The position numbers and the translations under genes were made by a program. 53,339 nt of DNA from positions 1 to 53,339 of the forward strand of contig JAFSXU010000046.1 of assembly GCA_017443895.1 (NCBI GenBank), given 5' to 3'. This document shows, piece after piece, positions 1-53,339 of the stretch. Source of the stretch: Clostridia bacterium. Lineage in GTDB: Bacteria > Bacillota > Clostridia > UBA1381. Each line of letters opens with the position of its first letter. Position 1 is the first letter of the stretch. The notes below the pieces were generated by a model. It had not been told where the DNA came from. It searched no databases and saw nothing but the letters and a program-made list of their open reading frames with translations.

Positions 1-2
1 CA

Positions 3-302
3 CCATTGTTCCATTCGGATCAAGGCTGGCAGTATCAGCACGCGGAATATCAACGGTTACTTGCAGAGCATAACATAACGCAAAGTATGTCCAGAAAAGG
101 AAATTGTATGGATAACGGAGCTATGGAGAACTTCTTTGGCAGATTAAAGGTAGAAATGTATTATGGCGAAAAATTTGAAAGCGTAACAGATTTCATTGAG
201 AAGTTAGAACAATACATTTACTATTACAACAACGAACGAATATCGCTTAAATTAAAAGGAACGAGTCCGGTGCAATACCGAACTCATTACCAATCAATTT
301 AA
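3..302 (+). CDS. IS3-family transposase (OrfB/integrase core), C-terminal part
   Basis: This is the C-terminal end of a DDE transposase; the 5' part lies off the left edge, so the first codons seen are internal. The segment HSDQGWQYQ carries the second catalytic Asp, and the Glu in AMENFFGRLKVE, about 35 residues later, is the last residue of the DDE triad. The tail YYNNERISLKLKGTSPVQYR is the usual end of IS3-family (IS150-like group) proteins. Such enzymes cut and join the ends of the element through a circular intermediate and normally need an upstream OrfA, which is not visible here. The reading frame is open to its TAA, so nothing in the visible part shows decay. The family is sure; the subgroup is less so. 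Confidence 0.93.
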   Translation, partial: PLFHSDQGWQYQHAEYQRLLAEHNITQSMSRKGNCMDNGAMENFFGRLKVEMYYGEKFESVTDFIEKLEQYIYYYNNERISLKLKGTSPVQYRTHYQSI

Positions 303-312
303 TATTAAATTT

Positions 313-332
313 TGTCTAAGCTTTGGGGTTCA
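313..332 (+). repeat. Right terminal inverted repeat of the IS3-family element
   Basis: Eleven bases after the transposase stop lies TGTCTAAGCTTTGGGGTTCA. Read inward on the other strand it begins TGAACCCC, and the element ends in CA, as IS3-family ends do. The left end is outside the window, so the match between ends and the target duplication cannot be checked. The insertion sits about 35 bp downstream of the stop of the glycoside hydrolase gene. Confidence 0.75.
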
Positions 333-366
333 CTTCATTTGCTCGATAGCAGTCCTTATTTTTTTG

Positions 367-2124
367 TTATTTACTGTTTATTTGACATATCTTGCTTATA
401 ACTTCTTTACTGAACTTGTCCCGTCTGGTTTCGTCTACCAGACCGTTTTGCTCCTGCCAAACATCAGTAAGCTGTGTAAAGCAATAACCTGTGATATATT
501 TAGTTTTCCGTATAGCGTCATTTAAAGCCGCAAATCTTTCCAAATATTCCTTTTCATCGCGTGCCTGATTTCCGTATCCCCAGCCCTTATCGGAGCAGAG
601 CTTTATTCCGCCGTATTCGCTCATTATAACGGGCTGTCCGCTGTACTTGTAATCTCCGCTAAAAAGCTTATGATTTGCGATGAATTCCTTTTTATTGTTT
701 AGTACCGCTAATTCTTCGTCATTATATTCGCTATAAAGAAGGTCTGCGTCCTGTTTATAATCATGTATTGTTACAATGTCCGATATTGTATGCTCCCAAC
801 CGTCGTTAGAGATTACGGGGCGAGTTTCGTCGAGCGATTTTGTAAGAAAATATAAGGCGTTTGCAAAGCTCTGCTCGCGGACATTTTCCGCAACCTCAAA
901 AATCCCCCATGACTCATTCATCGGTACCCATGCGATTATTGACGGGTGGCAATAGTTTTGCTTTACTACCTTTATCCATTCGTCCGTGAAATATGTAACA
1001 GAGGTGTCGTTAAAGGCATAACAGCTTGGCATTTCGCCCCAAACCAACATTCCGTTTATGTCGCAATAATACAAAAATCTTTCGTCCTCTGTTTTTTGAT
1101 GCTTTCGTATGCCGTTATATCCGAACTTTTTTACAATTTCTATATCCTTTACTATTGCTTCTTCATCGGGAGGCGTCAGATGCGATTTGGCCCAATAGCC
1201 TTGATCCAAAACCATTTTAAGATACAATTCTTTATCGTTTAACAGTATTTTTGAGCCGTTTACAGAGATTTTTCTTACGCCGAAATATGACGATACTTCA
1301 TCAAGCAATATATTGTCTTTGTATAGACGATATGTGATGTCGTAAAGATACGGGTGTTCGGGTGACCACGCTTTAACGGCGTGCTTTTTATGTAAATCAC
1401 AAATGTTCATTTCATATTTGAAGATTCGCTTTTCCGCTTTTGCTCTTTTTATATTAAGTACTTCATCATCAAACCGTATTTCCGTTTCGATTTCATAATC
1501 ATCAAGGGCTGTTTCGTCAATATTTGTATATATCTCAATACCGAGATTTTTTTTGTCAAAATTCGGTGTGTTTTTAACCGAAACAATATAGTTTTCAGGC
1601 ACGTTTTCAATCCAGACCGTTTTCCAGATGCCCGTTGTCTGAACATACCAACAGCTGAAGCTCTCATTTTTGTACCTCTGCTTGCCTCTCGGCTGATTTA
1701 TGGATAAAGAATCTTCAACCTTTACGGTAATATCATTTTCCCCGTCAAGTATGTAGGCGCTTATGTCAAAGGAAAACCTGTGATAACCGCCCTCGTTCAT
1801 TCCTGCATAGCTTCCGTTTACCCATAATTTTGTAACAAAATCGCTCCCCTCAAAATGAAGGATAGTTCTTTTGCCTTTGCACACCTTTTGCTGTATTTTT
1901 TTGTTATACCAGATATTTTCGTGAATGGTTTGGTCGTCTATGCCGCTCATTTTTGTTTCGTATGTAAACGGAACCAAAATCTCGGTTGACTTTGGGAATT
2001 TTTTGTAAAATTCCTTCTGCTCGCCGATGTTTTCATCGTCAAAAACAAAGCCCCATTTTCCGTTTAAATTTTGCCAATTATCCCTCACTAATTGAGGTCT
2101 TGGATAATCCTTGATTTTTTTCAT
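367..2124 (-). CDS. Glycoside hydrolase family 2 (beta-galactosidase/beta-glucuronidase type)
   Basis: A 585-residue family 2 glycoside hydrolase. It has an N-terminal sugar-binding beta domain (about 1-185), an immunoglobulin-like domain (about 186-295) and a TIM barrel (about 300-585). The acid/base Glu is in PMNESWG (E404) and the nucleophile in VIMSEYGG (E503), so both catalytic residues are present. No signal peptide is seen, so it should act inside the cell on imported oligosaccharides. A clear AGGAG site precedes the ATG. It follows the PHP gene by 20 bp, suggesting one transcript. No transporter or regulator lies beside it. Substrate cannot be told from sequence: beta-glucuronidase, beta-galactosidase and beta-mannosidase members share these motifs. 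Confidence 0.9.
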   Translation of the reverse strand: MKKIKDYPRPQLVRDNWQNLNGKWGFVFDDENIGEQKEFYKKFPKSTEILVPFTYETKMSGIDDQTIHENIWYNKKIQQKVCKGKRTILHFEGSDFVTKLWVNGSYAGMNEGGYHRFSFDISAYILDGENDITVKVEDSLSINQPRGKQRYKNESFSCWYVQTTGIWKTVWIENVPENYIVSVKNTPNFDKKNLGIEIYTNIDETALDDYEIETEIRFDDEVLNIKRAKAEKRIFKYEMNICDLHKKHAVKAWSPEHPYLYDITYRLYKDNILLDEVSSYFGVRKISVNGSKILLNDKELYLKMVLDQGYWAKSHLTPPDEEAIVKDIEIVKKFGYNGIRKHQKTEDERFLYYCDINGMLVWGEMPSCYAFNDTSVTYFTDEWIKVVKQNYCHPSIIAWVPMNESWGIFEVAENVREQSFANALYFLTKSLDETRPVISNDGWEHTISDIVTIHDYKQDADLLYSEYNDEELAVLNNKKEFIANHKLFSGDYKYSGQPVIMSEYGGIKLCSDKGWGYGNQARDEKEYLERFAALNDAIRKTKYITGYCFTQLTDVWQEQNGLVDETRRDKFSKEVISKICQINSK

Positions 2125-2144
2125 TACCTAAAATCTCCTGACTT

Positions 2145-2879
2145 TCACTTTATCATGGGAATTGACAGTGCTTCAAGCCTTTTGCACGCTGTGACCACTC
2201 TATTTACATCATAGTCTTCCAAGCGATGTCCGTCAAAACCAACGCTCATCTTCATTCCGCTTTTTTTAACAGCATCAATAAGTGTGGCATTTTCAAAAAA
2301 ATCCTTCACATATTGATGTTCCCTGTAATTATGCTTTGAATCATAATTTACATTCAGCTCCCAGAAAATATTTTGTTCCTTCATTTCCCCAAAAAACTCA
2401 TCCATATCCAACTCCTTGGAAAGCAGATAAGCAGGTAAATCCATATGTGCAAGCCCCGTCCTTTTACATCCGCATCTTTTGGCAAAAGCCAAAACATCAT
2501 CAACTACAGATCCTTGCAGTTGGAAATTTTCAATAAGGCAATAATCAAACATTGATACATCCACTCCGTCCGGAAGTAATGTAAAGCCCTTGTCCACAGC
2601 AGTGATTTCAATACCCGTCCACACTTCTATATAATCCTTGTATTTTTCAGCAAGGGTTTTTATATGCTCATAGTATCTTTTAAGAGCATTATTATGAGTT
2701 ATTATCCTATGCTCATCGTTATTATATAAAACGCCGGGTCTGTTCATTACCACTCCGTAATAATGGTCTGAAATCCCCATAAGCTCTATACCGTGTTCGA
2801 TTGCGTTTTTTATAACAGCTTCGGGAGAATCCTTGCCACAATAGGAGTAATAAGTATGTGAATGTAAATCCTGAATCAT
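2145..2879 (-). CDS. PHP-domain phosphoesterase (histidinol-phosphatase-like)
   Basis: A 244-residue PHP-domain protein. The metal-binding motifs are visible: DLHSHTYYSYCG at the N-terminus (HxH), GISDHYYG near residue 40, GLAHMDLP in the middle and GFDGHRLED near the C-terminus. PHP proteins of this size hydrolyse phosphate esters with two or three metal ions; histidinol phosphatase HisK is the best-known member. No histidine biosynthesis genes are nearby and the next gene is a glycoside hydrolase, so a sugar-phosphate or other phosphoester substrate is equally possible. The start has AGAGGAG eight bases upstream. The fold call is firm; the substrate is unknown. Confidence 0.85.
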   Translation of the reverse strand: MIQDLHSHTYYSYCGKDSPEAVIKNAIEHGIELMGISDHYYGVVMNRPGVLYNNDEHRIITHNNALKRYYEHIKTLAEKYKDYIEVWTGIEITAVDKGFTLLPDGVDVSMFDYCLIENFQLQGSVVDDVLAFAKRCGCKRTGLAHMDLPAYLLSKELDMDEFFGEMKEQNIFWELNVNYDSKHNYREHQYVKDFFENATLIDAVKKSGMKMSVGFDGHRLEDYDVNRVVTACKRLEALSIPMIK

Positions 2880-2903
2880 TTATGCCACTCCTCTGAATAA
2901 ATT

Positions 2904-3145
2904 AAAATGTAACAGTCGTAGACTGATTGATTTTTGTTGCAGAACAAATGAAAATTGCCGCCAATCGTATACAGATACATTGCTTGCGATTTGATTTGTA
3001 ACGAAATGCTCTTGCGCAAAAATGTAACAGTCGTAGACTGATTGATTTTTGTTGCAGAACAAATGAAAATTGCCGCCAATCGTATACAGATACATTGACG
3101 GCGATTTGAATTTGTAATGAAATGGTCTGCACAAAAAGCAACAGT
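2904..3145. repeat. Tandem intergenic repeat, 115-bp period, two copies plus a remnant
   Basis: A 79-bp sequence at 2904-2982 recurs without change at 3019-3097, giving a period of 115 bp. The intervening parts (2983-3018 and 3098-3133) are similar but diverged, and a third unit starts at about 3133 with GCAACAGTC. Each unit contains a hairpin-like pair (TTGCCGCCAA and, in the second copy, TTGACGGCGA). It fills the whole space between hisS and the PHP gene. Open frames that cross it on the minus strand are by-products of the repeat. Confidence 0.85.
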
Positions 3146-4363
3146 CTAATTCAATTCCTTTATTTCTTCGCCCACAAAGCACCAGCCCCAATAACCTGCG
3201 TCCTTTACCTTATCAAGGTACTTACCGAGCTTTTTAGGCTTTTCAAGCAAAGTTACGCTATACTCCCGACGGAGCTTATCAGCCTCGGATATAGCACTCA
3301 CAATCTCATCACTGCTATAGAGCATAGCAATTTTTTTCTTTGAGTCGGGAATTTGATAACCGCTATCCTTTAAAATACCGAAAATTCTTTCAAAGCCGAT
3401 CGAAAAACCGACAGCAGGAACATTTTCTCCAATAAATTTACCGATAAGGTTATCATATCTTCCGCCGCCTGCAATTGCACCGCTGAACTTATCCGACCTC
3501 ACCTCAAAGACTGTGCCTGTGTAATAGCCCTGTCCGCGCACAAGCGAAATATCAAACTCAATCTTAAAGCTGCCGCCCGATAGCTCATTAACTGCGTTTA
3601 TAATATTCTCTACACTTGAAATTGCATCCTCATCACACACGCCTTTTAAGCTGTCAAGAGTCATGGGCTTATCCAAAACCTCACTGAATTTTGAAATCGC
3701 ATCGGCACTAAATCCTTTTTGAGTCAACTCGTCAATAACGCCGTCCTTGCCAATCTTATCCATCTTATCAAAGGTTATGGAGATGCTGTCCAAAGACTCT
3801 GCTAAAAATCCGCAGTTTAGAAGCATTGACCTTAAAATCCGCCTGTCGTTTATTTTTACGGTAAAGCTACCGATGTCTATCGCTTTTAGCGCCTTTGCGG
3901 TTGTGTGGATAAGCTCAACCTCGGTTGAATATGACGAGGAGCCGATAACATCAATATCGCACTGCACAAACTCACGAAGTCTGCCCTTCTGCGGTCTTTC
4001 GGCACGGTATACATTGCCTATCTGAATACATTTTGCAGGAAGTAACAGCTTATCACGGTTATTTGCAAAATATCTTGATAAAGGCAGGGTTAAATCATAC
4101 CTTAACCCCAAATCAAAGAGCTTATCTCCGTTATCAAGCGCCTTTTGAAGCTTATCGCCACGCTTCATAATATTAAATATAAGGTTTAAGTTCTCGCCAC
4201 CGTCGCTTTTATCGAGATTTTCCGCATCCTCGATAGCAGGCGTCATAATCCGCTGATATCCGCCGTTTATATATGTTTCAAGGATTTTATTCTGTAAATA
4301 ATCCCTTAATGCTACCTCCGAAGGCAAGTAATCATTTGTACCTTTAACTGATTTTATTTTCAT
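3146..4363 (-). CDS. hisS: Histidyl-tRNA synthetase (class II), short C-terminal domain
   Basis: A class II synthetase that charges tRNA-His. Motif 2 is RAERPQKGRLREF (about 120-132), the histidine-binding loop is LVRGQGYYTG (about 274-283) and motif 3 is AGGGRYDNL (298-306). The N-terminus MKIKSVKGTNDYLP is typical of HisS. Two points are odd: the usual RGLDYY loop reads RGQGYY, and the C-terminal anticodon-binding region after residue 343 is only about 62 residues, shorter than the usual 90 or so. HisZ, the catalytically dead ATP-phosphoribosyltransferase subunit, is the alternative, but the intact motifs 2 and 3 and the absence of his genes favour HisS. Its ATG overlaps the murG stop by 4 bp, so it is the last gene of the dcw transcript. 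Confidence 0.85.
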   Translation of the reverse strand: MKIKSVKGTNDYLPSEVALRDYLQNKILETYINGGYQRIMTPAIEDAENLDKSDGGENLNLIFNIMKRGDKLQKALDNGDKLFDLGLRYDLTLPLSRYFANNRDKLLLPAKCIQIGNVYRAERPQKGRLREFVQCDIDVIGSSSYSTEVELIHTTAKALKAIDIGSFTVKINDRRILRSMLLNCGFLAESLDSISITFDKMDKIGKDGVIDELTQKGFSADAISKFSEVLDKPMTLDSLKGVCDEDAISSVENIINAVNELSGGSFKIEFDISLVRGQGYYTGTVFEVRSDKFSGAIAGGGRYDNLIGKFIGENVPAVGFSIGFERIFGILKDSGYQIPDSKKKIAMLYSSDEIVSAISEADKLRREYSVTLLEKPKKLGKYLDKVKDAGYWGWCFVGEEIKELN

Positions 4364-5475
4364 TGTGTTTTCCCCTTACTTTTGACCATATTAAGCATTA
4401 GTCCATAAATTTTTTCAAGTGCGTCCGTCTTTGAAAATGCGCCTAAGTTTTCAGACATTTTCAAAAGCTTTTCTTTATCCGAAAGCATACTGCAAATTTT
4501 ATCGTAGAGCACCGCCTCATCAAGTTCAGCCTCCGTTATAACCGCAGCCGCGCCGTTCTTTTCAAACTCACGGGCGTTTTGCTCCTGGTGGTTTCTTACA
4601 ACATTCGGTGACGGAATTAAGATAGACGGTTTCTTTAAAACTGCAATCTCAGACACCGTTATTGCGCCCGACCGTGATACAACAATATCCGCCGCCGCCA
4701 TTACATCGGCGATATTATCAATATACGGCAACACCTTTATATCATCGTTTAATATAATTCCCTCACGCTTTATTTCGTCCGTAACAGCCTTATAGTTCCT
4801 CTCGCCCGTTCCGAAAATCAGCAAAAATCTGCCGTCTTTTATAACGGCTTTGAGCATTTTTATAACGGTTGAATTTATCTTTTGTGCGCCGAGCGAACCG
4901 CCAAAAATTAAAACCAAAGGCTTGGTTATGCCTAATTTTTTGCGCGCGGTATCGGACTTTGCGTTTATTATCTCCATTCTTACAGGGTTACCCGTAACAA
5001 CGCATTTATCCTTATTCCCCATATGCTTTATTGTTTCATCAAACGACAGGGCAAGATAGCTTGCATATTTTTCCGAGCCTTTAACCGTAAGCCCCGGGTA
5101 TACATTCTGTTCATGGATAAGTGATGGAACACCGCACTTTGCCGCCGCCATCATAACAGGACCGCTTACATATCCGCCTGTACACACCACGCAATCGGGC
5201 TTAAACTCACGGATAATTTTTTTACAGTCCTGCCTTGATTTTATGAGCTTTTTAACAGTTTTAAACGCCTTTAGAGGGTGGCGCCTGTCAAAGCCGATAA
5301 CATCAATGTATTTTATATCATAGCCTGCCTTTGGCACAAGTCTTGTTTCAAGACCGCTTTTTGTGCCTATAAACAGAGCCTTATGGTTACTGTCATGATC
5401 TTTTGCATAGTCGGCAACGGAAATTGCGGGATTTATATGTCCGCCTGTTCCTCCGCCTGCATAGATTACTCTCAT
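4360..5475 (-). CDS. murG: UDP-GlcNAc:lipid I N-acetylglucosaminyltransferase MurG
   Basis: A 371-residue GT28 glycosyltransferase that adds GlcNAc to undecaprenyl-linked muramyl-pentapeptide (lipid I) at the inner face of the membrane, forming lipid II. The glycine-rich N-terminal loop YAGGGTGGHINP binds the lipid-linked acceptor; LIHEQNVYPG, CVVTGNPVR, LIFGGSLGAQKIN and the C-terminal donor-site stretch SRSGAITVSEIA through PNVVRNHQEQNA are all in place. AGAGAGGT precedes the ATG at good spacing. It lies 45 bp downstream of ftsW and overlaps hisS by 4 bp. Confidence 0.97.
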   Translation of the reverse strand: MRVIYAGGGTGGHINPAISVADYAKDHDSNHKALFIGTKSGLETRLVPKAGYDIKYIDVIGFDRRHPLKAFKTVKKLIKSRQDCKKIIREFKPDCVVCTGGYVSGPVMMAAAKCGVPSLIHEQNVYPGLTVKGSEKYASYLALSFDETIKHMGNKDKCVVTGNPVRMEIINAKSDTARKKLGITKPLVLIFGGSLGAQKINSTVIKMLKAVIKDGRFLLIFGTGERNYKAVTDEIKREGIILNDDIKVLPYIDNIADVMAAADIVVSRSGAITVSEIAVLKKPSILIPSPNVVRNHQEQNAREFEKNGAAAVITEAELDEAVLYDKICSMLSDKEKLLKMSENLGAFSKTDALEKIYGLMLNMVKSKGKTQ

Positions 5476-5520
5476 ATCTGACCTCTCTTTTAAAAATAAA
5501 TATTAAAGCGGATATATTAC

Positions 5521-6714
5521 CTATATCCTGCCGTGTACAGGATTTTTAACCGAATATCTTGAAATATTTAACAGTATTCCCATTTCTGCAAGCAATGTGA
5601 TTATCGCAGTACCTCCGTAGCTAAAGAACGGCAGGGCAACACCGGTATTAGGTACAGAAGATGTTGCAACGGCGATATTTAAAACCGTCTGTATCGCAAG
5701 ATGCACGGTTATGCCCGTTGCGGTAAGTGACGAATATATATCGGGTGCATTTGCGGCAATTCGTGCAGCTCTTAAAATCAGCGCCGCAAACAATGCAATT
5801 ATAAGCGTTGCGCCGACAAGTCCCAATTCCTCGCACACGATTGCAAATATGAAATCGTTATACGGCTCAGGCAGATATGTATATTTTTGAACACTCTGTC
5901 CAAGTCCCAATCCGAACAGCTTACCCGAGCCTATTGCATACAAGCCCTGCGAAATCTGATAGCCCGTATTTTGCGCATCCTCAAACGGGTGCAAAAAACT
6001 CACAATTCTGTCCCATCTTACAGGGCTAAACGCCTTTACGGCAAATATTCCAAGTACAAAGGCTACAACACCTGCTATTATTACAGGCTTTACGGGCAGA
6101 CCGCCTGCAATTAAAACAGCGATACCTATACCTGCAATTACTATTGCGCCCGACAGGTGCGTTTCCATTAGCAAAAGTCCGAGGATAAGCAATAAAACTC
6201 CGCCAAGCTTTGCAATATCTCTCCAATTTTTAAGGTCGTACTTACCCGTTTCTATCCTGAGAGCAAAATACATGGCAATAAGCGGTTTTGCAAATTCAGA
6301 CGGCTGAAGCTCAAAGCCGGGGATATTTAACCAACGGCGTGAACCGTTATGCGAAACACCTACACCCGGAATTAAAACCAATACAAGCGCAATAATACAT
6401 ATCACCAGTGCTATAGGTATATATTTTTTATATGCCTTATAATCCACCTTTGAAATTACATACATACTAACCAAGCCTATTGCCGCCGCAATGGACTGTT
6501 TTATAAAGAACCTGTACGAATTATCATATAATGCCTTTGATTTGGGCGCCGACGCACTAAGGAGCATAACCAGTCCTATTGAGAGCATAAGCACAACCAT
6601 AAATAAAAATGTATAGTCAATATCACCCTTATAAAGCTTTATAATGGGTGGCTTAATTTTCTTCTCTTTCGTATTTGTCCGCCGTCTTGATGTGGCACTG
6701 ACACTTCTTGCCAT
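5521..6714 (-). CDS. ftsW: SEDS-family peptidoglycan glycosyltransferase FtsW/SpoVE
   Basis: A 397-residue polytopic protein of the SEDS (shape, elongation, division, sporulation) family, which polymerises lipid II together with a class B PBP. After a basic cytoplasmic N-terminus (RRRTNTKEKKIKPP) there are about ten membrane segments. Family signatures include GFELQPSEFAKP, the extracellular loop after SPVRWDRIVSFLHPFED, and SVPNTGVALPFFSYGG near the C-terminus. Its place between mraY and murG together with a SpoVD-type PBP means it could serve as FtsW or as the sporulation protein SpoVE; sequence alone does not decide. AAGGAG precedes the ATG. Confidence 0.95.
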   Translation of the reverse strand: MARSVSATSRRRTNTKEKKIKPPIIKLYKGDIDYTFLFMVVLMLSIGLVMLLSASAPKSKALYDNSYRFFIKQSIAAAIGLVSMYVISKVDYKAYKKYIPIALVICIIALVLVLIPGVGVSHNGSRRWLNIPGFELQPSEFAKPLIAMYFALRIETGKYDLKNWRDIAKLGGVLLLILGLLLMETHLSGAIVIAGIGIAVLIAGGLPVKPVIIAGVVAFVLGIFAVKAFSPVRWDRIVSFLHPFEDAQNTGYQISQGLYAIGSGKLFGLGLGQSVQKYTYLPEPYNDFIFAIVCEELGLVGATLIIALFAALILRAARIAANAPDIYSSLTATGITVHLAIQTVLNIAVATSSVPNTGVALPFFSYGGTAIITLLAEMGILLNISRYSVKNPVHGRI

Positions 6715-6733
6715 AAAACCTACTCCTTGTTAT

Positions 6734-6826
6734 GCTAATGTTTTTAATCTAACTATAATCACGGCAACTCGGCTGACACCGCTTGCGGTGGCTGACGAGT
6801 CTTATCCGTTTAGTCTGATAACATTG
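6734..6826. repeat. Small palindromic intergenic element, copy 1 (mraY-ftsW gap)
   Basis: The centre (6767-6800) reads ACTCG-GCTGA-CACC-N6-GGTG-GCTGA-CGAGT: two nested complementary arms separated by the same GCTGA pentamer on both sides. Looser inverted ends (CTAATGTTTTTAATCTAAC and a complement of AATGTTATCAGACTAAAC) frame it. A copy in the opposite orientation is at 13367-13456, and relatives with other cores are at 10968-11002 and 17540-17613. It nearly fills the gap between mraY and ftsW. Confidence 0.75.
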
Positions 6827-6846
6827 CTTGTTTTTACAATACGCTA

Positions 6847-7872
6847 TCAAAGCCCAAACCATGCAATTACGCAAAGCAGGGCAGTCACAGCGGTAAATAC
6901 CGCTACAATCTTCTTTTCATTCCAGCCGCACATTTCAAAATGATGATGTATCGGTGTCATTTTAAATATTCGTCTGCCCTCGCCGTATTTTTTCCTTGTA
7001 TACTTAAAGTATGTTGTCTGCATGATAACCGACAGCGTTTCAAAGAAATATACAAATCCGACAATAATCAAAAATATCGGCATTTTAAGGTCAATTCCCA
7101 TAAGCGCAACACAGGCACCCAAAAACAGTGACCCCGTATCACCCATAAACACCTTTGCGGGGTAGCGGTTATATATCAAAAATCCGAGCATACCGCCCAA
7201 GAGCGCCGCCGAAAAAACGGTGTTTCCAATTGCTTTAAATATAACAAACGACACTATTATAAAGAACAGCGCAACAACCGCCGTTATGCTTGTTGCAAGT
7301 CCGTCAAGTCCGTCTGTTAAGTTTACGGCGTTTACAACGCCTACAACCACAAACAGTATAAACGGCACATAGAGCCACACAGGCATTTCCCATCTAAAAT
7401 GCGTAAATGGGATAAGAATTTCCGTATCCAGTCTGCCCATACATTTTAGGGCAATTACATATATTACCGCAAAAAATAACTGTAGCAGGAATTTCTGCTT
7501 TGCGCTAAGTCCTAAATTTCTCTTTTTTACTACCTTTATATAGTCGTCAATAAATCCGACAATACCAAACATCAAGGCAATCACAAACAGCACGATACAT
7601 TTTGCCGTATCGCTGTTTAAATTGCCTGCGGCTGCAAATATAACCGTTGCAACTATAACGGAAATTCCGATACCGAATATAAACATTATACCGCCCATAG
7701 TCGGTGTACCTGATTTTTTTTGGTGCCATGAAGGACCTTCCTCTCGGATTTCCTGACCGAATTTAAGCTTATGAAGCCACGGTATAAACACAGGCCCCAT
7801 AACCGCCGTTACCGCAAATGCAATGATGAGCGGTAAGAGCGATGTCATTAACATACCTTCTAAAATATTCAT
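6847..7872 (-). CDS. mraY: Phospho-N-acetylmuramoyl-pentapeptide transferase MraY
   Basis: Membrane enzyme that transfers phospho-MurNAc-pentapeptide from UDP to undecaprenyl phosphate, making lipid I. Conserved motifs are EGPSWHQKKSGTPTMGG near the N-terminus, FIDDYIKVVKKRN (catalytic Asp pair), NLTDGLDGLA, FMGDTGSL and PIHHHFEMCGW. About ten membrane segments and 341 residues fit the family. The start was set at the ATG that lies six bases after GGAGAG; an in-frame TTG four codons earlier falls in the Shine-Dalgarno site itself. murD, commonly between mraY and ftsW, is absent; a palindromic repeat occupies that gap. Confidence 0.97.
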   Translation of the reverse strand: MNILEGMLMTSLLPLIIAFAVTAVMGPVFIPWLHKLKFGQEIREEGPSWHQKKSGTPTMGGIMFIFGIGISVIVATVIFAAAGNLNSDTAKCIVLFVIALMFGIVGFIDDYIKVVKKRNLGLSAKQKFLLQLFFAVIYVIALKCMGRLDTEILIPFTHFRWEMPVWLYVPFILFVVVGVVNAVNLTDGLDGLATSITAVVALFFIIVSFVIFKAIGNTVFSAALLGGMLGFLIYNRYPAKVFMGDTGSLFLGACVALMGIDLKMPIFLIIVGFVYFFETLSVIMQTTYFKYTRKKYGEGRRIFKMTPIHHHFEMCGWNEKKIVAVFTAVTALLCVIAWFGL

Positions 7873-7914
7873 TATTCTCTCCAATCTTTCGTCTTGCGAC
7901 GATATGTATACATA

Positions 7915-8082
7915 GGGCGGAAAAGAAGCAAGCAGGTCGCAGTTTTAAGCGAGCGGTGCTGTTTATGCACCGCAAAGATGTGCGGCAGCCGTAAGGCTGA
8001 CTTTTGGCTTTGCCAAAAGTTGCTGACCATCAGATACCGCCCCGAGCGAAAAAATCGTGAGATGCGCCGCTTATTTTTCGCC
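7915..8082. repeat. Cloverleaf-like intergenic element, copy 1 (murF-mraY gap)
   Basis: About 168 bp closely related to 37334-37490. Three consecutive hairpins are readable: GGTGCTGTTTATGCACC, CAGCCGTAAGGCTG and CTTTTGGCTTTGCCAAAAG. They are enclosed by outer complementary ends (GGGCGGAAAAGAAGC and GCTTATTTTTCGCC). The arrangement resembles a miniature inverted-repeat element that folds into a multi-branched structure. It fills the space between murF and mraY without breaking either gene. Confidence 0.8.
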
Positions 8083-8086
8083 TAAT

Positions 8087-9451
8087 CTATTGCTTTATAG
8101 CATTATATATCTTCTCAAAATGCATACCGTGCGATGCTTTGATTAACACTGCATCGCCCTCACATAATGCGCCCTTTACAAATTCGCAAGCCTCATCGGT
8201 TGTCATAAAGCTATGGGCATTTTTAAAGCCCAAATCCTTTGCGCCATCTGCGATATATTTTGCATTCTCGCCTGCGGTTATAAGCATATCTATTCCGTTA
8301 TCAACCACGCTCTTACCTAAAGCATAATGCGCATCTTTGGCATGGTCGCCCATTTCAAGCACATCGCCCAAAATTGCAACCAGCCTTTTTGCTTTTGCAG
8401 TCGGCATAAGCGAGAGTGCGGCACGGATAGAGTCGGGTGCGGCGTTATAGTAGTCCTTTATTAAGGTCATACCACGCACCTCCTCAACCTCTAAGCGGTT
8501 TTCGGTGAGCTTTGTATTTTTTATGCCCTCAATTGCGGTTTTAATATCAATTCCGCACACCTTGGCGGCACATATGGCGGCAAGCGCATTATACACATTA
8601 TGCGCGCCCGGGATAGTTACCTTTACGGGGTATTCCCTATTGTTAACCACCGCAACAAATTCCGTACCGTAAAGTCCGAAATCCTTTATATCCTTTGCAT
8701 ATACATCATTATCGGGGTTATCCTTACCGTAATAGATAACATCATATTCGCCCATGCCCTTGGTTTTTGAGAGGAATTTATCGTCACCGTTTACGATTAA
8801 GGTATTGCCCTTTTTAAATCGGTTTGTTATCTCCATTTTGGATTTGAAAATACCCTCTTGCGAGCCTAAGTTCTCAATATGCGACATACCGATATTTGTA
8901 ATGATTGCAATATCGGGGTTTACGATACTTGAAAGATAATCAATCTCACCAAAATGGCTCATACCCATTTCAATTACGGCGATTTTATGCTCCTTTTCAA
9001 TATCAAAAACGGTAAGCGGAACACCGATATGGTTATTAAAATTCTTCTGTGTTTTCATTGTACACACGCCTTGGTTCAGTGCGCTGTATACAATATCCTT
9101 TGTTGTGGTTTTTCCGACACTGCCCGTTATTGAAACGGTGAGGATATTATACTTTTCCTTATAAAATCTTGCAATGTCGCCAAGTGCTTTTAGTGTGTCA
9201 GGAACTTTTATAACGCAAACATCACTGTTTATTTCCACATCCTTATGAATAACTACAGCTTTTACGCCGTTCTTTATAGCGGATGGGATAAAATCATGAC
9301 CATCCCTGTCGCCAATAATGGGGACAAACAAAGCATTATCCCCCACCTTGCGTGAATCCGTAGTAACGGATTTAATTTCTGTATCGGCACTGCCATATAA
9401 CAATGTACCGCCTGTGGCTTCTACAATATCAGAAATATTTAAAACCTGCAT
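8087..9451 (-). CDS. murF: UDP-MurNAc-tripeptide--D-Ala-D-Ala ligase MurF
   Basis: A 454-residue ATP-dependent Mur ligase that adds D-Ala-D-Ala to the UDP-MurNAc-tripeptide, the last cytoplasmic step before MraY. The ATP loop is SITGSVGKTTTKD; the central domain shows AVIEMGMSHFGEI and NIGMSHIENLGS; the C-terminal Rossmann-like domain shows KDYYNAAPDSIRAAL and AILGDVLEMG. These last motifs separate MurF from MurC, MurD and MurE. AAGGAG lies upstream of the ATG. It follows murE by about 50 bp in the dcw transcript. Confidence 0.97.
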   Translation of the reverse strand: MQVLNISDIVEATGGTLLYGSADTEIKSVTTDSRKVGDNALFVPIIGDRDGHDFIPSAIKNGVKAVVIHKDVEINSDVCVIKVPDTLKALGDIARFYKEKYNILTVSITGSVGKTTTKDIVYSALNQGVCTMKTQKNFNNHIGVPLTVFDIEKEHKIAVIEMGMSHFGEIDYLSSIVNPDIAIITNIGMSHIENLGSQEGIFKSKMEITNRFKKGNTLIVNGDDKFLSKTKGMGEYDVIYYGKDNPDNDVYAKDIKDFGLYGTEFVAVVNNREYPVKVTIPGAHNVYNALAAICAAKVCGIDIKTAIEGIKNTKLTENRLEVEEVRGMTLIKDYYNAAPDSIRAALSLMPTAKAKRLVAILGDVLEMGDHAKDAHYALGKSVVDNGIDMLITAGENAKYIADGAKDLGFKNAHSFMTTDEACEFVKGALCEGDAVLIKASHGMHFEKIYNAIKQ

Positions 9452-9504
9452 TTTATACTCCTTATTATGATATAAGGGCGATTAAACAGTCGCCCTTATA
9501 CGAT

Positions 9505-10947
9505 TTATGCTTTTTTATTCAAATAGTTCCAGACAACGACTCTTTCATCAAAATCAAACTTTTCCTTGCCGATTATCTGATAAGTTTCCTGTCCCTTGCC
9601 TGCTAAGATTATTACATCGTCCTTCTTTGCAAAGTCAAGAGCGTAACCAATTGCCTCTCGCCTGTCAACGATAAGGGTATATTTACCGTCGGTTTTTTTC
9701 ATGCCCTCTTCTACCATTTCGACAATCCTTACAGGGTCCTCGGTTCGTGGGTTATCGGAGGTGATAATTGAGTAATCCGACAGCTTTCCTGCAATCTCGC
9801 CCATTATCGCACGCTTTGTATTGTCCCTGTCGCCGCCGCAGCCAAACAGAGTTATTACCCTACCTTTTGCAAATTCCTTAACAGCTCTTATTATGTTTTC
9901 AAGTCCGTCGGGGGTATGAGCATAGTCAATAATTACGGTATAGTCCGTATCGGTAGGCACTACCTCAACTCGTCCCATAACGCCCTTTGCCTCGTTTAAG
10001 CCGTTTTTGATAGTTTCTATATCAATTCCAAGCTCCAGCGCCGCGCCGATTGCGCATATCGCATTATAGACGCTGAACTTGCCCGGTATTCCGATATGGA
10101 TAGGATAGGTTTTTCCCTTGTATGTGATATTAAAATCGTCGCCCTTTGCATCAATTTTCATATCGCTTGCAACAAGGTCGCAATCCTTGGAAAAACCGAC
10201 CTTTAAAAATTCACAGTCTTTGCTTTGGACTATCTTTTGTCCGCCCTCATCGTCATAGTTTACAACGCCCTTTTCGCTTATATCAAAGAGCTTTGCCTTT
10301 GCCATGAGGTATTTTTCCATTGTCTTATGGAAATCGAGATGGTCCTGGGTAAGGTTTGTAAAGATACCCACATCAAACTTACAGCCGTAAACCCTGTCAA
10401 GCTCCAAAGCGTGTGAGGAAACCTCCATAACAACATACTCTGCATCGTTTTCAACCATTTCCGAAAACAGCTGCTGAAGCTCCAACGCGTTTGGCGTTGT
10501 AGGGGTGTTACTCTTTGTTACAAGCACCTTATCGCCGATAATATTCTGGTTTGTACCGATAACTCCGACTCTTTTACCTGCTGCCTCTAAAATGCTCTTT
10601 ACAAGGTAGGTAATTGTAGTTTTACCGTTTGTACCTGTTACGCCTATGAGCTTGAAACTCTTTGACGGGTTATTGTAAAACGCACATGAGAGCATTGCAA
10701 GCGCACGCCTTGAATTTTTGACATAGCACACAGGTATGGATACATCAATCTTATCCTCCGCAACGATCAATGCAGCGCCGTTTTCCTCAGCCATTTTTGC
10801 GTATTTATGGCCGTCTGACTCATATCCCTTTATACACACGAAAACATTGCCCTTTGTTACACTTCTTGAATCATATGCAATGCCTGTTATATCAACATCT
10901 TCATTATTCTCTAACCACTCGCTACCAAATAGCTTGGAATATAACAT
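9505..10947 (-). CDS. murE: UDP-MurNAc-L-Ala-D-Glu--meso-DAP ligase MurE
   Basis: A Mur ligase of 480 residues that adds the third amino acid of the stem peptide. The N-terminal domain ends before the ATP loop GVTGTNGKTTITYL; SSHALELDRVYG and NLTQDHLDFH follow; the C-terminal domain has DYAHTPDGLENI, LFGCGGDRDNTKR and SDNPRTEDP. The DNPR sequence is the known specificity motif for meso-diaminopimelate rather than lysine, so the wall is predicted to be meso-DAP type. The start was placed at ATG 10947, which has AAGGGGA at good spacing, rather than at an in-frame start six codons upstream. Confidence 0.96.
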   Translation of the reverse strand: MLYSKLFGSEWLENNEDVDITGIAYDSRSVTKGNVFVCIKGYESDGHKYAKMAEENGAALIVAEDKIDVSIPVCYVKNSRRALAMLSCAFYNNPSKSFKLIGVTGTNGKTTITYLVKSILEAAGKRVGVIGTNQNIIGDKVLVTKSNTPTTPNALELQQLFSEMVENDAEYVVMEVSSHALELDRVYGCKFDVGIFTNLTQDHLDFHKTMEKYLMAKAKLFDISEKGVVNYDDEGGQKIVQSKDCEFLKVGFSKDCDLVASDMKIDAKGDDFNITYKGKTYPIHIGIPGKFSVYNAICAIGAALELGIDIETIKNGLNEAKGVMGRVEVVPTDTDYTVIIDYAHTPDGLENIIRAVKEFAKGRVITLFGCGGDRDNTKRAIMGEIAGKLSDYSIITSDNPRTEDPVRIVEMVEEGMKKTDGKYTLIVDRREAIGYALDFAKKDDVIILAGKGQETYQIIGKEKFDFDERVVVWNYLNKKA

Positions 10948-10967
10948 TTTTGTGTCCCCTTTCAATC

Positions 10968-11002
10968 AATGCCGTCAAGTTAATATATAGCTTAATGACA
11001 TT
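10968..11002. repeat. Minimal palindromic element (spoVD-murE gap)
   Basis: An imperfect inverted repeat: AATGCCGTCAAG at 10968-10979 and the complement of AATGTCATTAAG at 10991-11002, with an 11-bp centre. The arms match the outer end of the element at 13441-13456, so this looks like a copy with almost no core. It sits just upstream of the murE ribosome binding site. Confidence 0.5.
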
Positions 11003-11032
11003 ACCTTTCAATACCTTTAGTACAGTAACACC

Positions 11033-13342
11033 TTAGTCCGATGCCACTTGTCTAAATTCCACACCGATTACGCTCCCACGCTGTACCAATTCGCCTGCCT
11101 TTGTACTCTGTGCAACGGAGTATGAGCCGTAAGCATTTGCGTGCCCTGCGCCTTCTACCTTAAAGTTTAGACTATACGCCTGGAGAATATCCCGTGCATC
11201 GGATACCGTTGCGCCGACAACATCGGGAACTTCAACCATAAGGTCGTCCTCGTCCATTTCTTCTGTATATAATATAACCGTTGAATTTTTAAGCAACATA
11301 TTTCCCGGCTGCGGAAGCTGGTTTAATACCGTTTCGCCGTCACCCACAACCCGTACCAAAAATCCCTGATCTGTAATTGCGCTCTGTGCTGAGGCTATAT
11401 CGTCCGATCTTACATCGGGTACCTCCACCGTTTCATCGGGTGTTTCGCCGTCGCCGTACTGCTTTTCAACACCTAAATAGTCAAGGATTTTTTCAATCAG
11501 CTCACCTGTAAGCGGTGCGGCGATTGTTCCGCCGTATTTATTGTCTATCTGAGGCTCGTCAAGCATAATAAGGCATACAATCTCGGGATCGTTTGCAGGT
11601 GCAAATCCGACAAAGGATGCAATTCGCTTGTTTGTGCCTCGAGGCATTTTCTCGGATGTTCCCGTCTTACCGCCGATTCTGCAACCCTTTACATATGCGT
11701 TTTTACCTGTTGCATTGGGGTCTGATACGACAGACTCCAAAATCTCACGCATTTTTGCGGAGGTTTCCTCAGATATTACTCTGTTTATTATCTGTGGTTC
11801 GTAATTTTTTATTACTCCGTCCTCGTTGCGGATTTCGGCAACTATATGCGGTTTCATTCTGACACCGCCGTTTATAACAGCCGAAATTGCCGTTATAAGC
11901 TGGATAGGCGTTACCTGAATACCCTGACCGAATGCCGATGTTGCAAGGTCAACCTCGCTCATTGTACCCGAATATGAAATACTTGACGATTCTCCGCCAA
12001 GCTCAATGCCTGTGGGAGCGTTAAGTCCGAATGCGTTAAAGTATTCCTTAAACTTATCCGAGCCCAATTTCATACCAAGCTCCATAAATACAGGGTTACA
12101 AGAATTTTTAACACCCTCGGCAAAGGTTTCTGCACCGTGTCCGTCCTTATTTGCACAGGAAATGTTTCTGTCTGCAACTATCTTAAAGCCCGGGCAAAAA
12201 TATGTAGAGCTGTCGTCTGCAATATGCTCCTCAAGCGCCGCCGCCGCGGTTATAATCTTAAAGGTCGAGCCCGGCTCATACGAGTCTGAAATCGCCTTGT
12301 TTCGCCACATTTTTGTTCTTAAAAAGCTTATCTGTTCATCACTCAAGCCATCAACGCCTGTAGCTTCAGGTGCTTTTGTAGGCTTTGGAGTGGCGTCTGC
12401 GTCCTCGTCCTCCTCGGTTTCTTCTTCCTCTTCTTCCTCATCAAACTGACCGTATTCTTTTAAGTACTCGTAAAATTTCTCAACATTATACGGGTCATTT
12501 GAATCAAAATCGGGTTTTGTTGACATGGCAAGGATTTCGCCTGTTTTTGGGTTCATAACAATTCCTGCCGCGCCCTCTTTTAGCTGATCCTCCTCGACCG
12601 CCTTTTCAAGCAGTGACTCCAAGAAATGCTGTATTGTTTCATCAATCGTCAGCACCACATCCGCACCGCTTTTTGCCGCCTGCATATATTCTGCCTGCTG
12701 TTCTAAAAGCGTTTTTCCCGTTGCGGTCTTGTTTGCGGTTATAAAGCCCGGCTTTCCCAAAAGCGCATCATTAAACGCAAGCTCAATTCCGCCCGTACCC
12801 TCCGAGTCGGAATTTACAATTCCTAAAACCGTTGATGCAACATTATAGGGGTAATACCTCTTTGTTCCGTCCTCAAAGTATATACCCGACAGAGCCTTTG
12901 CAATACTCTCGTTCTTGTCAAAGTCCATAAGCTCCTTTATACTCTCAACCTCCTCGGTTGATAACTGCTTCTTTATGGACTGATAGCTCGAATTTGCCGT
13001 AAGCTGTTTATAAATCTTTTGCGAATCCATATTAAGGATTAAGGACAGCTTTTGTGATGCAACCTTTACATCGCCTCGACTTTGTACATCCTGCGGATTG
13101 CAGATAAGATTATACGCCGATGCCGACTCTGCAAGCACATTGCCGTTGCGATCATAAATCTTACCACGCATAGTCGTAATGGCAGTTGTTGACTGTTGCT
13201 GGTTTGCTACAATCCTGCTCATTTCGTTGCCGCGGATAATCTGCCAGTAGCAAAGCCTTAAAACTAACGCCGCAAAGCAAGCAAGGGCAATTACTATCAT
13301 TACCCTTGTTTTCCTCTTTATATCATTTAATGATGGTATCAT
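11033..13342 (-). CDS. spoVD: Class B penicillin-binding protein with two PASTA domains (SpoVD/FtsI type)
   Basis: A 769-residue transpeptidase that cross-links peptidoglycan with the SEDS partner. It has one N-terminal membrane anchor (about 12-32), a PBP dimerisation domain starting at TMRGKIYDRNGNVLAES, and the transpeptidase motifs STFK (S359-K362), SCN (414-416) and KTG (559-561). Two PASTA repeats follow, at about 640-695 (EVPDVRSDD) and 703-765 (EVPDVVGAT). An unusual insert at about 301-330 is a run of Glu/Asp followed by TPKPTKAPEAT, placed before the active-site serine. PASTA domains on a dcw-encoded class B PBP suggest SpoVD, but the gene may be the only division PBP here; the symbol is therefore tentative. 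Spacing to murE is 85 bp. Confidence 0.93.
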   Translation of the reverse strand: MIPSLNDIKRKTRVMIVIALACFAALVLRLCYWQIIRGNEMSRIVANQQQSTTAITTMRGKIYDRNGNVLAESASAYNLICNPQDVQSRGDVKVASQKLSLILNMDSQKIYKQLTANSSYQSIKKQLSTEEVESIKELMDFDKNESIAKALSGIYFEDGTKRYYPYNVASTVLGIVNSDSEGTGGIELAFNDALLGKPGFITANKTATGKTLLEQQAEYMQAAKSGADVVLTIDETIQHFLESLLEKAVEEDQLKEGAAGIVMNPKTGEILAMSTKPDFDSNDPYNVEKFYEYLKEYGQFDEEEEEEETEEDEDADATPKPTKAPEATGVDGLSDEQISFLRTKMWRNKAISDSYEPGSTFKIITAAAALEEHIADDSSTYFCPGFKIVADRNISCANKDGHGAETFAEGVKNSCNPVFMELGMKLGSDKFKEYFNAFGLNAPTGIELGGESSSISYSGTMSEVDLATSAFGQGIQVTPIQLITAISAVINGGVRMKPHIVAEIRNEDGVIKNYEPQIINRVISEETSAKMREILESVVSDPNATGKNAYVKGCRIGGKTGTSEKMPRGTNKRIASFVGFAPANDPEIVCLIMLDEPQIDNKYGGTIAAPLTGELIEKILDYLGVEKQYGDGETPDETVEVPDVRSDDIASAQSAITDQGFLVRVVGDGETVLNQLPQPGNMLLKNSTVILYTEEMDEDDLMVEVPDVVGATVSDARDILQAYSLNFKVEGAGHANAYGSYSVAQSTKAGELVQRGSVIGVEFRQVASD

Positions 13343-13366
13343 AAAATGCCATCTCCTTATTATTTT

Positions 13367-13456
13367 AGTGTTGTCACGCTAATCGAATAAGACTCGTCAG
13401 CCACCACGATTGGTGTCAGCCGAGTTGCCATAAACATATGTTAACTTGGTGACATT
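13367..13456. repeat. Small palindromic intergenic element, copy 2 (ftsL-spoVD gap)
   Basis: The core at 13392-13425 is ACTCG-TCAGC-CACC-N6-GGTG-TCAGC-CGAGT, the reverse complement pattern of the core at 6767-6800. Outer inverted ends are GTGTTGTCACGCTAA and TTAACTTGGTGACATT. A separate dispersed sequence follows at 13505-13541. Confidence 0.75.
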
Positions 13457-13504
13457 TCTTATTATTCTAATGTTATATAACCAAATTCCAAAGTGCAAGT
13501 ATAA

Positions 13505-13541
13505 ATAATGAATAATTATTGTAGAAAAATCTCCGATTTTT
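13505..13541. repeat. Dispersed 37-bp repeat with a small hairpin, copy 1
   Basis: The stretch ending in GAAAAATCTCCGATTTTTC, which has an 8-bp stem, is repeated with two mismatches at 45732-45768. It lies in the AT-rich gap between spoVD and ftsL; nothing else is seen in that gap apart from short repeats of the type TATTCACTATTCACTATTA. Confidence 0.6.
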
Positions 13542-13601
13542 CCTCCTTACCTATTCACTATTCACTATTACCTATTACTTATTTACATACGCCTACACTT
13601 G

Positions 13602-14093
13602 TCATTCTATGCTGAAAACCCGTACAATATGACTTCCTACTCCTTTAAAGAACGCCATAACCCTGTTTCCGACTCCCTCAACCTCGCCTGCTGTTGTTTC
13701 CGTAACATCATCAGACTTGACATTTACATATATTGTTTGATACGATTCAGGACGCTGCATACCCAATCTCGTAGTTGCAATTCTCTCTATCTCTCCTAAA
13801 TCAATGCTCTGCTCAAGTTCAAATATCTTCTGAGAGCTTATAGCCTCCTGTGCCGATAACTCCCTTGTTAACTCCCTTACATGCTGACGGGTTTCATGCA
13901 CGGCAACAAATTCCGAAATCATAAAACCTGCCGAAACTGACATCACAACAACAGCGACCATTCTTTTAATGTTACGCTTTCTGTTAAGCATCGCTTCTGT
14001 GTTCCTTCTGACTCTGACCGCTTGTCTTTTTTTCTTTTTAGTTTTTACTGTTTTATATTCATAATCCTTTAACGCAAGGTTTCCATATTCCAC
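13602..14093 (-). CDS. ftsL: FtsL-like cell division protein
   Basis: A 163-residue bitopic protein. It has a strongly basic cytoplasmic N-terminus (TKKKKRQAVRVRRN), one membrane segment at about 45-63 (MVAVVVMSVSAGFMISEFV) and an extracellular coiled coil (about 68-98), followed by EIERIATTRLGMQRPE, the part of FtsL-type proteins that precedes the conserved RLGM-P motif. FtsL forms a complex with FtsB/DivIC and FtsQ/DivIB and controls the division transpeptidase. Sequence identity in this family is low, so the call rests on topology, motif and position between rsmH and the PBP gene. The C-terminal 40 residues beyond the motif are longer than usual. Confidence 0.85.
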   Translation of the reverse strand: MEYGNLALKDYEYKTVKTKKKKRQAVRVRRNTEAMLNRKRNIKRMVAVVVMSVSAGFMISEFVAVHETRQHVRELTRELSAQEAISSQKIFELEQSIDLGEIERIATTRLGMQRPESYQTIYVNVKSDDVTETTAGEVEGVGNRVMAFFKGVGSHIVRVFSIE

Positions 14094-14098
14094 AGTTT

Positions 14099-15037
14099 TT
14101 ACCCCACTATTTTTTCAATAACTCTAAGTTTTGCGCTTTTTGATCGGGAGTTTAGCTCTAACTCCTCGTCTCTTGGCAATACGGGCTTTCTTGAAATGAT
14201 TTTAACCGTTGGTTTCCTGCCACACACGCATACGGGAAAGCTCTTCGGGCATGTACAACCTGTTGCCAAATCCTTGAATGTGTTTTTCACAATCCTGTCC
14301 TCAAGGGAATGGAATGTAATTATTGCCAGTCTTCCGCCGGGTTCTATAACCGTTACAAAATCGCGTATAGCCCTATCCAATATTTTAAGCTCGTTATTTA
14401 CCTCTATCCTGATAGCCTGAAAAATTCGTTTTGCAGGATGCCCGCCCGTAAGCCTTGCCTTTTGAGGAATTGCCGATTTTATTATATCAACAAGCTCAAA
14501 GGTGGTATTTATAGGTGTCGTTTCCCGCTTTTTTACTATAAATTCCGCAATTCGTTTTGACCAATTCTCCTCACCGTAGCTATAGAAAATGTTTGTCAGC
14601 TCGTCTTGGCTGTATGTGTTTACCACATCATATGCGCTCAAATTATCGTCTTTATTCATACGCATATCAAGCGGTGCATCGTGCATATACGAAAACCCAC
14701 GCTCGCCGTTATCAAGCTGGTATGAGCTTACGCCAAGATCCAATACCGCACCGTTAATCTTTTCTATACCTAAATTTTCAAGAATTGATAATACATTTGA
14801 AAAATTGTCGTTTACAAAGCTTACCCTGCCGTCAAATTCCATGAGCCTTTTTTTCGCCGCCGCAATTGCCTCTTTGTCCCTGTCGATACCGACAAGACGC
14901 ACACTATCGCTTCGCCTTAAAATCTCATATGAATGACCGCCGCCGCCCAAGGTCCCGTCAACATATATGCCGTTATCCGTGACCTTTAAGGCGTCTACGC
15001 TCTCACCAAGCAATACGGAAATATGCTTAAATTCCAT
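14099..15037 (-). CDS. rsmH: 16S rRNA (cytosine-1402-N4)-methyltransferase RsmH
   Basis: S-adenosylmethionine-dependent methyltransferase acting on N4 of C1402 in the decoding centre of 16S rRNA. Motif I is [46 protein letters not shown] and the C-terminal [12 protein letters not shown] are all typical of MraW/RsmH. The length (312 residues) is normal. The start was set at ATG 15037 ([10 protein letters not shown]), which follows GCGAGG by five bases; a GTG two codons earlier overlaps that site. It is 11 bp from mraZ and 5 bp from ftsL. Confidence 0.96.
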
Positions 15038-15048
15038 AAGCACCTCGC

Positions 15049-15492
15049 CTAAATATTTAAGTCATACTTTAAAATGCCGTCTAAAATTATATCGTCGGAT
15101 AATCCGCTCTGATACTCATTCCATGCATTGGCATCCCAAAGCTCAAGCCTTGTATTTGCGCCGACCAGCACCACATCTTTTAAAAGATGTGCATAGTCTA
15201 TAAGCCTCTTTGCAATTGCAACCCTGCCCTGCTTGTCCACAGAACACGCCGTTGCCTTGCCGAAAAACAGCCTTACAAACGCCGCCGCATTTTTATCTGT
15301 TGCGGTCGGAAGCAGGTTAATCTTCTGGCTCATCAGCGCCCATTCTTCTTCTGTGTAAATATAGAGACACCTCTCAGACGGCGATTGCGTAACATACACA
15401 GTTGTACCCAAAATCTCACGGATTTTGCTGGGCATTATAATTCTGCCGTGATCATCTAACTGTCTTTCGTATTCGTCAACAAAATTAGCCAC
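15049..15492 (-). CDS. mraZ: MraZ transcriptional regulator / division protein
   Basis: First gene of the dcw transcript. MraZ is an AbrB-like DNA-binding protein that forms a ring and controls its own operon. Two SpoVT/AbrB-like halves are visible: [22 protein letters not shown] and [22 protein letters not shown], each with the D-x-x-G-R signature. The start is uncertain. GTG 15492 gives 147 residues and an N-terminus ([11 protein letters not shown]) like that of other MraZ proteins, with AAAGG about 12 bases upstream. ATG 15570 would add 26 residues and has GGGGAG only four bases away. Family length and the position of the promoter favour the GTG. Confidence 0.92.
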
Positions 15493-15569
15493 CGTATATG
15501 CACCGCCTTTCTGAAAAAATAATCTCCAATAAAGAGTATTTTGAAACAATTTCTCTCCAAATCGCTCCA

Positions 15570-15588
15570 TTTTACTCCCCACAGAACC
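15570..15588 (-). promoter_or_regulatory. Possible MraZ box region
   Basis: Downstream of the -10 hexamer the minus strand carries TGG-centred motifs at 8-12 bp spacing (AAAATGG, GTGGGG, AAAATGG, ATTTGG), running slightly beyond these coordinates on both sides. MraZ proteins are known to bind TGG(G)-containing repeats at their own promoter. The match here is loose, so this is a suggestion from position and pattern only. Confidence 0.3.
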
Positions 15589-15617
15589 ATTTTACACTAT
15601 TTTTTTTAAAAAGGCAA
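15589..15617 (-). promoter_or_regulatory. Sigma-A-type promoter of the dcw cluster
   Basis: Read on the minus strand: TTGCCT, a 17-bp spacer, then TAAAAT. Start of transcription is expected near 15582. This is the only convincing promoter seen upstream of mraZ, and the genes down to hisS follow without a terminator-like structure. Confidence 0.75.
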
Positions 15618-15912
15618 TAACTTTGTAAAATTTTTTTTACATTTTATAGAAATTTTTTTGTTTTTTTCATTTCACTTGCCAACACCCCGTTTATGAGGTA
15701 TAATGTTAAAAATGAAAAGGCATTTAAAAACTATATATTGTTTACATAAAACATATATCTACACAATATATAGTTTATATATACTATTGTAACATAATTG
15801 TTTCAAAAAGTGAACAGTATTTTAAATTTATATTTCATAAATATTACAGCCATATTTTTGGATTTTTGGGCAATTTGACAATAGGGCATTCAGCATGAAA
15901 GGATGATGAAAA
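15618..15912. other. AT-rich divergent intergenic region, mraZ/lgt
   Basis: About 295 bp between the mraZ promoter and lgt. It contains T-rich runs (15600-15665), the long inverted repeat listed separately, and a TTGACA at 15875-15880 that has no good -10 partner before the lgt start. No open frame of interest is seen. The lgt promoter could not be placed with confidence. Confidence 0.6.
15728..15776. repeat. Perfect 14-bp inverted repeat upstream of lgt
   Basis: AAACTATATATTGT (15728-15741) and ACAATATATAGTTT (15763-15776) are exact complements separated by 21 bp. It is not followed by a T-run on either strand, so it is not an ordinary terminator. Arms two helical turns apart would suit a dimeric or tetrameric DNA-binding protein, but no regulator is encoded beside it. 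Confidence 0.7.
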
Positions 15913-16704
15913 ATGAATACAATTTCGTTCCCGAAATTGGGGATAACTCTAAATATTGCACCCGAGGCATTTTATATCGGGCAAAAGCCGATATATTGGT
16001 ATGCAATCATTATAATGTCGGGATTTTTGCTGGCATTTTTGTTTGTGTGGAGTGGCTGCAAAAAAAGAGGCTTAGAGCGAGAGAATTTACTTGATATTTC
16101 GCTCTACGGCTTGATTTTCGGGATATTGGGCGCAAGGATTTACTATGTATTGTTTGCACTTGATGAATTTGACGGATTTTTGGATATGATACAAATCTGG
16201 AACGGCGGACTTGCGATATACGGCGGAATTATAGCAGGAATTATCACCGCATTTATATATTGCAAGGTTAAGGGCTTGTCAGTTTTAAACACCTTTGATG
16301 TATGCTGCGGAGGTTTGTTTATAGGTCAGGCGGTAGGCAGGTTCGGAAACTTTGTAAATGCCGAGGTTTACGGCAGGGTTACAAATCTCCCCTGGGGTAT
16401 GACGATAAACGGATACGGACCTGTACACCCTCTGTTTTTATACGAGTCGGTCTGGAATTTGCTGGGGCTTTTAATTCTGATATTGACAAGAGATAAAAAG
16501 ACCGCAAACGGACAGGTATTTTGCTTTTACCTGTTCTGGTATTCCTTGGGCAGATTGTTTTTGGAGGGACTAAGGGACAGCGAATTTGTGCTATACCTTA
16601 TCCCGAATGTTTTGGGCATTTCGCAAGCCGTTGCAATCGGCGCAATGATTTTTGCGGTTTTGTTGTTTGTAACGGTAACAAAAAATAAAAAAGCGGAAAA
16701 ATAA
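15913..16704 (+). CDS. lgt: Prolipoprotein diacylglyceryl transferase Lgt
   Basis: A 263-residue membrane enzyme that transfers diacylglycerol from phosphatidylglycerol to the lipobox cysteine of prelipoproteins. About seven membrane segments are present. The Lgt signature GRFGNFVNAEVYGRVTNLPWG is intact, as are IWNGGLAIYGGIIAG and the C-terminal LGRLFLEGLRDSE. AAAGGATG precedes the ATG. It is divergent from the dcw cluster. Its TAA stop is formed by the first three bases of the inverted-repeat element that begins at 16702. Confidence 0.97.
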   Translation: MNTISFPKLGITLNIAPEAFYIGQKPIYWYAIIIMSGFLLAFLFVWSGCKKRGLERENLLDISLYGLIFGILGARIYYVLFALDEFDGFLDMIQIWNGGLAIYGGIIAGIITAFIYCKVKGLSVLNTFDVCCGGLFIGQAVGRFGNFVNAEVYGRVTNLPWGMTINGYGPVHPLFLYESVWNLLGLLILILTRDKKTANGQVFCFYLFWYSLGRLFLEGLRDSEFVLYLIPNVLGISQAVAIGAMIFAVLLFVTVTKNKKAEK

Positions 16705-16870
16705 ATTTTGGTTTAGATGCGTAAATGGGTACCACAATTTGTAGGGGAGGGTTTCCATGCCCTCCCGTTCCCAATATGCGTTGTCGGGGATGCGGACAGG
16801 CACCGAGACCTGTCCCTACAACCCATACCAATTTACGGTTTTTCAAAACGGTACGCTAAACAAAAATTTA
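16702..16870. repeat. Inverted-repeat element (TAAATTTTGGTTTA family), copy 1
   Basis: A 169-bp element with ends TAAATTTTGGTTTA and TAAACAAAAATTTA. Inside are two hairpins, GGAGGGTTTCCATGCCCTCC and GGACAGG/CCTGTCC, joined by a conserved AATATGCGTTGTCGGGG linker. Other copies: 18298-18466 (opposite orientation), 37118-37285 and 45791-45948. It has no coding capacity and looks like a miniature inverted-repeat transposable element whose ends start and stop with TA. Confidence 0.88.
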
Positions 16871-16875
16871 TCCGT

Positions 16876-17010
16876 CTATTCCTTTTGTTCGGTAACCATT
16901 TCGGTTTGTTCGGTATTATCGACAGAGTGTGTCATAATATTTACTATCAATAACGGTACAAACAATATCACAATAAGAGTTATCAAAAGCGCAAAACAAA
17001 TTTTTTTCAA
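16876..17010 (-). CDS. Small single-span membrane protein (44 residues), TTG start
   Basis: A short reading frame beginning TTG-AAA-AAA-ATT. It encodes a Lys-Lys N-terminus, one hydrophobic segment (about 4-26, FALLITLIVILFVPLLIV) and a polar acidic tail ending TEQTEMVTEQKE. AGAGAGGT lies 8-9 bases upstream of the TTG, inside the loop of a hairpin with 9-bp arms. The charge pattern, membrane segment and good Shine-Dalgarno support a real gene despite its size. No function can be named; it could also be read as a short signal-peptide-like protein. Confidence 0.55.
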   Translation of the reverse strand: MKKICFALLITLIVILFVPLLIVNIMTHSVDNTEQTEMVTEQKE

Positions 17011-17038
17011 TGCATATCACCTCTCTAATTGATATGCA
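17011..17038 (-). promoter_or_regulatory. Hairpin enclosing the ribosome binding site of the 44-residue gene
   Basis: Perfect 9-bp arms TGCATATCA and TGATATGCA enclose a 10-base loop that, on the transcript, contains AGAGAGG; the TTG start follows the second arm directly. The structure would expose the Shine-Dalgarno in a loop while holding the start next to a stem. A second stem (GAGACTG/CAGTCTC, 17064-17089) lies further upstream on the same transcript. Confidence 0.6.
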
Positions 17039-17233
17039 AAAAAATCTTCCTATATACAACAAAGAGACTGCCCATGTCCTGACAGTCTCAATGTCCTTGT
17101 ATAATTCCCTTTTATCCCTAATACGATTATACAATTAGATATTACATTAAATCTTTTAATAAATCAATACACTGAGCAAAGGTGTAAAAAAAATGTAAGC
17201 GTTTATGTACTGCGCTGTAACTGTTCTGAAAAA

Positions 17234-17521
17234 CTAAAAAGTAAAATAATCCGAAAACAGCACCAGTAAAAGCGCAATTAAAAGTACCGTATCATCGCAA
17301 TCGTCTATTAAAAGCGCCAAAACCACGATACCCAAAATTATATCGTCGGTCTGTAAATTTGAAAGGATGCCGTCGCGCTTTGGCGCACATTTTTGCGGTG
17401 TCTGCGGTTTTATATCCGTCTCCTTCTTTTTCTCCGCAGGCTTTTGCTTTGGCTTTGGAGGCGGTATGTTTGTATAGCGCACAGGCTCGGGCATATTATT
17501 TACACTGTAACTTCGATACAT
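17234..17521 (-). CDS. Small protein with proline/lysine-rich N-half and hydrophobic C-terminus
   Basis: A 95-residue protein that I do not recognise by name. The N-terminal half is rich in Pro and Lys (PPPKPKQKPAEKKK). The C-terminal third (about 55-95) is very hydrophobic, broken by an acidic turn, LLIDDCDDTVLLIALLLV, suggesting a membrane hairpin or one long segment. AAGGGGG precedes the ATG. It is the last of three small minus-strand genes (18156, 17906, 17521), spaced by 20 bp and then about 105 bp, the wider gap holding a palindromic repeat. Proteins of this type are seen in Clostridia near spore or envelope genes, but that is a recollection, not evidence from this window. Confidence 0.75.
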   Translation of the reverse strand: MYRSYSVNNMPEPVRYTNIPPPKPKQKPAEKKKETDIKPQTPQKCAPKRDGILSNLQTDDIILGIVVLALLIDDCDDTVLLIALLLVLFSDYFTF

Positions 17522-17539
17522 CTATATTCCCCCTTTATA

Positions 17540-17613
17540 CTAATGCAGTCAATCTAACGCATATTTGCCAAAACCCGACTGACGGGTTTTGCCGGTCTAA
17601 ATTGATAACACTG
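17540..17613. repeat. Small palindromic intergenic element, copy 4
   Basis: The core is a hairpin, CAAAACCCG-ACTGA-CGGGTTTTG. Outer inverted ends are CTAATGCAGTCAATCTAAC and the complement of CAGTGTTATCAATTTAGAC. The same kind of ends frame the element at 6734-6826, but the core is different, so ends and core appear to evolve separately. Confidence 0.6.
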
Positions 17614-17627
17614 CCCTTATTTAGCCA

Positions 17628-17906
17628 TTATTTATTTTTAAGGAGCATTGCCACCTTTGAAACATTTAAAAGCCGTATGGCGCTGTCAATGGATTTTTTT
17701 CGGTTTTCACGCATATACGGCTTTAAGGACTCTAAAAGCCGTGCGCGGTTATCGTTATTGCTGTTTGACAGGACGCTTGCAAGATGTGCAAGCTCGCCCA
17801 TATCCATTGCGCCCCCTCCGCCGCCACCGCCCGACAATGAGCCGATAACGCTTTTTATTTTATCCTCTGCATCATCACCCAAAAGCTCTTTTAATGTATC
17901 TTGCAT
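17628..17906 (-). CDS. Small glycine-rich protein, conserved C-terminal LKPYM/RKK motif
   Basis: A 92-residue protein of unknown function. An N-terminal acidic helix (MQDTLKELLGDDAEDKIKSVIGS) is followed by a run of seven glycines. After the linker come NDNRARLLESLKPYMRENRKKSIDSAIRLLNVSKVAML, an amphipathic, basic C-terminal half. GGGGGTG lies upstream of the ATG. It is 19 bp from the preceding 76-residue gene, so the two are likely co-transcribed. No signal peptide or membrane segment is seen. Confidence 0.75.
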   Translation of the reverse strand: MQDTLKELLGDDAEDKIKSVIGSLSGGGGGGGAMDMGELAHLASVLSNSNNDNRARLLESLKPYMRENRKKSIDSAIRLLNVSKVAMLLKNK

Positions 17907-17925
17907 ACCTACACCCCCATAAATT

Positions 17926-18156
17926 TTATTTTAGTCTGCTTATTATATTTGCCAAGTCCTTTGCCGAGAGCCTTGACAGCGCATCTTTAACAGTCCTTTG
18001 ATCCATATTTGAGAGCTTCTTAAGAAGCTGTGCCTTATCGTAATCGCTTATGCTGTTTTTAAGGCGCATACCGTCCTTGGAGTTTAGAAATTGGTTTATT
18101 TGCCGTATCTGATTTTTGTCAAACTGCTCCAGCATTTGCTTTAATTTGTTGTCCAT
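17926..18156 (-). CDS. Small helical protein of unknown function (76 residues)
   Basis: A 76-residue, charged, helix-rich protein beginning MDNKLKQMLEQFDKNQIRQINQFL, without membrane segments or Cys. It looks like a small all-helical domain that could bind a partner rather than an enzyme. AAAGGAAG precedes the ATG. It is the first of the three-gene small-protein group. I cannot assign a family. Confidence 0.75.
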   Translation of the reverse strand: MDNKLKQMLEQFDKNQIRQINQFLNSKDGMRLKNSISDYDKAQLLKKLSNMDQRTVKDALSRLSAKDLANIISRLK

Positions 18157-18235
18157 ACAATTTACTTCCTTTCACACAATATAATCATTATTCCCTTATA
18201 TCTATTTATATGCCAAGAATAAAAAAAGGAGTATG

Positions 18236-18285
18236 TACCAAAAAAAGAGCCTCTGCATAAAATACAGACAGCTCCTCTTTGTTCG
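18236..18285 (-). terminator. Rho-independent terminator after the polymer locus
   Basis: On the minus strand a GC-containing hairpin (AAGAGGAGC...TCTG with CAGA..GGCTCTT) is followed by seven T. It lies after the inverted-repeat element that ends the 18490-26421 gene series and before the 76-residue gene, so it should separate the two units. Confidence 0.6.
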
Positions 18286-18297
18286 TAGATAATATTA

Positions 18298-18466
18298 TAA
18301 ATTTTGGTTTAGCGTACCAATTAATTTATGGTTAATGGGTATGGTCGTAGGGGCAGGTCTCCGTGCCTGCCCGTATCCCCGACAACGCATGTTGGGAACG
18401 GGAGGGCATGGAAACCCTCCCCTACAATTTGTGATACCCATTTACGCATATAAACCAAAATTTAAC
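18298..18466. repeat. Inverted-repeat element (TAAATTTTGGTTTA family), copy 2, inverted
   Basis: 169 bp, with perfect TAAATTTTGGTTTA / TAAACCAAAATTTA ends. It carries the same two hairpins as copy 1 but in the opposite order and orientation (GGCAGG/CCTGCC first, then GGAGGG/CCCTCC). It lies between the DUF4330-like gene and the terminator. Confidence 0.88.
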
Positions 18467-18489
18467 ACCGTCAATTCTTTTTATTCGGA

Positions 18490-18981
18490 CTATTCCAAAA
18501 CCTCAACGCTTACTATAGTTCCCGATGTTTTAATATATTTGGTGTACAAATCAACCGTTCTGCCGACGGATAATTCCGTGGCATCTTCTAAGATATAGTT
18601 CTCATCAGACTCTTTGCCGTGTGCGTCGATTGTCACATAGCAGGTCCGGCGCTCAGGGTATGCTGCATAGGTTACAACACCGTCTGCCGTGGTTGACTCA
18701 ACCGTTGCAGGCTCGGATACAACATCTACAACCTCGCCCATATTCTTCTCGCTTTTTTTATCCGTCAATGCGCCCTTTTTCTCCAGAGCGGCAACGGAGC
18801 AATCCCGTATCTTCTCAACCTTCATAACATATCTGAAATTCTTTTCGGACTCAACCGCACCTGTTATTTTGTTTCCGTACCTTACGCAAAGCCCTGCAAT
18901 TACGGCAAGAATTACACAAACTATCGCAATATCAATAACGCTTACCTTGCCAAACAGCTTACCTTTTTCATCTATAATCAT
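18490..18981 (-). CDS. DUF4330-like membrane-anchored protein (second copy)
   Basis: A 163-residue protein starting MIIDEKGKLFGKVSVIDI, followed by one membrane segment (AIVCVILAVIAGLCVRY) and an outward-facing domain of about 125 residues. The opening IDEKGKLFGK-(I/V)-DI with the single span is the hallmark of DUF4330 proteins, which have no known biochemical function. The start was set at ATG 18981 because AAAGGA lies upstream and the family begins here; earlier in-frame starts would add unrelated residues. It is last in the polymer locus, about 135 bp after a related gene. Confidence 0.8.
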   Translation of the reverse strand: MIIDEKGKLFGKVSVIDIAIVCVILAVIAGLCVRYGNKITGAVESEKNFRYVMKVEKIRDCSVAALEKKGALTDKKSEKNMGEVVDVVSEPATVESTTADGVVTYAAYPERRTCYVTIDAHGKESDENYILEDATELSVGRTVDLYTKYIKTSGTIVSVEVLE

Positions 18982-19116
18982 ATTTAGAACCATTCCTTTC
19001 TTTCCGCTTAAGGTGCAAACCAAATATTTCAAAATGCTTAGCATTTTGCACCTTACTTATTCACTCTTCACTATTACCTATTCACTGTCTCAATTTATTG
19101 AGACCATGCTTCCTCC

Positions 19117-19578
19117 TTAGTCGTTAAGCTCAATCGCATAGCCCATTGCGGCATAGCCCTTACCCCGTACGGGAGTTTCGGCGCCGACCTTTAAAACTGT
19201 GCTTCCTACAGTTACGGCGGTATCTGAAATATTTGCCTGTACGCTTACAGTTACCTCTATATCGCATTTATTGTCAATTTCCTGCTTTACATACTCGCCC
19301 TTGATACTGTCAAACGCTATCTTCTCGGCAGGTCTTACAACTACATCCTTTACAACTCCGCCGTCTTTTTCGGTAAGGCTTAATGTCACCTCGTCGCCAA
19401 CCTTAATCGCCTCGCCAAGCTGTGGCTCGGCGCTTGAGATAAGGACTTTGCAGTCAACCGCATCGCCCGTTGTTTTATTCATAAACCTTGGTGCAAGCTT
19501 CATTGCACCAACAACCAATACCAATACTGCCACTAAAATTATAACGGCATCTACTGCTGTGAATTTTGATTTTTTCAT
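19117..19578 (-). CDS. DUF4330-like membrane-anchored protein (first copy)
   Basis: A 153-residue protein with the N-terminal pattern KFTAVDAVIILVAVLVLVVG, one membrane segment, and an outer domain of about 120 residues containing ISSAEPQLGEAIKVGDEVTLSLTEKDGG. Its layout mirrors the following gene, so the two probably arose by duplication and may form a pair. Its ATG overlaps the glycosyltransferase stop by one base (TAATG), and the GGAGG that serves it lies within the end of that gene, which suggests coupled translation. A role in polymer assembly is inferred from this coupling only. Confidence 0.78.
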   Translation of the reverse strand: MKKSKFTAVDAVIILVAVLVLVVGAMKLAPRFMNKTTGDAVDCKVLISSAEPQLGEAIKVGDEVTLSLTEKDGGVVKDVVVRPAEKIAFDSIKGEYVKQEIDNKCDIEVTVSVQANISDTAVTVGSTVLKVGAETPVRGKGYAAMGYAIELND

Positions 19579-20693
19579 TATATTAAACCTCCCATTACAT
19601 CATCATATAAATCCTGTGTATTCTCAGTCATTGCCTTTGCGGTGAAGGTGGTTTTAAATACCTCCCTTGCCCCACGGCTTAAAGTTTGATAAACATCATC
19701 GTCACTTAATACCTTTAAAAGTTTTTCAGACAATGCCTTGGCATTTTTCTGCGGAAATATAAATCCGTTTACGCCGTCCTTTATAACGCCCGGGTTGCCC
19801 CCGAAATCAGACACCACCGCAGGTATACCGATACTCATACCCTCCAACAGCGCAAGGCTTGTTGCCTCCGTTCCGTATGAAGCATTTACCTGGACATTGG
19901 TTATTGACATCAGCTTATCAACATCTTTTATAAAGCCTGTAAAGATTATATCCTTATCCCTTTTAAGGGCTTTTACAAACTTTTTAAGCTCGCCCTCATA
20001 CGAGCCTGTACCGGCGATAAAGAACTTTGCATTTACTCCCTTTTTAAGTACGGTATCCGCAGCCTCGATAAAATACTTATGACCTTTTATATCCTCAAGC
20101 CTTGCGACAATTGATACCACCTTTTCATCGATTATACCAAACCGCTTTCTTATATCGTCTTTTTCGCTCTCACTAACCTCTTTTAGGCCGTCAACTCCGT
20201 TTAGGATAACGCGGATTTTTTTCGGGTTAATCCCCGTATCTGTAAGGTTATCCTTTGCCGCCTCTGCAACGGCGATTATTCCGTCTGCAAGAGAGTTATT
20301 TACCATACCGTTAATTACCTTGCCCACGCCCTTTGAAATTTTGGGACTTGGAGGGAATACGCTATGACGGGTATATACAACCTTTGCACCCGATAACCTG
20401 CCTGCAATTCTTGCGCTCATACTGCCGTGAGTATGGACAATATCGGGTTTTTGTGCATCAAATACCCTCTTTAGCTTCCATACCGCACCCATATCAAGCG
20501 ATTTATCAGCCATACCGTCTATTTCTGTTACCCGTATGCCCAATTTTTCTATATGCTCCTTCAAGAGGCTGTTTTTAGGCAGAACAACCGACACATCATA
20601 CCTTGTATAGTCAAAATTTTCAAGGAGGGTTATCAGGCATTTCCCCGCACCGCCGATATTGGTATCGGAGGATACTTCAATTACTTTTATCAA
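19578..20693 (-). CDS. GT4-family glycosyltransferase
   Basis: A 371-residue cytoplasmic GT-B glycosyltransferase. The N-terminal domain opens with IEVSSDTNIGGAGKCL and has DIVHTHGSMSARIAG; the C-terminal donor-binding domain shows VSIVARLEDIKGHKYFIEA, EATSLALLEGMSIGIPAVVSDFGG and GFIFP, matching the E-x7-E region of GT4 enzymes. It should move a sugar from a nucleotide donor to a lipid-linked or growing polymer. It lies 3 bp from the O-antigen-ligase-like gene upstream and is coupled to the DUF4330-like gene downstream. Confidence 0.9.
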   Translation of the reverse strand: MIKVIEVSSDTNIGGAGKCLITLLENFDYTRYDVSVVLPKNSLLKEHIEKLGIRVTEIDGMADKSLDMGAVWKLKRVFDAQKPDIVHTHGSMSARIAGRLSGAKVVYTRHSVFPPSPKISKGVGKVINGMVNNSLADGIIAVAEAAKDNLTDTGINPKKIRVILNGVDGLKEVSESEKDDIRKRFGIIDEKVVSIVARLEDIKGHKYFIEAADTVLKKGVNAKFFIAGTGSYEGELKKFVKALKRDKDIIFTGFIKDVDKLMSITNVQVNASYGTEATSLALLEGMSIGIPAVVSDFGGNPGVIKDGVNGFIFPQKNAKALSEKLLKVLSDDDVYQTLSRGAREVFKTTFTAKAMTENTQDLYDDVMGGLI

Positions 20694-20696
20694 ACC

Positions 20697-22574
20697 TTAT
20701 TTCTCCTTTCCAAGCTCAATATGCGTAAAGCTCATACCTATTGCCAAAACCATAATAAATATTGCCATAACTCTATAGTTATAGAAGGTATAGTCAAACA
20801 TACTCTGTATCAAAAATCCTGCCACGCCTGCGCCTATAGCTAAGACAAGGCTTGAATTTAAGCTCTTTTTATTATCGAGCCGATACACATCCGACATCTT
20901 CTTTAAGAATATCACCTGTGTTACCAAGAACACCAAAAGCGCCACAACGCCTGCCTCAACGGTAAGCTGTAAAAACAGGTTATGCGAATGCGGTGCGGCG
21001 ATTGCGTTATATGAGAAGAACGGATATACCTCGTTAAATGCGCTCTCGCCCATGCCTATGCCTCCGGGCCAGTAATGCTTTAACATTCCAAGCGTTCCCA
21101 TCCAGATAAACACCCTGTATGATGTAGAGGTATCGTCCATATTACCGATACTTAAAAATCTGTCAACCATTGTTTCGGGTATCACAAACGGAATAATACA
21201 CATTGCAACAGGCACAAGCGCCCATAATTTACCCTCGTAAAATGTTATAAACACCACAACCGATACCATAAAGCCTATCCAACAGCCACGCGACTGAGTA
21301 AGTACAAGGCACAGAGCAAGGACCGCAAACATTGCGCCGTATGCCCATTTTGCAAGCGTGTTTGCCTTGAATTTGAGGAAGAATGCCACGGATACAGGCA
21401 ATACCAAAAGCAGGTATTCGCCAAGAACATTGGGGTTATTCAAGGTCGAATACACACGCATTGTTGCGTCCTCAAACATTTCCTCGTCTATCCATGCATT
21501 GCTTGTATTCCAGCCAAACACATACTGTGCCACGCCGTACAAGGCAACCAACGCCCCCGATATTACAAACACCTTTAAAAGTCCGTGTAGCTGTTCTTCG
21601 CTGTTAACCGTGTTTATTATCACAAGGTAGTAGGCAAAGAACACAAAATACATTGCCCATACCGTAAGGCTTTGCACTCTTGCAAACGAGAACAGCGACG
21701 ATATAAATAATACCGTAAGTAAAAGTATAAGCCCTACACCGACAAAATCAATTCTCCATTTAAAATCCTTATCAGCCACGGATTTTATAACAAGCGAGAG
21801 CATCGTCCACATTGTAAGTCCTGCAAGCGCCATTGTCGGGACAAACGGCGCTAAAAACAGTGCAAAGAATACGCCTATAATCGGTGCATACATAACTATT
21901 GAAAGCCCGAACATTACAAACGGTACACCCAAGCCCAATATTCCAATAACTCCTGCCAAGGCTCCTGTTATAAGCCCGATAATTCCCGATATGATAAGCC
22001 TTGTAACACCATGCGTGCTATCCTCGGTATAAGCCTCAATATCCAAATTTTTAAATCCTGAACAGGATTTTAGAAAATTTACAAACACCGAGTTATTTAA
22101 AAATTTCATTATATTGAAATTTGTAAGCGCCATAACCGCACCCAAAGCAAGAGCCACAATTCCACCGATAACTATGCCGTTACCTGAAACTACCTTTATT
22201 AAAAGATAGGCAAGTCCCATGGTTAGGAGCATAATGCCGAAAAATTTGGTGTTTATGGCGATAAAGTTATTTATATATGTTTTTGCAAAGCTACATATAA
22301 AGCTGTTTTTTATATTTTCGTTTATAACTTCGCCAAGCTTTTTCTTTACAAAGTCAAGCACCGTCATAGGCAGGCAGACAATACGCACAAAAACGCTGTC
22401 CTGTGTGTACACACGCTCGTCTTTTCTCAAAAATCCAATTATTGAACTGTTTTGCCACGAGCGTGAAACAGCATTGCAAACGGCAAAGAATGCTTTGCCT
22501 ATTATGCTTTCTCCAAAAGCCGTGCAAAAGCTATGCCAAAAGGCAATAAGCCACGAAATAATCATACTTTGCAT
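20697..22574 (-). CDS. O-antigen ligase / polymerase-like membrane protein (Wzy_C type)
   Basis: A 625-residue polytopic membrane protein, about 14 segments. The C-terminal half holds the O-antigen ligase/polymerase signature: WPGGIGMGESAFNEVYP followed by APHSHNLFLQLTVEAGVVALLVF, with the conserved H-x-H-N. NNPNVLGEYLLLVLPV before it is also typical. Proteins of this family join or polymerise lipid-linked glycans on the outer face of the membrane; in Gram-positive bacteria they attach polymers or proteins to wall glycans. The first 100 residues are longer than in most members. It sits between murJ and a GT4 gene. Confidence 0.85.
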   Translation of the reverse strand: MQSMIISWLIAFWHSFCTAFGESIIGKAFFAVCNAVSRSWQNSSIIGFLRKDERVYTQDSVFVRIVCLPMTVLDFVKKKLGEVINENIKNSFICSFAKTYINNFIAINTKFFGIMLLTMGLAYLLIKVVSGNGIVIGGIVALALGAVMALTNFNIMKFLNNSVFVNFLKSCSGFKNLDIEAYTEDSTHGVTRLIISGIIGLITGALAGVIGILGLGVPFVMFGLSIVMYAPIIGVFFALFLAPFVPTMALAGLTMWTMLSLVIKSVADKDFKWRIDFVGVGLILLLTVLFISSLFSFARVQSLTVWAMYFVFFAYYLVIINTVNSEEQLHGLLKVFVISGALVALYGVAQYVFGWNTSNAWIDEEMFEDATMRVYSTLNNPNVLGEYLLLVLPVSVAFFLKFKANTLAKWAYGAMFAVLALCLVLTQSRGCWIGFMVSVVVFITFYEGKLWALVPVAMCIIPFVIPETMVDRFLSIGNMDDTSTSYRVFIWMGTLGMLKHYWPGGIGMGESAFNEVYPFFSYNAIAAPHSHNLFLQLTVEAGVVALLVFLVTQVIFLKKMSDVYRLDNKKSLNSSLVLAIGAGVAGFLIQSMFDYTFYNYRVMAIFIMVLAIGMSFTHIELGKEK

Positions 22575-22578
22575 TATA

Positions 22579-24114
22579 TCATCCTTTCTTTAACAGCATC
22601 CGTATCTCATAAACCTTTAACACCCATATAAGCACCGCATATACCGTAACACCTACCGCACCTGACACGGCGCAGACTATAATATTGCCAAACATTCCGG
22701 TAAACTTTGGGGACATGAATTTATAGAGTACATAAACCACTACGCCCATAATAATTGCACTGATAAATGTTTTTATAAGCGTATCAAGATCGGATACGCC
22801 AAACGCCTCAGGGACTTTTGCTTTTAAGCAAATCGCATTTAAAAGGGCGTTTGTAACAGAGCCGATTGCCGCCGCCAGGGCAAGTCCTTTTACGCCCAGA
22901 GTGCCAAAGAGCAAGTATGCGCATACAATATCCACAAGCATGGATATTATGGAGTTTATCATAGGTATTTTACTGTTGTGCATTGAGAAGAATGTTTTTG
23001 ACAGTACCTCGTTTATCGAGAGTCCGAACATTCCGACCGCATAGCACGACAAAGCCGATGCAACAACTGCCACATTGTCAAACTCGCCATGCTCATAAAT
23101 TATGGATGTAATCGGGGTTGATAATAAAATCATACCCGTCATAAGCGGAAATATTACAATCATCATTGCCTTTAAAGAGGTGTTTACTAATGATATTGCC
23201 TCGCTTTTATCCTCTTTTGCATTGGCGTGGGACAGCTTTGGGAACACTAAATTTGTTACCACAAACGATACAACGCCCGTTGCAATTAAATAGAGCTGGT
23301 TTGCATATTCAAGTGCGGAGTATGCGCCCTCAACAGCCGATGCAAGCCTTGAATTTACTATGGTGTAAAGAGGCTGTACCCATGTCGATATAAGCATAGG
23401 CCCTGCCAAAAGCATTACCGCTTTTATATTTTGGTCTTTAAATCTGAAATTTGGCTTATACCTGTATTTAAACCGCCTCAGCGACGGAATTTGTATCATG
23501 ACCTGCAAGCTCCACGCAACAAGCATTGTCACCGCCAAGCCTGTAACCCCGAACTTTTTGCCGAATAATATAAAATATATTATGATTGCAATATTTGAAA
23601 CAAGGCTTATAATCGCAGGAACATTATACTCGCCAAACGATTGCAAAATCCCGACAAACGAGAATGCAAAGCCTGTAAATATTATCATCGGGAACATTAT
23701 TGATGTAAGCTCTACCGCCAAGGCGTGGCGCTCCATATCATATTCGGGCGCCATAAAGCTTATCAGGGGGCTTGCAAATACTATTCCGAATATTGAAATT
23801 GCAGATGTTATTACAAATATAAGCGTAACAAACTTGTTTGCAAATTCTATTGCTTCTTCGCGCTTTTTGGTATTTAAAAGCTCTGTAAACACGGGTATAA
23901 AAGATGCCGAGATAACTCCGCCGATTACAATATCAAACAGCGTTGTCGGCAATTTTTGCGCAGTCATAAATGCGTCCGCCGCCATGCTTGTGCCAAAATA
24001 CGCCGCAATCATGGAGTTTCTTATAAGCCCCAGAACTTTAGACAGGAGCGTTGCCGCCGCCATGAATACAGCTACTATAAGCATCTTTTTACCTGTCGCT
24101 TTTTCTTCACTCAA
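22579..24114 (-). CDS. murJ: MurJ/MviN-family lipid-linked precursor flippase
   Basis: A 511-residue MOP-superfamily protein with about 14 membrane segments. SKVLGLIRNSMIAAYFGTSMAADAFMTAQKLP and the following GGVISASFIPVF are the standard MurJ opening, with the conserved Arg residues in the first cytoplasmic part. MurJ moves lipid II across the membrane. Because this copy is embedded between the CsaB fusion and an O-antigen-ligase-like gene (4-bp overlap with the former), it may instead, or also, flip the lipid-linked wall polymer. Confidence 0.93.
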   Translation of the reverse strand: MSEEKATGKKMLIVAVFMAAATLLSKVLGLIRNSMIAAYFGTSMAADAFMTAQKLPTTLFDIVIGGVISASFIPVFTELLNTKKREEAIEFANKFVTLIFVITSAISIFGIVFASPLISFMAPEYDMERHALAVELTSIMFPMIIFTGFAFSFVGILQSFGEYNVPAIISLVSNIAIIIYFILFGKKFGVTGLAVTMLVAWSLQVMIQIPSLRRFKYRYKPNFRFKDQNIKAVMLLAGPMLISTWVQPLYTIVNSRLASAVEGAYSALEYANQLYLIATGVVSFVVTNLVFPKLSHANAKEDKSEAISLVNTSLKAMMIVIFPLMTGMILLSTPITSIIYEHGEFDNVAVVASALSCYAVGMFGLSINEVLSKTFFSMHNSKIPMINSIISMLVDIVCAYLLFGTLGVKGLALAAAIGSVTNALLNAICLKAKVPEAFGVSDLDTLIKTFISAIIMGVVVYVLYKFMSPKFTGMFGNIIVCAVSGAVGVTVYAVLIWVLKVYEIRMLLKKG

Positions 24115-26348
24115 ATTGTAACACTTCCATTCTCATACAGCTCCACTGCCAATTTCCCGTTTGTGTCCGCCATTTTACGAAGCTCGTTGTAACGCTTTTT
24201 TATATCACGGCTCATTTCCTCATAATTGTTATGGCAATTATCTATCATCGTAATCAAATCCCTGCGCTTTATCGTGTCGACCATAACATGCTGTGTCTGA
24301 TGTGTGTAGCGCATAAAACTGCTGATTTTGGGATCGTACACCAAGCCGATAAGCGGAATACCCGAAATTACCGAATAGATAAGCATATGCAATCTCATTC
24401 CGATACATAAGTCTATACTTCCAACAATTGAAAGCATATCCGATACGCTGTAATCGGCATCTAAGATTGTTGCCTTATTCTTCATTTTTGACATAATATT
24501 TAGAGATATGCCCCTGTCTTTACTCAACTGCATCGGGATAAAAACAGGATAATATCCGTATTTGTCCACCGCATAATCGCACGCACGGGCAATGATATCC
24601 TCAAAGTCGGGCGATGAAAAGCCCCACTTTCTTACCGATACGCCCAAAAGCCTCCTGTCCTCAGGTACGCCTGCCTCGTTTAAAATTTGTCTGCCACGCT
24701 CCTTATCGGGTACCCCGAGCGTAAGCGCCGGGTCGGCGGTAACTAAAATTTGTGGTTTTGTTACGCCTATCTTTTTTAGAACCTCAAACGAGCTTTCGTC
24801 CCTTAGCGTAATAAGATCAACCTTATTGAGGATTTTTTTGGTCATTTCAATGTTTTTGTCCCCACTCAAAGGCCCTATTCCGTTTGCATAGAGCATAACA
24901 CGCATATTATGCTTTATTGCACAGGCTATCACCAAAAGATAATACCACAATGATTTTGTGCTTGTCCTGTTCTGGATAAGCGTTCCGCCGCCGCTTATAA
25001 GCATCTCGGCTTTTTTCATATGCGATAGGATGCTTATGACATTAAATCGGTTTATTGATTTTACGCCGTAATTTTTAAATGTGTCCTGCGGACTTGCCGA
25101 TAATATAACAAGGTTTGGACTTTCCTTGTACCGCTTAATATTTTCAATTATCGCCGCCAGGAGCGCATCATCACCGCTGTTATGAAATCCGTAATAGCCC
25201 GATACCAAAATCTCTTTGTTCTTCCCTAATGCCCAGTCATAAACCGTCAAAGTATCGTCTGCCATTCTTTCTACCGAGTATTCCCGTTTTATAAGCTCCC
25301 TGCCGTAAACACCTAAGCCTTTTTGTTCATCGGGAGTCATTTTAAAGAATTTAAGAACATCTCCTACAATTAAATCCCTGCTTGACATCCGGCAACCCCT
25401 ACAGCAGAAATTTGTATCAATTCCCACCTGCAATTTATCCTCATCAAACAGTCCGATATAGCCCTCGTTACCTGCTATTATAACAGGCTTTTTTGCAGCC
25501 ATTGCCTCAAGTGCGGAACGGCTTACGCCGATAAAGAGCTTACACGGCGCAATGAGTTTATTTATATCCGTTCTTGCGCCCGTAAGAACGATTACATCAC
25601 GACCTAATCTTGCATTTACACGGTCTTTCATTGCCTTAACATTTTCAAAGTCGTCACCGCCGCCGACAATTATAACCTTTAAATTCTCGATTTTTGAGTT
25701 TAGCTCCTCCACGCCCTCAATAAGCTGTTTTGCCGCCAAGGAACGGGACTCGTCCATTCTTGAAATGTAGGTTATAACTGTATCTGTGTCGTTTATACCA
25801 AGCTCCGCTTTTATATCCTCACATTCTGTATCTGCCGAAAATTTATCGGTGTCAATTCCGTTAATCGTAACACGGATATTACTCTCGGGCACCTTGTAAT
25901 TATCCATAAGATACTGTTTAATATCCTCGGACACCGCAACCGTTTTCTCGCCCCAGTTTGTTATATATTTTAAGCCGTATTTTGTTGTAAATACCCAGTG
26001 TGCCGTGGTTACAAACGGAAAGCCCATAATCTTATGAAGCTTACCCAAAATAAACGAGGGAATTCTCGCATGGGAGTGTACAATGTCGATATTCTCGTCT
26101 TTTATTATCCGCTTTAGCTCCATTACACCCTTTATAACATTTATCGGGTTTTTGTTCTGTAATGGTACCTTGTAATGGCGGATGTTATCAGCCTCAAGCT
26201 CTTTAACATATGCGCCTCCGTTTGACGCAACGATTACATTGTGGCCCCGTCTTTTAAGCTCCTTTGCAAGCTCCACTATATGAGTTTCCGCACCGCCAAT
26301 GTCTAACTGCATTGTCGCAAGCAGAATATTTAACTTTTCCTTTAACAT
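24111..26348 (-). CDS. csaB: GT4 glycosyltransferase fused to CsaB-type polysaccharide pyruvyltransferase
   Basis: A 745-residue two-domain protein. Residues 1 to about 375 form a GT4 glycosyltransferase (MQLDIGGAETHIVELA, DIVHSHARIPSFI, TINGIDTDKF, GVSRSALEAMAAKKPVIIAG). From about 380 the sequence becomes a polysaccharide pyruvyltransferase of the CsaB kind: VSGYYGFHNSGDDALLAAI, ISGGGTLIQNRTSTKSLWYY, YANGIGPLSGDKN, LRDESS and GMRLHMLIYS. CsaB transfers pyruvate from phosphoenolpyruvate onto wall polysaccharide, creating the ligand for SLH domains. CsaB proteins are usually single-domain and about half this length, so the fusion is notable. A promoter is at 26393-26421; AGGTGA precedes the ATG. 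Confidence 0.9.
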   Translation of the reverse strand: MLKEKLNILLATMQLDIGGAETHIVELAKELKRRGHNVIVASNGGAYVKELEADNIRHYKVPLQNKNPINVIKGVMELKRIIKDENIDIVHSHARIPSFILGKLHKIMGFPFVTTAHWVFTTKYGLKYITNWGEKTVAVSEDIKQYLMDNYKVPESNIRVTINGIDTDKFSADTECEDIKAELGINDTDTVITYISRMDESRSLAAKQLIEGVEELNSKIENLKVIIVGGGDDFENVKAMKDRVNARLGRDVIVLTGARTDINKLIAPCKLFIGVSRSALEAMAAKKPVIIAGNEGYIGLFDEDKLQVGIDTNFCCRGCRMSSRDLIVGDVLKFFKMTPDEQKGLGVYGRELIKREYSVERMADDTLTVYDWALGKNKEILVSGYYGFHNSGDDALLAAIIENIKRYKESPNLVILSASPQDTFKNYGVKSINRFNVISILSHMKKAEMLISGGGTLIQNRTSTKSLWYYLLVIACAIKHNMRVMLYANGIGPLSGDKNIEMTKKILNKVDLITLRDESSFEVLKKIGVTKPQILVTADPALTLGVPDKERGRQILNEAGVPEDRRLLGVSVRKWGFSSPDFEDIIARACDYAVDKYGYYPVFIPMQLSKDRGISLNIMSKMKNKATILDADYSVSDMLSIVGSIDLCIGMRLHMLIYSVISGIPLIGLVYDPKISSFMRYTHQTQHVMVDTIKRRDLITMIDNCHNNYEEMSRDIKKRYNELRKMADTNGKLAVELYENGSVTI

Positions 26349-26392
26349 TGCTTCACCTGTTTTCTCACATCAAGTTGTACATACATACATTC

Positions 26393-26421
26393 ATTATACT
26401 ATATTTTGTGCTGTATGGCAA
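26393..26421 (-). promoter_or_regulatory. Sigma-A-type promoter of the surface-polymer locus
   Basis: Minus strand TTGCCA, 17-bp spacer, TATAAT: near-consensus. It lies about 45 bp upstream of the GT4-CsaB start. Genes from 26348 to 18490 follow with overlaps or small gaps, consistent with one transcript. Confidence 0.85.
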
Positions 26422-26442
26422 TATTTTTTACAGGATATGTTA

Positions 26443-26480
26443 AAAAAATAAGAGCCGTTGCTTTTTTAGCAACCGCTCTT
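26443..26480 (-). terminator. Terminator of the HicAB operon
   Basis: On the minus strand, AAGAGCGGTTGC and GCAACGGCTCTT form a 12-bp stem with one mismatch around an A-rich loop, followed by ATTTTTTT. It begins six bases after the hicB stop and separates that operon from the polymer locus. Confidence 0.85.
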
Positions 26481-26485
26481 TGGTT

Positions 26486-26830
26486 TTATCCGTATGCTTG
26501 TAATTTTTCTTTCAGTGTTAATTCAATCAATTTTGCTAACGGTATGTTTTCACTGCTCGCCGCCATGCTTGCCTTTAACCAAACTTCGGGGTCTAACTTT
26601 AAAATGATTTCGGTATCAAACGGTTTTTCAGGCTCCATACCCTCATCCTTACACATTTGTAAATAATCATCAACCGCAAACTCAAAATCTTCTTTTAACT
26701 CTTTTATACTTGATCCCTCGTATGATACCAAGCTCTTTATTCCCAACAATTTGCCATGTAACACATCATCAGCCTGAGAATAATTAACACTGCCGTAATA
26801 TCCCTTATACTCCATTATATTATCCATCAT
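26486..26830 (-). CDS. hicB: HicB-family antitoxin
   Basis: A 114-residue antitoxin. The partly degraded RNase-H-like HicB fold is recognised by MEYKGYYGSVNYSQADDVLHGKLLGIKSLVSYEG, then ELKEDFEFAVDDYLQMCKDEGMEPEKPF. The C-terminal part (LDPEVWLKASMAASSENIPLAKLIELTLKEKL) is a ribbon-helix-helix-like DNA-binding segment, suggesting autoregulation. Its ATG overlaps the hicA stop by 4 bp (ATGA). A second in-frame ATG (MEYKGYYG) five codons in could be the true start. Confidence 0.92.
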   Translation of the reverse strand: MMDNIMEYKGYYGSVNYSQADDVLHGKLLGIKSLVSYEGSSIKELKEDFEFAVDDYLQMCKDEGMEPEKPFDTEIILKLDPEVWLKASMAASSENIPLAKLIELTLKEKLQAYG

Positions 26831-27078
26831 ATCAAATCACTCTCCTTTAAGACATCTATCAAATCTTGAATTTGATAATTTGCAAGCTCCTTTCTCGGGT
26901 GAGGTCTGTGCAAATCAACCGCAAGATTACCTCGCTTAAATCTCACTCTTGAACCACTTGTTTTTCCTTTGTTGCTCTTTTCAAAACCAAGGTATACAAG
27001 CAAGCTTGATGCCTCATCATAAGTAAAGTCTTTTGGTTTTTGTAATAATCTCTGTATTAGTTTTTCTTTCTTGCCCAT
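26827..27078 (-). CDS. hicA: HicA-family mRNA interferase toxin
   Basis: An 83-residue HicA-like toxin with the small double-stranded-RNA-binding fold, encoded just ahead of its antitoxin as is usual for hicAB. The core GFEKSNKGKTSGSRVRF has Arg (R44) where classical HicA proteins have the catalytic His of the GSH motif; nearby His residues are in LHRPHP (57 and 60). This GSR form occurs in a recognisable subgroup, so activity is not excluded. The start was set at ATG 27078, seven bases after GAGGAG. A consensus promoter lies at 27098-27126. Confidence 0.88.
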   Translation of the reverse strand: MGKKEKLIQRLLQKPKDFTYDEASSLLVYLGFEKSNKGKTSGSRVRFKRGNLAVDLHRPHPRKELANYQIQDLIDVLKESDLI

Positions 27079-27097
27079 AACTAAACTCCTCATTTTT

Positions 27098-27126
27098 ATT
27101 ATATCAAAAAGGTATGTTTATTGCAA
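27098..27126 (-). promoter_or_regulatory. Sigma-A-type promoter of hicAB
   Basis: Minus strand TTGCAA, 17-bp spacer, TATAAT, 20 bp upstream of the hicA ATG. Confidence 0.85.
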
Positions 27127-27139
27127 GGTGTATTTTATT

Positions 27140-27441
27140 CAAAAAAATGCTATCGATAATATATAGATAGCATTTTTGTTTTAGTAATATAATGGTTTGG
27201 CAAAAAAGCTCTGCTTTTGTTAAGAGCGTGTTATTTTTTAGCCAAAACGGCAAAAAAATGCTGTCGATAATATGTTGATATACCGATAGCGTTTTTGTTG
27301 TCGTAATATAACGGTTTGGCAAAAAAGCTCTGCTTTTGTTAAGAGCGTGTTATTTTTTAGCCAAAACGGCAAAAAAATGCTGTCGATAATATGTTGATAT
27401 ATCGATAGCATTTTTGTTGTCGTAATGAAATGGTTTGGCAA
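27140..27441. repeat. Tandem hairpin array, 111/119-bp period, almost three units
   Basis: Units start at 27140 (CAAAAAAATGC), 27251 and 27370. The second and third are almost identical over 70 bp, and the spacers between units are also nearly the same. Each unit starts with a palindromic stretch of the type AATGCTRTCGATA...TATCGATAGCATT and continues with GGTTTGGCAAAAA, GCTCT...AGAGC and TTTTTAGCCAAAAC, so each can form two or three hairpins. It occupies the gap between tyrS and hicA; no gene is seen in it. Confidence 0.88.
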
Positions 27442-27454
27442 AAAGGAACCGCTC

Positions 27455-28672
27455 TTAGGATAATACTACCTTATGGAATACCTTCTTACCCTTCTTGATT
27501 ATCATTCCGTCATCACCGAACATTTCGGCGGTTACAACGCCGTTTGGATCGGTGTATTTTTCGTTGTTTATGGAAAGTCCGTTTTGCTGAACAAGGCGTC
27601 TTGCCTCGCCCTTTGACGGTAACAAGCCTGTCTTTACCAAAAGGTCTAAAACGCCCATACCTACGGCATCGGCTATAACGCTTGTAGGCATATCGGCAGA
27701 TACTCCGCCGCCGCCAAATACAGCCTCGGCAGCAGCCTTACATTTTTGAGCCTCTTCCTCGCCGTGAACAAGCTTTGTAACCTCGTATGCCAAAACACGC
27801 TTTGCCTCGTTTAGCTCCTTGCCCTCCCACTGTTCCATCTTTCTAATCTCGTCCATAGGAACAAATGTCAAAAGCTTTAAGCACTTAATTACATCTGCAT
27901 CGGATACATTTACCCAATACTGGTAAAAATCATAAGGCGTGGTTTTCTTAGGATCAAGCCATACCGCACCTGACTGGGTTTTACCCATTTTCTTACCCTC
28001 GCTGTTTGTAAGAAGGGTAAATGTCATACCGTATACCTGCTTTTGATCCTTTTTACGGCAAAGGTCCATACCTGCTAAGATATTACTCCACTGGTCATCG
28101 CCGCCAAGCTCAATTTTACAGTCATACTTGCGGTTTAACATCAAAAAGTCATAACCCTGCATAAGCATATAGTTAAACTCTAAAAATGACAGTCCCTTTT
28201 CAAGTCTTTGCTTAAAGCACTCAGCTGTAAGCATCTGATTTACCGAGAAATGCGCGCCTATATCTCTTAAAAACTCAATATAGTTTAAGTTGAGTAACCA
28301 ATCGGCATTATTTACCATTAACGCCTTGCCGTCAGAAAAATCAATTACATTTGACAACTGCTTTTTAAAGCACTCACAGTTATGGTCGATAATTTCCTTT
28401 GTCATCATCTGACGCATATCGGTTCTGCCTGACGGATCGCCTATATGGCCTGTTCCGCCGCCCACCAGAGCGATAGGACGGTGTCCGTAATCCTGCATAT
28501 GCTTCATAACAACCATCTGCAAAAAGTGTCCGACATGCAAGCTGTCCGCAGTGGGGTCAAAACCTATATAAAAAGTTACCTTTTCCTTACCCAATAATTC
28601 TCTTATTTCATCTTCATGCGTTGTCTGTGCTATTAAGCCACGCTCTTTTAACACATCAAATACATTTTCCAT
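27455..28672 (-). CDS. tyrS: Tyrosyl-tRNA synthetase
   Basis: A 405-residue class I synthetase for tRNA-Tyr. The HIGH-type motif is DSLHVGHF (46-49 HVGH), preceded by [31 protein letters not shown] and the KMSKS-type loop [10 protein letters not shown] follow. The C-terminal S4 RNA-binding domain is [35 protein letters not shown] precedes the ATG. No T-box leader is visible in the 70 bp upstream, in contrast to many Firmicute tyrS genes, so it is probably read from the upstream hemW transcript or a weak local promoter. Confidence 0.97.
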
Positions 28673-28742
28673 CGTGTTTTCCCTTTCTTCGTATATAAAG
28701 TCCTGTATATTATACTACCTGCAAATGTTTTTTGCAAGCACT

Positions 28743-29849
28743 TTATCTCATAAATTCACAGATTACGGAATTTGAAATATCCAAGCCTCGGTCTGTTAAT
28801 CTGTAATATCCTCTATCGTATTCTATAAGGGATATATCCATAAATTTTTGAAGCTCACGCCCATATATATCATTTATATCCTTACCAAACCTTTTCTTAA
28901 ATTCAGCCTCGGATATGCCCTTTGTTTTCCTAAACCCTAACATCATAAATTCCGATACCATATCATCATAGGTCAGAGTTTTTGTGTCCCCATTTCTAAA
29001 CTCCAAATTCAGATATTTTCCTAAATTATCGGTGTTTGAAAAACGCCTGCCGTCAAGATACGAATGTGCGGATAAGCCTATGCCTATATACTCATCACAG
29101 TTCCAGTATTTTAGGTTATGCCTTGATTCATACCCCGGTTTTGAAAAATTTGATATCTCATACCTTAAAAATCCGTGCTCTTTCATTTTTGATTTTAGGG
29201 TATCAAACATTTCCCTGTCTGTATCATCATCGGGTAGGGAAAACACACCGTTTTCATACTCATTAAATAACGGTGTCCCCTCCTCTAAAATAAGGCTGTA
29301 TGCACTTATATGAGTAATCGGCAACTTAAATGCCATGTTAAGGCTTTTTATAAGGCTTTCCCTTGTCTGATACGGGATTGATGTCATAAGGTCAATATTT
29401 ATGTTTGTAATCCCCATATCGTGTATCATGGAAACAGTGTTAAATGCCTCACGGGAATTATGTATTCTACCAAGTGCTAAAAGCTCTGTGTCAACAAACG
29501 ATTGCACACCTACGCTTACCCTGTTTACACCGCCGTCTTTCAAGGCTTTTATTTTATCGGAATTTAGTGTCCCCGGGTTTACCTCAAATGTAAACTCGCA
29601 AATCTCAGACAGCTCAAAATTATTTTTTATGTCCCCAATCAAGCGGTTTAACTGCTTTTGGTTTAACACCGTTGGCGTTCCGCCTCCGACAAATACGGTA
29701 TCGACATCAATACCCTTATATTGCTTCATTTCCTCACTAAGCGCCCCAAGGTACTTATCAAAATTATCTTCCATGCCCGAAAATGATGTAAAATCGCAGT
29801 ATTTACATTTTTTCACGCAAAACGGAATGTGTATATATAAGCCTGTCAT
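28743..29849 (-). CDS. hemW: HemW-like radical SAM protein (heme chaperone family)
   Basis: A 368-residue radical SAM protein. The iron-sulfur motif CVKKCKYC (C11, C15, C18) lies right after MTGLYIHIPF, the usual HemW opening. VDTVFVGGGTPTVL, EVNPGTLNSDKI, GVNRVSVGVQSF, NINIDLMTSIPYQT and HISAYSLILEEGTPL follow, then the C-terminal HemN/HemW domain. The fourth-position residue after the CxxxCxxC is Asp-Phe rather than the extra Cys of true coproporphyrinogen dehydrogenase HemN, which supports HemW. It starts 6 bp after the SLH gene stop. Confidence 0.93.
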   Translation of the reverse strand: MTGLYIHIPFCVKKCKYCDFTSFSGMEDNFDKYLGALSEEMKQYKGIDVDTVFVGGGTPTVLNQKQLNRLIGDIKNNFELSEICEFTFEVNPGTLNSDKIKALKDGGVNRVSVGVQSFVDTELLALGRIHNSREAFNTVSMIHDMGITNINIDLMTSIPYQTRESLIKSLNMAFKLPITHISAYSLILEEGTPLFNEYENGVFSLPDDDTDREMFDTLKSKMKEHGFLRYEISNFSKPGYESRHNLKYWNCDEYIGIGLSAHSYLDGRRFSNTDNLGKYLNLEFRNGDTKTLTYDDMVSEFMMLGFRKTKGISEAEFKKRFGKDINDIYGRELQKFMDISLIEYDRGYYRLTDRGLDISNSVICEFMR

Positions 29850-29855
29850 AACCTG

Positions 29856-32111
29856 TTAATTACAAACGATAATCCGTATTCTTCCGCCGTTGCTTTCGGT
29901 ATTATCATAGTATGCAATCATACCGTAGTTACCCGATATTGCCTCATCCAAGGTAATCTTTTGGTACTTTGTAACCTCCGAACGCTTATATATAACAACC
30001 TTATCCGATAATTTGTACTCAACATTATTTATAACCGCTCTTTCGCCGTTCAGGTCGGAAATACTGCCGTTATAGGTATTTAGTGTCATTGCCGTTCTTA
30101 ACGCACCGCCGCTTGTGAGTATCTTACAGGGGCCTCTGCCTCTTATTGCGGAATTTGAAACCATTCTTGATGTTGTACCGTCGATATCGACATTTACGGT
30201 ATTGTCGTTTGTGCCTGCCGTTACAATTCCGTATGAGTATACATCGCCTGTTACATCGTTTAAAATTATATCCGTTACCCTACCCATGGAGTCACTTGCA
30301 AAGTATAAAACATCACTTGCATTTAAGGTCATTCCGTCAAGTCTTTGAAGATATACACGCTTATAAAGTACAGTATCATAAACGCTCTGGTTTGTTACAT
30401 CAAGGATATTGACATTCAGAGCGATTGTGTGCGAGCCGATATATCCTCCTGCATACGATACTGCGCCTGTAAGTCCCGAATTTCCGCTGAGCTTTGTAAT
30501 AGTCGTCTTTTTGCCGTTTGGTTTTATTGATACAACGGAGCCTACATATGAGGATTTATCATAATCTGTTTCGTATGTTGATGTTTGACCCGTTGTGCTT
30601 ACAACCTCTGCATAATATGAGCTGTACTGCTTATTGTTTGAGTCGGTAAAGGTCTTTTTGCCTGCTGATGTCATATACCCTGTTACGGAGGTACTTATAT
30701 TGCTCATATTCGTTGATGTTACAACACCTGCCGCACCGCCGTCCTTACCGATACAAATTGTAACCGTATCGCCGTAGTTAAATGTACCGCTTGATGAGAG
30801 GTTATTAAACGCATCAACACCCTCAACATTGTATGTTACACCCGAAATTACAACCTTTGACGGCGAATCCTTTGTCGGGATTGCGTTCTCATACACGCCT
30901 GTTACCTTGTTTGAATATGCAAATACCATATCCAAAGGCTCGCTATAGTAAATAATATCATTACCCAAAACCGCGCCTGCGCTTGACCTTACGCCGTCAC
31001 GCATAACGGTGGTTGAGGAGCTTCCTCCGATATTTGTAAGCCAGTTATCCGACATAACACGGACAGGACCCGTCATGGTGTTTGACGAATATGTTATATA
31101 GTCAATCGAGCCACCGCCGGTGCGCTTTACATACATCGTATCGCCCATGGAAAGGCTGTTCTTTACCATTGCATAATTTGTTGCGCTCTGATTTTTATAA
31201 ACAACGGTTGAGTCGGGAACATTTATCGTTTCAAATACGCCGTTTCTGTAGCCTACAACGGAGTCGGTAAGGGTTGAATACACAAAGTATGTTTCATACT
31301 CCGCACCGCCGTTCCCTATATCGGGTACAAATGCAACAACATCGCGGTTATTCTTTATAAAGAGCTTTCCTGTTGCGCCTACGCTGTTATCGTTAAAATA
31401 ATCGCCCTTTGTATATGTACCCCTTGATGTAAACACCTTGTCAACTCCAAGAGAGCTATCCTGCGCATTGGTTGCAATTACATCCTGGTTTTCTGACATT
31501 GCGCAATCATGCGTACCCAAGAGCATACCCGAAAACGCACTGCCAACCGAGTAATCCTGTAATGTGTTATAGACAAGGTACATAATCTGCCGTCTTGTCA
31601 TATCGGTGCCTATCGCTCCGTTTACATCATCAAGCATATCAAGTCCCTGCGCCTGCGCAAGCTGACCGTATGGATATGCGGCACCGAAAGCGTTGTCGCT
31701 ATAGCCTAAAATTCTAAGCATTACGGTAACAGCCTCTTCATATTTTACTGCGTTATTAGGTCTGTAGGTAGAGTCAAGATAACCCTCTACATAGCCTGCC
31801 GTTACCGCTGCACGCACATACGGCGCAAACCATTCGGTATACCGTACATCACGGTATGGAGATACCTTTAACCCTAAGGCAACGGTATTTTTTGCGCTTG
31901 ATGCGGCTACCGCAATCTTTGCAAACTCGGCACGGGATACGGTTCTGTCAAGCTGCATATCGCCGTTTTCATCGCCCTGCATAATTTTAAGGTCTTTTAA
32001 GAGTGATATTACACCCTCCTCCCTTGATGCGTATGCAAAAGCATTTTGCGGTATCATTATAAATCCCGATAAAATTACAACCGTTAATACTAACGATATT
32101 ATTTTTTTCAT
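29856..32111 (-). CDS. Secreted surface protein with N-terminal SLH domains
   Basis: A 751-residue exported protein. Residues 1-26 are a signal peptide (KKIISLVLTVVILSGF...NAFA). Three SLH (S-layer homology) repeats lie at about 30-75, 84-135 (SPYRDVRYTEWFAPYVRAAV, YVEGYLDSTYRPNN) and 140-190. SLH domains bind pyruvylated secondary wall polymer. The remaining 560 residues are rich in Ser, Thr, Asn and Val with many short beta-like stretches and no recognised catalytic motif, suggesting a structural surface protein. A strong AAAGGAAA site precedes the ATG. Its neighbours are a membrane fusion protein and hemW. Anchoring would depend on the CsaB activity encoded 4 kb away. Confidence 0.9.
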   Translation of the reverse strand: MKKIISLVLTVVILSGFIMIPQNAFAYASREEGVISLLKDLKIMQGDENGDMQLDRTVSRAEFAKIAVAASSAKNTVALGLKVSPYRDVRYTEWFAPYVRAAVTAGYVEGYLDSTYRPNNAVKYEEAVTVMLRILGYSDNAFGAAYPYGQLAQAQGLDMLDDVNGAIGTDMTRRQIMYLVYNTLQDYSVGSAFSGMLLGTHDCAMSENQDVIATNAQDSSLGVDKVFTSRGTYTKGDYFNDNSVGATGKLFIKNNRDVVAFVPDIGNGGAEYETYFVYSTLTDSVVGYRNGVFETINVPDSTVVYKNQSATNYAMVKNSLSMGDTMYVKRTGGGSIDYITYSSNTMTGPVRVMSDNWLTNIGGSSSTTVMRDGVRSSAGAVLGNDIIYYSEPLDMVFAYSNKVTGVYENAIPTKDSPSKVVISGVTYNVEGVDAFNNLSSSGTFNYGDTVTICIGKDGGAAGVVTSTNMSNISTSVTGYMTSAGKKTFTDSNNKQYSSYYAEVVSTTGQTSTYETDYDKSSYVGSVVSIKPNGKKTTITKLSGNSGLTGAVSYAGGYIGSHTIALNVNILDVTNQSVYDTVLYKRVYLQRLDGMTLNASDVLYFASDSMGRVTDIILNDVTGDVYSYGIVTAGTNDNTVNVDIDGTTSRMVSNSAIRGRGPCKILTSGGALRTAMTLNTYNGSISDLNGERAVINNVEYKLSDKVVIYKRSEVTKYQKITLDEAISGNYGMIAYYDNTESNGGRIRIIVCN

Positions 32112-32154
32112 ATCAGTTTTCCTTTCACAAAATCTAAAATCGCCTTACCTGGCA

Positions 32155-34152
32155 TTATTTATTGTCAAGTCCCAAAGCGGTAGTTATATCCGATGAGCTG
32201 CGGTTTGGTGCGCAAACCATATCCCCTTCATTAAGACCGCTTATAATCTCGATATTCTGTCTGTCCGTAATTCCGGTTACTACCAAAACTGCCCTGTAGC
32301 CAGACGGCACATTCAAGTTTGTCGGGAGGTTTGACATATCGCCCTCCTCCGCTTTTTTGGGCTTTGGTGTCGGGGCTTTTTTATTTTTCTGTAAATCACC
32401 CGTATCCTCCGGTGCTTTTGTGGGAGCGGGTGTTGCTTTTTTGGTTTTTTGAGGCTTATCGCTCTTACCTGTTACAATATCGGTAACATCATTTTCACGC
32501 TTTTTACCGTCATCCTTTACAAAAACAACATTGCCCTTATTAAGAGCGGTAAGAGGAATTGACAATACATTATCCGCCTTTTGGACAATCACCTTCGCGT
32601 CACAGTTCATACCGGGCAAAAGCTCGCCATAGTTTGTAATTTCAACCTCAACGGTGTATGTGGTTACGCCGTTTTGATTTGTACCGTCAACAGGTACTTT
32701 TGTAATCTTTCCCCTAAACTCGCCCTCGCATGCATCTGCGCTGACCAATACATCCTGACCGACCTTTACATAGTCAATCTCTGTTTCATCAACCGAAATG
32801 CTGAATTTAAGGCTTGACATATCATAGATAACGCAAAGAGGCTCGGGGTTGTTCTGTAAATCTATCGTATCGCCCGATTTTGCGTTCTTTGTAACAACCG
32901 TTCCGTCAATCGGGGCATCAATAAGAAAATCGTCAACTGCGTCCTGCGCCTTATTAACCGCAAGCTTTGCATCGTCAAGTCCTAACTTGGCGTTCTTGAT
33001 ATTTGAATCCTGCGCAAATGTATCGTTTGCCAAAACCTGCTTTTCAAGCTGCATTACTGCATCGTTATATGAAAGCCTTGCATTTGACAAGGCTGTGTTT
33101 ACACTGTCAGAGTCTATATGGCAAAGCGTTTGACCGTTATATACCGCATCGCCGTCTGCAATGCTTAAATCTTGGATTTTACCGTTTGCCTTTGCAATAA
33201 TATTGGTTTCGTATATGTATTCAAAATTTGCCGTATTTGAGCATGCAACTCCGTTTACAACCGCACTGCCTATATCCCTTGTTGACAGTGCGCCCGGGTT
33301 ATCAAGCTCAATAGTTGCATACACTACCTTTGTATGCGCATTGCCCACAACGCTGTCTGAGGACACCTCGGTTACGCTTCCCCAAAGTTCATCAGATGAA
33401 CCTACGACATTTAACTGTGCGCCGGCGCCGACATAAACCGCACCTGCATCAAACTCATTAAATGGGAGTCTGATTTTCATATAACGGTCGCTGTAAATAT
33501 TTGCGATTGGCGTACCGACAGTTGCATTATCGCCGTTCTTTACATGCACCTTTGAAACCTTACCTGCAAAATCTGCTTTTGGATAGCAGTCATTATACGC
33601 TCTTTGTGCATCGTTTAGGGCGTTTTGCGCCTTTGATACGCCGTTTCTTACAGTATTTGTGGTATAGTTGTTTGTTGATACCGTAAGCGTTTTTTGCTTT
33701 ACCGCATCGACATACGCCTGCTGTGCTTTTGTAAGTGCATTCTGTGCGGAGCTTAAACTGTTTCTTGCAGTTTCATCATCAAATTGGTATAGCTTATCAC
33801 CCTTTTTTACCTTATCGCCCTCTTTAAAGTAATCTGCCTTTATATCGCCCGATTTTATTGTTGCGACATTGTAGGAGTCTTTAGGCTCAAGGTATGACGA
33901 GCCTGTTATGGTATTTTCTACATCCTGCCTGACAACCGCTATATCGGCATACAAATTCTTTACCGCATGGTTACTCTTTATACCGTTTGTTATGCCTACT
34001 ATGCAAAACAGCAGGGCAAGCGCCAAAACCGAACTGCCTGCGATTATGGCGGTCTTTTTCTTGTCCATACCGTTTATGAGCTTTTTTATATCGGGTTTCT
34101 TTTTTACCTTATCGCCCGATACTTTGGTGTTGTCTTTTTCATTTATATCCAA
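32155..34152 (-). CDS. Membrane fusion protein (HlyD/MacA-like) with duplicated lipoyl/coiled-coil units
   Basis: A 665-residue protein anchored by one segment (about 38-56, AGSSVLALALLFCIVGIT). Two lipoyl-like plus coiled-coil modules are visible: ATIKSGDIKADYFKEGDKVKKGDKLYQFDDETARNSLSSAQNAL, and later IIAKANGKIQDLSIADGDAVYNGQTLCHID. IDAPIDGTVVTKNAKSGDTI closes the second. MacA-type adaptors normally have one such unit and about 400 residues. A Lys/Pro/Thr-rich linker (ATPAPTKAPEDTG...) splits the C-terminal beta domain. Such adaptors usually work with an ABC transporter of the MacB/LolE type, but none is adjacent. The start is TTG 34152, eight bases after GGAGG. Confidence 0.85.
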   Translation of the reverse strand: MDINEKDNTKVSGDKVKKKPDIKKLINGMDKKKTAIIAGSSVLALALLFCIVGITNGIKSNHAVKNLYADIAVVRQDVENTITGSSYLEPKDSYNVATIKSGDIKADYFKEGDKVKKGDKLYQFDDETARNSLSSAQNALTKAQQAYVDAVKQKTLTVSTNNYTTNTVRNGVSKAQNALNDAQRAYNDCYPKADFAGKVSKVHVKNGDNATVGTPIANIYSDRYMKIRLPFNEFDAGAVYVGAGAQLNVVGSSDELWGSVTEVSSDSVVGNAHTKVVYATIELDNPGALSTRDIGSAVVNGVACSNTANFEYIYETNIIAKANGKIQDLSIADGDAVYNGQTLCHIDSDSVNTALSNARLSYNDAVMQLEKQVLANDTFAQDSNIKNAKLGLDDAKLAVNKAQDAVDDFLIDAPIDGTVVTKNAKSGDTIDLQNNPEPLCVIYDMSSLKFSISVDETEIDYVKVGQDVLVSADACEGEFRGKITKVPVDGTNQNGVTTYTVEVEITNYGELLPGMNCDAKVIVQKADNVLSIPLTALNKGNVVFVKDDGKKRENDVTDIVTGKSDKPQKTKKATPAPTKAPEDTGDLQKNKKAPTPKPKKAEEGDMSNLPTNLNVPSGYRAVLVVTGITDRQNIEIISGLNEGDMVCAPNRSSSDITTALGLDNK

Positions 34153-34173
34153 AGTCTATACCTCCAAGAAATT

Positions 34174-35103
34174 TTATATTGTCAAAAACCTTTTTATATT
34201 CTCAACTGCTGTATTTTTAAAATCCTCATACGGATTAAGATGAATAATCCTATCATCACGCCGAAACCATGTAAGCTGGCGCTTTGCATAGTTACGGCTC
34301 GCTTGCTTTATCTTTGAAATTGCCTCCTCTAAACTGCATTTACTATCAAGGTATTCTATAATCTCCTTATAGCCAATACCCTGCATACTCTGCATTTGTT
34401 TGTTACAGCCCATATCCATAAGGCTCTTTACCTCGTCAATAAGCCCCATATCTATCATTATATCAACTCTTTTGTTTATCCTCTCATAAAGCACCTCACG
34501 GTCATAATCAATCATAAACATAAGGGGCAGATAACGGCTCTCGATGTTTTTAGTTTCCTCGTTATGCTCGGATATGGGGACTCCGCAAAGTTTATAAAAC
34601 TCAATCGCACGGATAATGCGCTTTATGTTGTTTGGGTGAAGAGTTTTAGCACTTGTCGGGTCAAATTCAGCTAACATTTCAATAAGCTTTTCCCCGCCCT
34701 GCTCTTTTGCAATTTCAAAAAGCTCTGCTCTTAACTTCATATCAGCTTTCATTTCGGTAAAGGTTACATCGTTTATTACCGAATTTATATAAAGTCCCGT
34801 GCCACCGCACATTACAGGCAGTTTGCCACGCTCTGTAATATCCTTTATAACCCCGTGCGCGTCGGCGCAGTAGTCTGCAACGCTGTAGCTGTCCGTTGGC
34901 GATACAAAATCAATAAGATGATGAGGCGCCTTTGCCCGCTCCTCATGCGTCGGCTTTGCAGTACCTATGTCCATATGCTTATAAATCTGCATACTGTCGG
35001 CAGATACTATTTCTCCGTCAAACGAGAGTGCAATATCAATCGCAAGAGCTGTTTTACCTGATGCGGTGGGTCCCAAAACCACTATTATCGGGATTTTTGT
35101 CAT
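34174..35103 (-). CDS. miaA: tRNA dimethylallyltransferase MiaA
   Basis: A 309-residue enzyme that adds a dimethylallyl group to N6 of A37 in tRNAs reading UNN codons. The P-loop is VLGPTASGKTAL (11-18), followed by SADSMQIYKHMDIGTAKP, HHLIDFVSPTDSYSVADY, PVMCGGTGLYINS and, near the C-terminus, IKQASRNYAKRQLTWFRRD. Its start overlaps the mutL stop by 4 bp. MiaB, encoded in the same gene series, thiolates the product. Confidence 0.97.
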   Translation of the reverse strand: MTKIPIIVVLGPTASGKTALAIDIALSFDGEIVSADSMQIYKHMDIGTAKPTHEERAKAPHHLIDFVSPTDSYSVADYCADAHGVIKDITERGKLPVMCGGTGLYINSVINDVTFTEMKADMKLRAELFEIAKEQGGEKLIEMLAEFDPTSAKTLHPNNIKRIIRAIEFYKLCGVPISEHNEETKNIESRYLPLMFMIDYDREVLYERINKRVDIMIDMGLIDEVKSLMDMGCNKQMQSMQGIGYKEIIEYLDSKCSLEEAISKIKQASRNYAKRQLTWFRRDDRIIHLNPYEDFKNTAVENIKRFLTI

Positions 35104-37097
35104 ACTATCCGTCCAAACTCCTTTTCAAGTTCTTTTTTAGACATTGTTATAACTATCGGTCTGCCGTGCGGACAGGTGTTTATATTTTGAAGGCTTAAAA
35201 CATTTTTAAGCAGGGTTTTCATTTCGTCCTCGCTCATTTTATGGTTTGCCTTTATTGCGCTCTTACAGGCAATGGTATATAAAAGGCGTTGCTGTTTTTC
35301 GGTTATTACCTCTTTTTTCTGAGCATTTTGGATAAGCTCCAATACCAAATCCTCAACCTCGCCCAGCTCTACCTCGCCCGGCACCGCACGGACTAAAACC
35401 GTATTATCGCCAAAATTATCACATTCAAAGCCCATTTGAGATAGGGTTTCGGCTATACTCTCAAATGCAGAATATTCCTCGCCCGTCATAGTTATTACTA
35501 CAGGCTCAATAAGCATTTGTGAAAATACGGATTTATTTTCTAAATCTTTTTTTAGCTCCTCGAATTTTAACCGTTCATGTGCGGCGTGCTGGTCAACGAT
35601 AAGCATTTTATCGCCCTTTTGCGCAATTATATAGGTGTCAAACACCTGACCTACTATTTCAAAATACTCATCAATAAAAACATTCTCTGTCCTTGTATCT
35701 TTCGGTGTCTGTTTTATAGCCTCTGGCTCTTTAATCTGAGGCTGTGCCTCCTCTATATCGGACACGGCAGGTGCTACAGGTGTATTCGGTATATCGGGTG
35801 TTATAAGCGGTGTGTATTCCTTTTTCGGCTCGCTTACAAAATTACCCTTTACAGGCGGTTTGTATGCATTTACCGCCTTGTCCTCTACGGTATTATCCGT
35901 CTTTTTGCTTACCAAAAACGGATTTTGCTTTGGGTTATAGTTTGGAGTCTCAGGCCGTCTTGTAAGCTGTGATACAGGCGTATCGTGCTTCTTTTGAAAA
36001 CCGCTTGCCTTATCACGGGGCAAATTCTTTACCATATCGCCAATATATAGCTGTTCTTTTGGTGTATCCTTTTTAAATACGCTCTCTCGCTCAATTTCGG
36101 GGACATTTGCCTCCTGATAAATTGCATTTTTAATGCCGTAATATACACAGTGGTAAATATCCTTTTCGTTTGAAAATTTCACCTCTAACTTTGTCGGGTG
36201 TACATTTATATCAACAAGTTCGGGGTTAATCACAAGATTTAAAACAGCAACAGGGAATTTACCTATCATTACCTGGTTTTTATACGCCTCCTCAACCGCG
36301 CGGATAATAAGCGGACTTTTTATATATCTTTGGTTTACAAAATAGCTCTGGTAATTTCTGTTCGGTCTTGAAACATTTCCCGTTCCTGCAAGACCTATAA
36401 CCTTTATCCCCTCAAACTCATATGAAACCTCCTTCATATGCTGTGCATAGTCCTTGCCGTATACGGTGTAGACAGCATTTAAAAGAGAGTTATCGCCTGA
36501 TGAGAATAATTTTTCCTTGCCGTTTATTATAAGCTTAAACGATATTTCAGGGTGCGCAAGTATGAACTTTGTCATAATATCGGTTATATACCCTGCCTCG
36601 GTTGTGTCTTTTTTAAGGAATTTAAGCCTTGCAGGGGTGTTATAAAATAAATCCTCAACTATAATGCTTGTTCCGTCGGGTACTCCTGCATCGGCTGACG
36701 ATAATATTTCGCCACCCATACAAGTTACCAAAATTCCCTCTGTATCCTCTCGCCTTTTTGTGCTAAGACTTACCTTTGCAACCGCTCCTATACTTGACAT
36801 TGCCTCACCGCGAAAGCCTAATGTGTATATTGCATTTAGGTCATTGTCGGTTTGAATTTTACTTGTGGCATGGCGCAAAAAGCAGAGCCTTGCATCGTCA
36901 GGGCTCATGCCGATACCGTTATCCGTTACACGCATAAAGGTTGCTCCGCCGTTTTTTATCTCAACGGTTATTCTTGTACTCTTTGCATCAATGCTGTTTT
37001 CAACAAGCTCCTTTATGACGCTTTGAGGCCTCTCAACTACCTCGCCTGCGGCAATCTTGTTTGAAAGCTCACTGTCAAGAATATGTATAATTCCCAT
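35100..37097 (-). CDS. mutL: DNA mismatch repair protein MutL
   Basis: A 665-residue GHKL ATPase of mismatch repair. The N-terminal ATPase motifs are ELVENSIDAKSTRI, TDNGIGM and GFRGEAMSSIGAV; the linker (about 355-470) is long and Pro/Lys-rich. The C-terminal dimerisation domain has DQHAAHERLKFEEL, the metal-binding motif of MutL proteins with nicking activity, plus ACKSAIKANHKMS and CPHGRP. This fits organisms without MutH. GGAGA lies just ahead of the ATG. About 395 bp of repeats separate it from mutS. Confidence 0.97.
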   Translation of the reverse strand: MGIIHILDSELSNKIAAGEVVERPQSVIKELVENSIDAKSTRITVEIKNGGATFMRVTDNGIGMSPDDARLCFLRHATSKIQTDNDLNAIYTLGFRGEAMSSIGAVAKVSLSTKRREDTEGILVTCMGGEILSSADAGVPDGTSIIVEDLFYNTPARLKFLKKDTTEAGYITDIMTKFILAHPEISFKLIINGKEKLFSSGDNSLLNAVYTVYGKDYAQHMKEVSYEFEGIKVIGLAGTGNVSRPNRNYQSYFVNQRYIKSPLIIRAVEEAYKNQVMIGKFPVAVLNLVINPELVDINVHPTKLEVKFSNEKDIYHCVYYGIKNAIYQEANVPEIERESVFKKDTPKEQLYIGDMVKNLPRDKASGFQKKHDTPVSQLTRRPETPNYNPKQNPFLVSKKTDNTVEDKAVNAYKPPVKGNFVSEPKKEYTPLITPDIPNTPVAPAVSDIEEAQPQIKEPEAIKQTPKDTRTENVFIDEYFEIVGQVFDTYIIAQKGDKMLIVDQHAAHERLKFEELKKDLENKSVFSQMLIEPVVITMTGEEYSAFESIAETLSQMGFECDNFGDNTVLVRAVPGEVELGEVEDLVLELIQNAQKKEVITEKQQRLLYTIACKSAIKANHKMSEDEMKTLLKNVLSLQNINTCPHGRPIVITMSKKELEKEFGRIV

Positions 37098-37117
37098 ATG
37101 TTTCTCCGTTTATATTA

Positions 37118-37285
37118 TAAATTTTGGTTTATATGCGTAAATGGGTATCGAAATTTGTAGGGGAGGGTTTCCATGCCCTCCCGTTCCCAATATGCGTTGT
37201 CGGGGATGCGGACAGGCACAGAGACCTGTCCCTACACCTCATATCAATTTACGATTTTTTAATTAGTACGCCAAACCAAAATTTA
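37118..37285. repeat. Inverted-repeat element (TAAATTTTGGTTTA family), copy 3
   Basis: 168 bp, same orientation and nearly the same sequence as copy 1 (16702-16870), including both hairpins and the AATATGCGTTGTCGGGG linker. The right end is CAAACCAAAATTTA, one base off the perfect arm. It lies in the mutS-mutL gap, next to a cloverleaf-like element. Confidence 0.88.
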
Positions 37286-37333
37286 CAAAATCAATAATTT
37301 TACAATTCGCTGCTTATCACCCGTTTATGACGG

Positions 37334-37490
37334 GTCAGAAGCAAGAAGGTCACCGTTTTAAGCGAGTGGTGCTGTTTATGCACCGCAAAGATGTGCGGCA
37401 GCCGTTAGGCTGACTTTTGACTTTGTCAAAAGTTGCTGACCGTCAGATACCGCCCCGAGTGCAAAACGGTGAGATTCGACGCTTATCACC
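37334..37490. repeat. Cloverleaf-like intergenic element, copy 2 (mutS-mutL gap)
   Basis: Closely similar to 7915-8082 throughout, with the same three hairpins. Its outer ends differ in a paired way: TGACGGGTCAGAAGC (from about 37328) opposite GCTTATCACCCGTCA, so the closing stem is kept although the bases changed. Compensated ends argue that the fold, not the sequence, is preserved. Confidence 0.8.
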
Positions 37491-37492
37491 CG

Positions 37493-40090
37493 TCACACAT
37501 TTTTGGCTTTTTTGGATAACTCGTATAACTTATTCATTGCCTCAATCGGCGTAAATGTGGTAACATCCATGTTTGCAAGCTCATCGGCAATTTCTTTGGC
37601 GGTATTGTCAAAGAAATCAATCTGGTCGCTTATAACCTCTTCCTTTTCATGCCTTGAAGCGTTATCCATATCGCCCGATTCAACTTTTTGTAAAACCCGC
37701 TTTGCGGATGCAATTACCTCTTTTGGAACACCTGCCAGAGCCGCCACTTCAATACCGTAGCTGTCGTCCGTTCCGCCTCTTATAATCTTTCTTAAAAATG
37801 TTATATCATCGCCACGCTTTTTAACGGCGATTGAATAGTTCTTTGCGCCGTCAAGCTCGCCCTCAAGCGTGCAAAGCTCATGATAATGCGTTGCAAACAA
37901 TGTTTTTGCGCCGATTTTTTTCTTGTTGTGAACATACTCGGCAACCGCCCACGCAATGGAAAGCCCGTCAAAGGTTGATGTACCTCTGCCTATCTCGTCA
38001 AGAATTATCAGAGATTTTGCGGTTGCATTTCTTAAAATATGCGAAACCTCGTTCATTTCAAGCATAAATGTACTCTGTCCCGAAGCAATATCGTCAGACG
38101 CGCCTATTCGGGTAAATATTTTATCCACAATTCCTATCCTTGCAGATGATGCAGGAACAAACGAGCCTATTTGTGCCATAAGCGTAATTAAGGCAACCTG
38201 GCGCATATATGTAGATTTACCTGCCATATTCGGGCCTGTTATAATAAGAAGTCTGTCGGTGTCGGTATTTAAGTCCGTGTCGTTTGGCACAAACAACTCC
38301 TTTGCCATTTTCTCAACAACGGGGTGTCTGCCGTCTTTTACGGTGATTTCGCCCTTATCGTCAATCTGAGGCATTACATAGTTATTCTTATACGCAACCT
38401 CAGCCAATGACGAGAGCGTATCGGCTATTGCAATAATTTGGGCGACTCTTTTTAATCTTTCCGTATCCTCGGCAAGTTTTTTGCGTATCTGTTCAAACAC
38501 ATAGCTTTCAAGCGCAATAACCCTCTCAGATGCGCCAAGGATTGTGTTTTCAAGCTCCTTTAGCTTCGGGGTTATGTAGCGCTCTGCATTTGCAAGCGTC
38601 TGTTTTCTTACATAGTAATCGGGCACGGTGAAATTTGCGCTCTTTCCTACCTCGATATAGTAACCGAATACCTTGTTGTAGCCAACCTTTAATTTTTGCA
38701 GTCCTGTTTTTTCCTTTTCCTCTGCCTCAACCTGCGCAAGCCAGCTTTTTCCGTCCTTCATTGCAAGACGAAGCTTGTCAATCTCCTCATTAAAGCCTGT
38801 TTTTATAACGCCGCCATCTCTTAAATGCACAGGCGGTTCGTCTTTTATCGACCGCTCCAAAAGGCTGTACACATCTTCAAGCATATCAAAGCCAAGACTC
38901 ATAGAGCTTAGCATTTCAGACTTTGCTTGGGATAGTATGTTTTGAAGCTCCGGCAAAATTGACAAAGTCATTTTAAGAGCTATAAGGTCTCTTGGGTTTA
39001 AGGAGTTTAGAGAAAGCCTGCTTATAATTCGTGAAATATCGTAGGTTTTATTTAAAACACCTCTTAACTCGTCACGGAGCATTATGTTTTTTGTAAGCTC
39101 CTCTACAGATGTCAGGCGCTTATTTATTTCCAAAACATTTAAAAGCGGTTTTTCAACCCATTGCTTTAGTAGCCTTGCACCCATGGATGTACAGGTCTTA
39201 TCAAGCACCCACAAAAGAGTACCGCGCTTTTGCTTATCACGCATGGTTTCTGTTATTTCAAGATTACGGCGCGTTGCGGCGTCTAAGTCCATATACTGCT
39301 CAACATCGTAAACAGAAACGGTATTTATATAGCCAATAGTCTGTTTTTGTGCGTATTCAAGGTATCTTAGCATTACCCCGACCGCAACAACGGCGCATGG
39401 CTTATCGGCTAAATTAAGCTCGCCAAGGTCGGTTTTATTAAACTGCGCAAGGATTTTTCCCTTTAGCGCGGTATCGTCAAAAAATTCATCCTCCTGCTCG
39501 TCGGGAGTTATGGAAAACCTAAGCTCGATAGGCGTATTTAGTGCCTTTCCCGCATTGTGGTTTAGAATTATCTCCCTTGGCTCATACCTCGCAATCTCGT
39601 TTATAACACTGTCTGATGAGGATATTTCGGTTACAAATATCTCGCCCGTTGAAATGTCGGATACCGCAAAGCCGTATTTTTTCGTGTCCGAAAAAACGAC
39701 CGCCAAATAGTTATTGTTCTTATCGTCTAAAAGCTCCTCGTCGATTACCGTACCCGGTGTTACAACTCTTATAACCTCACGCTTTACAATGCCCTTTGCC
39801 GACTTTGGGTCCTCTACCTGCTCGCATATTGCAACCTTGTAGCCACGCTGTATGAGCTTTTGTATATACGAGGTGGCGCTGTGAAACGGTACACCGCACA
39901 TGGGCGCACGCTCGGATAAACCACAGTCCTTGCCTGTCAGAGTTATTTCAAGCTCACGGGAGGCAACAATGGCGTCGTCAAAAAACATCTCGTAAAAATC
40001 TCCCAGACGATAGAAGAGAATGCAGTCTGAATATTCATTTTTCGTTTGTAAATATTGCACCATCATAGGTGTCATTTGTTCCTTTGCCAT
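37493..40090 (-). CDS. mutS: DNA mismatch repair protein MutS
   Basis: An 865-residue mismatch-recognition ATPase. The F-x-E mismatch wedge is in RLGDFYEMFFDDA (F32, E34); the connector and lever domains follow; the ATPase domain shows ITGPNMAGKSTYMRQVALI, LEMNEVSHILRNA, LIILDEIGRGTSTFDGLSIAWA and LFATHYHELC. Length and domain order are normal for MutS1. ATG 40090 was kept as start; ATG 40075, which has a closer AAAGGA, is a possible alternative and would remove five residues. Confidence 0.97.
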   Translation of the reverse strand: MAKEQMTPMMVQYLQTKNEYSDCILFYRLGDFYEMFFDDAIVASRELEITLTGKDCGLSERAPMCGVPFHSATSYIQKLIQRGYKVAICEQVEDPKSAKGIVKREVIRVVTPGTVIDEELLDDKNNNYLAVVFSDTKKYGFAVSDISTGEIFVTEISSSDSVINEIARYEPREIILNHNAGKALNTPIELRFSITPDEQEDEFFDDTALKGKILAQFNKTDLGELNLADKPCAVVAVGVMLRYLEYAQKQTIGYINTVSVYDVEQYMDLDAATRRNLEITETMRDKQKRGTLLWVLDKTCTSMGARLLKQWVEKPLLNVLEINKRLTSVEELTKNIMLRDELRGVLNKTYDISRIISRLSLNSLNPRDLIALKMTLSILPELQNILSQAKSEMLSSMSLGFDMLEDVYSLLERSIKDEPPVHLRDGGVIKTGFNEEIDKLRLAMKDGKSWLAQVEAEEKEKTGLQKLKVGYNKVFGYYIEVGKSANFTVPDYYVRKQTLANAERYITPKLKELENTILGASERVIALESYVFEQIRKKLAEDTERLKRVAQIIAIADTLSSLAEVAYKNNYVMPQIDDKGEITVKDGRHPVVEKMAKELFVPNDTDLNTDTDRLLIITGPNMAGKSTYMRQVALITLMAQIGSFVPASSARIGIVDKIFTRIGASDDIASGQSTFMLEMNEVSHILRNATAKSLIILDEIGRGTSTFDGLSIAWAVAEYVHNKKKIGAKTLFATHYHELCTLEGELDGAKNYSIAVKKRGDDITFLRKIIRGGTDDSYGIEVAALAGVPKEVIASAKRVLQKVESGDMDNASRHEKEEVISDQIDFFDNTAKEIADELANMDVTTFTPIEAMNKLYELSKKAKNV

Positions 40091-40194
40091 ACCGCTAACT
40101 ATTGTCCTTTCTGAGATTTTAATTATTTTACCTTAATTATAAAAAATATTAAAAGTCAATCCATTGGCTTTTTTTCAAAACAGGTTGCTGTTTT

Positions 40195-40258
40195 GATGTT
40201 AGGGTGCTGTATACAGATACCGCCCCTAACGAAAAACAGTAAGATGTGCAGAAAAAAG
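40195..40258. repeat. Fragment of the cloverleaf-like element
   Basis: The sequence around CAGATACCGCCCCTAACG...CAGTAAGATG matches the right part of the elements at 8030-8065 and 37440-37475, with GTTAGGG and CCCTAAC forming a closing stem. The three-hairpin centre is missing. It lies between the YlbF-like gene and mutS. Confidence 0.6.
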
Positions 40259-40259
40259 G

Positions 40260-40640
40260 TCAATGGCAGCCGCCACATGTACTACAGTCATGTGTGCAGT
40301 TTGGATCCTGGCCTGTTATATAGTAGTTTAACATCTGGTTCATTTTTTGAACGAGAAGGTCAAACTCACGCTTTCTATCAACATAATTTTGAATGGTCTC
40401 GGATTTTTTAACCATTTCTTCAAATGCCTCGGTATTTTTCTTAATTGCCTCGGTTCTCTCTAACTTGCCGTTTTGCATATCGCGGGCAAGGTTCATACGG
40501 GTTATGTTATATTCCTGCATAAGAGTTGCCGCTTCCTCGTCCTGGCTCTGCAAAAGTTCTGCCTCTTTAAACTTCTTCATTTCCTCAGAGGCAACAATTG
40601 CCTCGCCCAATTCTCTTGCTTTTTCCATTACATCTGACAT
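40260..40640 (-). CDS. YlbF/YmcA-family protein with a four-cysteine tail
   Basis: A 126-residue helical protein of the YlbF/YmcA (RicF/RicA) family: MEKARELGEAIVASEEMKKFKEAE, an acidic middle and YVDRKREFDLLVQKMNQMLNYYITG. In Bacillus, YlbF, YmcA and YaaT form a complex that carries iron-sulfur clusters and affects RNase Y-dependent mRNA processing. The C-terminus here ends in a cysteine cluster C115-x3-C119-x2-C122-x2-C125 plus a final His, a likely metal or Fe-S site. The gene follows miaB, as ymcA follows ymcB(miaB) in Bacillus. AAAGGAAG precedes the ATG. Confidence 0.88.
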   Translation of the reverse strand: MSDVMEKARELGEAIVASEEMKKFKEAELLQSQDEEAATLMQEYNITRMNLARDMQNGKLERTEAIKKNTEAFEEMVKKSETIQNYVDRKREFDLLVQKMNQMLNYYITGQDPNCTHDCSTCGGCH

Positions 40641-40662
40641 TTTATATACTTCCTTTCGTGTA

Positions 40663-42084
40663 TTATTCTGCTAATTCTCCGTTTAAGCTCCAGGTCATAG
40701 CCTGTGTTACTTTAACCTTTACATATTTACCTATCAAATCGGGACTGCCCTTAAAATTAACTATTTTTGAGCTGTCGCATCTGCCTGATAGGACATTTTC
40801 GTCTTTTATGCTCTTACCCTCTACCAAGACGGTCTGCACAGTTCCCACATATGCGTCATTTTTACGCTTTGATATGGCGTTTTGAACCTCTAAAAGACGG
40901 TTGAAATTTTTATGGATTTCCTCGTCGGTTAAAACAAAGTCCAATTTTGCCGCCGGTGTACCCTCTCGCCTTGAATAGATAAATGAATAGATATGGTCAA
41001 ACTCGACCTCTTCTATTACCTTTATTGTGTCCTCAAAATCCTCGTTTGTTTCGGTCGGGAAACCGACAATAACATCGGAGGATAAGAAAATATCGGGGAT
41101 TTTCTTTTTTATCCTGCGTATTTTTTCAAGGTATTCGTCCCTTGTATAGTGCCTGTTCATCTCGCGAAGCACTCTGTCGTTTCCTGCCTGGAACGGTAAG
41201 TGGAGTTGGTGGCAAACCTTGTCACATTCTGCCATTGCATCAATCAGGGCATCTGATAAGTCCTTGGGGTGCGAGGTCATAAACCGTATACGCTCCACAC
41301 CCTCAACCTCGTTTACCAAACGCAATAGCTTTGCAAAGTCAATATCCTCGTCCAAGTCCTTGCCGTAGGAATTTACATTCTGACCTAAGAGTGAAATCTC
41401 GCTACAGCCTCCCTTTACAAGCTCCTTTATCTCGTTTATAATATCCTCGCTCTTTCTGCTTCGCTCCCTGCCTCTTACATACGGAACAATGCAATAGCTA
41501 CAGAAATTGTTGCACCCAAACATTACAGATACCCACGCCTGATACTTACTCTCGTGCATAGTGGGTATATCCTCGGCAATGGCGCCGTCGCTGTTTTCAA
41601 TATCAAATACGGCTTTTTTTCTGTGCATTGCCTCATACAAAAGCTTTGGCATACGGTAAAGAGCGTGTGTGCCAAACACTAAATCAACATGGTTGTGTAC
41701 TTTCTTTATCTGCTTGGCAATATGCTCCTGCTGTACCATACATCCGCAAACGGCAATGGTCATATCGCCGTGACGCTCCTCTTTGATGTGCTTTAGTATT
41801 CCCAAGCGCCCGAAAACCTTTTGCTCGGCATTCTCCCTTACCGCGCAGGTGTTATATATTACAAGGTCTGCCTCCTCCTCGTCATCAACAAACGAAAATC
41901 CGCATTCTTTTAACATTCCCCTTATACGCTCGGTGTCGTTCTCGTTTTGCTGACAGCCGTAGGTCTTTGTACAAGCTCTTCGTTCTCTGCCGTGGGTTAT
42001 TGCAAAAATATTGTTTTCTTCCTTTATTTTTGCCATAAATGAGCATTGCTCATTCATTTGCTCTTTGGTTATAACTTCTGCCAT
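40663..42084 (-). CDS. miaB: tRNA-2-methylthio-N6-dimethylallyladenosine synthase MiaB
   Basis: A 473-residue radical SAM methylthiotransferase. The N-terminal UPF0004 domain has KTYGCQQNENDTERI (C44), YNTCAVRE (C80) and AVCGCMVQ (C113/C115) for the auxiliary cluster. The radical SAM motif is FGCNNFCSYCIVPYVRGRERSR (C191, C195, C198). A TRAM RNA-binding domain ends the protein. It adds the methylthio group to i6A37 made by MiaA. It is transcribed ahead of the YlbF-like gene. Confidence 0.97.
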   Translation of the reverse strand: MAEVITKEQMNEQCSFMAKIKEENNIFAITHGRERRACTKTYGCQQNENDTERIRGMLKECGFSFVDDEEEADLVIYNTCAVRENAEQKVFGRLGILKHIKEERHGDMTIAVCGCMVQQEHIAKQIKKVHNHVDLVFGTHALYRMPKLLYEAMHRKKAVFDIENSDGAIAEDIPTMHESKYQAWVSVMFGCNNFCSYCIVPYVRGRERSRKSEDIINEIKELVKGGCSEISLLGQNVNSYGKDLDEDIDFAKLLRLVNEVEGVERIRFMTSHPKDLSDALIDAMAECDKVCHQLHLPFQAGNDRVLREMNRHYTRDEYLEKIRRIKKKIPDIFLSSDVIVGFPTETNEDFEDTIKVIEEVEFDHIYSFIYSRREGTPAAKLDFVLTDEEIHKNFNRLLEVQNAISKRKNDAYVGTVQTVLVEGKSIKDENVLSGRCDSSKIVNFKGSPDLIGKYVKVKVTQAMTWSLNGELAE

Positions 42085-42096
42085 ATTGTAAATCCT

Positions 42097-42393
42097 TTAA
42101 ATTTCGTAGTCTACCACTCTTCGCTCTTTGACATTGGGGCGGACAAATTCCGCACCTACTGCCTTATGAAGAGGGTGATTTATATATTCTGACAAATCAG
42201 CCTTTGTTTCAAACTTTGATACAAGCACAATGTCAGATGCGGCATCTGTTTCGTTAAAATTTATACCGACCGTCAAGTCCTTTATAACATCAATTTGTCC
42301 GTTTAAGGCTTCAAGCTTTTCTTTTATTGTATTTGCTGTCTTTTCTTTATCGACATCGTCTGATATTTTCCACATAACTATATGATAAACCAT
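42097..42393 (-). CDS. Dabb-domain protein (stress-responsive alpha/beta barrel)
   Basis: A 98-residue single-domain protein. VYHIVMWKISDDVDKEKTANTIKEKLEAL, DLTVGINFNETDAASDIVLVSKFETKADLSEYINHPLHKAVGAEFVRP and the final RRVVDYEI match the dimeric alpha/beta barrel (Dabb) family. Members include plant stress proteins and a few small-molecule enzymes; most bacterial ones are uncharacterised. It has GGAGGAA before its ATG, its own promoter, and leads the miaB transcript. Confidence 0.9.
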   Translation of the reverse strand: MVYHIVMWKISDDVDKEKTANTIKEKLEALNGQIDVIKDLTVGINFNETDAASDIVLVSKFETKADLSEYINHPLHKAVGAEFVRPNVKERRVVDYEI

Positions 42394-42429
42394 ATTTATT
42401 CCTCCAAAACAATACTATTTCAATTTAGC

Positions 42430-42459
42430 ATTATACCACATTTTCATTGATTTAGTCAA
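42430..42459 (-). promoter_or_regulatory. Promoter of the Dabb-miaB-ylbF unit
   Basis: Minus strand TTGACT, 18-bp spacer, TATAAT. It is back to back with the plus-strand promoter at 42495. Confidence 0.8.
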
Positions 42460-42494
42460 TTAAATATAACAGATTTTTTACATAATATTTTCAC

Positions 42495-42523
42495 TTGACA
42501 ATCTGTTTAATATATTATACAAT
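42495..42523 (+). promoter_or_regulatory. Promoter of the AbrB/RelE toxin-antitoxin pair
   Basis: TTGACA, 17-bp spacer, TACAAT. The start of transcription would fall in the triplicated octamer at 42527-42550. Confidence 0.8.
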
Positions 42524-42526
42524 AAT

Positions 42527-42550
42527 CAAAGAAACAAAGAAACAAAGAAA
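42527..42550 (+). repeat. Triplicated octamer CAAAGAAA, possible operator
   Basis: Three exact head-to-tail copies of CAAAGAAA directly downstream of the -10 box. The next gene encodes an AbrB-type DNA-binding antitoxin, so an autoregulatory site is plausible; simple slippage of an A-rich leader is the alternative. Confidence 0.6.
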
Positions 42551-42596
42551 TTTTATTTTGCATATAATAAAGTTAGTTATGAAAGGCAGGTAAGAT

Positions 42597-42926
42597 ATGA
42601 CAACAAAAAGAGTTTCAATATCATCAAAAAGACAGATAACAATACCGCAAAAATTTTTTGCGCTTATAGGCTTTGAAAAAGAGGCTGAATGCTTTGTAAA
42701 AGGCAATGAGCTTGTTATCCGCCCCATAAAAACGGCAGTGGGCGGTGAGTTTGCGGAGCAGATTTTGTCGGATTTAATAAAGCAGGGATACAGCGGTGAT
42801 GAGCTCTTGCAAAAATTTAAGGAGATGCAAAAAGAGGTTCGCCCTGCAGTCAGTGCAATGTTAGACGATGCAACAAAGGCTGCCAAGGGCATCGGCGAGT
42901 ACGAAACCTATGACGACATTTTCTGA
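42597..42926 (+). CDS. AbrB/SpoVT-type antitoxin
   Basis: A 109-residue antitoxin. The N-terminal swapped-hairpin DNA-binding domain is TTKRVSISSKRQITIPQKFFALIGFEKEAECFVKGNELVIRPI. The remaining acidic, helical half (EQILSDLIKQGYSGDELLQKFKEMQ ... YETYDDIF) should wrap the toxin. It is 17 bp upstream of the RelE/ParE-like gene. Stand-alone AbrB regulators lack such a tail, so the antitoxin role is favoured. Confidence 0.88.
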   Translation: MTTKRVSISSKRQITIPQKFFALIGFEKEAECFVKGNELVIRPIKTAVGGEFAEQILSDLIKQGYSGDELLQKFKEMQKEVRPAVSAMLDDATKAAKGIGEYETYDDIF

Positions 42927-42943
42927 TACGGAGGAATATACAA

Positions 42944-43237
42944 ATGACAGAGGTTAGGTTTTTGCCGCCCGCCGCAAAATATTTAAAGAAACTAAAAGAC
43001 AAACGCTTAAAAGAGCTATTTAAAAATGCAATTGACAAAATCCGGGAAGACTACACCGCAGGCGAAGCAAAAACAGGGGATTTGAGCGGTGTGTTCGGAT
43101 ATGATATTTATTATAATAAGACAAATTATGAGCTTGCATACACGGTTGAATATCAAAACGACAGGATTATTGTAATAATTATGGCAGGAACGAGAGAAAA
43201 TTTTTATGAGCAATTAAAACGGTATATGAAAAGATAG
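42944..43237 (+). CDS. RelE/ParE-family toxin
   Basis: A 97-residue toxin of the RelE/ParE fold. EVRFLPPAAKYLKKLKDKRLKELFKNAIDKI, then DLSGVFGYDIYYNKTNYELAYTVEYQNDRIIVIIMAGTRENFYEQLKRY: the central beta sheet and the C-terminal A-G-T-R-E-N-FY motif are characteristic. RelE members cleave mRNA on the ribosome, ParE members poison gyrase; the sequence does not settle which. GGAGGAA precedes the ATG. Confidence 0.9.
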   Translation: MTEVRFLPPAAKYLKKLKDKRLKELFKNAIDKIREDYTAGEAKTGDLSGVFGYDIYYNKTNYELAYTVEYQNDRIIVIIMAGTRENFYEQLKRYMKR

Positions 43238-43254
43238 TACCGTAACCTAAAATA

Positions 43255-43283
43255 TTGTTTTTATCTTGATTTGGTGGTATAAT
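43255..43283 (+). promoter_or_regulatory. Promoter of the metallophosphoesterase operon
   Basis: TTGTTT, 17-bp spacer, TATAAT, about 32 bp upstream of the ATG at 43315. It overlaps the space after the toxin gene, so the operon can be read apart from the toxin-antitoxin pair. Confidence 0.75.
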
Positions 43284-43314
43284 AACCGTATATTGATTAC
43301 AAGGATTGGATTTT

Positions 43315-44151
43315 ATGAAAAATATATTAAAAACCGCAACAGTTTTAGGCGGAGCGTATGTACTTTTAAAAGGGCTTGACGACACTCTTGAAATAACAAA
43401 CTATGAGATTTCATCGCATAAAATCCCTGCGGATTTTGACGGATTTAAAATAGTGCAGATAAGCGATATTCATTCAGATATTGTAGAGGGGCTTTTTGAT
43501 GCGATAAAGAATGAACAGCCCGATATAATCGTATCGACGGGGGATTTGGTGCATCATGACGGCGATTATAAAAAATCGCTTGATTTTTGCCGTGAGCTTT
43601 TGAGCCTTGCGCCGATTTATGCGGTAACGGGTAACCATGATTTATGGCGTGGCGATTATAAGGACTTTGAGCGTGAATTGTGGGATATAGGTGTGTATAC
43701 ACTGCATTCAAACAATGTTATAATCCACCGCAAAAGCTCGGCTATATCGTTATATGGAATAGACGATCCGCTATCCGTTACGACAAAGAATATAAATTCG
43801 TTTTTGGATAAGGAGGCGTCAAAGCTAAAGCCGTTTGACGGATACAAGATATTCCTGTTCCACAGAGCAAACTGGCTTGATTACTTTAAGGATTACGATT
43901 TTGACCTTATTTTATCGGGGCATATGCACGGCGGACAGTTACGAATACCGGGGGTTGGCGGATTTGTTGCGCCACGCTCAAGCTGGTCTGATAAAAATTC
44001 AATGCTGTTCCCGAAATATTTTGGCGGATACTATGAATTTGCGGACACGAAAATGATTGTAAGCCGAGGGCTTGGCAATCCCATGATAATACCACGGATT
44101 TTTAACAGGCGTGAGCTTGTTTCAATAACATTAAAACACAAGGAGATATAA
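43315..44151 (+). CDS. Membrane-anchored metallophosphoesterase (YaeI-like)
   Basis: A 278-residue calcineurin-like phosphoesterase. The metal-binding motifs are in order: QISDIHSD, VSTGDLVHHDGD, AVTGNHDLW, LFHRANWLD and LSGHMHGGQLRIPG. A short hydrophobic N-terminus (ILKTATVLGGAYVLLKGL) may anchor it at the membrane. YaeI and relatives act on phosphoesters such as UDP-diacylglucosamine or nucleotides; the substrate here is unknown. ATG 43315 follows AAGGA by nine bases. It is 2 bp from the deacetylase gene, first of three overlapping or touching genes. Confidence 0.88.
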   Translation: MKNILKTATVLGGAYVLLKGLDDTLEITNYEISSHKIPADFDGFKIVQISDIHSDIVEGLFDAIKNEQPDIIVSTGDLVHHDGDYKKSLDFCRELLSLAPIYAVTGNHDLWRGDYKDFERELWDIGVYTLHSNNVIIHRKSSAISLYGIDDPLSVTTKNINSFLDKEASKLKPFDGYKIFLFHRANWLDYFKDYDFDLILSGHMHGGQLRIPGVGGFVAPRSSWSDKNSMLFPKYFGGYYEFADTKMIVSRGLGNPMIIPRIFNRRELVSITLKHKEI

Positions 44152-44153
44152 CT

Positions 44154-44975
44154 ATGGACAGAGATTTAATCCCAACAATGTACACCTGCTTTCCGCAAGG
44201 TAAGCACAAGGCTCTTACTATGAGCTATGATGACGGCAGAGTGTATGACAGAAAGCTTGTTGAAATTTTTAACAAGTACGGCATAAAAGGTACCTTCCAC
44301 ATAAACGGCGGGCGTTTTGACGACAGCGGAGAATACACAATTTCATTTGATGAGGTTAAAACTCTTTATAAGGGGCATGAGGTATCGTGCCATACATACA
44401 CGCACCCGACAATTGAGCGCTGTCCCCTGCCACAGGTTGTACAGCAGGTGATTGAGGACAGAAAGATTTTGGAAAAAGCTTGTGGGTACCCTGTAAGGGG
44501 AATGAGCTATCCAAACGGCTCATACAGTGAGGATATTAAGAAATTTTTGCCCGGATGCGGTATTGAATATTCAAGAGTTGTAGGCGATACGCACGATTTT
44601 AAGATACCGACTGATTTCCTTGAATGGAAAGCAACCTGCCACCATTCAAAAAATCTTATGGAGAATGCAAAGCGCTTTGCCGAGCTTAACAAGCGCCAGT
44701 ATCTCTACCTTATGTATGTATGGGGACACAGCTATGAATTCGGCGATAATGATGACTGGGGCTTAATAGAGGAATTTTGCGAGTTTATAGGAAACCGTGA
44801 CGATATATGGTATGCCACAAATATAGAAATTGTTGACTACCTGAACGCCGCAAAGAACTTAAAATACACCGCCGTATGCGATAAGGTTTATAACCCCAAC
44901 GCAATGAGCGTTTGGATTCAGACACCGACTAAAATACTTGAAATTCCGGGCGGTCAGACGGTCGAGCTGTTATGA
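44154..44975 (+). CDS. Polysaccharide deacetylase family protein (NodB/CE4-like)
   Basis: A 273-residue protein with the NodB homology fold. KALTMSYDDGRVYDRKLVEIF carries the catalytic Asp and the metal-binding Asp, and VSCHTYTHPTIERCPL the H-x3-H pair. GMSYPNGSYSEDI and YLMYVWGHSYEF resemble the later motifs. There is no signal peptide or membrane segment, so it is expected in the cytoplasm, unlike wall chitin or peptidoglycan deacetylases; a soluble small-molecule or lipid-linked substrate is more likely. It overlaps the next gene by 4 bp. Confidence 0.86.
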   Translation: MDRDLIPTMYTCFPQGKHKALTMSYDDGRVYDRKLVEIFNKYGIKGTFHINGGRFDDSGEYTISFDEVKTLYKGHEVSCHTYTHPTIERCPLPQVVQQVIEDRKILEKACGYPVRGMSYPNGSYSEDIKKFLPGCGIEYSRVVGDTHDFKIPTDFLEWKATCHHSKNLMENAKRFAELNKRQYLYLMYVWGHSYEFGDNDDWGLIEEFCEFIGNRDDIWYATNIEIVDYLNAAKNLKYTAVCDKVYNPNAMSVWIQTPTKILEIPGGQTVELL

Positions 44976-45682
44976 TACGGGAGAGCGATTTATTTGGGCC
45001 TGTAAAGGAGCTTTTTGAGGGCTTGGGCTATGACATAAACGCCGAGGTCAAGGACTGCGACATCACCGCAACAAAGGGTGATGAGCTTGTGGTTATCGAG
45101 CTTAAAAAGAATTTGTCCATACATCTTTTGTCACAGGCGCTCATACGGCAAAAAACAGGTGCAATTGTCTATGTTGCCGTTCCAAAACCAAAACGGTATA
45201 ATGCAAAAAATTACCGAGATACATTGTATATTTTAAAAAAATTGGAGCTTGGGCTTGTGTTTATAAATGTGCATAACGGCCTTTCGTATGCAGAGATTGT
45301 ATACGAACCTCTGCCGTTTGTGCCTGTAGCCGAGAATAAGAAAAAAAGAGCGCAAATCCTAAAGGAAATCAAAGGGAGAACCATTGATACAAATGTGGGC
45401 GGAGTCAGCAAGAAAAAAATTGCAACCGCATTTCGCGAGGTAAATATTTACCTTGCGTGCGCCTTGGATATTTACGGCGAAATGTCGCCGTCATTTGCAA
45501 AAGAGATAACAGGTATCGAAAAAGCGCAGTCGATTTTGGGCAGGAACTATTATAACTGGTTTAAAAGAGTTAAAAAGGGCGTGTATGCGCTTACAGATAC
45601 AGGTAGGCGTGAGATTTTGGACTACCCTGAGCTTGAACAGTTCTATACACAAAAATTGCTTGATAAAAAACAGGAAATGTAA
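44972..45682 (+). CDS. DUF2161 family protein (PD-(D/E)xK nuclease-like)
   Basis: A 236-residue protein. The N-terminal half matches DUF2161, described as PD-(D/E)xK-like: FEGLGYDINAEVKDCDITATKGDELVVIELKKNLS has the expected spacing of Glu, Asp and ELKK, followed by SQALIRQKTGAIVYVAVPKP. The C-terminal half (about 140-236) has a winged-helix look (VSKKKIATAFREVNIYLACAL ... ARNYYNWFKRVKKGVYALTDTGRREI is its end region in outline). The fold suggests a DNA- or RNA-cutting enzyme, but no member is well characterised. The TAA stop is the first codon of an inverted-repeat end (45680). It starts within the deacetylase gene (4-bp overlap). Confidence 0.82.
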   Translation: MIRESDLFGPVKELFEGLGYDINAEVKDCDITATKGDELVVIELKKNLSIHLLSQALIRQKTGAIVYVAVPKPKRYNAKNYRDTLYILKKLELGLVFINVHNGLSYAEIVYEPLPFVPVAENKKKRAQILKEIKGRTIDTNVGGVSKKKIATAFREVNIYLACALDIYGEMSPSFAKEITGIEKAQSILGRNYYNWFKRVKKGVYALTDTGRREILDYPELEQFYTQKLLDKKQEM

Positions 45683-45693
45683 ATTTTGGTTTA
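45680..45693. repeat. Solitary inverted-repeat end (TAAATTTTGGTTTA)
   Basis: A single arm of the element family, identical to the left end of copies 1-3, supplying the stop codon of the preceding gene. The matching right end is missing; the next 100 bp hold a copy of the 37-bp dispersed repeat and then copy 4. It is probably the remnant of an older insertion. Confidence 0.7.
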
Positions 45694-45731
45694 GAGGGGT
45701 AATTTTGATTAAATGAATAATGAATGATGAA

Positions 45732-45768
45732 TAATGAATAATTATGGTGGAAAAATCTCCGATTTTTC
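45732..45768. repeat. Dispersed 37-bp repeat with a small hairpin, copy 2
   Basis: Matches 13505-13541 except for two bases. It includes the 8-bp stem GAAAAATC/GATTTTTC and is preceded by short GAATAATGAAT-type repeats. Confidence 0.6.
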
Positions 45769-45790
45769 TTTGATAATATGGCGTGTGCGG

Positions 45791-45948
45791 TAAATTTGGG
45801 TTTAGCGGTGTAATATCCAATGTCATTGTAGGGCAGGGGCTTGCTCCTGCCGTTCTGAATATGCGTTGTCGGGGACGGTTGGAGCAAGCCCCAACCCTAC
45901 AACCCATACCAATTGACGGTTTTATAATGTACGCTAAACCCAAATTTA
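45791..45948. repeat. Inverted-repeat element, copy 4 (variant ends TAAATTTGGGTTTA)
   Basis: 158 bp. Both ends share the same change (TAAATTTGGGTTTA and TAAACCCAAATTTA), so they remain perfect complements. The hairpins also changed in step (GGCAGGGGCTTGCTCCTGCC; GGTTGGAGCAAGCCCCAACC), while the linker AATATGCGTTGTCGGGG is kept. It ends five bases from the stop codon of the CapA-like gene. Confidence 0.85.
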
Positions 45949-45953
45949 CCGTC

Positions 45954-47018
45954 TTATTCAAATGTCAATTCAAGGGGTGCAATCAACTCTGTGCGCTCCT
46001 TGATTTTTTGTTCAATCCTTGTTCTTTCCTCGCCCTGTGCGATACATGGCTGATAATCGTTTATTCCGCTGCTTGATGAAATTCTGCACGGGATAAAGCT
46101 TATCTTATCATCGTCTGTGAACATATTATTTTCATCAAGTGTGAGCGTTGCACGCATAACCATTGTATCCATATCAGACGGCGCCGTATTTCCGCCAAAG
46201 CAGAAATTACCCAAAGAATACACAATATACCGCCCATTATATTTTTCAACGCCCTCAATAACATGTGGGTGTGTACCTATTACAAGATCTGCGCCTGCAT
46301 CAACAGCCTTATGCGCAAGCTCACGCTGTTCTTGGGTAGGCTCTACCTCTTTTTCTATGCCCCAGTGTATGGATAAAATTACAAGCTCTGCGCCGTTGCC
46401 CTTTGCGGTTTTGATATGCGTTGTCATACTTGTTACGCCCTCGTCATTTAAAGCGTTTATTCCGACAAGCCCGACCTTTATTCCCGATATATCCATATAC
46501 GCAATGTCATCGCCTATAAAGTTTACAATTCCTGCGCCGTTGAGCGTTTCTTTTGTGTCAAGCAAGGATATTTCGCCGTAGTCACGAGAATGGTTGTTTG
46601 CAAGGTTTGCCGCCTCAACAGATGCAGAGGTTAAGATATTTACATATTCGGGATTGCCACGGAACGCAAACTGCTTATCCTCACGCTCGCCGTTTGTTGA
46701 GAGAGTTCCCTCAAAATTCACAATCGTTAAATCATCGCTTGAAAACAAGTCCTTGAAATTACGCAAAAAATAGGTATAGTCGTGGTTTTGCTCCTCGACC
46801 TTACTCTCAAAACTGCCGTCTGTCGGCGTTGTAATATCCGTTGCAAGCGTGCAATCGCCCGTTGCGGTTACGGTTATACTTCGGCTTTTGGGTATAAGTG
46901 TTTGGGATACCTCTATATCATCCTCGGTATTTGGTTTATCTGACGGTGTATAAATCGCCGTTCCTATTATAAATAAAACTACTGCAAGCAATAACATACC
47001 AAGCTTTTTATAAGACAT
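45954..47018 (-). CDS. CapA-family protein (poly-glutamate synthesis CapA-like)
   Basis: A 354-residue protein with an N-terminal membrane anchor (LGMLLLAVVLFIIGTAIY) and a metallophosphatase-like CapA domain outside: VTATGDCTLATD, TIVNFEGTLS, AANLANNHSRDYG, LSIHWGIEKEVEP, ADLVIGTHPHVIEGVEKY and YSLGNFCFGG. CapA takes part in poly-gamma-glutamate capsule export in Bacillus, but no capB or capC is nearby, so an orphan envelope role is likelier. The start was set at ATG 47018 with TTGGAG upstream. A promoter with an overlapping inverted repeat lies at 47037-47084. Confidence 0.88.
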   Translation of the reverse strand: MSYKKLGMLLLAVVLFIIGTAIYTPSDKPNTEDDIEVSQTLIPKSRSITVTATGDCTLATDITTPTDGSFESKVEEQNHDYTYFLRNFKDLFSSDDLTIVNFEGTLSTNGEREDKQFAFRGNPEYVNILTSASVEAANLANNHSRDYGEISLLDTKETLNGAGIVNFIGDDIAYMDISGIKVGLVGINALNDEGVTSMTTHIKTAKGNGAELVILSIHWGIEKEVEPTQEQRELAHKAVDAGADLVIGTHPHVIEGVEKYNGRYIVYSLGNFCFGGNTAPSDMDTMVMRATLTLDENNMFTDDDKISFIPCRISSSSGINDYQPCIAQGEERTRIEQKIKERTELIAPLELTFE

Positions 47019-47036
47019 TTGCATCCACTCCAATTT

Positions 47037-47059
47037 GAATTAAATAGTTTATTTAATTC
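47037..47059. promoter_or_regulatory. Perfect inverted repeat overlapping the capA-like promoter, possible operator
   Basis: GAATTAAATA-GTT-TATTTAATTC: 10-bp arms around 3 bp. It runs from just downstream of the start point into the -10 box of the minus-strand promoter, a position suited to a repressor. No partner regulator is identified. Confidence 0.5.
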
Positions 47060-47084
47060 TACTTTATATGACATAGTTTGTCAA
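47056..47084 (-). promoter_or_regulatory. Promoter of the CapA-like gene
   Basis: Minus strand TTGACA, 17-bp spacer, TAGAAT. Confidence 0.82.
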
Positions 47085-47125
47085 ATGATATTATATCGAA
47101 AATATTTAAAATTTATAAAAATTGC

Positions 47126-47154
47126 TTGACAAATATGAGGCGGTGTGCTATACT
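47126..47154 (+). promoter_or_regulatory. Promoter of tRNA-Leu
   Basis: TTGACA, 17-bp spacer, TATACT, ending 24 bp before the tRNA. Confidence 0.9.
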
Positions 47155-47178
47155 TAACATCGTTGTAAAGCAACTTTT

Positions 47179-47267
47179 GCCGATGTGGCGGAATTGGCAG
47201 ACGCCCGGGACTTAAAATCCCGTGGGAAGAAATTCCCGTGCCGGTTCGACCCCGGCCATCGGCACCA
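47179..47267 (+). tRNA. tRNA-Leu (anticodon UAA)
   Basis: An 89-nt type II tRNA with encoded CCA. The acceptor stem is GCCGATG/CATCGGC; the anticodon loop CTTAAAA sits in a CGGGA/TCCCG stem, giving anticodon TAA; the long variable arm is GTGGGAAGAAATTCCCGT-like; the T arm has GGTTCGACCCC. The last 25 nt are duplicated at 47337-47361. Confidence 0.97.
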
Positions 47268-47278
47268 CTTAAAAACCC

Positions 47279-47302
47279 ACCCCACTGGTTTTACAGTGGG
47301 GT
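47279..47302 (+). terminator. Terminator-like hairpin after tRNA-Leu
   Basis: ACCCCACTG-GTTTTA-CAGTGGGGT, a 9-bp stem followed by GTTGTTGTTT. Closely similar hairpins recur at 47561-47587 and 49410-49435. Confidence 0.75.
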
Positions 47303-47336
47303 GTTGTTGTTTACAAAAGGAAACATTGCTGTAACA

Positions 47337-47361
47337 GGTTCGACCCCGGCCATCGGCACCA
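47337..47361 (+). repeat. 25-nt duplication of the tRNA-Leu 3' end (attachment-site scar)
   Basis: Exact copy of 47243-47267, from the T-arm to CCA. A detached tRNA 3' end is the usual footprint of a tyrosine-recombinase element that integrated at the tRNA. The two copies are only 94 bp apart, with the terminator-like hairpin between them, and no integrase gene is present in the window. Confidence 0.85.
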
Positions 47362-47560
47362 TGTCGGAGTGAGTTCCATAATGCTCACTCCGATTTTTTA
47401 TGCAAAAAATCAGAGCTCGTCTATTTCGCTACTCCTCCTTTTCCGAAACCGGTCTCGGCAAGTCGTGTTGTTCGCTTATAAATGCGCTCACTGCCACTTT
47501 GTTGCCTACCAACCGTTTTCGGGCTTTGGTGTTTTAGGATGCCTCTTTGTTAGTATATAA
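47362..47560. other. Non-coding accessory sequence between the tRNA scar and the cassette
   Basis: About 200 bp with a hairpin GGAGTGAG...CTCACTCC followed by GATTTTTT (47365-47398), which looks like a terminator, and then sequence without a convincing gene. From 47512 it becomes the left member of the direct repeat that recurs at 49361. A possible 63-codon frame here has no ribosome binding site and is not called. Confidence 0.55.
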
Positions 47561-47593
47561 ACACCCCACTGTTTTGCAGTGGGGTGTTGTTGT
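47512..47593. repeat. Left direct repeat of the accessory cassette
   Basis: ACCGTTTTCGGGCTTTGGTG and the following 60 bp, including the hairpin ACACCCCACTG/CAGTGGGGTGT (47561-47587), match 49361-49441 with scattered differences. The hairpin differences are compensated (CCCCACTG versus CCCTACTG arms). Confidence 0.75.
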
Positions 47594-47646
47594 TTACAAT
47601 TAGTTAATTTTTTACTTCAGAACCTCCGACAGTGGATTGCAGTATG

Positions 47647-47871
47647 TCAGTCTGCATTGTCATTGTCAGGCAGAAACTCCATTATATCAGACAGGTCACA
47701 GTTAAAAATACTGCATAGTGAATTTACGGTGTATGTTGATACAGACTCATCATTCATAAGCCGTTGAATAGTTTTATTATCTAAGTTGTATTTCCCACAC
47801 TTATTTCTCAGGTAGTAAGTGCTGATGTTTCTCTCCTGTATCAGCTTTCTAAATGGCGCAAATGAAATCAT
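47647..47871 (-). CDS. Small XRE/Cro-type HTH regulator
   Basis: A 74-residue single-domain regulator, MISFAPFRKLIQERNISTYYLRNKCG, then LDNKTIQRLMNDESVSTYTVNSLCSIFNCDLSDIMEFLP. The order of helices and the ending CDLSDIMEF are typical of small Cro/XRE proteins found beside toxin-antitoxin, restriction and mobile genes. ATG 47871 is preceded by GAGG. It is divergent from the Nmad3-like gene, and the 110 bp between them contain a consensus promoter and a 20-bp palindrome, so it most likely represses the cassette. Confidence 0.88.
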   Translation of the reverse strand: MISFAPFRKLIQERNISTYYLRNKCGKYNLDNKTIQRLMNDESVSTYTVNSLCSIFNCDLSDIMEFLPDNDNAD

Positions 47872-47883
47872 AAAGAACACCTC

Positions 47884-47912
47884 TTGACTTTTTATCTATT
47901 ATCTCATATAAT
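47884..47912 (+). promoter_or_regulatory. Promoter of the Nmad3-like cassette
   Basis: TTGACT, 17-bp spacer, TATAAT. The predicted start point (about 47919) is just upstream of the palindrome at 47926-47945. Confidence 0.85.
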
Positions 47913-47925
47913 TATGTAAAGATAA

Positions 47926-47945
47926 TATGAGGAATATTCCTCATA
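47926..47945. promoter_or_regulatory. 20-bp perfect palindrome, likely operator
   Basis: TATGAGGAATATTCCTCATA reads the same on both strands. It lies just after the predicted start point of the cassette promoter and between two divergent genes, where a Cro-type dimer would block transcription. Confidence 0.75.
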
Positions 47946-47980
47946 CATTTGTCATATTATTAAGAAATGAGGTAATGCAA

Positions 47981-48763
47981 ATGAAACTGATACTAAGCAG
48001 AAAAGGAATGGACAGTACTGCCGGAGGAATGGCAAGCCCCATACTTCCCGACGGTACGCTGTTGTCGCTACCTATACCCGATAATGACAGCAGATTGAAG
48101 TATAGCGATACTATCTATGACGGCAAAAGCTACGCAGAAATTATACAGGAATTAAAGCCTAATTTTGCTTTTAACGAATGTAATTTCTGCCACCTTGACC
48201 CTGATATAAGAGAAGATATTTCTCACCCGAAAAATTGGAAACCTGCGTTTGGTCAGCGTAGCACTTCTGCCATATTCCTTGACAATCAAGGTGTTGGTGT
48301 GGGTGATGTGTTTCTGTTCTATGGTTGGTTCAGACAAACTGAATATGACAGTAACGGGAAACTGCGCTATGTAAGAGGCGCAAAGGATTTACATATTATA
48401 TATGGCTATATGCAGGTAGGCAGTATTGTAAACGGTGATGATATAAAAAGCTACGACTGGCATCCTCATTCTAAATGGTCTGATAAGACTAACCGCCTAT
48501 ATATTCCAACCAATGAACTATCATTCGCTAACGGCACAAAAGGCTATGGCATACTAAAATATGACAAGCGAAATACTCTGACTAAGGAGGGTTATAGCCG
48601 TTCAAGGTGGGATATGCCCGAATGCTTTAACAGCAGTGTAAAAATTGCGGGCTGCGGTGACTGTTTCAAAGACGGTTACTTCCAATCCCCAAGCAGAGGT
48701 CAGGAAATTGTCTTTGATGTAAATGACAGTATTATGGAGTGGATAAAAAAGATTGTATTGTGA
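47981..48763 (+). CDS. Nmad3-like protein (nucleotide modification associated domain 3)
   Basis: A 260-residue soluble protein. The opening MKLILSRKGMDSTAGGMASPILPDGTLLSLPIPD is the characteristic start of Nmad3-family proteins, which were defined by association with DNA base-modification genes of phages and mobile elements and have no established activity. Later conserved-looking parts are CNFCHLDPDIR, QGVGVGDVFLFYGWFRQ, LHIIYGYMQVG, SRSRWDMPECF and GRGQ-like SPSRGQEIVFD; Trp, Asp and His are frequent around 100-190. ATG 47981 was chosen because GAGG lies nine bases upstream and the family starts there; the frame is open further upstream, but that part covers the palindrome. It leads a three-gene operon. 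Confidence 0.82.
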   Translation: MKLILSRKGMDSTAGGMASPILPDGTLLSLPIPDNDSRLKYSDTIYDGKSYAEIIQELKPNFAFNECNFCHLDPDIREDISHPKNWKPAFGQRSTSAIFLDNQGVGVGDVFLFYGWFRQTEYDSNGKLRYVRGAKDLHIIYGYMQVGSIVNGDDIKSYDWHPHSKWSDKTNRLYIPTNELSFANGTKGYGILKYDKRNTLTKEGYSRSRWDMPECFNSSVKIAGCGDCFKDGYFQSPSRGQEIVFDVNDSIMEWIKKIVL

Positions 48764-48771
48764 GACGGAAA

Positions 48772-49056
48772 ATGAAACTTGAACTTGTAATGCACTGTAA
48801 TCAAATTAGCCTTGACACCTATCCCACCAACCCGGACGGGAAAGTGTATTGTCGTAAAAATAATAAGGTTATGATTACTACTATAGAGGACTGTCAGTAT
48901 TGCCCTTATTTTCGCGGAGCGGATAGGGGCGACTGGCTTCTGTGCGAATGGACAGATGTAGCCGTTCCTCACAGTGTACGCCATATCAGGTATGGCAATG
49001 CGGCGGAGGAATATAAGCGTGTAAATGAACTTATACACTTGGGCGTGTTAAAATAG
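48772..49056 (+). CDS. Small Cys-rich protein of the cassette
   Basis: A 94-residue protein not assigned to a family. Five cysteines, C9, C27, C41, C44 and C58, include a CxxC pair (DCQYCPYFRG), suggesting a zinc- or metal-bound knuckle. The C-terminal 35 residues are basic and helical (VRHIRYGNAAEEYKRVNELIHLG). It starts 8 bp after the Nmad3-like stop, so the two are translated from one message. It may be a nucleic-acid-binding partner; that is inference from the cysteines and position. Confidence 0.75.
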   Translation: MKLELVMHCNQISLDTYPTNPDGKVYCRKNNKVMITTIEDCQYCPYFRGADRGDWLLCEWTDVAVPHSVRHIRYGNAAEEYKRVNELIHLGVLK

Positions 49057-49092
49057 CTTATTGAAAACTCGGAGGTTAGGAGGTATATTGTT

Positions 49093-49293
49093 ATGAACAA
49101 AGACAAAGTAAGTATGCTTGACATCGTAGCAAAAAAGCAAGGTAAGACAGTTGCTCAGATGTTTGCTGACAATCCTGCGCCTGTTATTGGCGTAAAAGAG
49201 GAAAAGCTACCTGCACCGGTGTATTTCCCTGACCCCGATGCCACTCCGGAGGAGATACGCAAACTCATTGACAGCCATGATAAAGATAAATAA
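49093..49293 (+). CDS. Short acidic protein at the end of the cassette
   Basis: A 66-residue protein: a helical start (KVSMLDIVAKKQGKTVAQMFADN), a Pro-rich middle (KLPAPVYFPDPDATPEE) and a charged end. It has an excellent Shine-Dalgarno (TTAGGAGGTAT) and lies 36 bp after the Cys-rich gene, followed by the operon terminator. Size, acidity and place recall small antitoxin or anti-restriction proteins, but there is no recognisable motif. Confidence 0.7.
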   Translation: MNKDKVSMLDIVAKKQGKTVAQMFADNPAPVIGVKEEKLPAPVYFPDPDATPEEIRKLIDSHDKDK

Positions 49294-49303
49294 TAGCGCC
49301 GTA

Positions 49304-49336
49304 TGCACCGATGTATATTATCGGTGCATTTTTTTG
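49304..49336 (+). terminator. Terminator of the Nmad3-like cassette
   Basis: TGCACCGAT-N7-ATCGGTGCA, a perfect 9-bp stem followed by eight T. Confidence 0.92.
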
Positions 49337-49360
49337 TGAACAAATTGATAAAATTCCGAA

Positions 49361-49441
49361 ACCGTTTTGGACTTTGGTGTTTTAGGATGCCTTTTCGTGA
49401 GTATATAAACACCCTACTGCCAAAACAGTAGGGTGGGTTTT
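49361..49441. repeat. Right direct repeat of the accessory cassette
   Basis: Matches 47512-47593, including TTTGGTGTTTTAGGATGCC and a terminal hairpin, here CACCCTACTG/CAGTAGGGTG (49410-49435) followed by GGTTTTTG. Together the two repeats bracket the regulator, operator and three-gene operon. Confidence 0.75.
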
Positions 49442-49469
49442 TGTTGATGTTTTTTTATCCTGTTATTCA

Positions 49470-50258
49470 TTATTCATTCTCATAATATCTTGCAGTATTT
49501 GCGCCTGCCTCTTTGCCGACCTTATTATATGCTATCTGATAATAATGAAAATTATCGCGCATATTATCAATATACGGCGAAAAGCTTGAAACTACAGTAT
49601 AGCGGTTATCAGTATCAGCAAGCTCTTGTTGCGCATTTCGGATTACTTCATACTGTTTATCTATATGCTCGTTTCCGTACACGGGATAGTTATAGTGTCC
49701 CGTTCCCACAATAAAGCAATGCTCTATTCCATGTTCAAAAAACTTACCGATAATCTCTGTTGTATTTTTTATGTAGTCCTCTTTTGTCCTTGCGACATCT
49801 CCGTCGCTCTCGCCCTGGCTCCATACCAAAAATATACGGTTTATCTTAATATTATTATCGCTTAAAAACGCTTTTGCCATATCAAGCCTTGACACGGCAT
49901 CATCAATAAGTCCGCTTTTCCACTCCTCAGTATTTGTACCGCCCTTTGATGCGGAAACTGCAACAATCTGCCGTTTTGTATGCTCATAATACGCATTTAC
50001 AAATGCCCCTACCATACTTCCACGCCGTTTTGTTGTACCGTCTTTATTTATATCCGTTAAACCGCCGTCTTTATCCTCGCCCAGTCCAAACGGCTCTTTT
50101 ATTTCCACCAATTCATCGGGGTTACTTACCGCCTTATATTCAAAGCCTGCGTTTTTAATGCACAATGGCGCATCCTTTGCATCGCCTCTGCCTGACATAT
50201 TCGACTGACCTGCAAATACAACAAGGTCAACACTGTTTGGATATACTTTTTTACTCAC
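49470..50258 (-). CDS. SASA-family carbohydrate esterase (sialate O-acetylesterase-like)
   Basis: A 262-residue SGNH-type esterase. VDLVVFAGQSNMSGRGD holds the nucleophile Ser, SASKGGTNTEEWKSG and VWSQGESDGDVA are the family blocks, and the C-terminal NFHYYQIAYNKVG contains the probable catalytic His. Such enzymes remove acetyl groups from sugars. No signal peptide is seen with the chosen start, GTG 50258, which overlaps the stop of the upstream esterase gene by 4 bp (GTGA) and has GGAG upstream. Earlier in-frame starts lie inside that gene. Confidence 0.85.
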   Translation of the reverse strand: MSKKVYPNSVDLVVFAGQSNMSGRGDAKDAPLCIKNAGFEYKAVSNPDELVEIKEPFGLGEDKDGGLTDINKDGTTKRRGSMVGAFVNAYYEHTKRQIVAVSASKGGTNTEEWKSGLIDDAVSRLDMAKAFLSDNNIKINRIFLVWSQGESDGDVARTKEDYIKNTTEIIGKFFEHGIEHCFIVGTGHYNYPVYGNEHIDKQYEVIRNAQQELADTDNRYTVVSSFSPYIDNMRDNFHYYQIAYNKVGKEAGANTARYYENE

Positions 50259-50953
50259 TTTAATATGCTCTCCATTTCCTTTACCACAGCAGGTATATAA
50301 AATTCCCTGCACGCACAAACATTGGGGTGCGAGCCTGCACCGCCCATAATATATGTTTGCATCTGGGCATCATTTCTTGTATCAAGCGCACATTCTGAAA
50401 ATATATCGCAAGTATCAACGCCGTAATTTTTACAAATCCCAAGTGCCAGATCTCGCAATTTGCACTGTATTTCCCAGTCCCTGCCACCTGATTTATGAGT
50501 GGTTATATACATAATCGGAGTGCCCTGCCATTTTTTCTGCATAGTATGGATTATTTCCTCAAACGCACCGCAAAATGTTGAATTGTCAAATTTGGGCTCG
50601 CCCATTTTTCCCAAATGCTCCATAACATTTATATGCGCATTATTTAAGTTATGGCAATCGGTTTTGGGATTGCCGTAGGCGTCGTTTGTATAGCCGTTAA
50701 AGACGATAATGTCGGGCTTTTCATCGGGTGCGGATATGACTTGGTTTATTATGTAGTTACCCATGGTTTTCTCGTTTTTATCCTCTTTTTCGGCGCTGTC
50801 TTTACATATCACGCTTGCACCGTTTACAGCGCACATATTAAGATTAAGGTTATATTCATCCGCTATAAGACGCATAAACGACTTTTCGGGCGCTGTGTGG
50901 CCGTAAACAATGCTATCGCCAAAAGCGTAAACCGTTTTATTATCAATGCTCAT
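50255..50953 (-). CDS. SGNH/GDSL-family hydrolase
   Basis: A 232-residue lipase/esterase-like hydrolase. Block I is VYAFGDSIVYGH with the catalytic Ser, VFNGYTNDAYGNP is in the position of block III (Asn), and GAGSHPNVCA carries the catalytic His of block V. No signal peptide is seen. ATG 50953 follows GGAGG by five bases. It forms a two-gene operon with the SASA-type gene; both could deacylate the same glycan or glycoconjugate in the cytoplasm. Confidence 0.87.
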   Translation of the reverse strand: MSIDNKTVYAFGDSIVYGHTAPEKSFMRLIADEYNLNLNMCAVNGASVICKDSAEKEDKNEKTMGNYIINQVISAPDEKPDIIVFNGYTNDAYGNPKTDCHNLNNAHINVMEHLGKMGEPKFDNSTFCGAFEEIIHTMQKKWQGTPIMYITTHKSGGRDWEIQCKLRDLALGICKNYGVDTCDIFSECALDTRNDAQMQTYIMGGAGSHPNVCACREFYIPAVVKEMESILK

Positions 50954-50986
50954 AATATCCTCCAAAATATACAGTTTCTACCAAAA

Positions 50987-51015
50987 ATTATACCGCAATT
51001 TATAAACTTAGTCAA
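50987..51015 (-). promoter_or_regulatory. Promoter of the two-esterase operon
   Basis: Minus strand TTGACT, 17-bp spacer, TATAAT, about 34 bp upstream of the SGNH hydrolase ATG. Confidence 0.85.
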
Positions 51016-51136
51016 TCGGGGAAAAATATTTAAAAATTTTGGTTATGAACTCGTATTTTGGGGTAAATATATTTTAGGAATAAAATGGCAAATGCCATTA
51101 TCAGGAAACAAAAATTTTAAGGAGGGACTCTATAAT

Positions 51137-53185
51137 ATGGAAAACATCAGAAATATTGCCGTAATGGGACACGGCAAAGGCGGTAAAACCTCAATTGTTG
51201 AGGCAATGCTTTTAAATGCGGGCGTTATAAAGCGCCAGGGCACGGTTGCTGACGGTAACACCGTATCTGACTATGACAGCGAGGAGATTAAAAGACAGTG
51301 TTCGATAAATACGACTGTTTCGTCTTTTGACTGGAAGGAGTTTAGATACAATGTTATAGATACACCCGGATATTTTGACTTTGCAGGCGATGTAAAGGCA
51401 GGCGTAAGAGCGGCAGACAGCGCACTTATTGTATTATCGGGAAGAACAGGTGTAAGAGTCGGCACGGAACAGGATTTTGCCTATGCAAAAAACAAGGGTA
51501 TTCCGATAATGTTCTTTGTAAACAAGATTGATGACAAGCACTCAAATTATGAAAAGACGCTTGAGAGTATGAAAGAGGCGTTTGGCAGGGCTATAACTCC
51601 GTTTGTATACCCAATCGAAACGGCTGACGGATTTGAGGGATTTGTTGATATTATTGATATGACCGCGCGCCGTTACGAGGGCACGGAAAGAGTTGATATT
51701 CCCGTACCCGAGGGCATGGAGGAAAAGGTTGCACCACTTCGTGAAATGATAATGGAAGCGATTGCAGGTACGGATGAGGAGCTTATGGTTAAGTATTTTA
51801 ACGATGAGCCGTTCACATTTGACGAGATTAAGAAGGCTATCCGCGCAGGAGTAAAGGACGGAAGTATTTACCCTGTATACTGTGGCAGCGGTGAGCAAAA
51901 TATCGGTGTGCGTTCCTTGCTTGACAGTATAGGAAAGTATCTCCCATCACCTGCCGAGATTACAGAGATAGGCAGAGATGCACAAACAGCAGAGCCTGTG
52001 GAGCTTGTGCAATCACCTGATGAAACAACGGCGGCAGTTGTATTTAAGACCATTGCAGACCCGTTTGTCGGCAGAATGTCAATATTCAGAGTATATTCGG
52101 GCGAGATAAAGGCAGATTCTGCATACTATAACCCTAACCGTGGCGAAACGGAGAGAATTGGCAAGCTGTATTCATTATGCGGTAAGAAGCAGACAGAGGT
52201 TAAATCTGTAAAGGCAGGCGATATAGGCTGTGTTACAAAGCTTGAATTTACAAAAACGGGCGATACCCTATGTGATAAGAGCAAAAATATTATCCTTACA
52301 GGTATCGAATTCCCTGCACCTACCTTGTCAATGGGCGTAAGACCTGAGAATAAGGGCGATGAGGAAAAGGTTATCGGAAGTATGACAAGACTTATGGACG
52401 AGGACCCAACCTTTACAGTTACAAATAACATTGAAACAAAGCAGACTCTTATTAACGGTCAGGGCGAACAGCATATTGATGTTATCGTGTCAAAGCTAAA
52501 GACAAAGTACGGCGTAAATGTAGTATTGGAAGAGCCAATTACAGCGTATAGAGAAACAATCACAAAGTCAGCTACCGTTGAGGGTAAGCATAAGAAGCAG
52601 TCGGGCGGACACGGTCAGTACGGTCATGTTAAGATTGAATTTGAACCCGGTCTTACCGAGGAAATGATGTTTGAGGAAAAGGTATTTGGCGGAAGCGTGC
52701 CGAAGAACTACTTCCCCGCAGTTGAAAAGGGACTTCGTGACAGCTCACAGCACGGTGTTCTTGCGGGTTATCCTGTAGTGAACTTAAAAGCAACCCTGCT
52801 TGACGGATCATATCACCCCGTTGACTCGTCGGAAATGGCGTTTAAGACTGCTGCCTCTATTGCATATAAAGAGGGTATGAAGCAGGCAGGACCTGTTATC
52901 CTTGAGCCTATCGGATATTTGAAGGCATATGTGCCTGAGGATATAATGGGCGATGTTATCGGCGATATAAATAAGCGCCGTGGCAGAATTATGGGTATGG
53001 GCGAGAGCGATAAGCCTGGACTTAACCTGGTTGAGGCTGAAATCCCTGTATCTGAGATGTATAAGTACTCCACCGATTTAAGAGCAATGAGTGGCGGCGC
53101 AGGTACTTTCACATTTGAGTTTGTAAGATACGAAAGAGCGCCAATGGATGTTGCAAATAAAATTATTGCCGCATCAAATATTTAA
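51137..53185 (+). CDS. Elongation factor G-like GTPase (EF-G paralogue)
   Basis: A 682-residue translational GTPase. The G1 loop is GHGKGGKTS (11-19) in place of the AHIDAGKTT of housekeeping EF-G, G3 is DTPGYFDF (75-82) instead of DTPGHVDF, and G4 is NKID (129-132). Domains II-V follow, with GHGQYGHVKIEFEP and, near the end, EIPVSEMYKYSTDLRAMSGGAG. Loss of the His after DTPG, which normally activates water, and the changed G1 place it in the EF-G-like (FusA2-type) group, whose role in translation is not settled. ATG 51137 follows AAGGAGGG. A small palindrome ATGGCAAATGCCAT lies in the leader at 51085-51098. Confidence 0.92.
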   Translation: MENIRNIAVMGHGKGGKTSIVEAMLLNAGVIKRQGTVADGNTVSDYDSEEIKRQCSINTTVSSFDWKEFRYNVIDTPGYFDFAGDVKAGVRAADSALIVLSGRTGVRVGTEQDFAYAKNKGIPIMFFVNKIDDKHSNYEKTLESMKEAFGRAITPFVYPIETADGFEGFVDIIDMTARRYEGTERVDIPVPEGMEEKVAPLREMIMEAIAGTDEELMVKYFNDEPFTFDEIKKAIRAGVKDGSIYPVYCGSGEQNIGVRSLLDSIGKYLPSPAEITEIGRDAQTAEPVELVQSPDETTAAVVFKTIADPFVGRMSIFRVYSGEIKADSAYYNPNRGETERIGKLYSLCGKKQTEVKSVKAGDIGCVTKLEFTKTGDTLCDKSKNIILTGIEFPAPTLSMGVRPENKGDEEKVIGSMTRLMDEDPTFTVTNNIETKQTLINGQGEQHIDVIVSKLKTKYGVNVVLEEPITAYRETITKSATVEGKHKKQSGGHGQYGHVKIEFEPGLTEEMMFEEKVFGGSVPKNYFPAVEKGLRDSSQHGVLAGYPVVNLKATLLDGSYHPVDSSEMAFKTAASIAYKEGMKQAGPVILEPIGYLKAYVPEDIMGDVIGDINKRRGRIMGMGESDKPGLNLVEAEIPVSEMYKYSTDLRAMSGGAGTFTFEFVRYERAPMDVANKIIAASNI

Positions 53186-53198
53186 ATTAAATAAAATG

Positions 53199-53339
53199 GG
53201 CTCTTTGTCAACAATTGGGGTGAAATAAAATGGGATTGGTGCGGCAGCTTATGCTGCCGCATTAGTTTTTGCTTTTTCACTTTTGTATCTGAACATATTT
53301 AATATGCGTTTTCTAAATCGTTCAAAATTGCGATATCCG
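53199..53339. mobile_element. ISL3-family insertion sequence, one end
   Basis: GGCTCTTTGTCAACAATTGG at 53199 resembles the GGCTCTT... terminal repeats of ISL3-family elements, and the minus strand just inside encodes the end of an ISL3-type transposase. It lies 13 bp after the EF-G-like stop. A stem GCGGCAGC/GCTGCCGC (53241-53260) overlaps the end of the transposase gene and may terminate it. The rest of the element is outside the window. Confidence 0.78.
53249..53339 (-). CDS. ISL3-family transposase, C-terminal fragment
   Basis: Read on the minus strand from the window edge, the last 29 residues are GYRNFERFRKRILNMF followed by a polar tail ending TNAAA. The G-(Y/F)-RNF-x-x-FR-x-R pattern is the conserved C-terminus of ISL3-family transposases. 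The N-terminal part lies outside the window. Too short for further statements. Confidence 0.75.
   Translation of the reverse strand, partial: GYRNFERFRKRILNMFRYKSEKAKTNAAA

Follow-up and report, generated by a model that had tools for sequence, protein, structure and literature searches.

The Nmad names probably go back to Iyer et al. 2013, which may already describe the Nmad3 fold. Nmad3 is a family without known activity that was named by its neighbours, and a literature search finds no experiment on it. The 2020 survey of EVE/DCD domains (PMC7641849) and the 2024 census of McrBC (PMC11090510) leave Nmad unmentioned. Elsewhere under the Nmad name, a phage missense change in Nmad5 altered escape from Tmn immunity (PMC11846954), and a 2026 study has an NMAD protein, its Nmad family unspecified in the text, among predicted, unvalidated defence systems (PMC13092281). 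Proteins of the PUA fold, which will be of interest below, include pure readers. An enzyme is also among them, the ASCH amidohydrolase YqfB, whose triad is Thr-Lys-Glu (PMC6972931).

The locus examined here is a four-gene cassette containing Nmad3, located in a 53,339-nt stretch of DNA that we call the window. We read the cassette, with chances that we put close to even, as cargo of a mobile element, repressed by an HTH protein, in which Nmad3 would capture a modified base or nucleotide and act by way of a Cys-rich protein. What is new is the fold match of Nmad3 to the PUA superfamily, its neighbourhoods with Nmad2 and defence genes, the placement of the window's Nmad3 in an Nmad2-free clade together with an integrative element, and the recurrence of the acidic protein's tail on a tRNA-Leu element.

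Cassette layout and predicted regulatory sites

An HTH gene (47647..47871, minus strand) is divergent from a plus-strand group encoding Nmad3 (260 aa, 47981..48763), a Cys-rich protein (94 aa, 48772..49056) and an acidic protein (66 aa, 49093..49293), with a tRNA-Leu gene nearby. A sequence-only reading had described this arrangement as a divergent Cro-type HTH gene facing an operon with five-Cys and acidic genes, a promoter, a 20-bp perfect palindrome and a terminator, and every one of these features is present where it was placed. The promoter found by scanning is sigma-70-like, TTGACT-17-TATAAT at 47884..47912 on the plus strand, scoring 11/12; the palindrome, TATGAGGAATATTCCTCATA at 47926..47945, is the presumed operator; and the intrinsic terminator, likewise from a scan, has an 11-bp stem and then a T run at 49303..49329 on the plus strand. 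A Markov model expects about 0.15 perfect 20-bp palindromes per 53 kb, and the window has this one plus one other. The other, CACATCTTTTAAAAGATGTG at 15172-15191, is within an ORF that reads like MraZ. The operon may be tightly repressed, as had been proposed; between the XRE and Nmad3 genes of other loci the palindrome at 47926-47945 does not recur. A longer Nmad3 ORF starting at 47927 was rejected because the homologues begin at MK.ILSRKG.

The regulator is of the Cro/C1 type, its ORF (47647-47880, minus strand) matching PF13443 HTH_26 with E = 4.6e-11 and 43 bits against a 22-bit cut-off. Its length is 74 to 77 residues depending on the start, with the ATG at 47871 giving 74. The remainder of the window is core chromosome, with a cell-wall cluster, mutS, mutL and miaA recognized by reading the protein sequences by eye. 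The cassette sits in a core chromosomal region and not in a defence island, and its G+C content is close to average. By eye, there is also what appears to be a HicB/HicA toxin-antitoxin pair at 26486-27093, and a 97-aa ORF at 42944-43237 has the appearance of a RelE/ParE-type toxin.

The predicted fold of Nmad3

The identity of the 260-aa protein as Nmad3 is borne out by the PF18754 profile, which matches at full length (1-247 of 247) with E = 8.8e-58 and 196 bits against a 27-bit cut-off. Nmad3 is the sole family that Pfam reports for it up to E = 1, so no EVE, YTH or ASCH profile is found, and a PDB sequence search has no match. Structure prediction takes this further. An AF2 model built with 60 homologues has a pLDDT of 95.2 and a pTM score of 0.92. 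VIA-align finds the top scores to EVE proteins, 2hd9 with Z = 7.8 (rmsd 3.8 over 136 aligned) and 2p5d with Z = 7.7, followed by the McrB N-domain (6p0f/6p0g, one of them bound to m5C DNA) at Z = 6.6, ASCH structures at Z = 6.1-6.3, the EVE-HNH endonuclease VcaM4I (6yex) at Z = 6.1, THYN1 with 5-methylcytosine DNA (5j3e) at Z = 5.8, and the YTH domains of Mmi1 and Pho92 at Z = 5.3-5.6. The first 26 rows, with Z = 5.2-7.8, are all PUA-like, and since nearly every row listed below them is also PUA-like the assignment does not depend on one chance match. Foldseek against the PDB, run independently, places at the top the N-domain of McrB in complex with m5C DNA and PH1033, an EVE protein, weakly at E of about 0.02, and among viral structures in BFVD there is no match to the model with E < 0.09. 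A PUA-superfamily barrel of the EVE/YTH/ASCH kind is thus strongly predicted for Nmad3 from the model, with VIA Z scores all under 8 and Foldseek E values over 0.01. Nmad2 and Nmad3 profiles align unconvincingly, with 2.7% probability, and we do not claim a common origin for them.

Because the structural matches are almost only to the PUA superfamily, Nmad3 is best read either as a reader of a modified base or as an enzyme built on the PUA fold. The earlier reading had suggested sensing of, or action on, modified nucleotides in a defence role; the predicted fold and the neighbourhoods of other Nmad3 genes support it as a predicted function. The alternative to a binding domain is that Nmad3 hydrolyses or otherwise alters a modified nucleotide on its PUA/ASCH-like barrel, in the style of YqfB. 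The invariant polar residues across 60 diverse Nmad3 sequences are S6, R7, K8, D11, H71, D73, Q92, D109, H161, H163, Q241 and E242, which is more than a pure reader would seem to need and counts against the reader interpretation. The SRKG and GDxF motifs by which homologues were collected inflate part of this invariance, but the remaining residues are not forced in that way, and several of the set H71, D73, Q92, H161-P-H163 and Q241-E242 are outside those motifs. There are ASCH structures among the fold matches, the ASCH fold includes the enzyme YqfB, and at 18 of 94 Nmad3 loci there is no close same-strand partner, as might be the case for a self-sufficient enzyme. Against this, the best-scoring structures are EVE and McrB readers and not YqfB. 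We favour the reader, and regard an enzyme as a serious rival, if a somewhat unlikely one.

Relatives, partners and mobility

Nmad3 is rare, scoring above the cut-off in 4 of the 391 class genomes and 5 of the 398 phylum genomes searched, the window's genome included in each, and in 4 of 70 genomes of the bacterial family. When viral and genome contigs were searched with the single Nmad3 sequence of the window, nothing was found; a search with an alignment found matches. A few IMG/VR contigs carry it and none of 50,697 INPHARED phage records does, making the family less typical of phages than the sequence-only reading had said.

What surrounds Nmad3 elsewhere was surveyed at the 94 loci mentioned above. 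Nmad2 (PF18753) is in the Nmad3 operon at 37 of them. Other neighbours are McrBC (three loci), a GmrSD N-domain protein, WYL-domain proteins (n = 8), Schlafen group 3 helicases, type I R-M subunits, a DNA methylase and ADP-ribosylglycohydrolases; these last are at two loci only, and a link to ADP-ribosylation was dropped as too thin. With PADLOC, 93 neighbour proteins of Nmad3 match 249 families as compared to 2 for 37 core proteins of the window, which, as the sets are unequal in size and the background is unmatched, is an indication of a defence context and not a measured enrichment. Recurrent neighbours of about 400-500 aa with no Pfam match were also seen, one group at 8 loci (L020:1714-3207 and relatives), mostly directly before Nmad2-Nmad3 in Bacteroidales, and another in L029:4367-5956 and L038.

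With relatives placed among anti-virus genes, Nmad3 may help bacteria or mobile elements to distinguish foreign nucleic acid. The reverse role would be counter-defence, with Nmad3 shielding modified bases or blocking the type IV restriction of the host so that the element carrying it survives. Its presence on integrative elements and on the few IMG/VR contigs would suit that role, as would the small single-operator operon, an arrangement we take as typical of element cargo, but the company that most relatives keep, namely restriction genes, McrBC, GmrSD and WYL regulators, points to defence, and the phage records without Nmad3 also speak against it. We consider counter-defence quite unlikely.

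In the Nmad3 tree the window joins an 11-sequence clade that is free of Nmad2 and includes all seven element sequences analysed (support 98/92), and Nmad3 genes from the window's own bacterial family are elsewhere in the tree, with Nmad2. Five of the loci (L047, L049, L056, L065 and L070) hold the same integrative element, about 8.3 kb long and inserted at a different place in each chromosome, with a homologue of the Cys protein present. The element encodes a Rep_1 protein, a protein of 75 aa, a divergently transcribed XRE regulator and Nmad3, then usually a lipoprotein, and after these the Cys protein, an excisionase of the AlpA-like kind, another XRE protein and a tyrosine integrase. Some copies have a small acidic ORF after Nmad3 that is unrelated to the acidic protein of the window. 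The Cys protein was not found at three further loci of the clade (L026, L050 and L086). Near the Nmad3 gene in the first of these, L026:1499-2158 has the appearance, by eye, of a uracil-DNA-glycosylase-type protein. The recurrence of partners anticipated by the earlier reading is therefore partial: a divergent HTH gene and the Cys partner recur on the integrative element, and the window's exact three-gene order, or an acidic partner of its kind beside Nmad3, was found at no other locus.

The Cys-rich protein and the acidic protein have no significant match in Pfam or other family searches. The five cysteines of the former are C9, C27, C41, C44 and C58, and its homologues in five Nmad3 loci, at 32-38% identity, have four invariant Cys; it probably binds zinc through them. 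A structure model of it was set aside as too poor, with a pLDDT of 51. Among 391 class genomes the Cys domain is found in only two others, both times fused to DUF1643 as the C-terminal domain (L111:570-1466 and L112:814-1779, in two Clostridia genomes), and these fusions link it to another uncharacterised family. It is absent from the IMG/VR and plasmid sequences searched, the sole match being to two Lysinibacillus phages, distant and partial. One of these distant relatives, in Lysinibacillus phage LysYB1 of the Herelleviridae (L113:3989-4273), precedes a large gene and the portal gene. No relative of the acidic protein turns up in 390 other genomes of the class. Its C-terminal 21 residues have an 81% identical counterpart in a gene fragment of genome G786, which belongs to the same bacterial family, so only the tail recurs. 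The fragment is on an element inserted in tRNA-Leu(CAA) (L137:1499-7745) that also has an FtsK-like protein, a Xis/excisionase-like gene and an integrase, and is bounded by a 124-nt repeat (81%) covering most of the tRNA-Leu.

The window may bear marks of a similar event, which had previously gone unremarked. ARAGORN places a tRNA-Leu gene (anticodon TAA) at 47179..47267 on the plus strand, presumed to be the former attachment site, and the repeat search finds its 3' 25 nt (47243..47267) in an exact copy 94 bp downstream (47337..47361, plus strand), with 0 such copies expected by chance, probably as an integration scar. Direct repeats of 55 bp, 89% identical, bracket the cassette at 47517..47571 and 49365..49419 on the plus strand, and have no other copy in the genome. 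Three related hairpins of the type CCCCACTG..CAGTGGGG are around the tRNA and cassette at 47278-47303, 47560-47588 and 49410-49435, and related sequence in the genome is only at this locus. A similar duplication of the tRNA-Leu 3' end is seen in a congener. Nmad3 is in none of the 4 congener genomes, which are 69-86% complete, and no clean empty site was found, the G773 contig ending inside tRNA-Leu and G774 and G775 having tRNA-Leu and then other sequence. At the DNA level, the tRNA is the only match to phages and plasmids.

No integrase gene was seen near the cassette, so that with its repeats it stops short of a functional integrative element. The claim that the module is self-contained is doubtful: it has neither a nuclease nor a recombinase, and looks like something carried by a larger element or left over from one. 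The cassette is probably horizontally acquired mobile-element cargo, and the simplest history would have it arrive on a tRNA-Leu element whose integrase was later lost. That it is a decayed remnant of such an element, kept by chance and with no present function, is very improbable, for although the duplicated tRNA end, the flanking repeats, the missing integrase and the tail-only relative in G786 would fit, none of the four ORFs is broken, a promoter, an operator-like palindrome, ribosome-binding sites and a terminator are all in place, and Nmad3 keeps all of the family-invariant residues.

Possible mechanism and comparison with known systems

For the cassette as reader cargo, the HTH protein would bind the palindrome that immediately follows the promoter, holding the operon low until an incoming phage or element, for instance, relieves the repression. 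Nmad3 may then flip or capture a modified base or nucleotide in the pocket of its predicted barrel, and the four-Cys protein, perhaps with the acidic protein, could be the adaptor or effector by which the invader is blocked. Family searches with the four proteins find neither a nuclease nor an NTPase, agreeing with the earlier statement that the cassette has no nuclease, and PADLOC models have no match at E = 1 to any of its proteins; the missing nuclease counts against reader cargo, as do the core chromosomal setting and the three clade loci where the Cys protein was not found. A bolder proposal, which we rate as unlikely, would make Nmad3 the founder of an undescribed branch of PUA-fold base readers, in a mobile two-component immunity module with a single operator. 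Its partner there would be the four-Cys zinc protein that DUF1643 proteins also contain, and the module would recognise a hypermodified base or nucleotide and need no classical nuclease for its action.

A confident link to EVE, YTH and ASCH proteins gives this neighbour-named family a testable claim, that it binds or acts on a modified base. If that is true, a widely spread reader is added to the modification-sensing arsenal, since Nmad2-Nmad3 operons adjoin restriction genes across many phyla. The window cassette is intact, packs its promoter, presumed operator and two small partner genes into less than 1.7 kb, and would be a handy minimal version for cloning and assay.

In comparison to its own family, the window protein matches PF18754 at full length with every invariant residue, but most partnered relatives pair with Nmad2 and its clade is without it. 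With PH1033, the McrB N-domain, VcaM4I, THYN1 and Mmi1 of the PUA superfamily it shares the predicted fold at the Z scores given above, and differs in being about 110 residues longer than EVE, in having 7-18% identity to the matched chains and no detectable sequence-family match, and in an invariant polar set of its own. Modification-dependent (type IV) restriction is approached elsewhere, where Nmad3 genes adjoin mcrBC and gmrSD-like genes, whereas the cassette lacks the nuclease or translocase that would accompany a reader in such an operon. The Clostridia element with Rep_1, Xis and tyrosine integrase differs from the window, which is without Rep, Xis, integrase and lipoprotein, has an HTH protein of another subfamily and a different gene order, but the two have in common a divergent XRE gene, an Nmad3 of the same clade and a homologous Cys protein.
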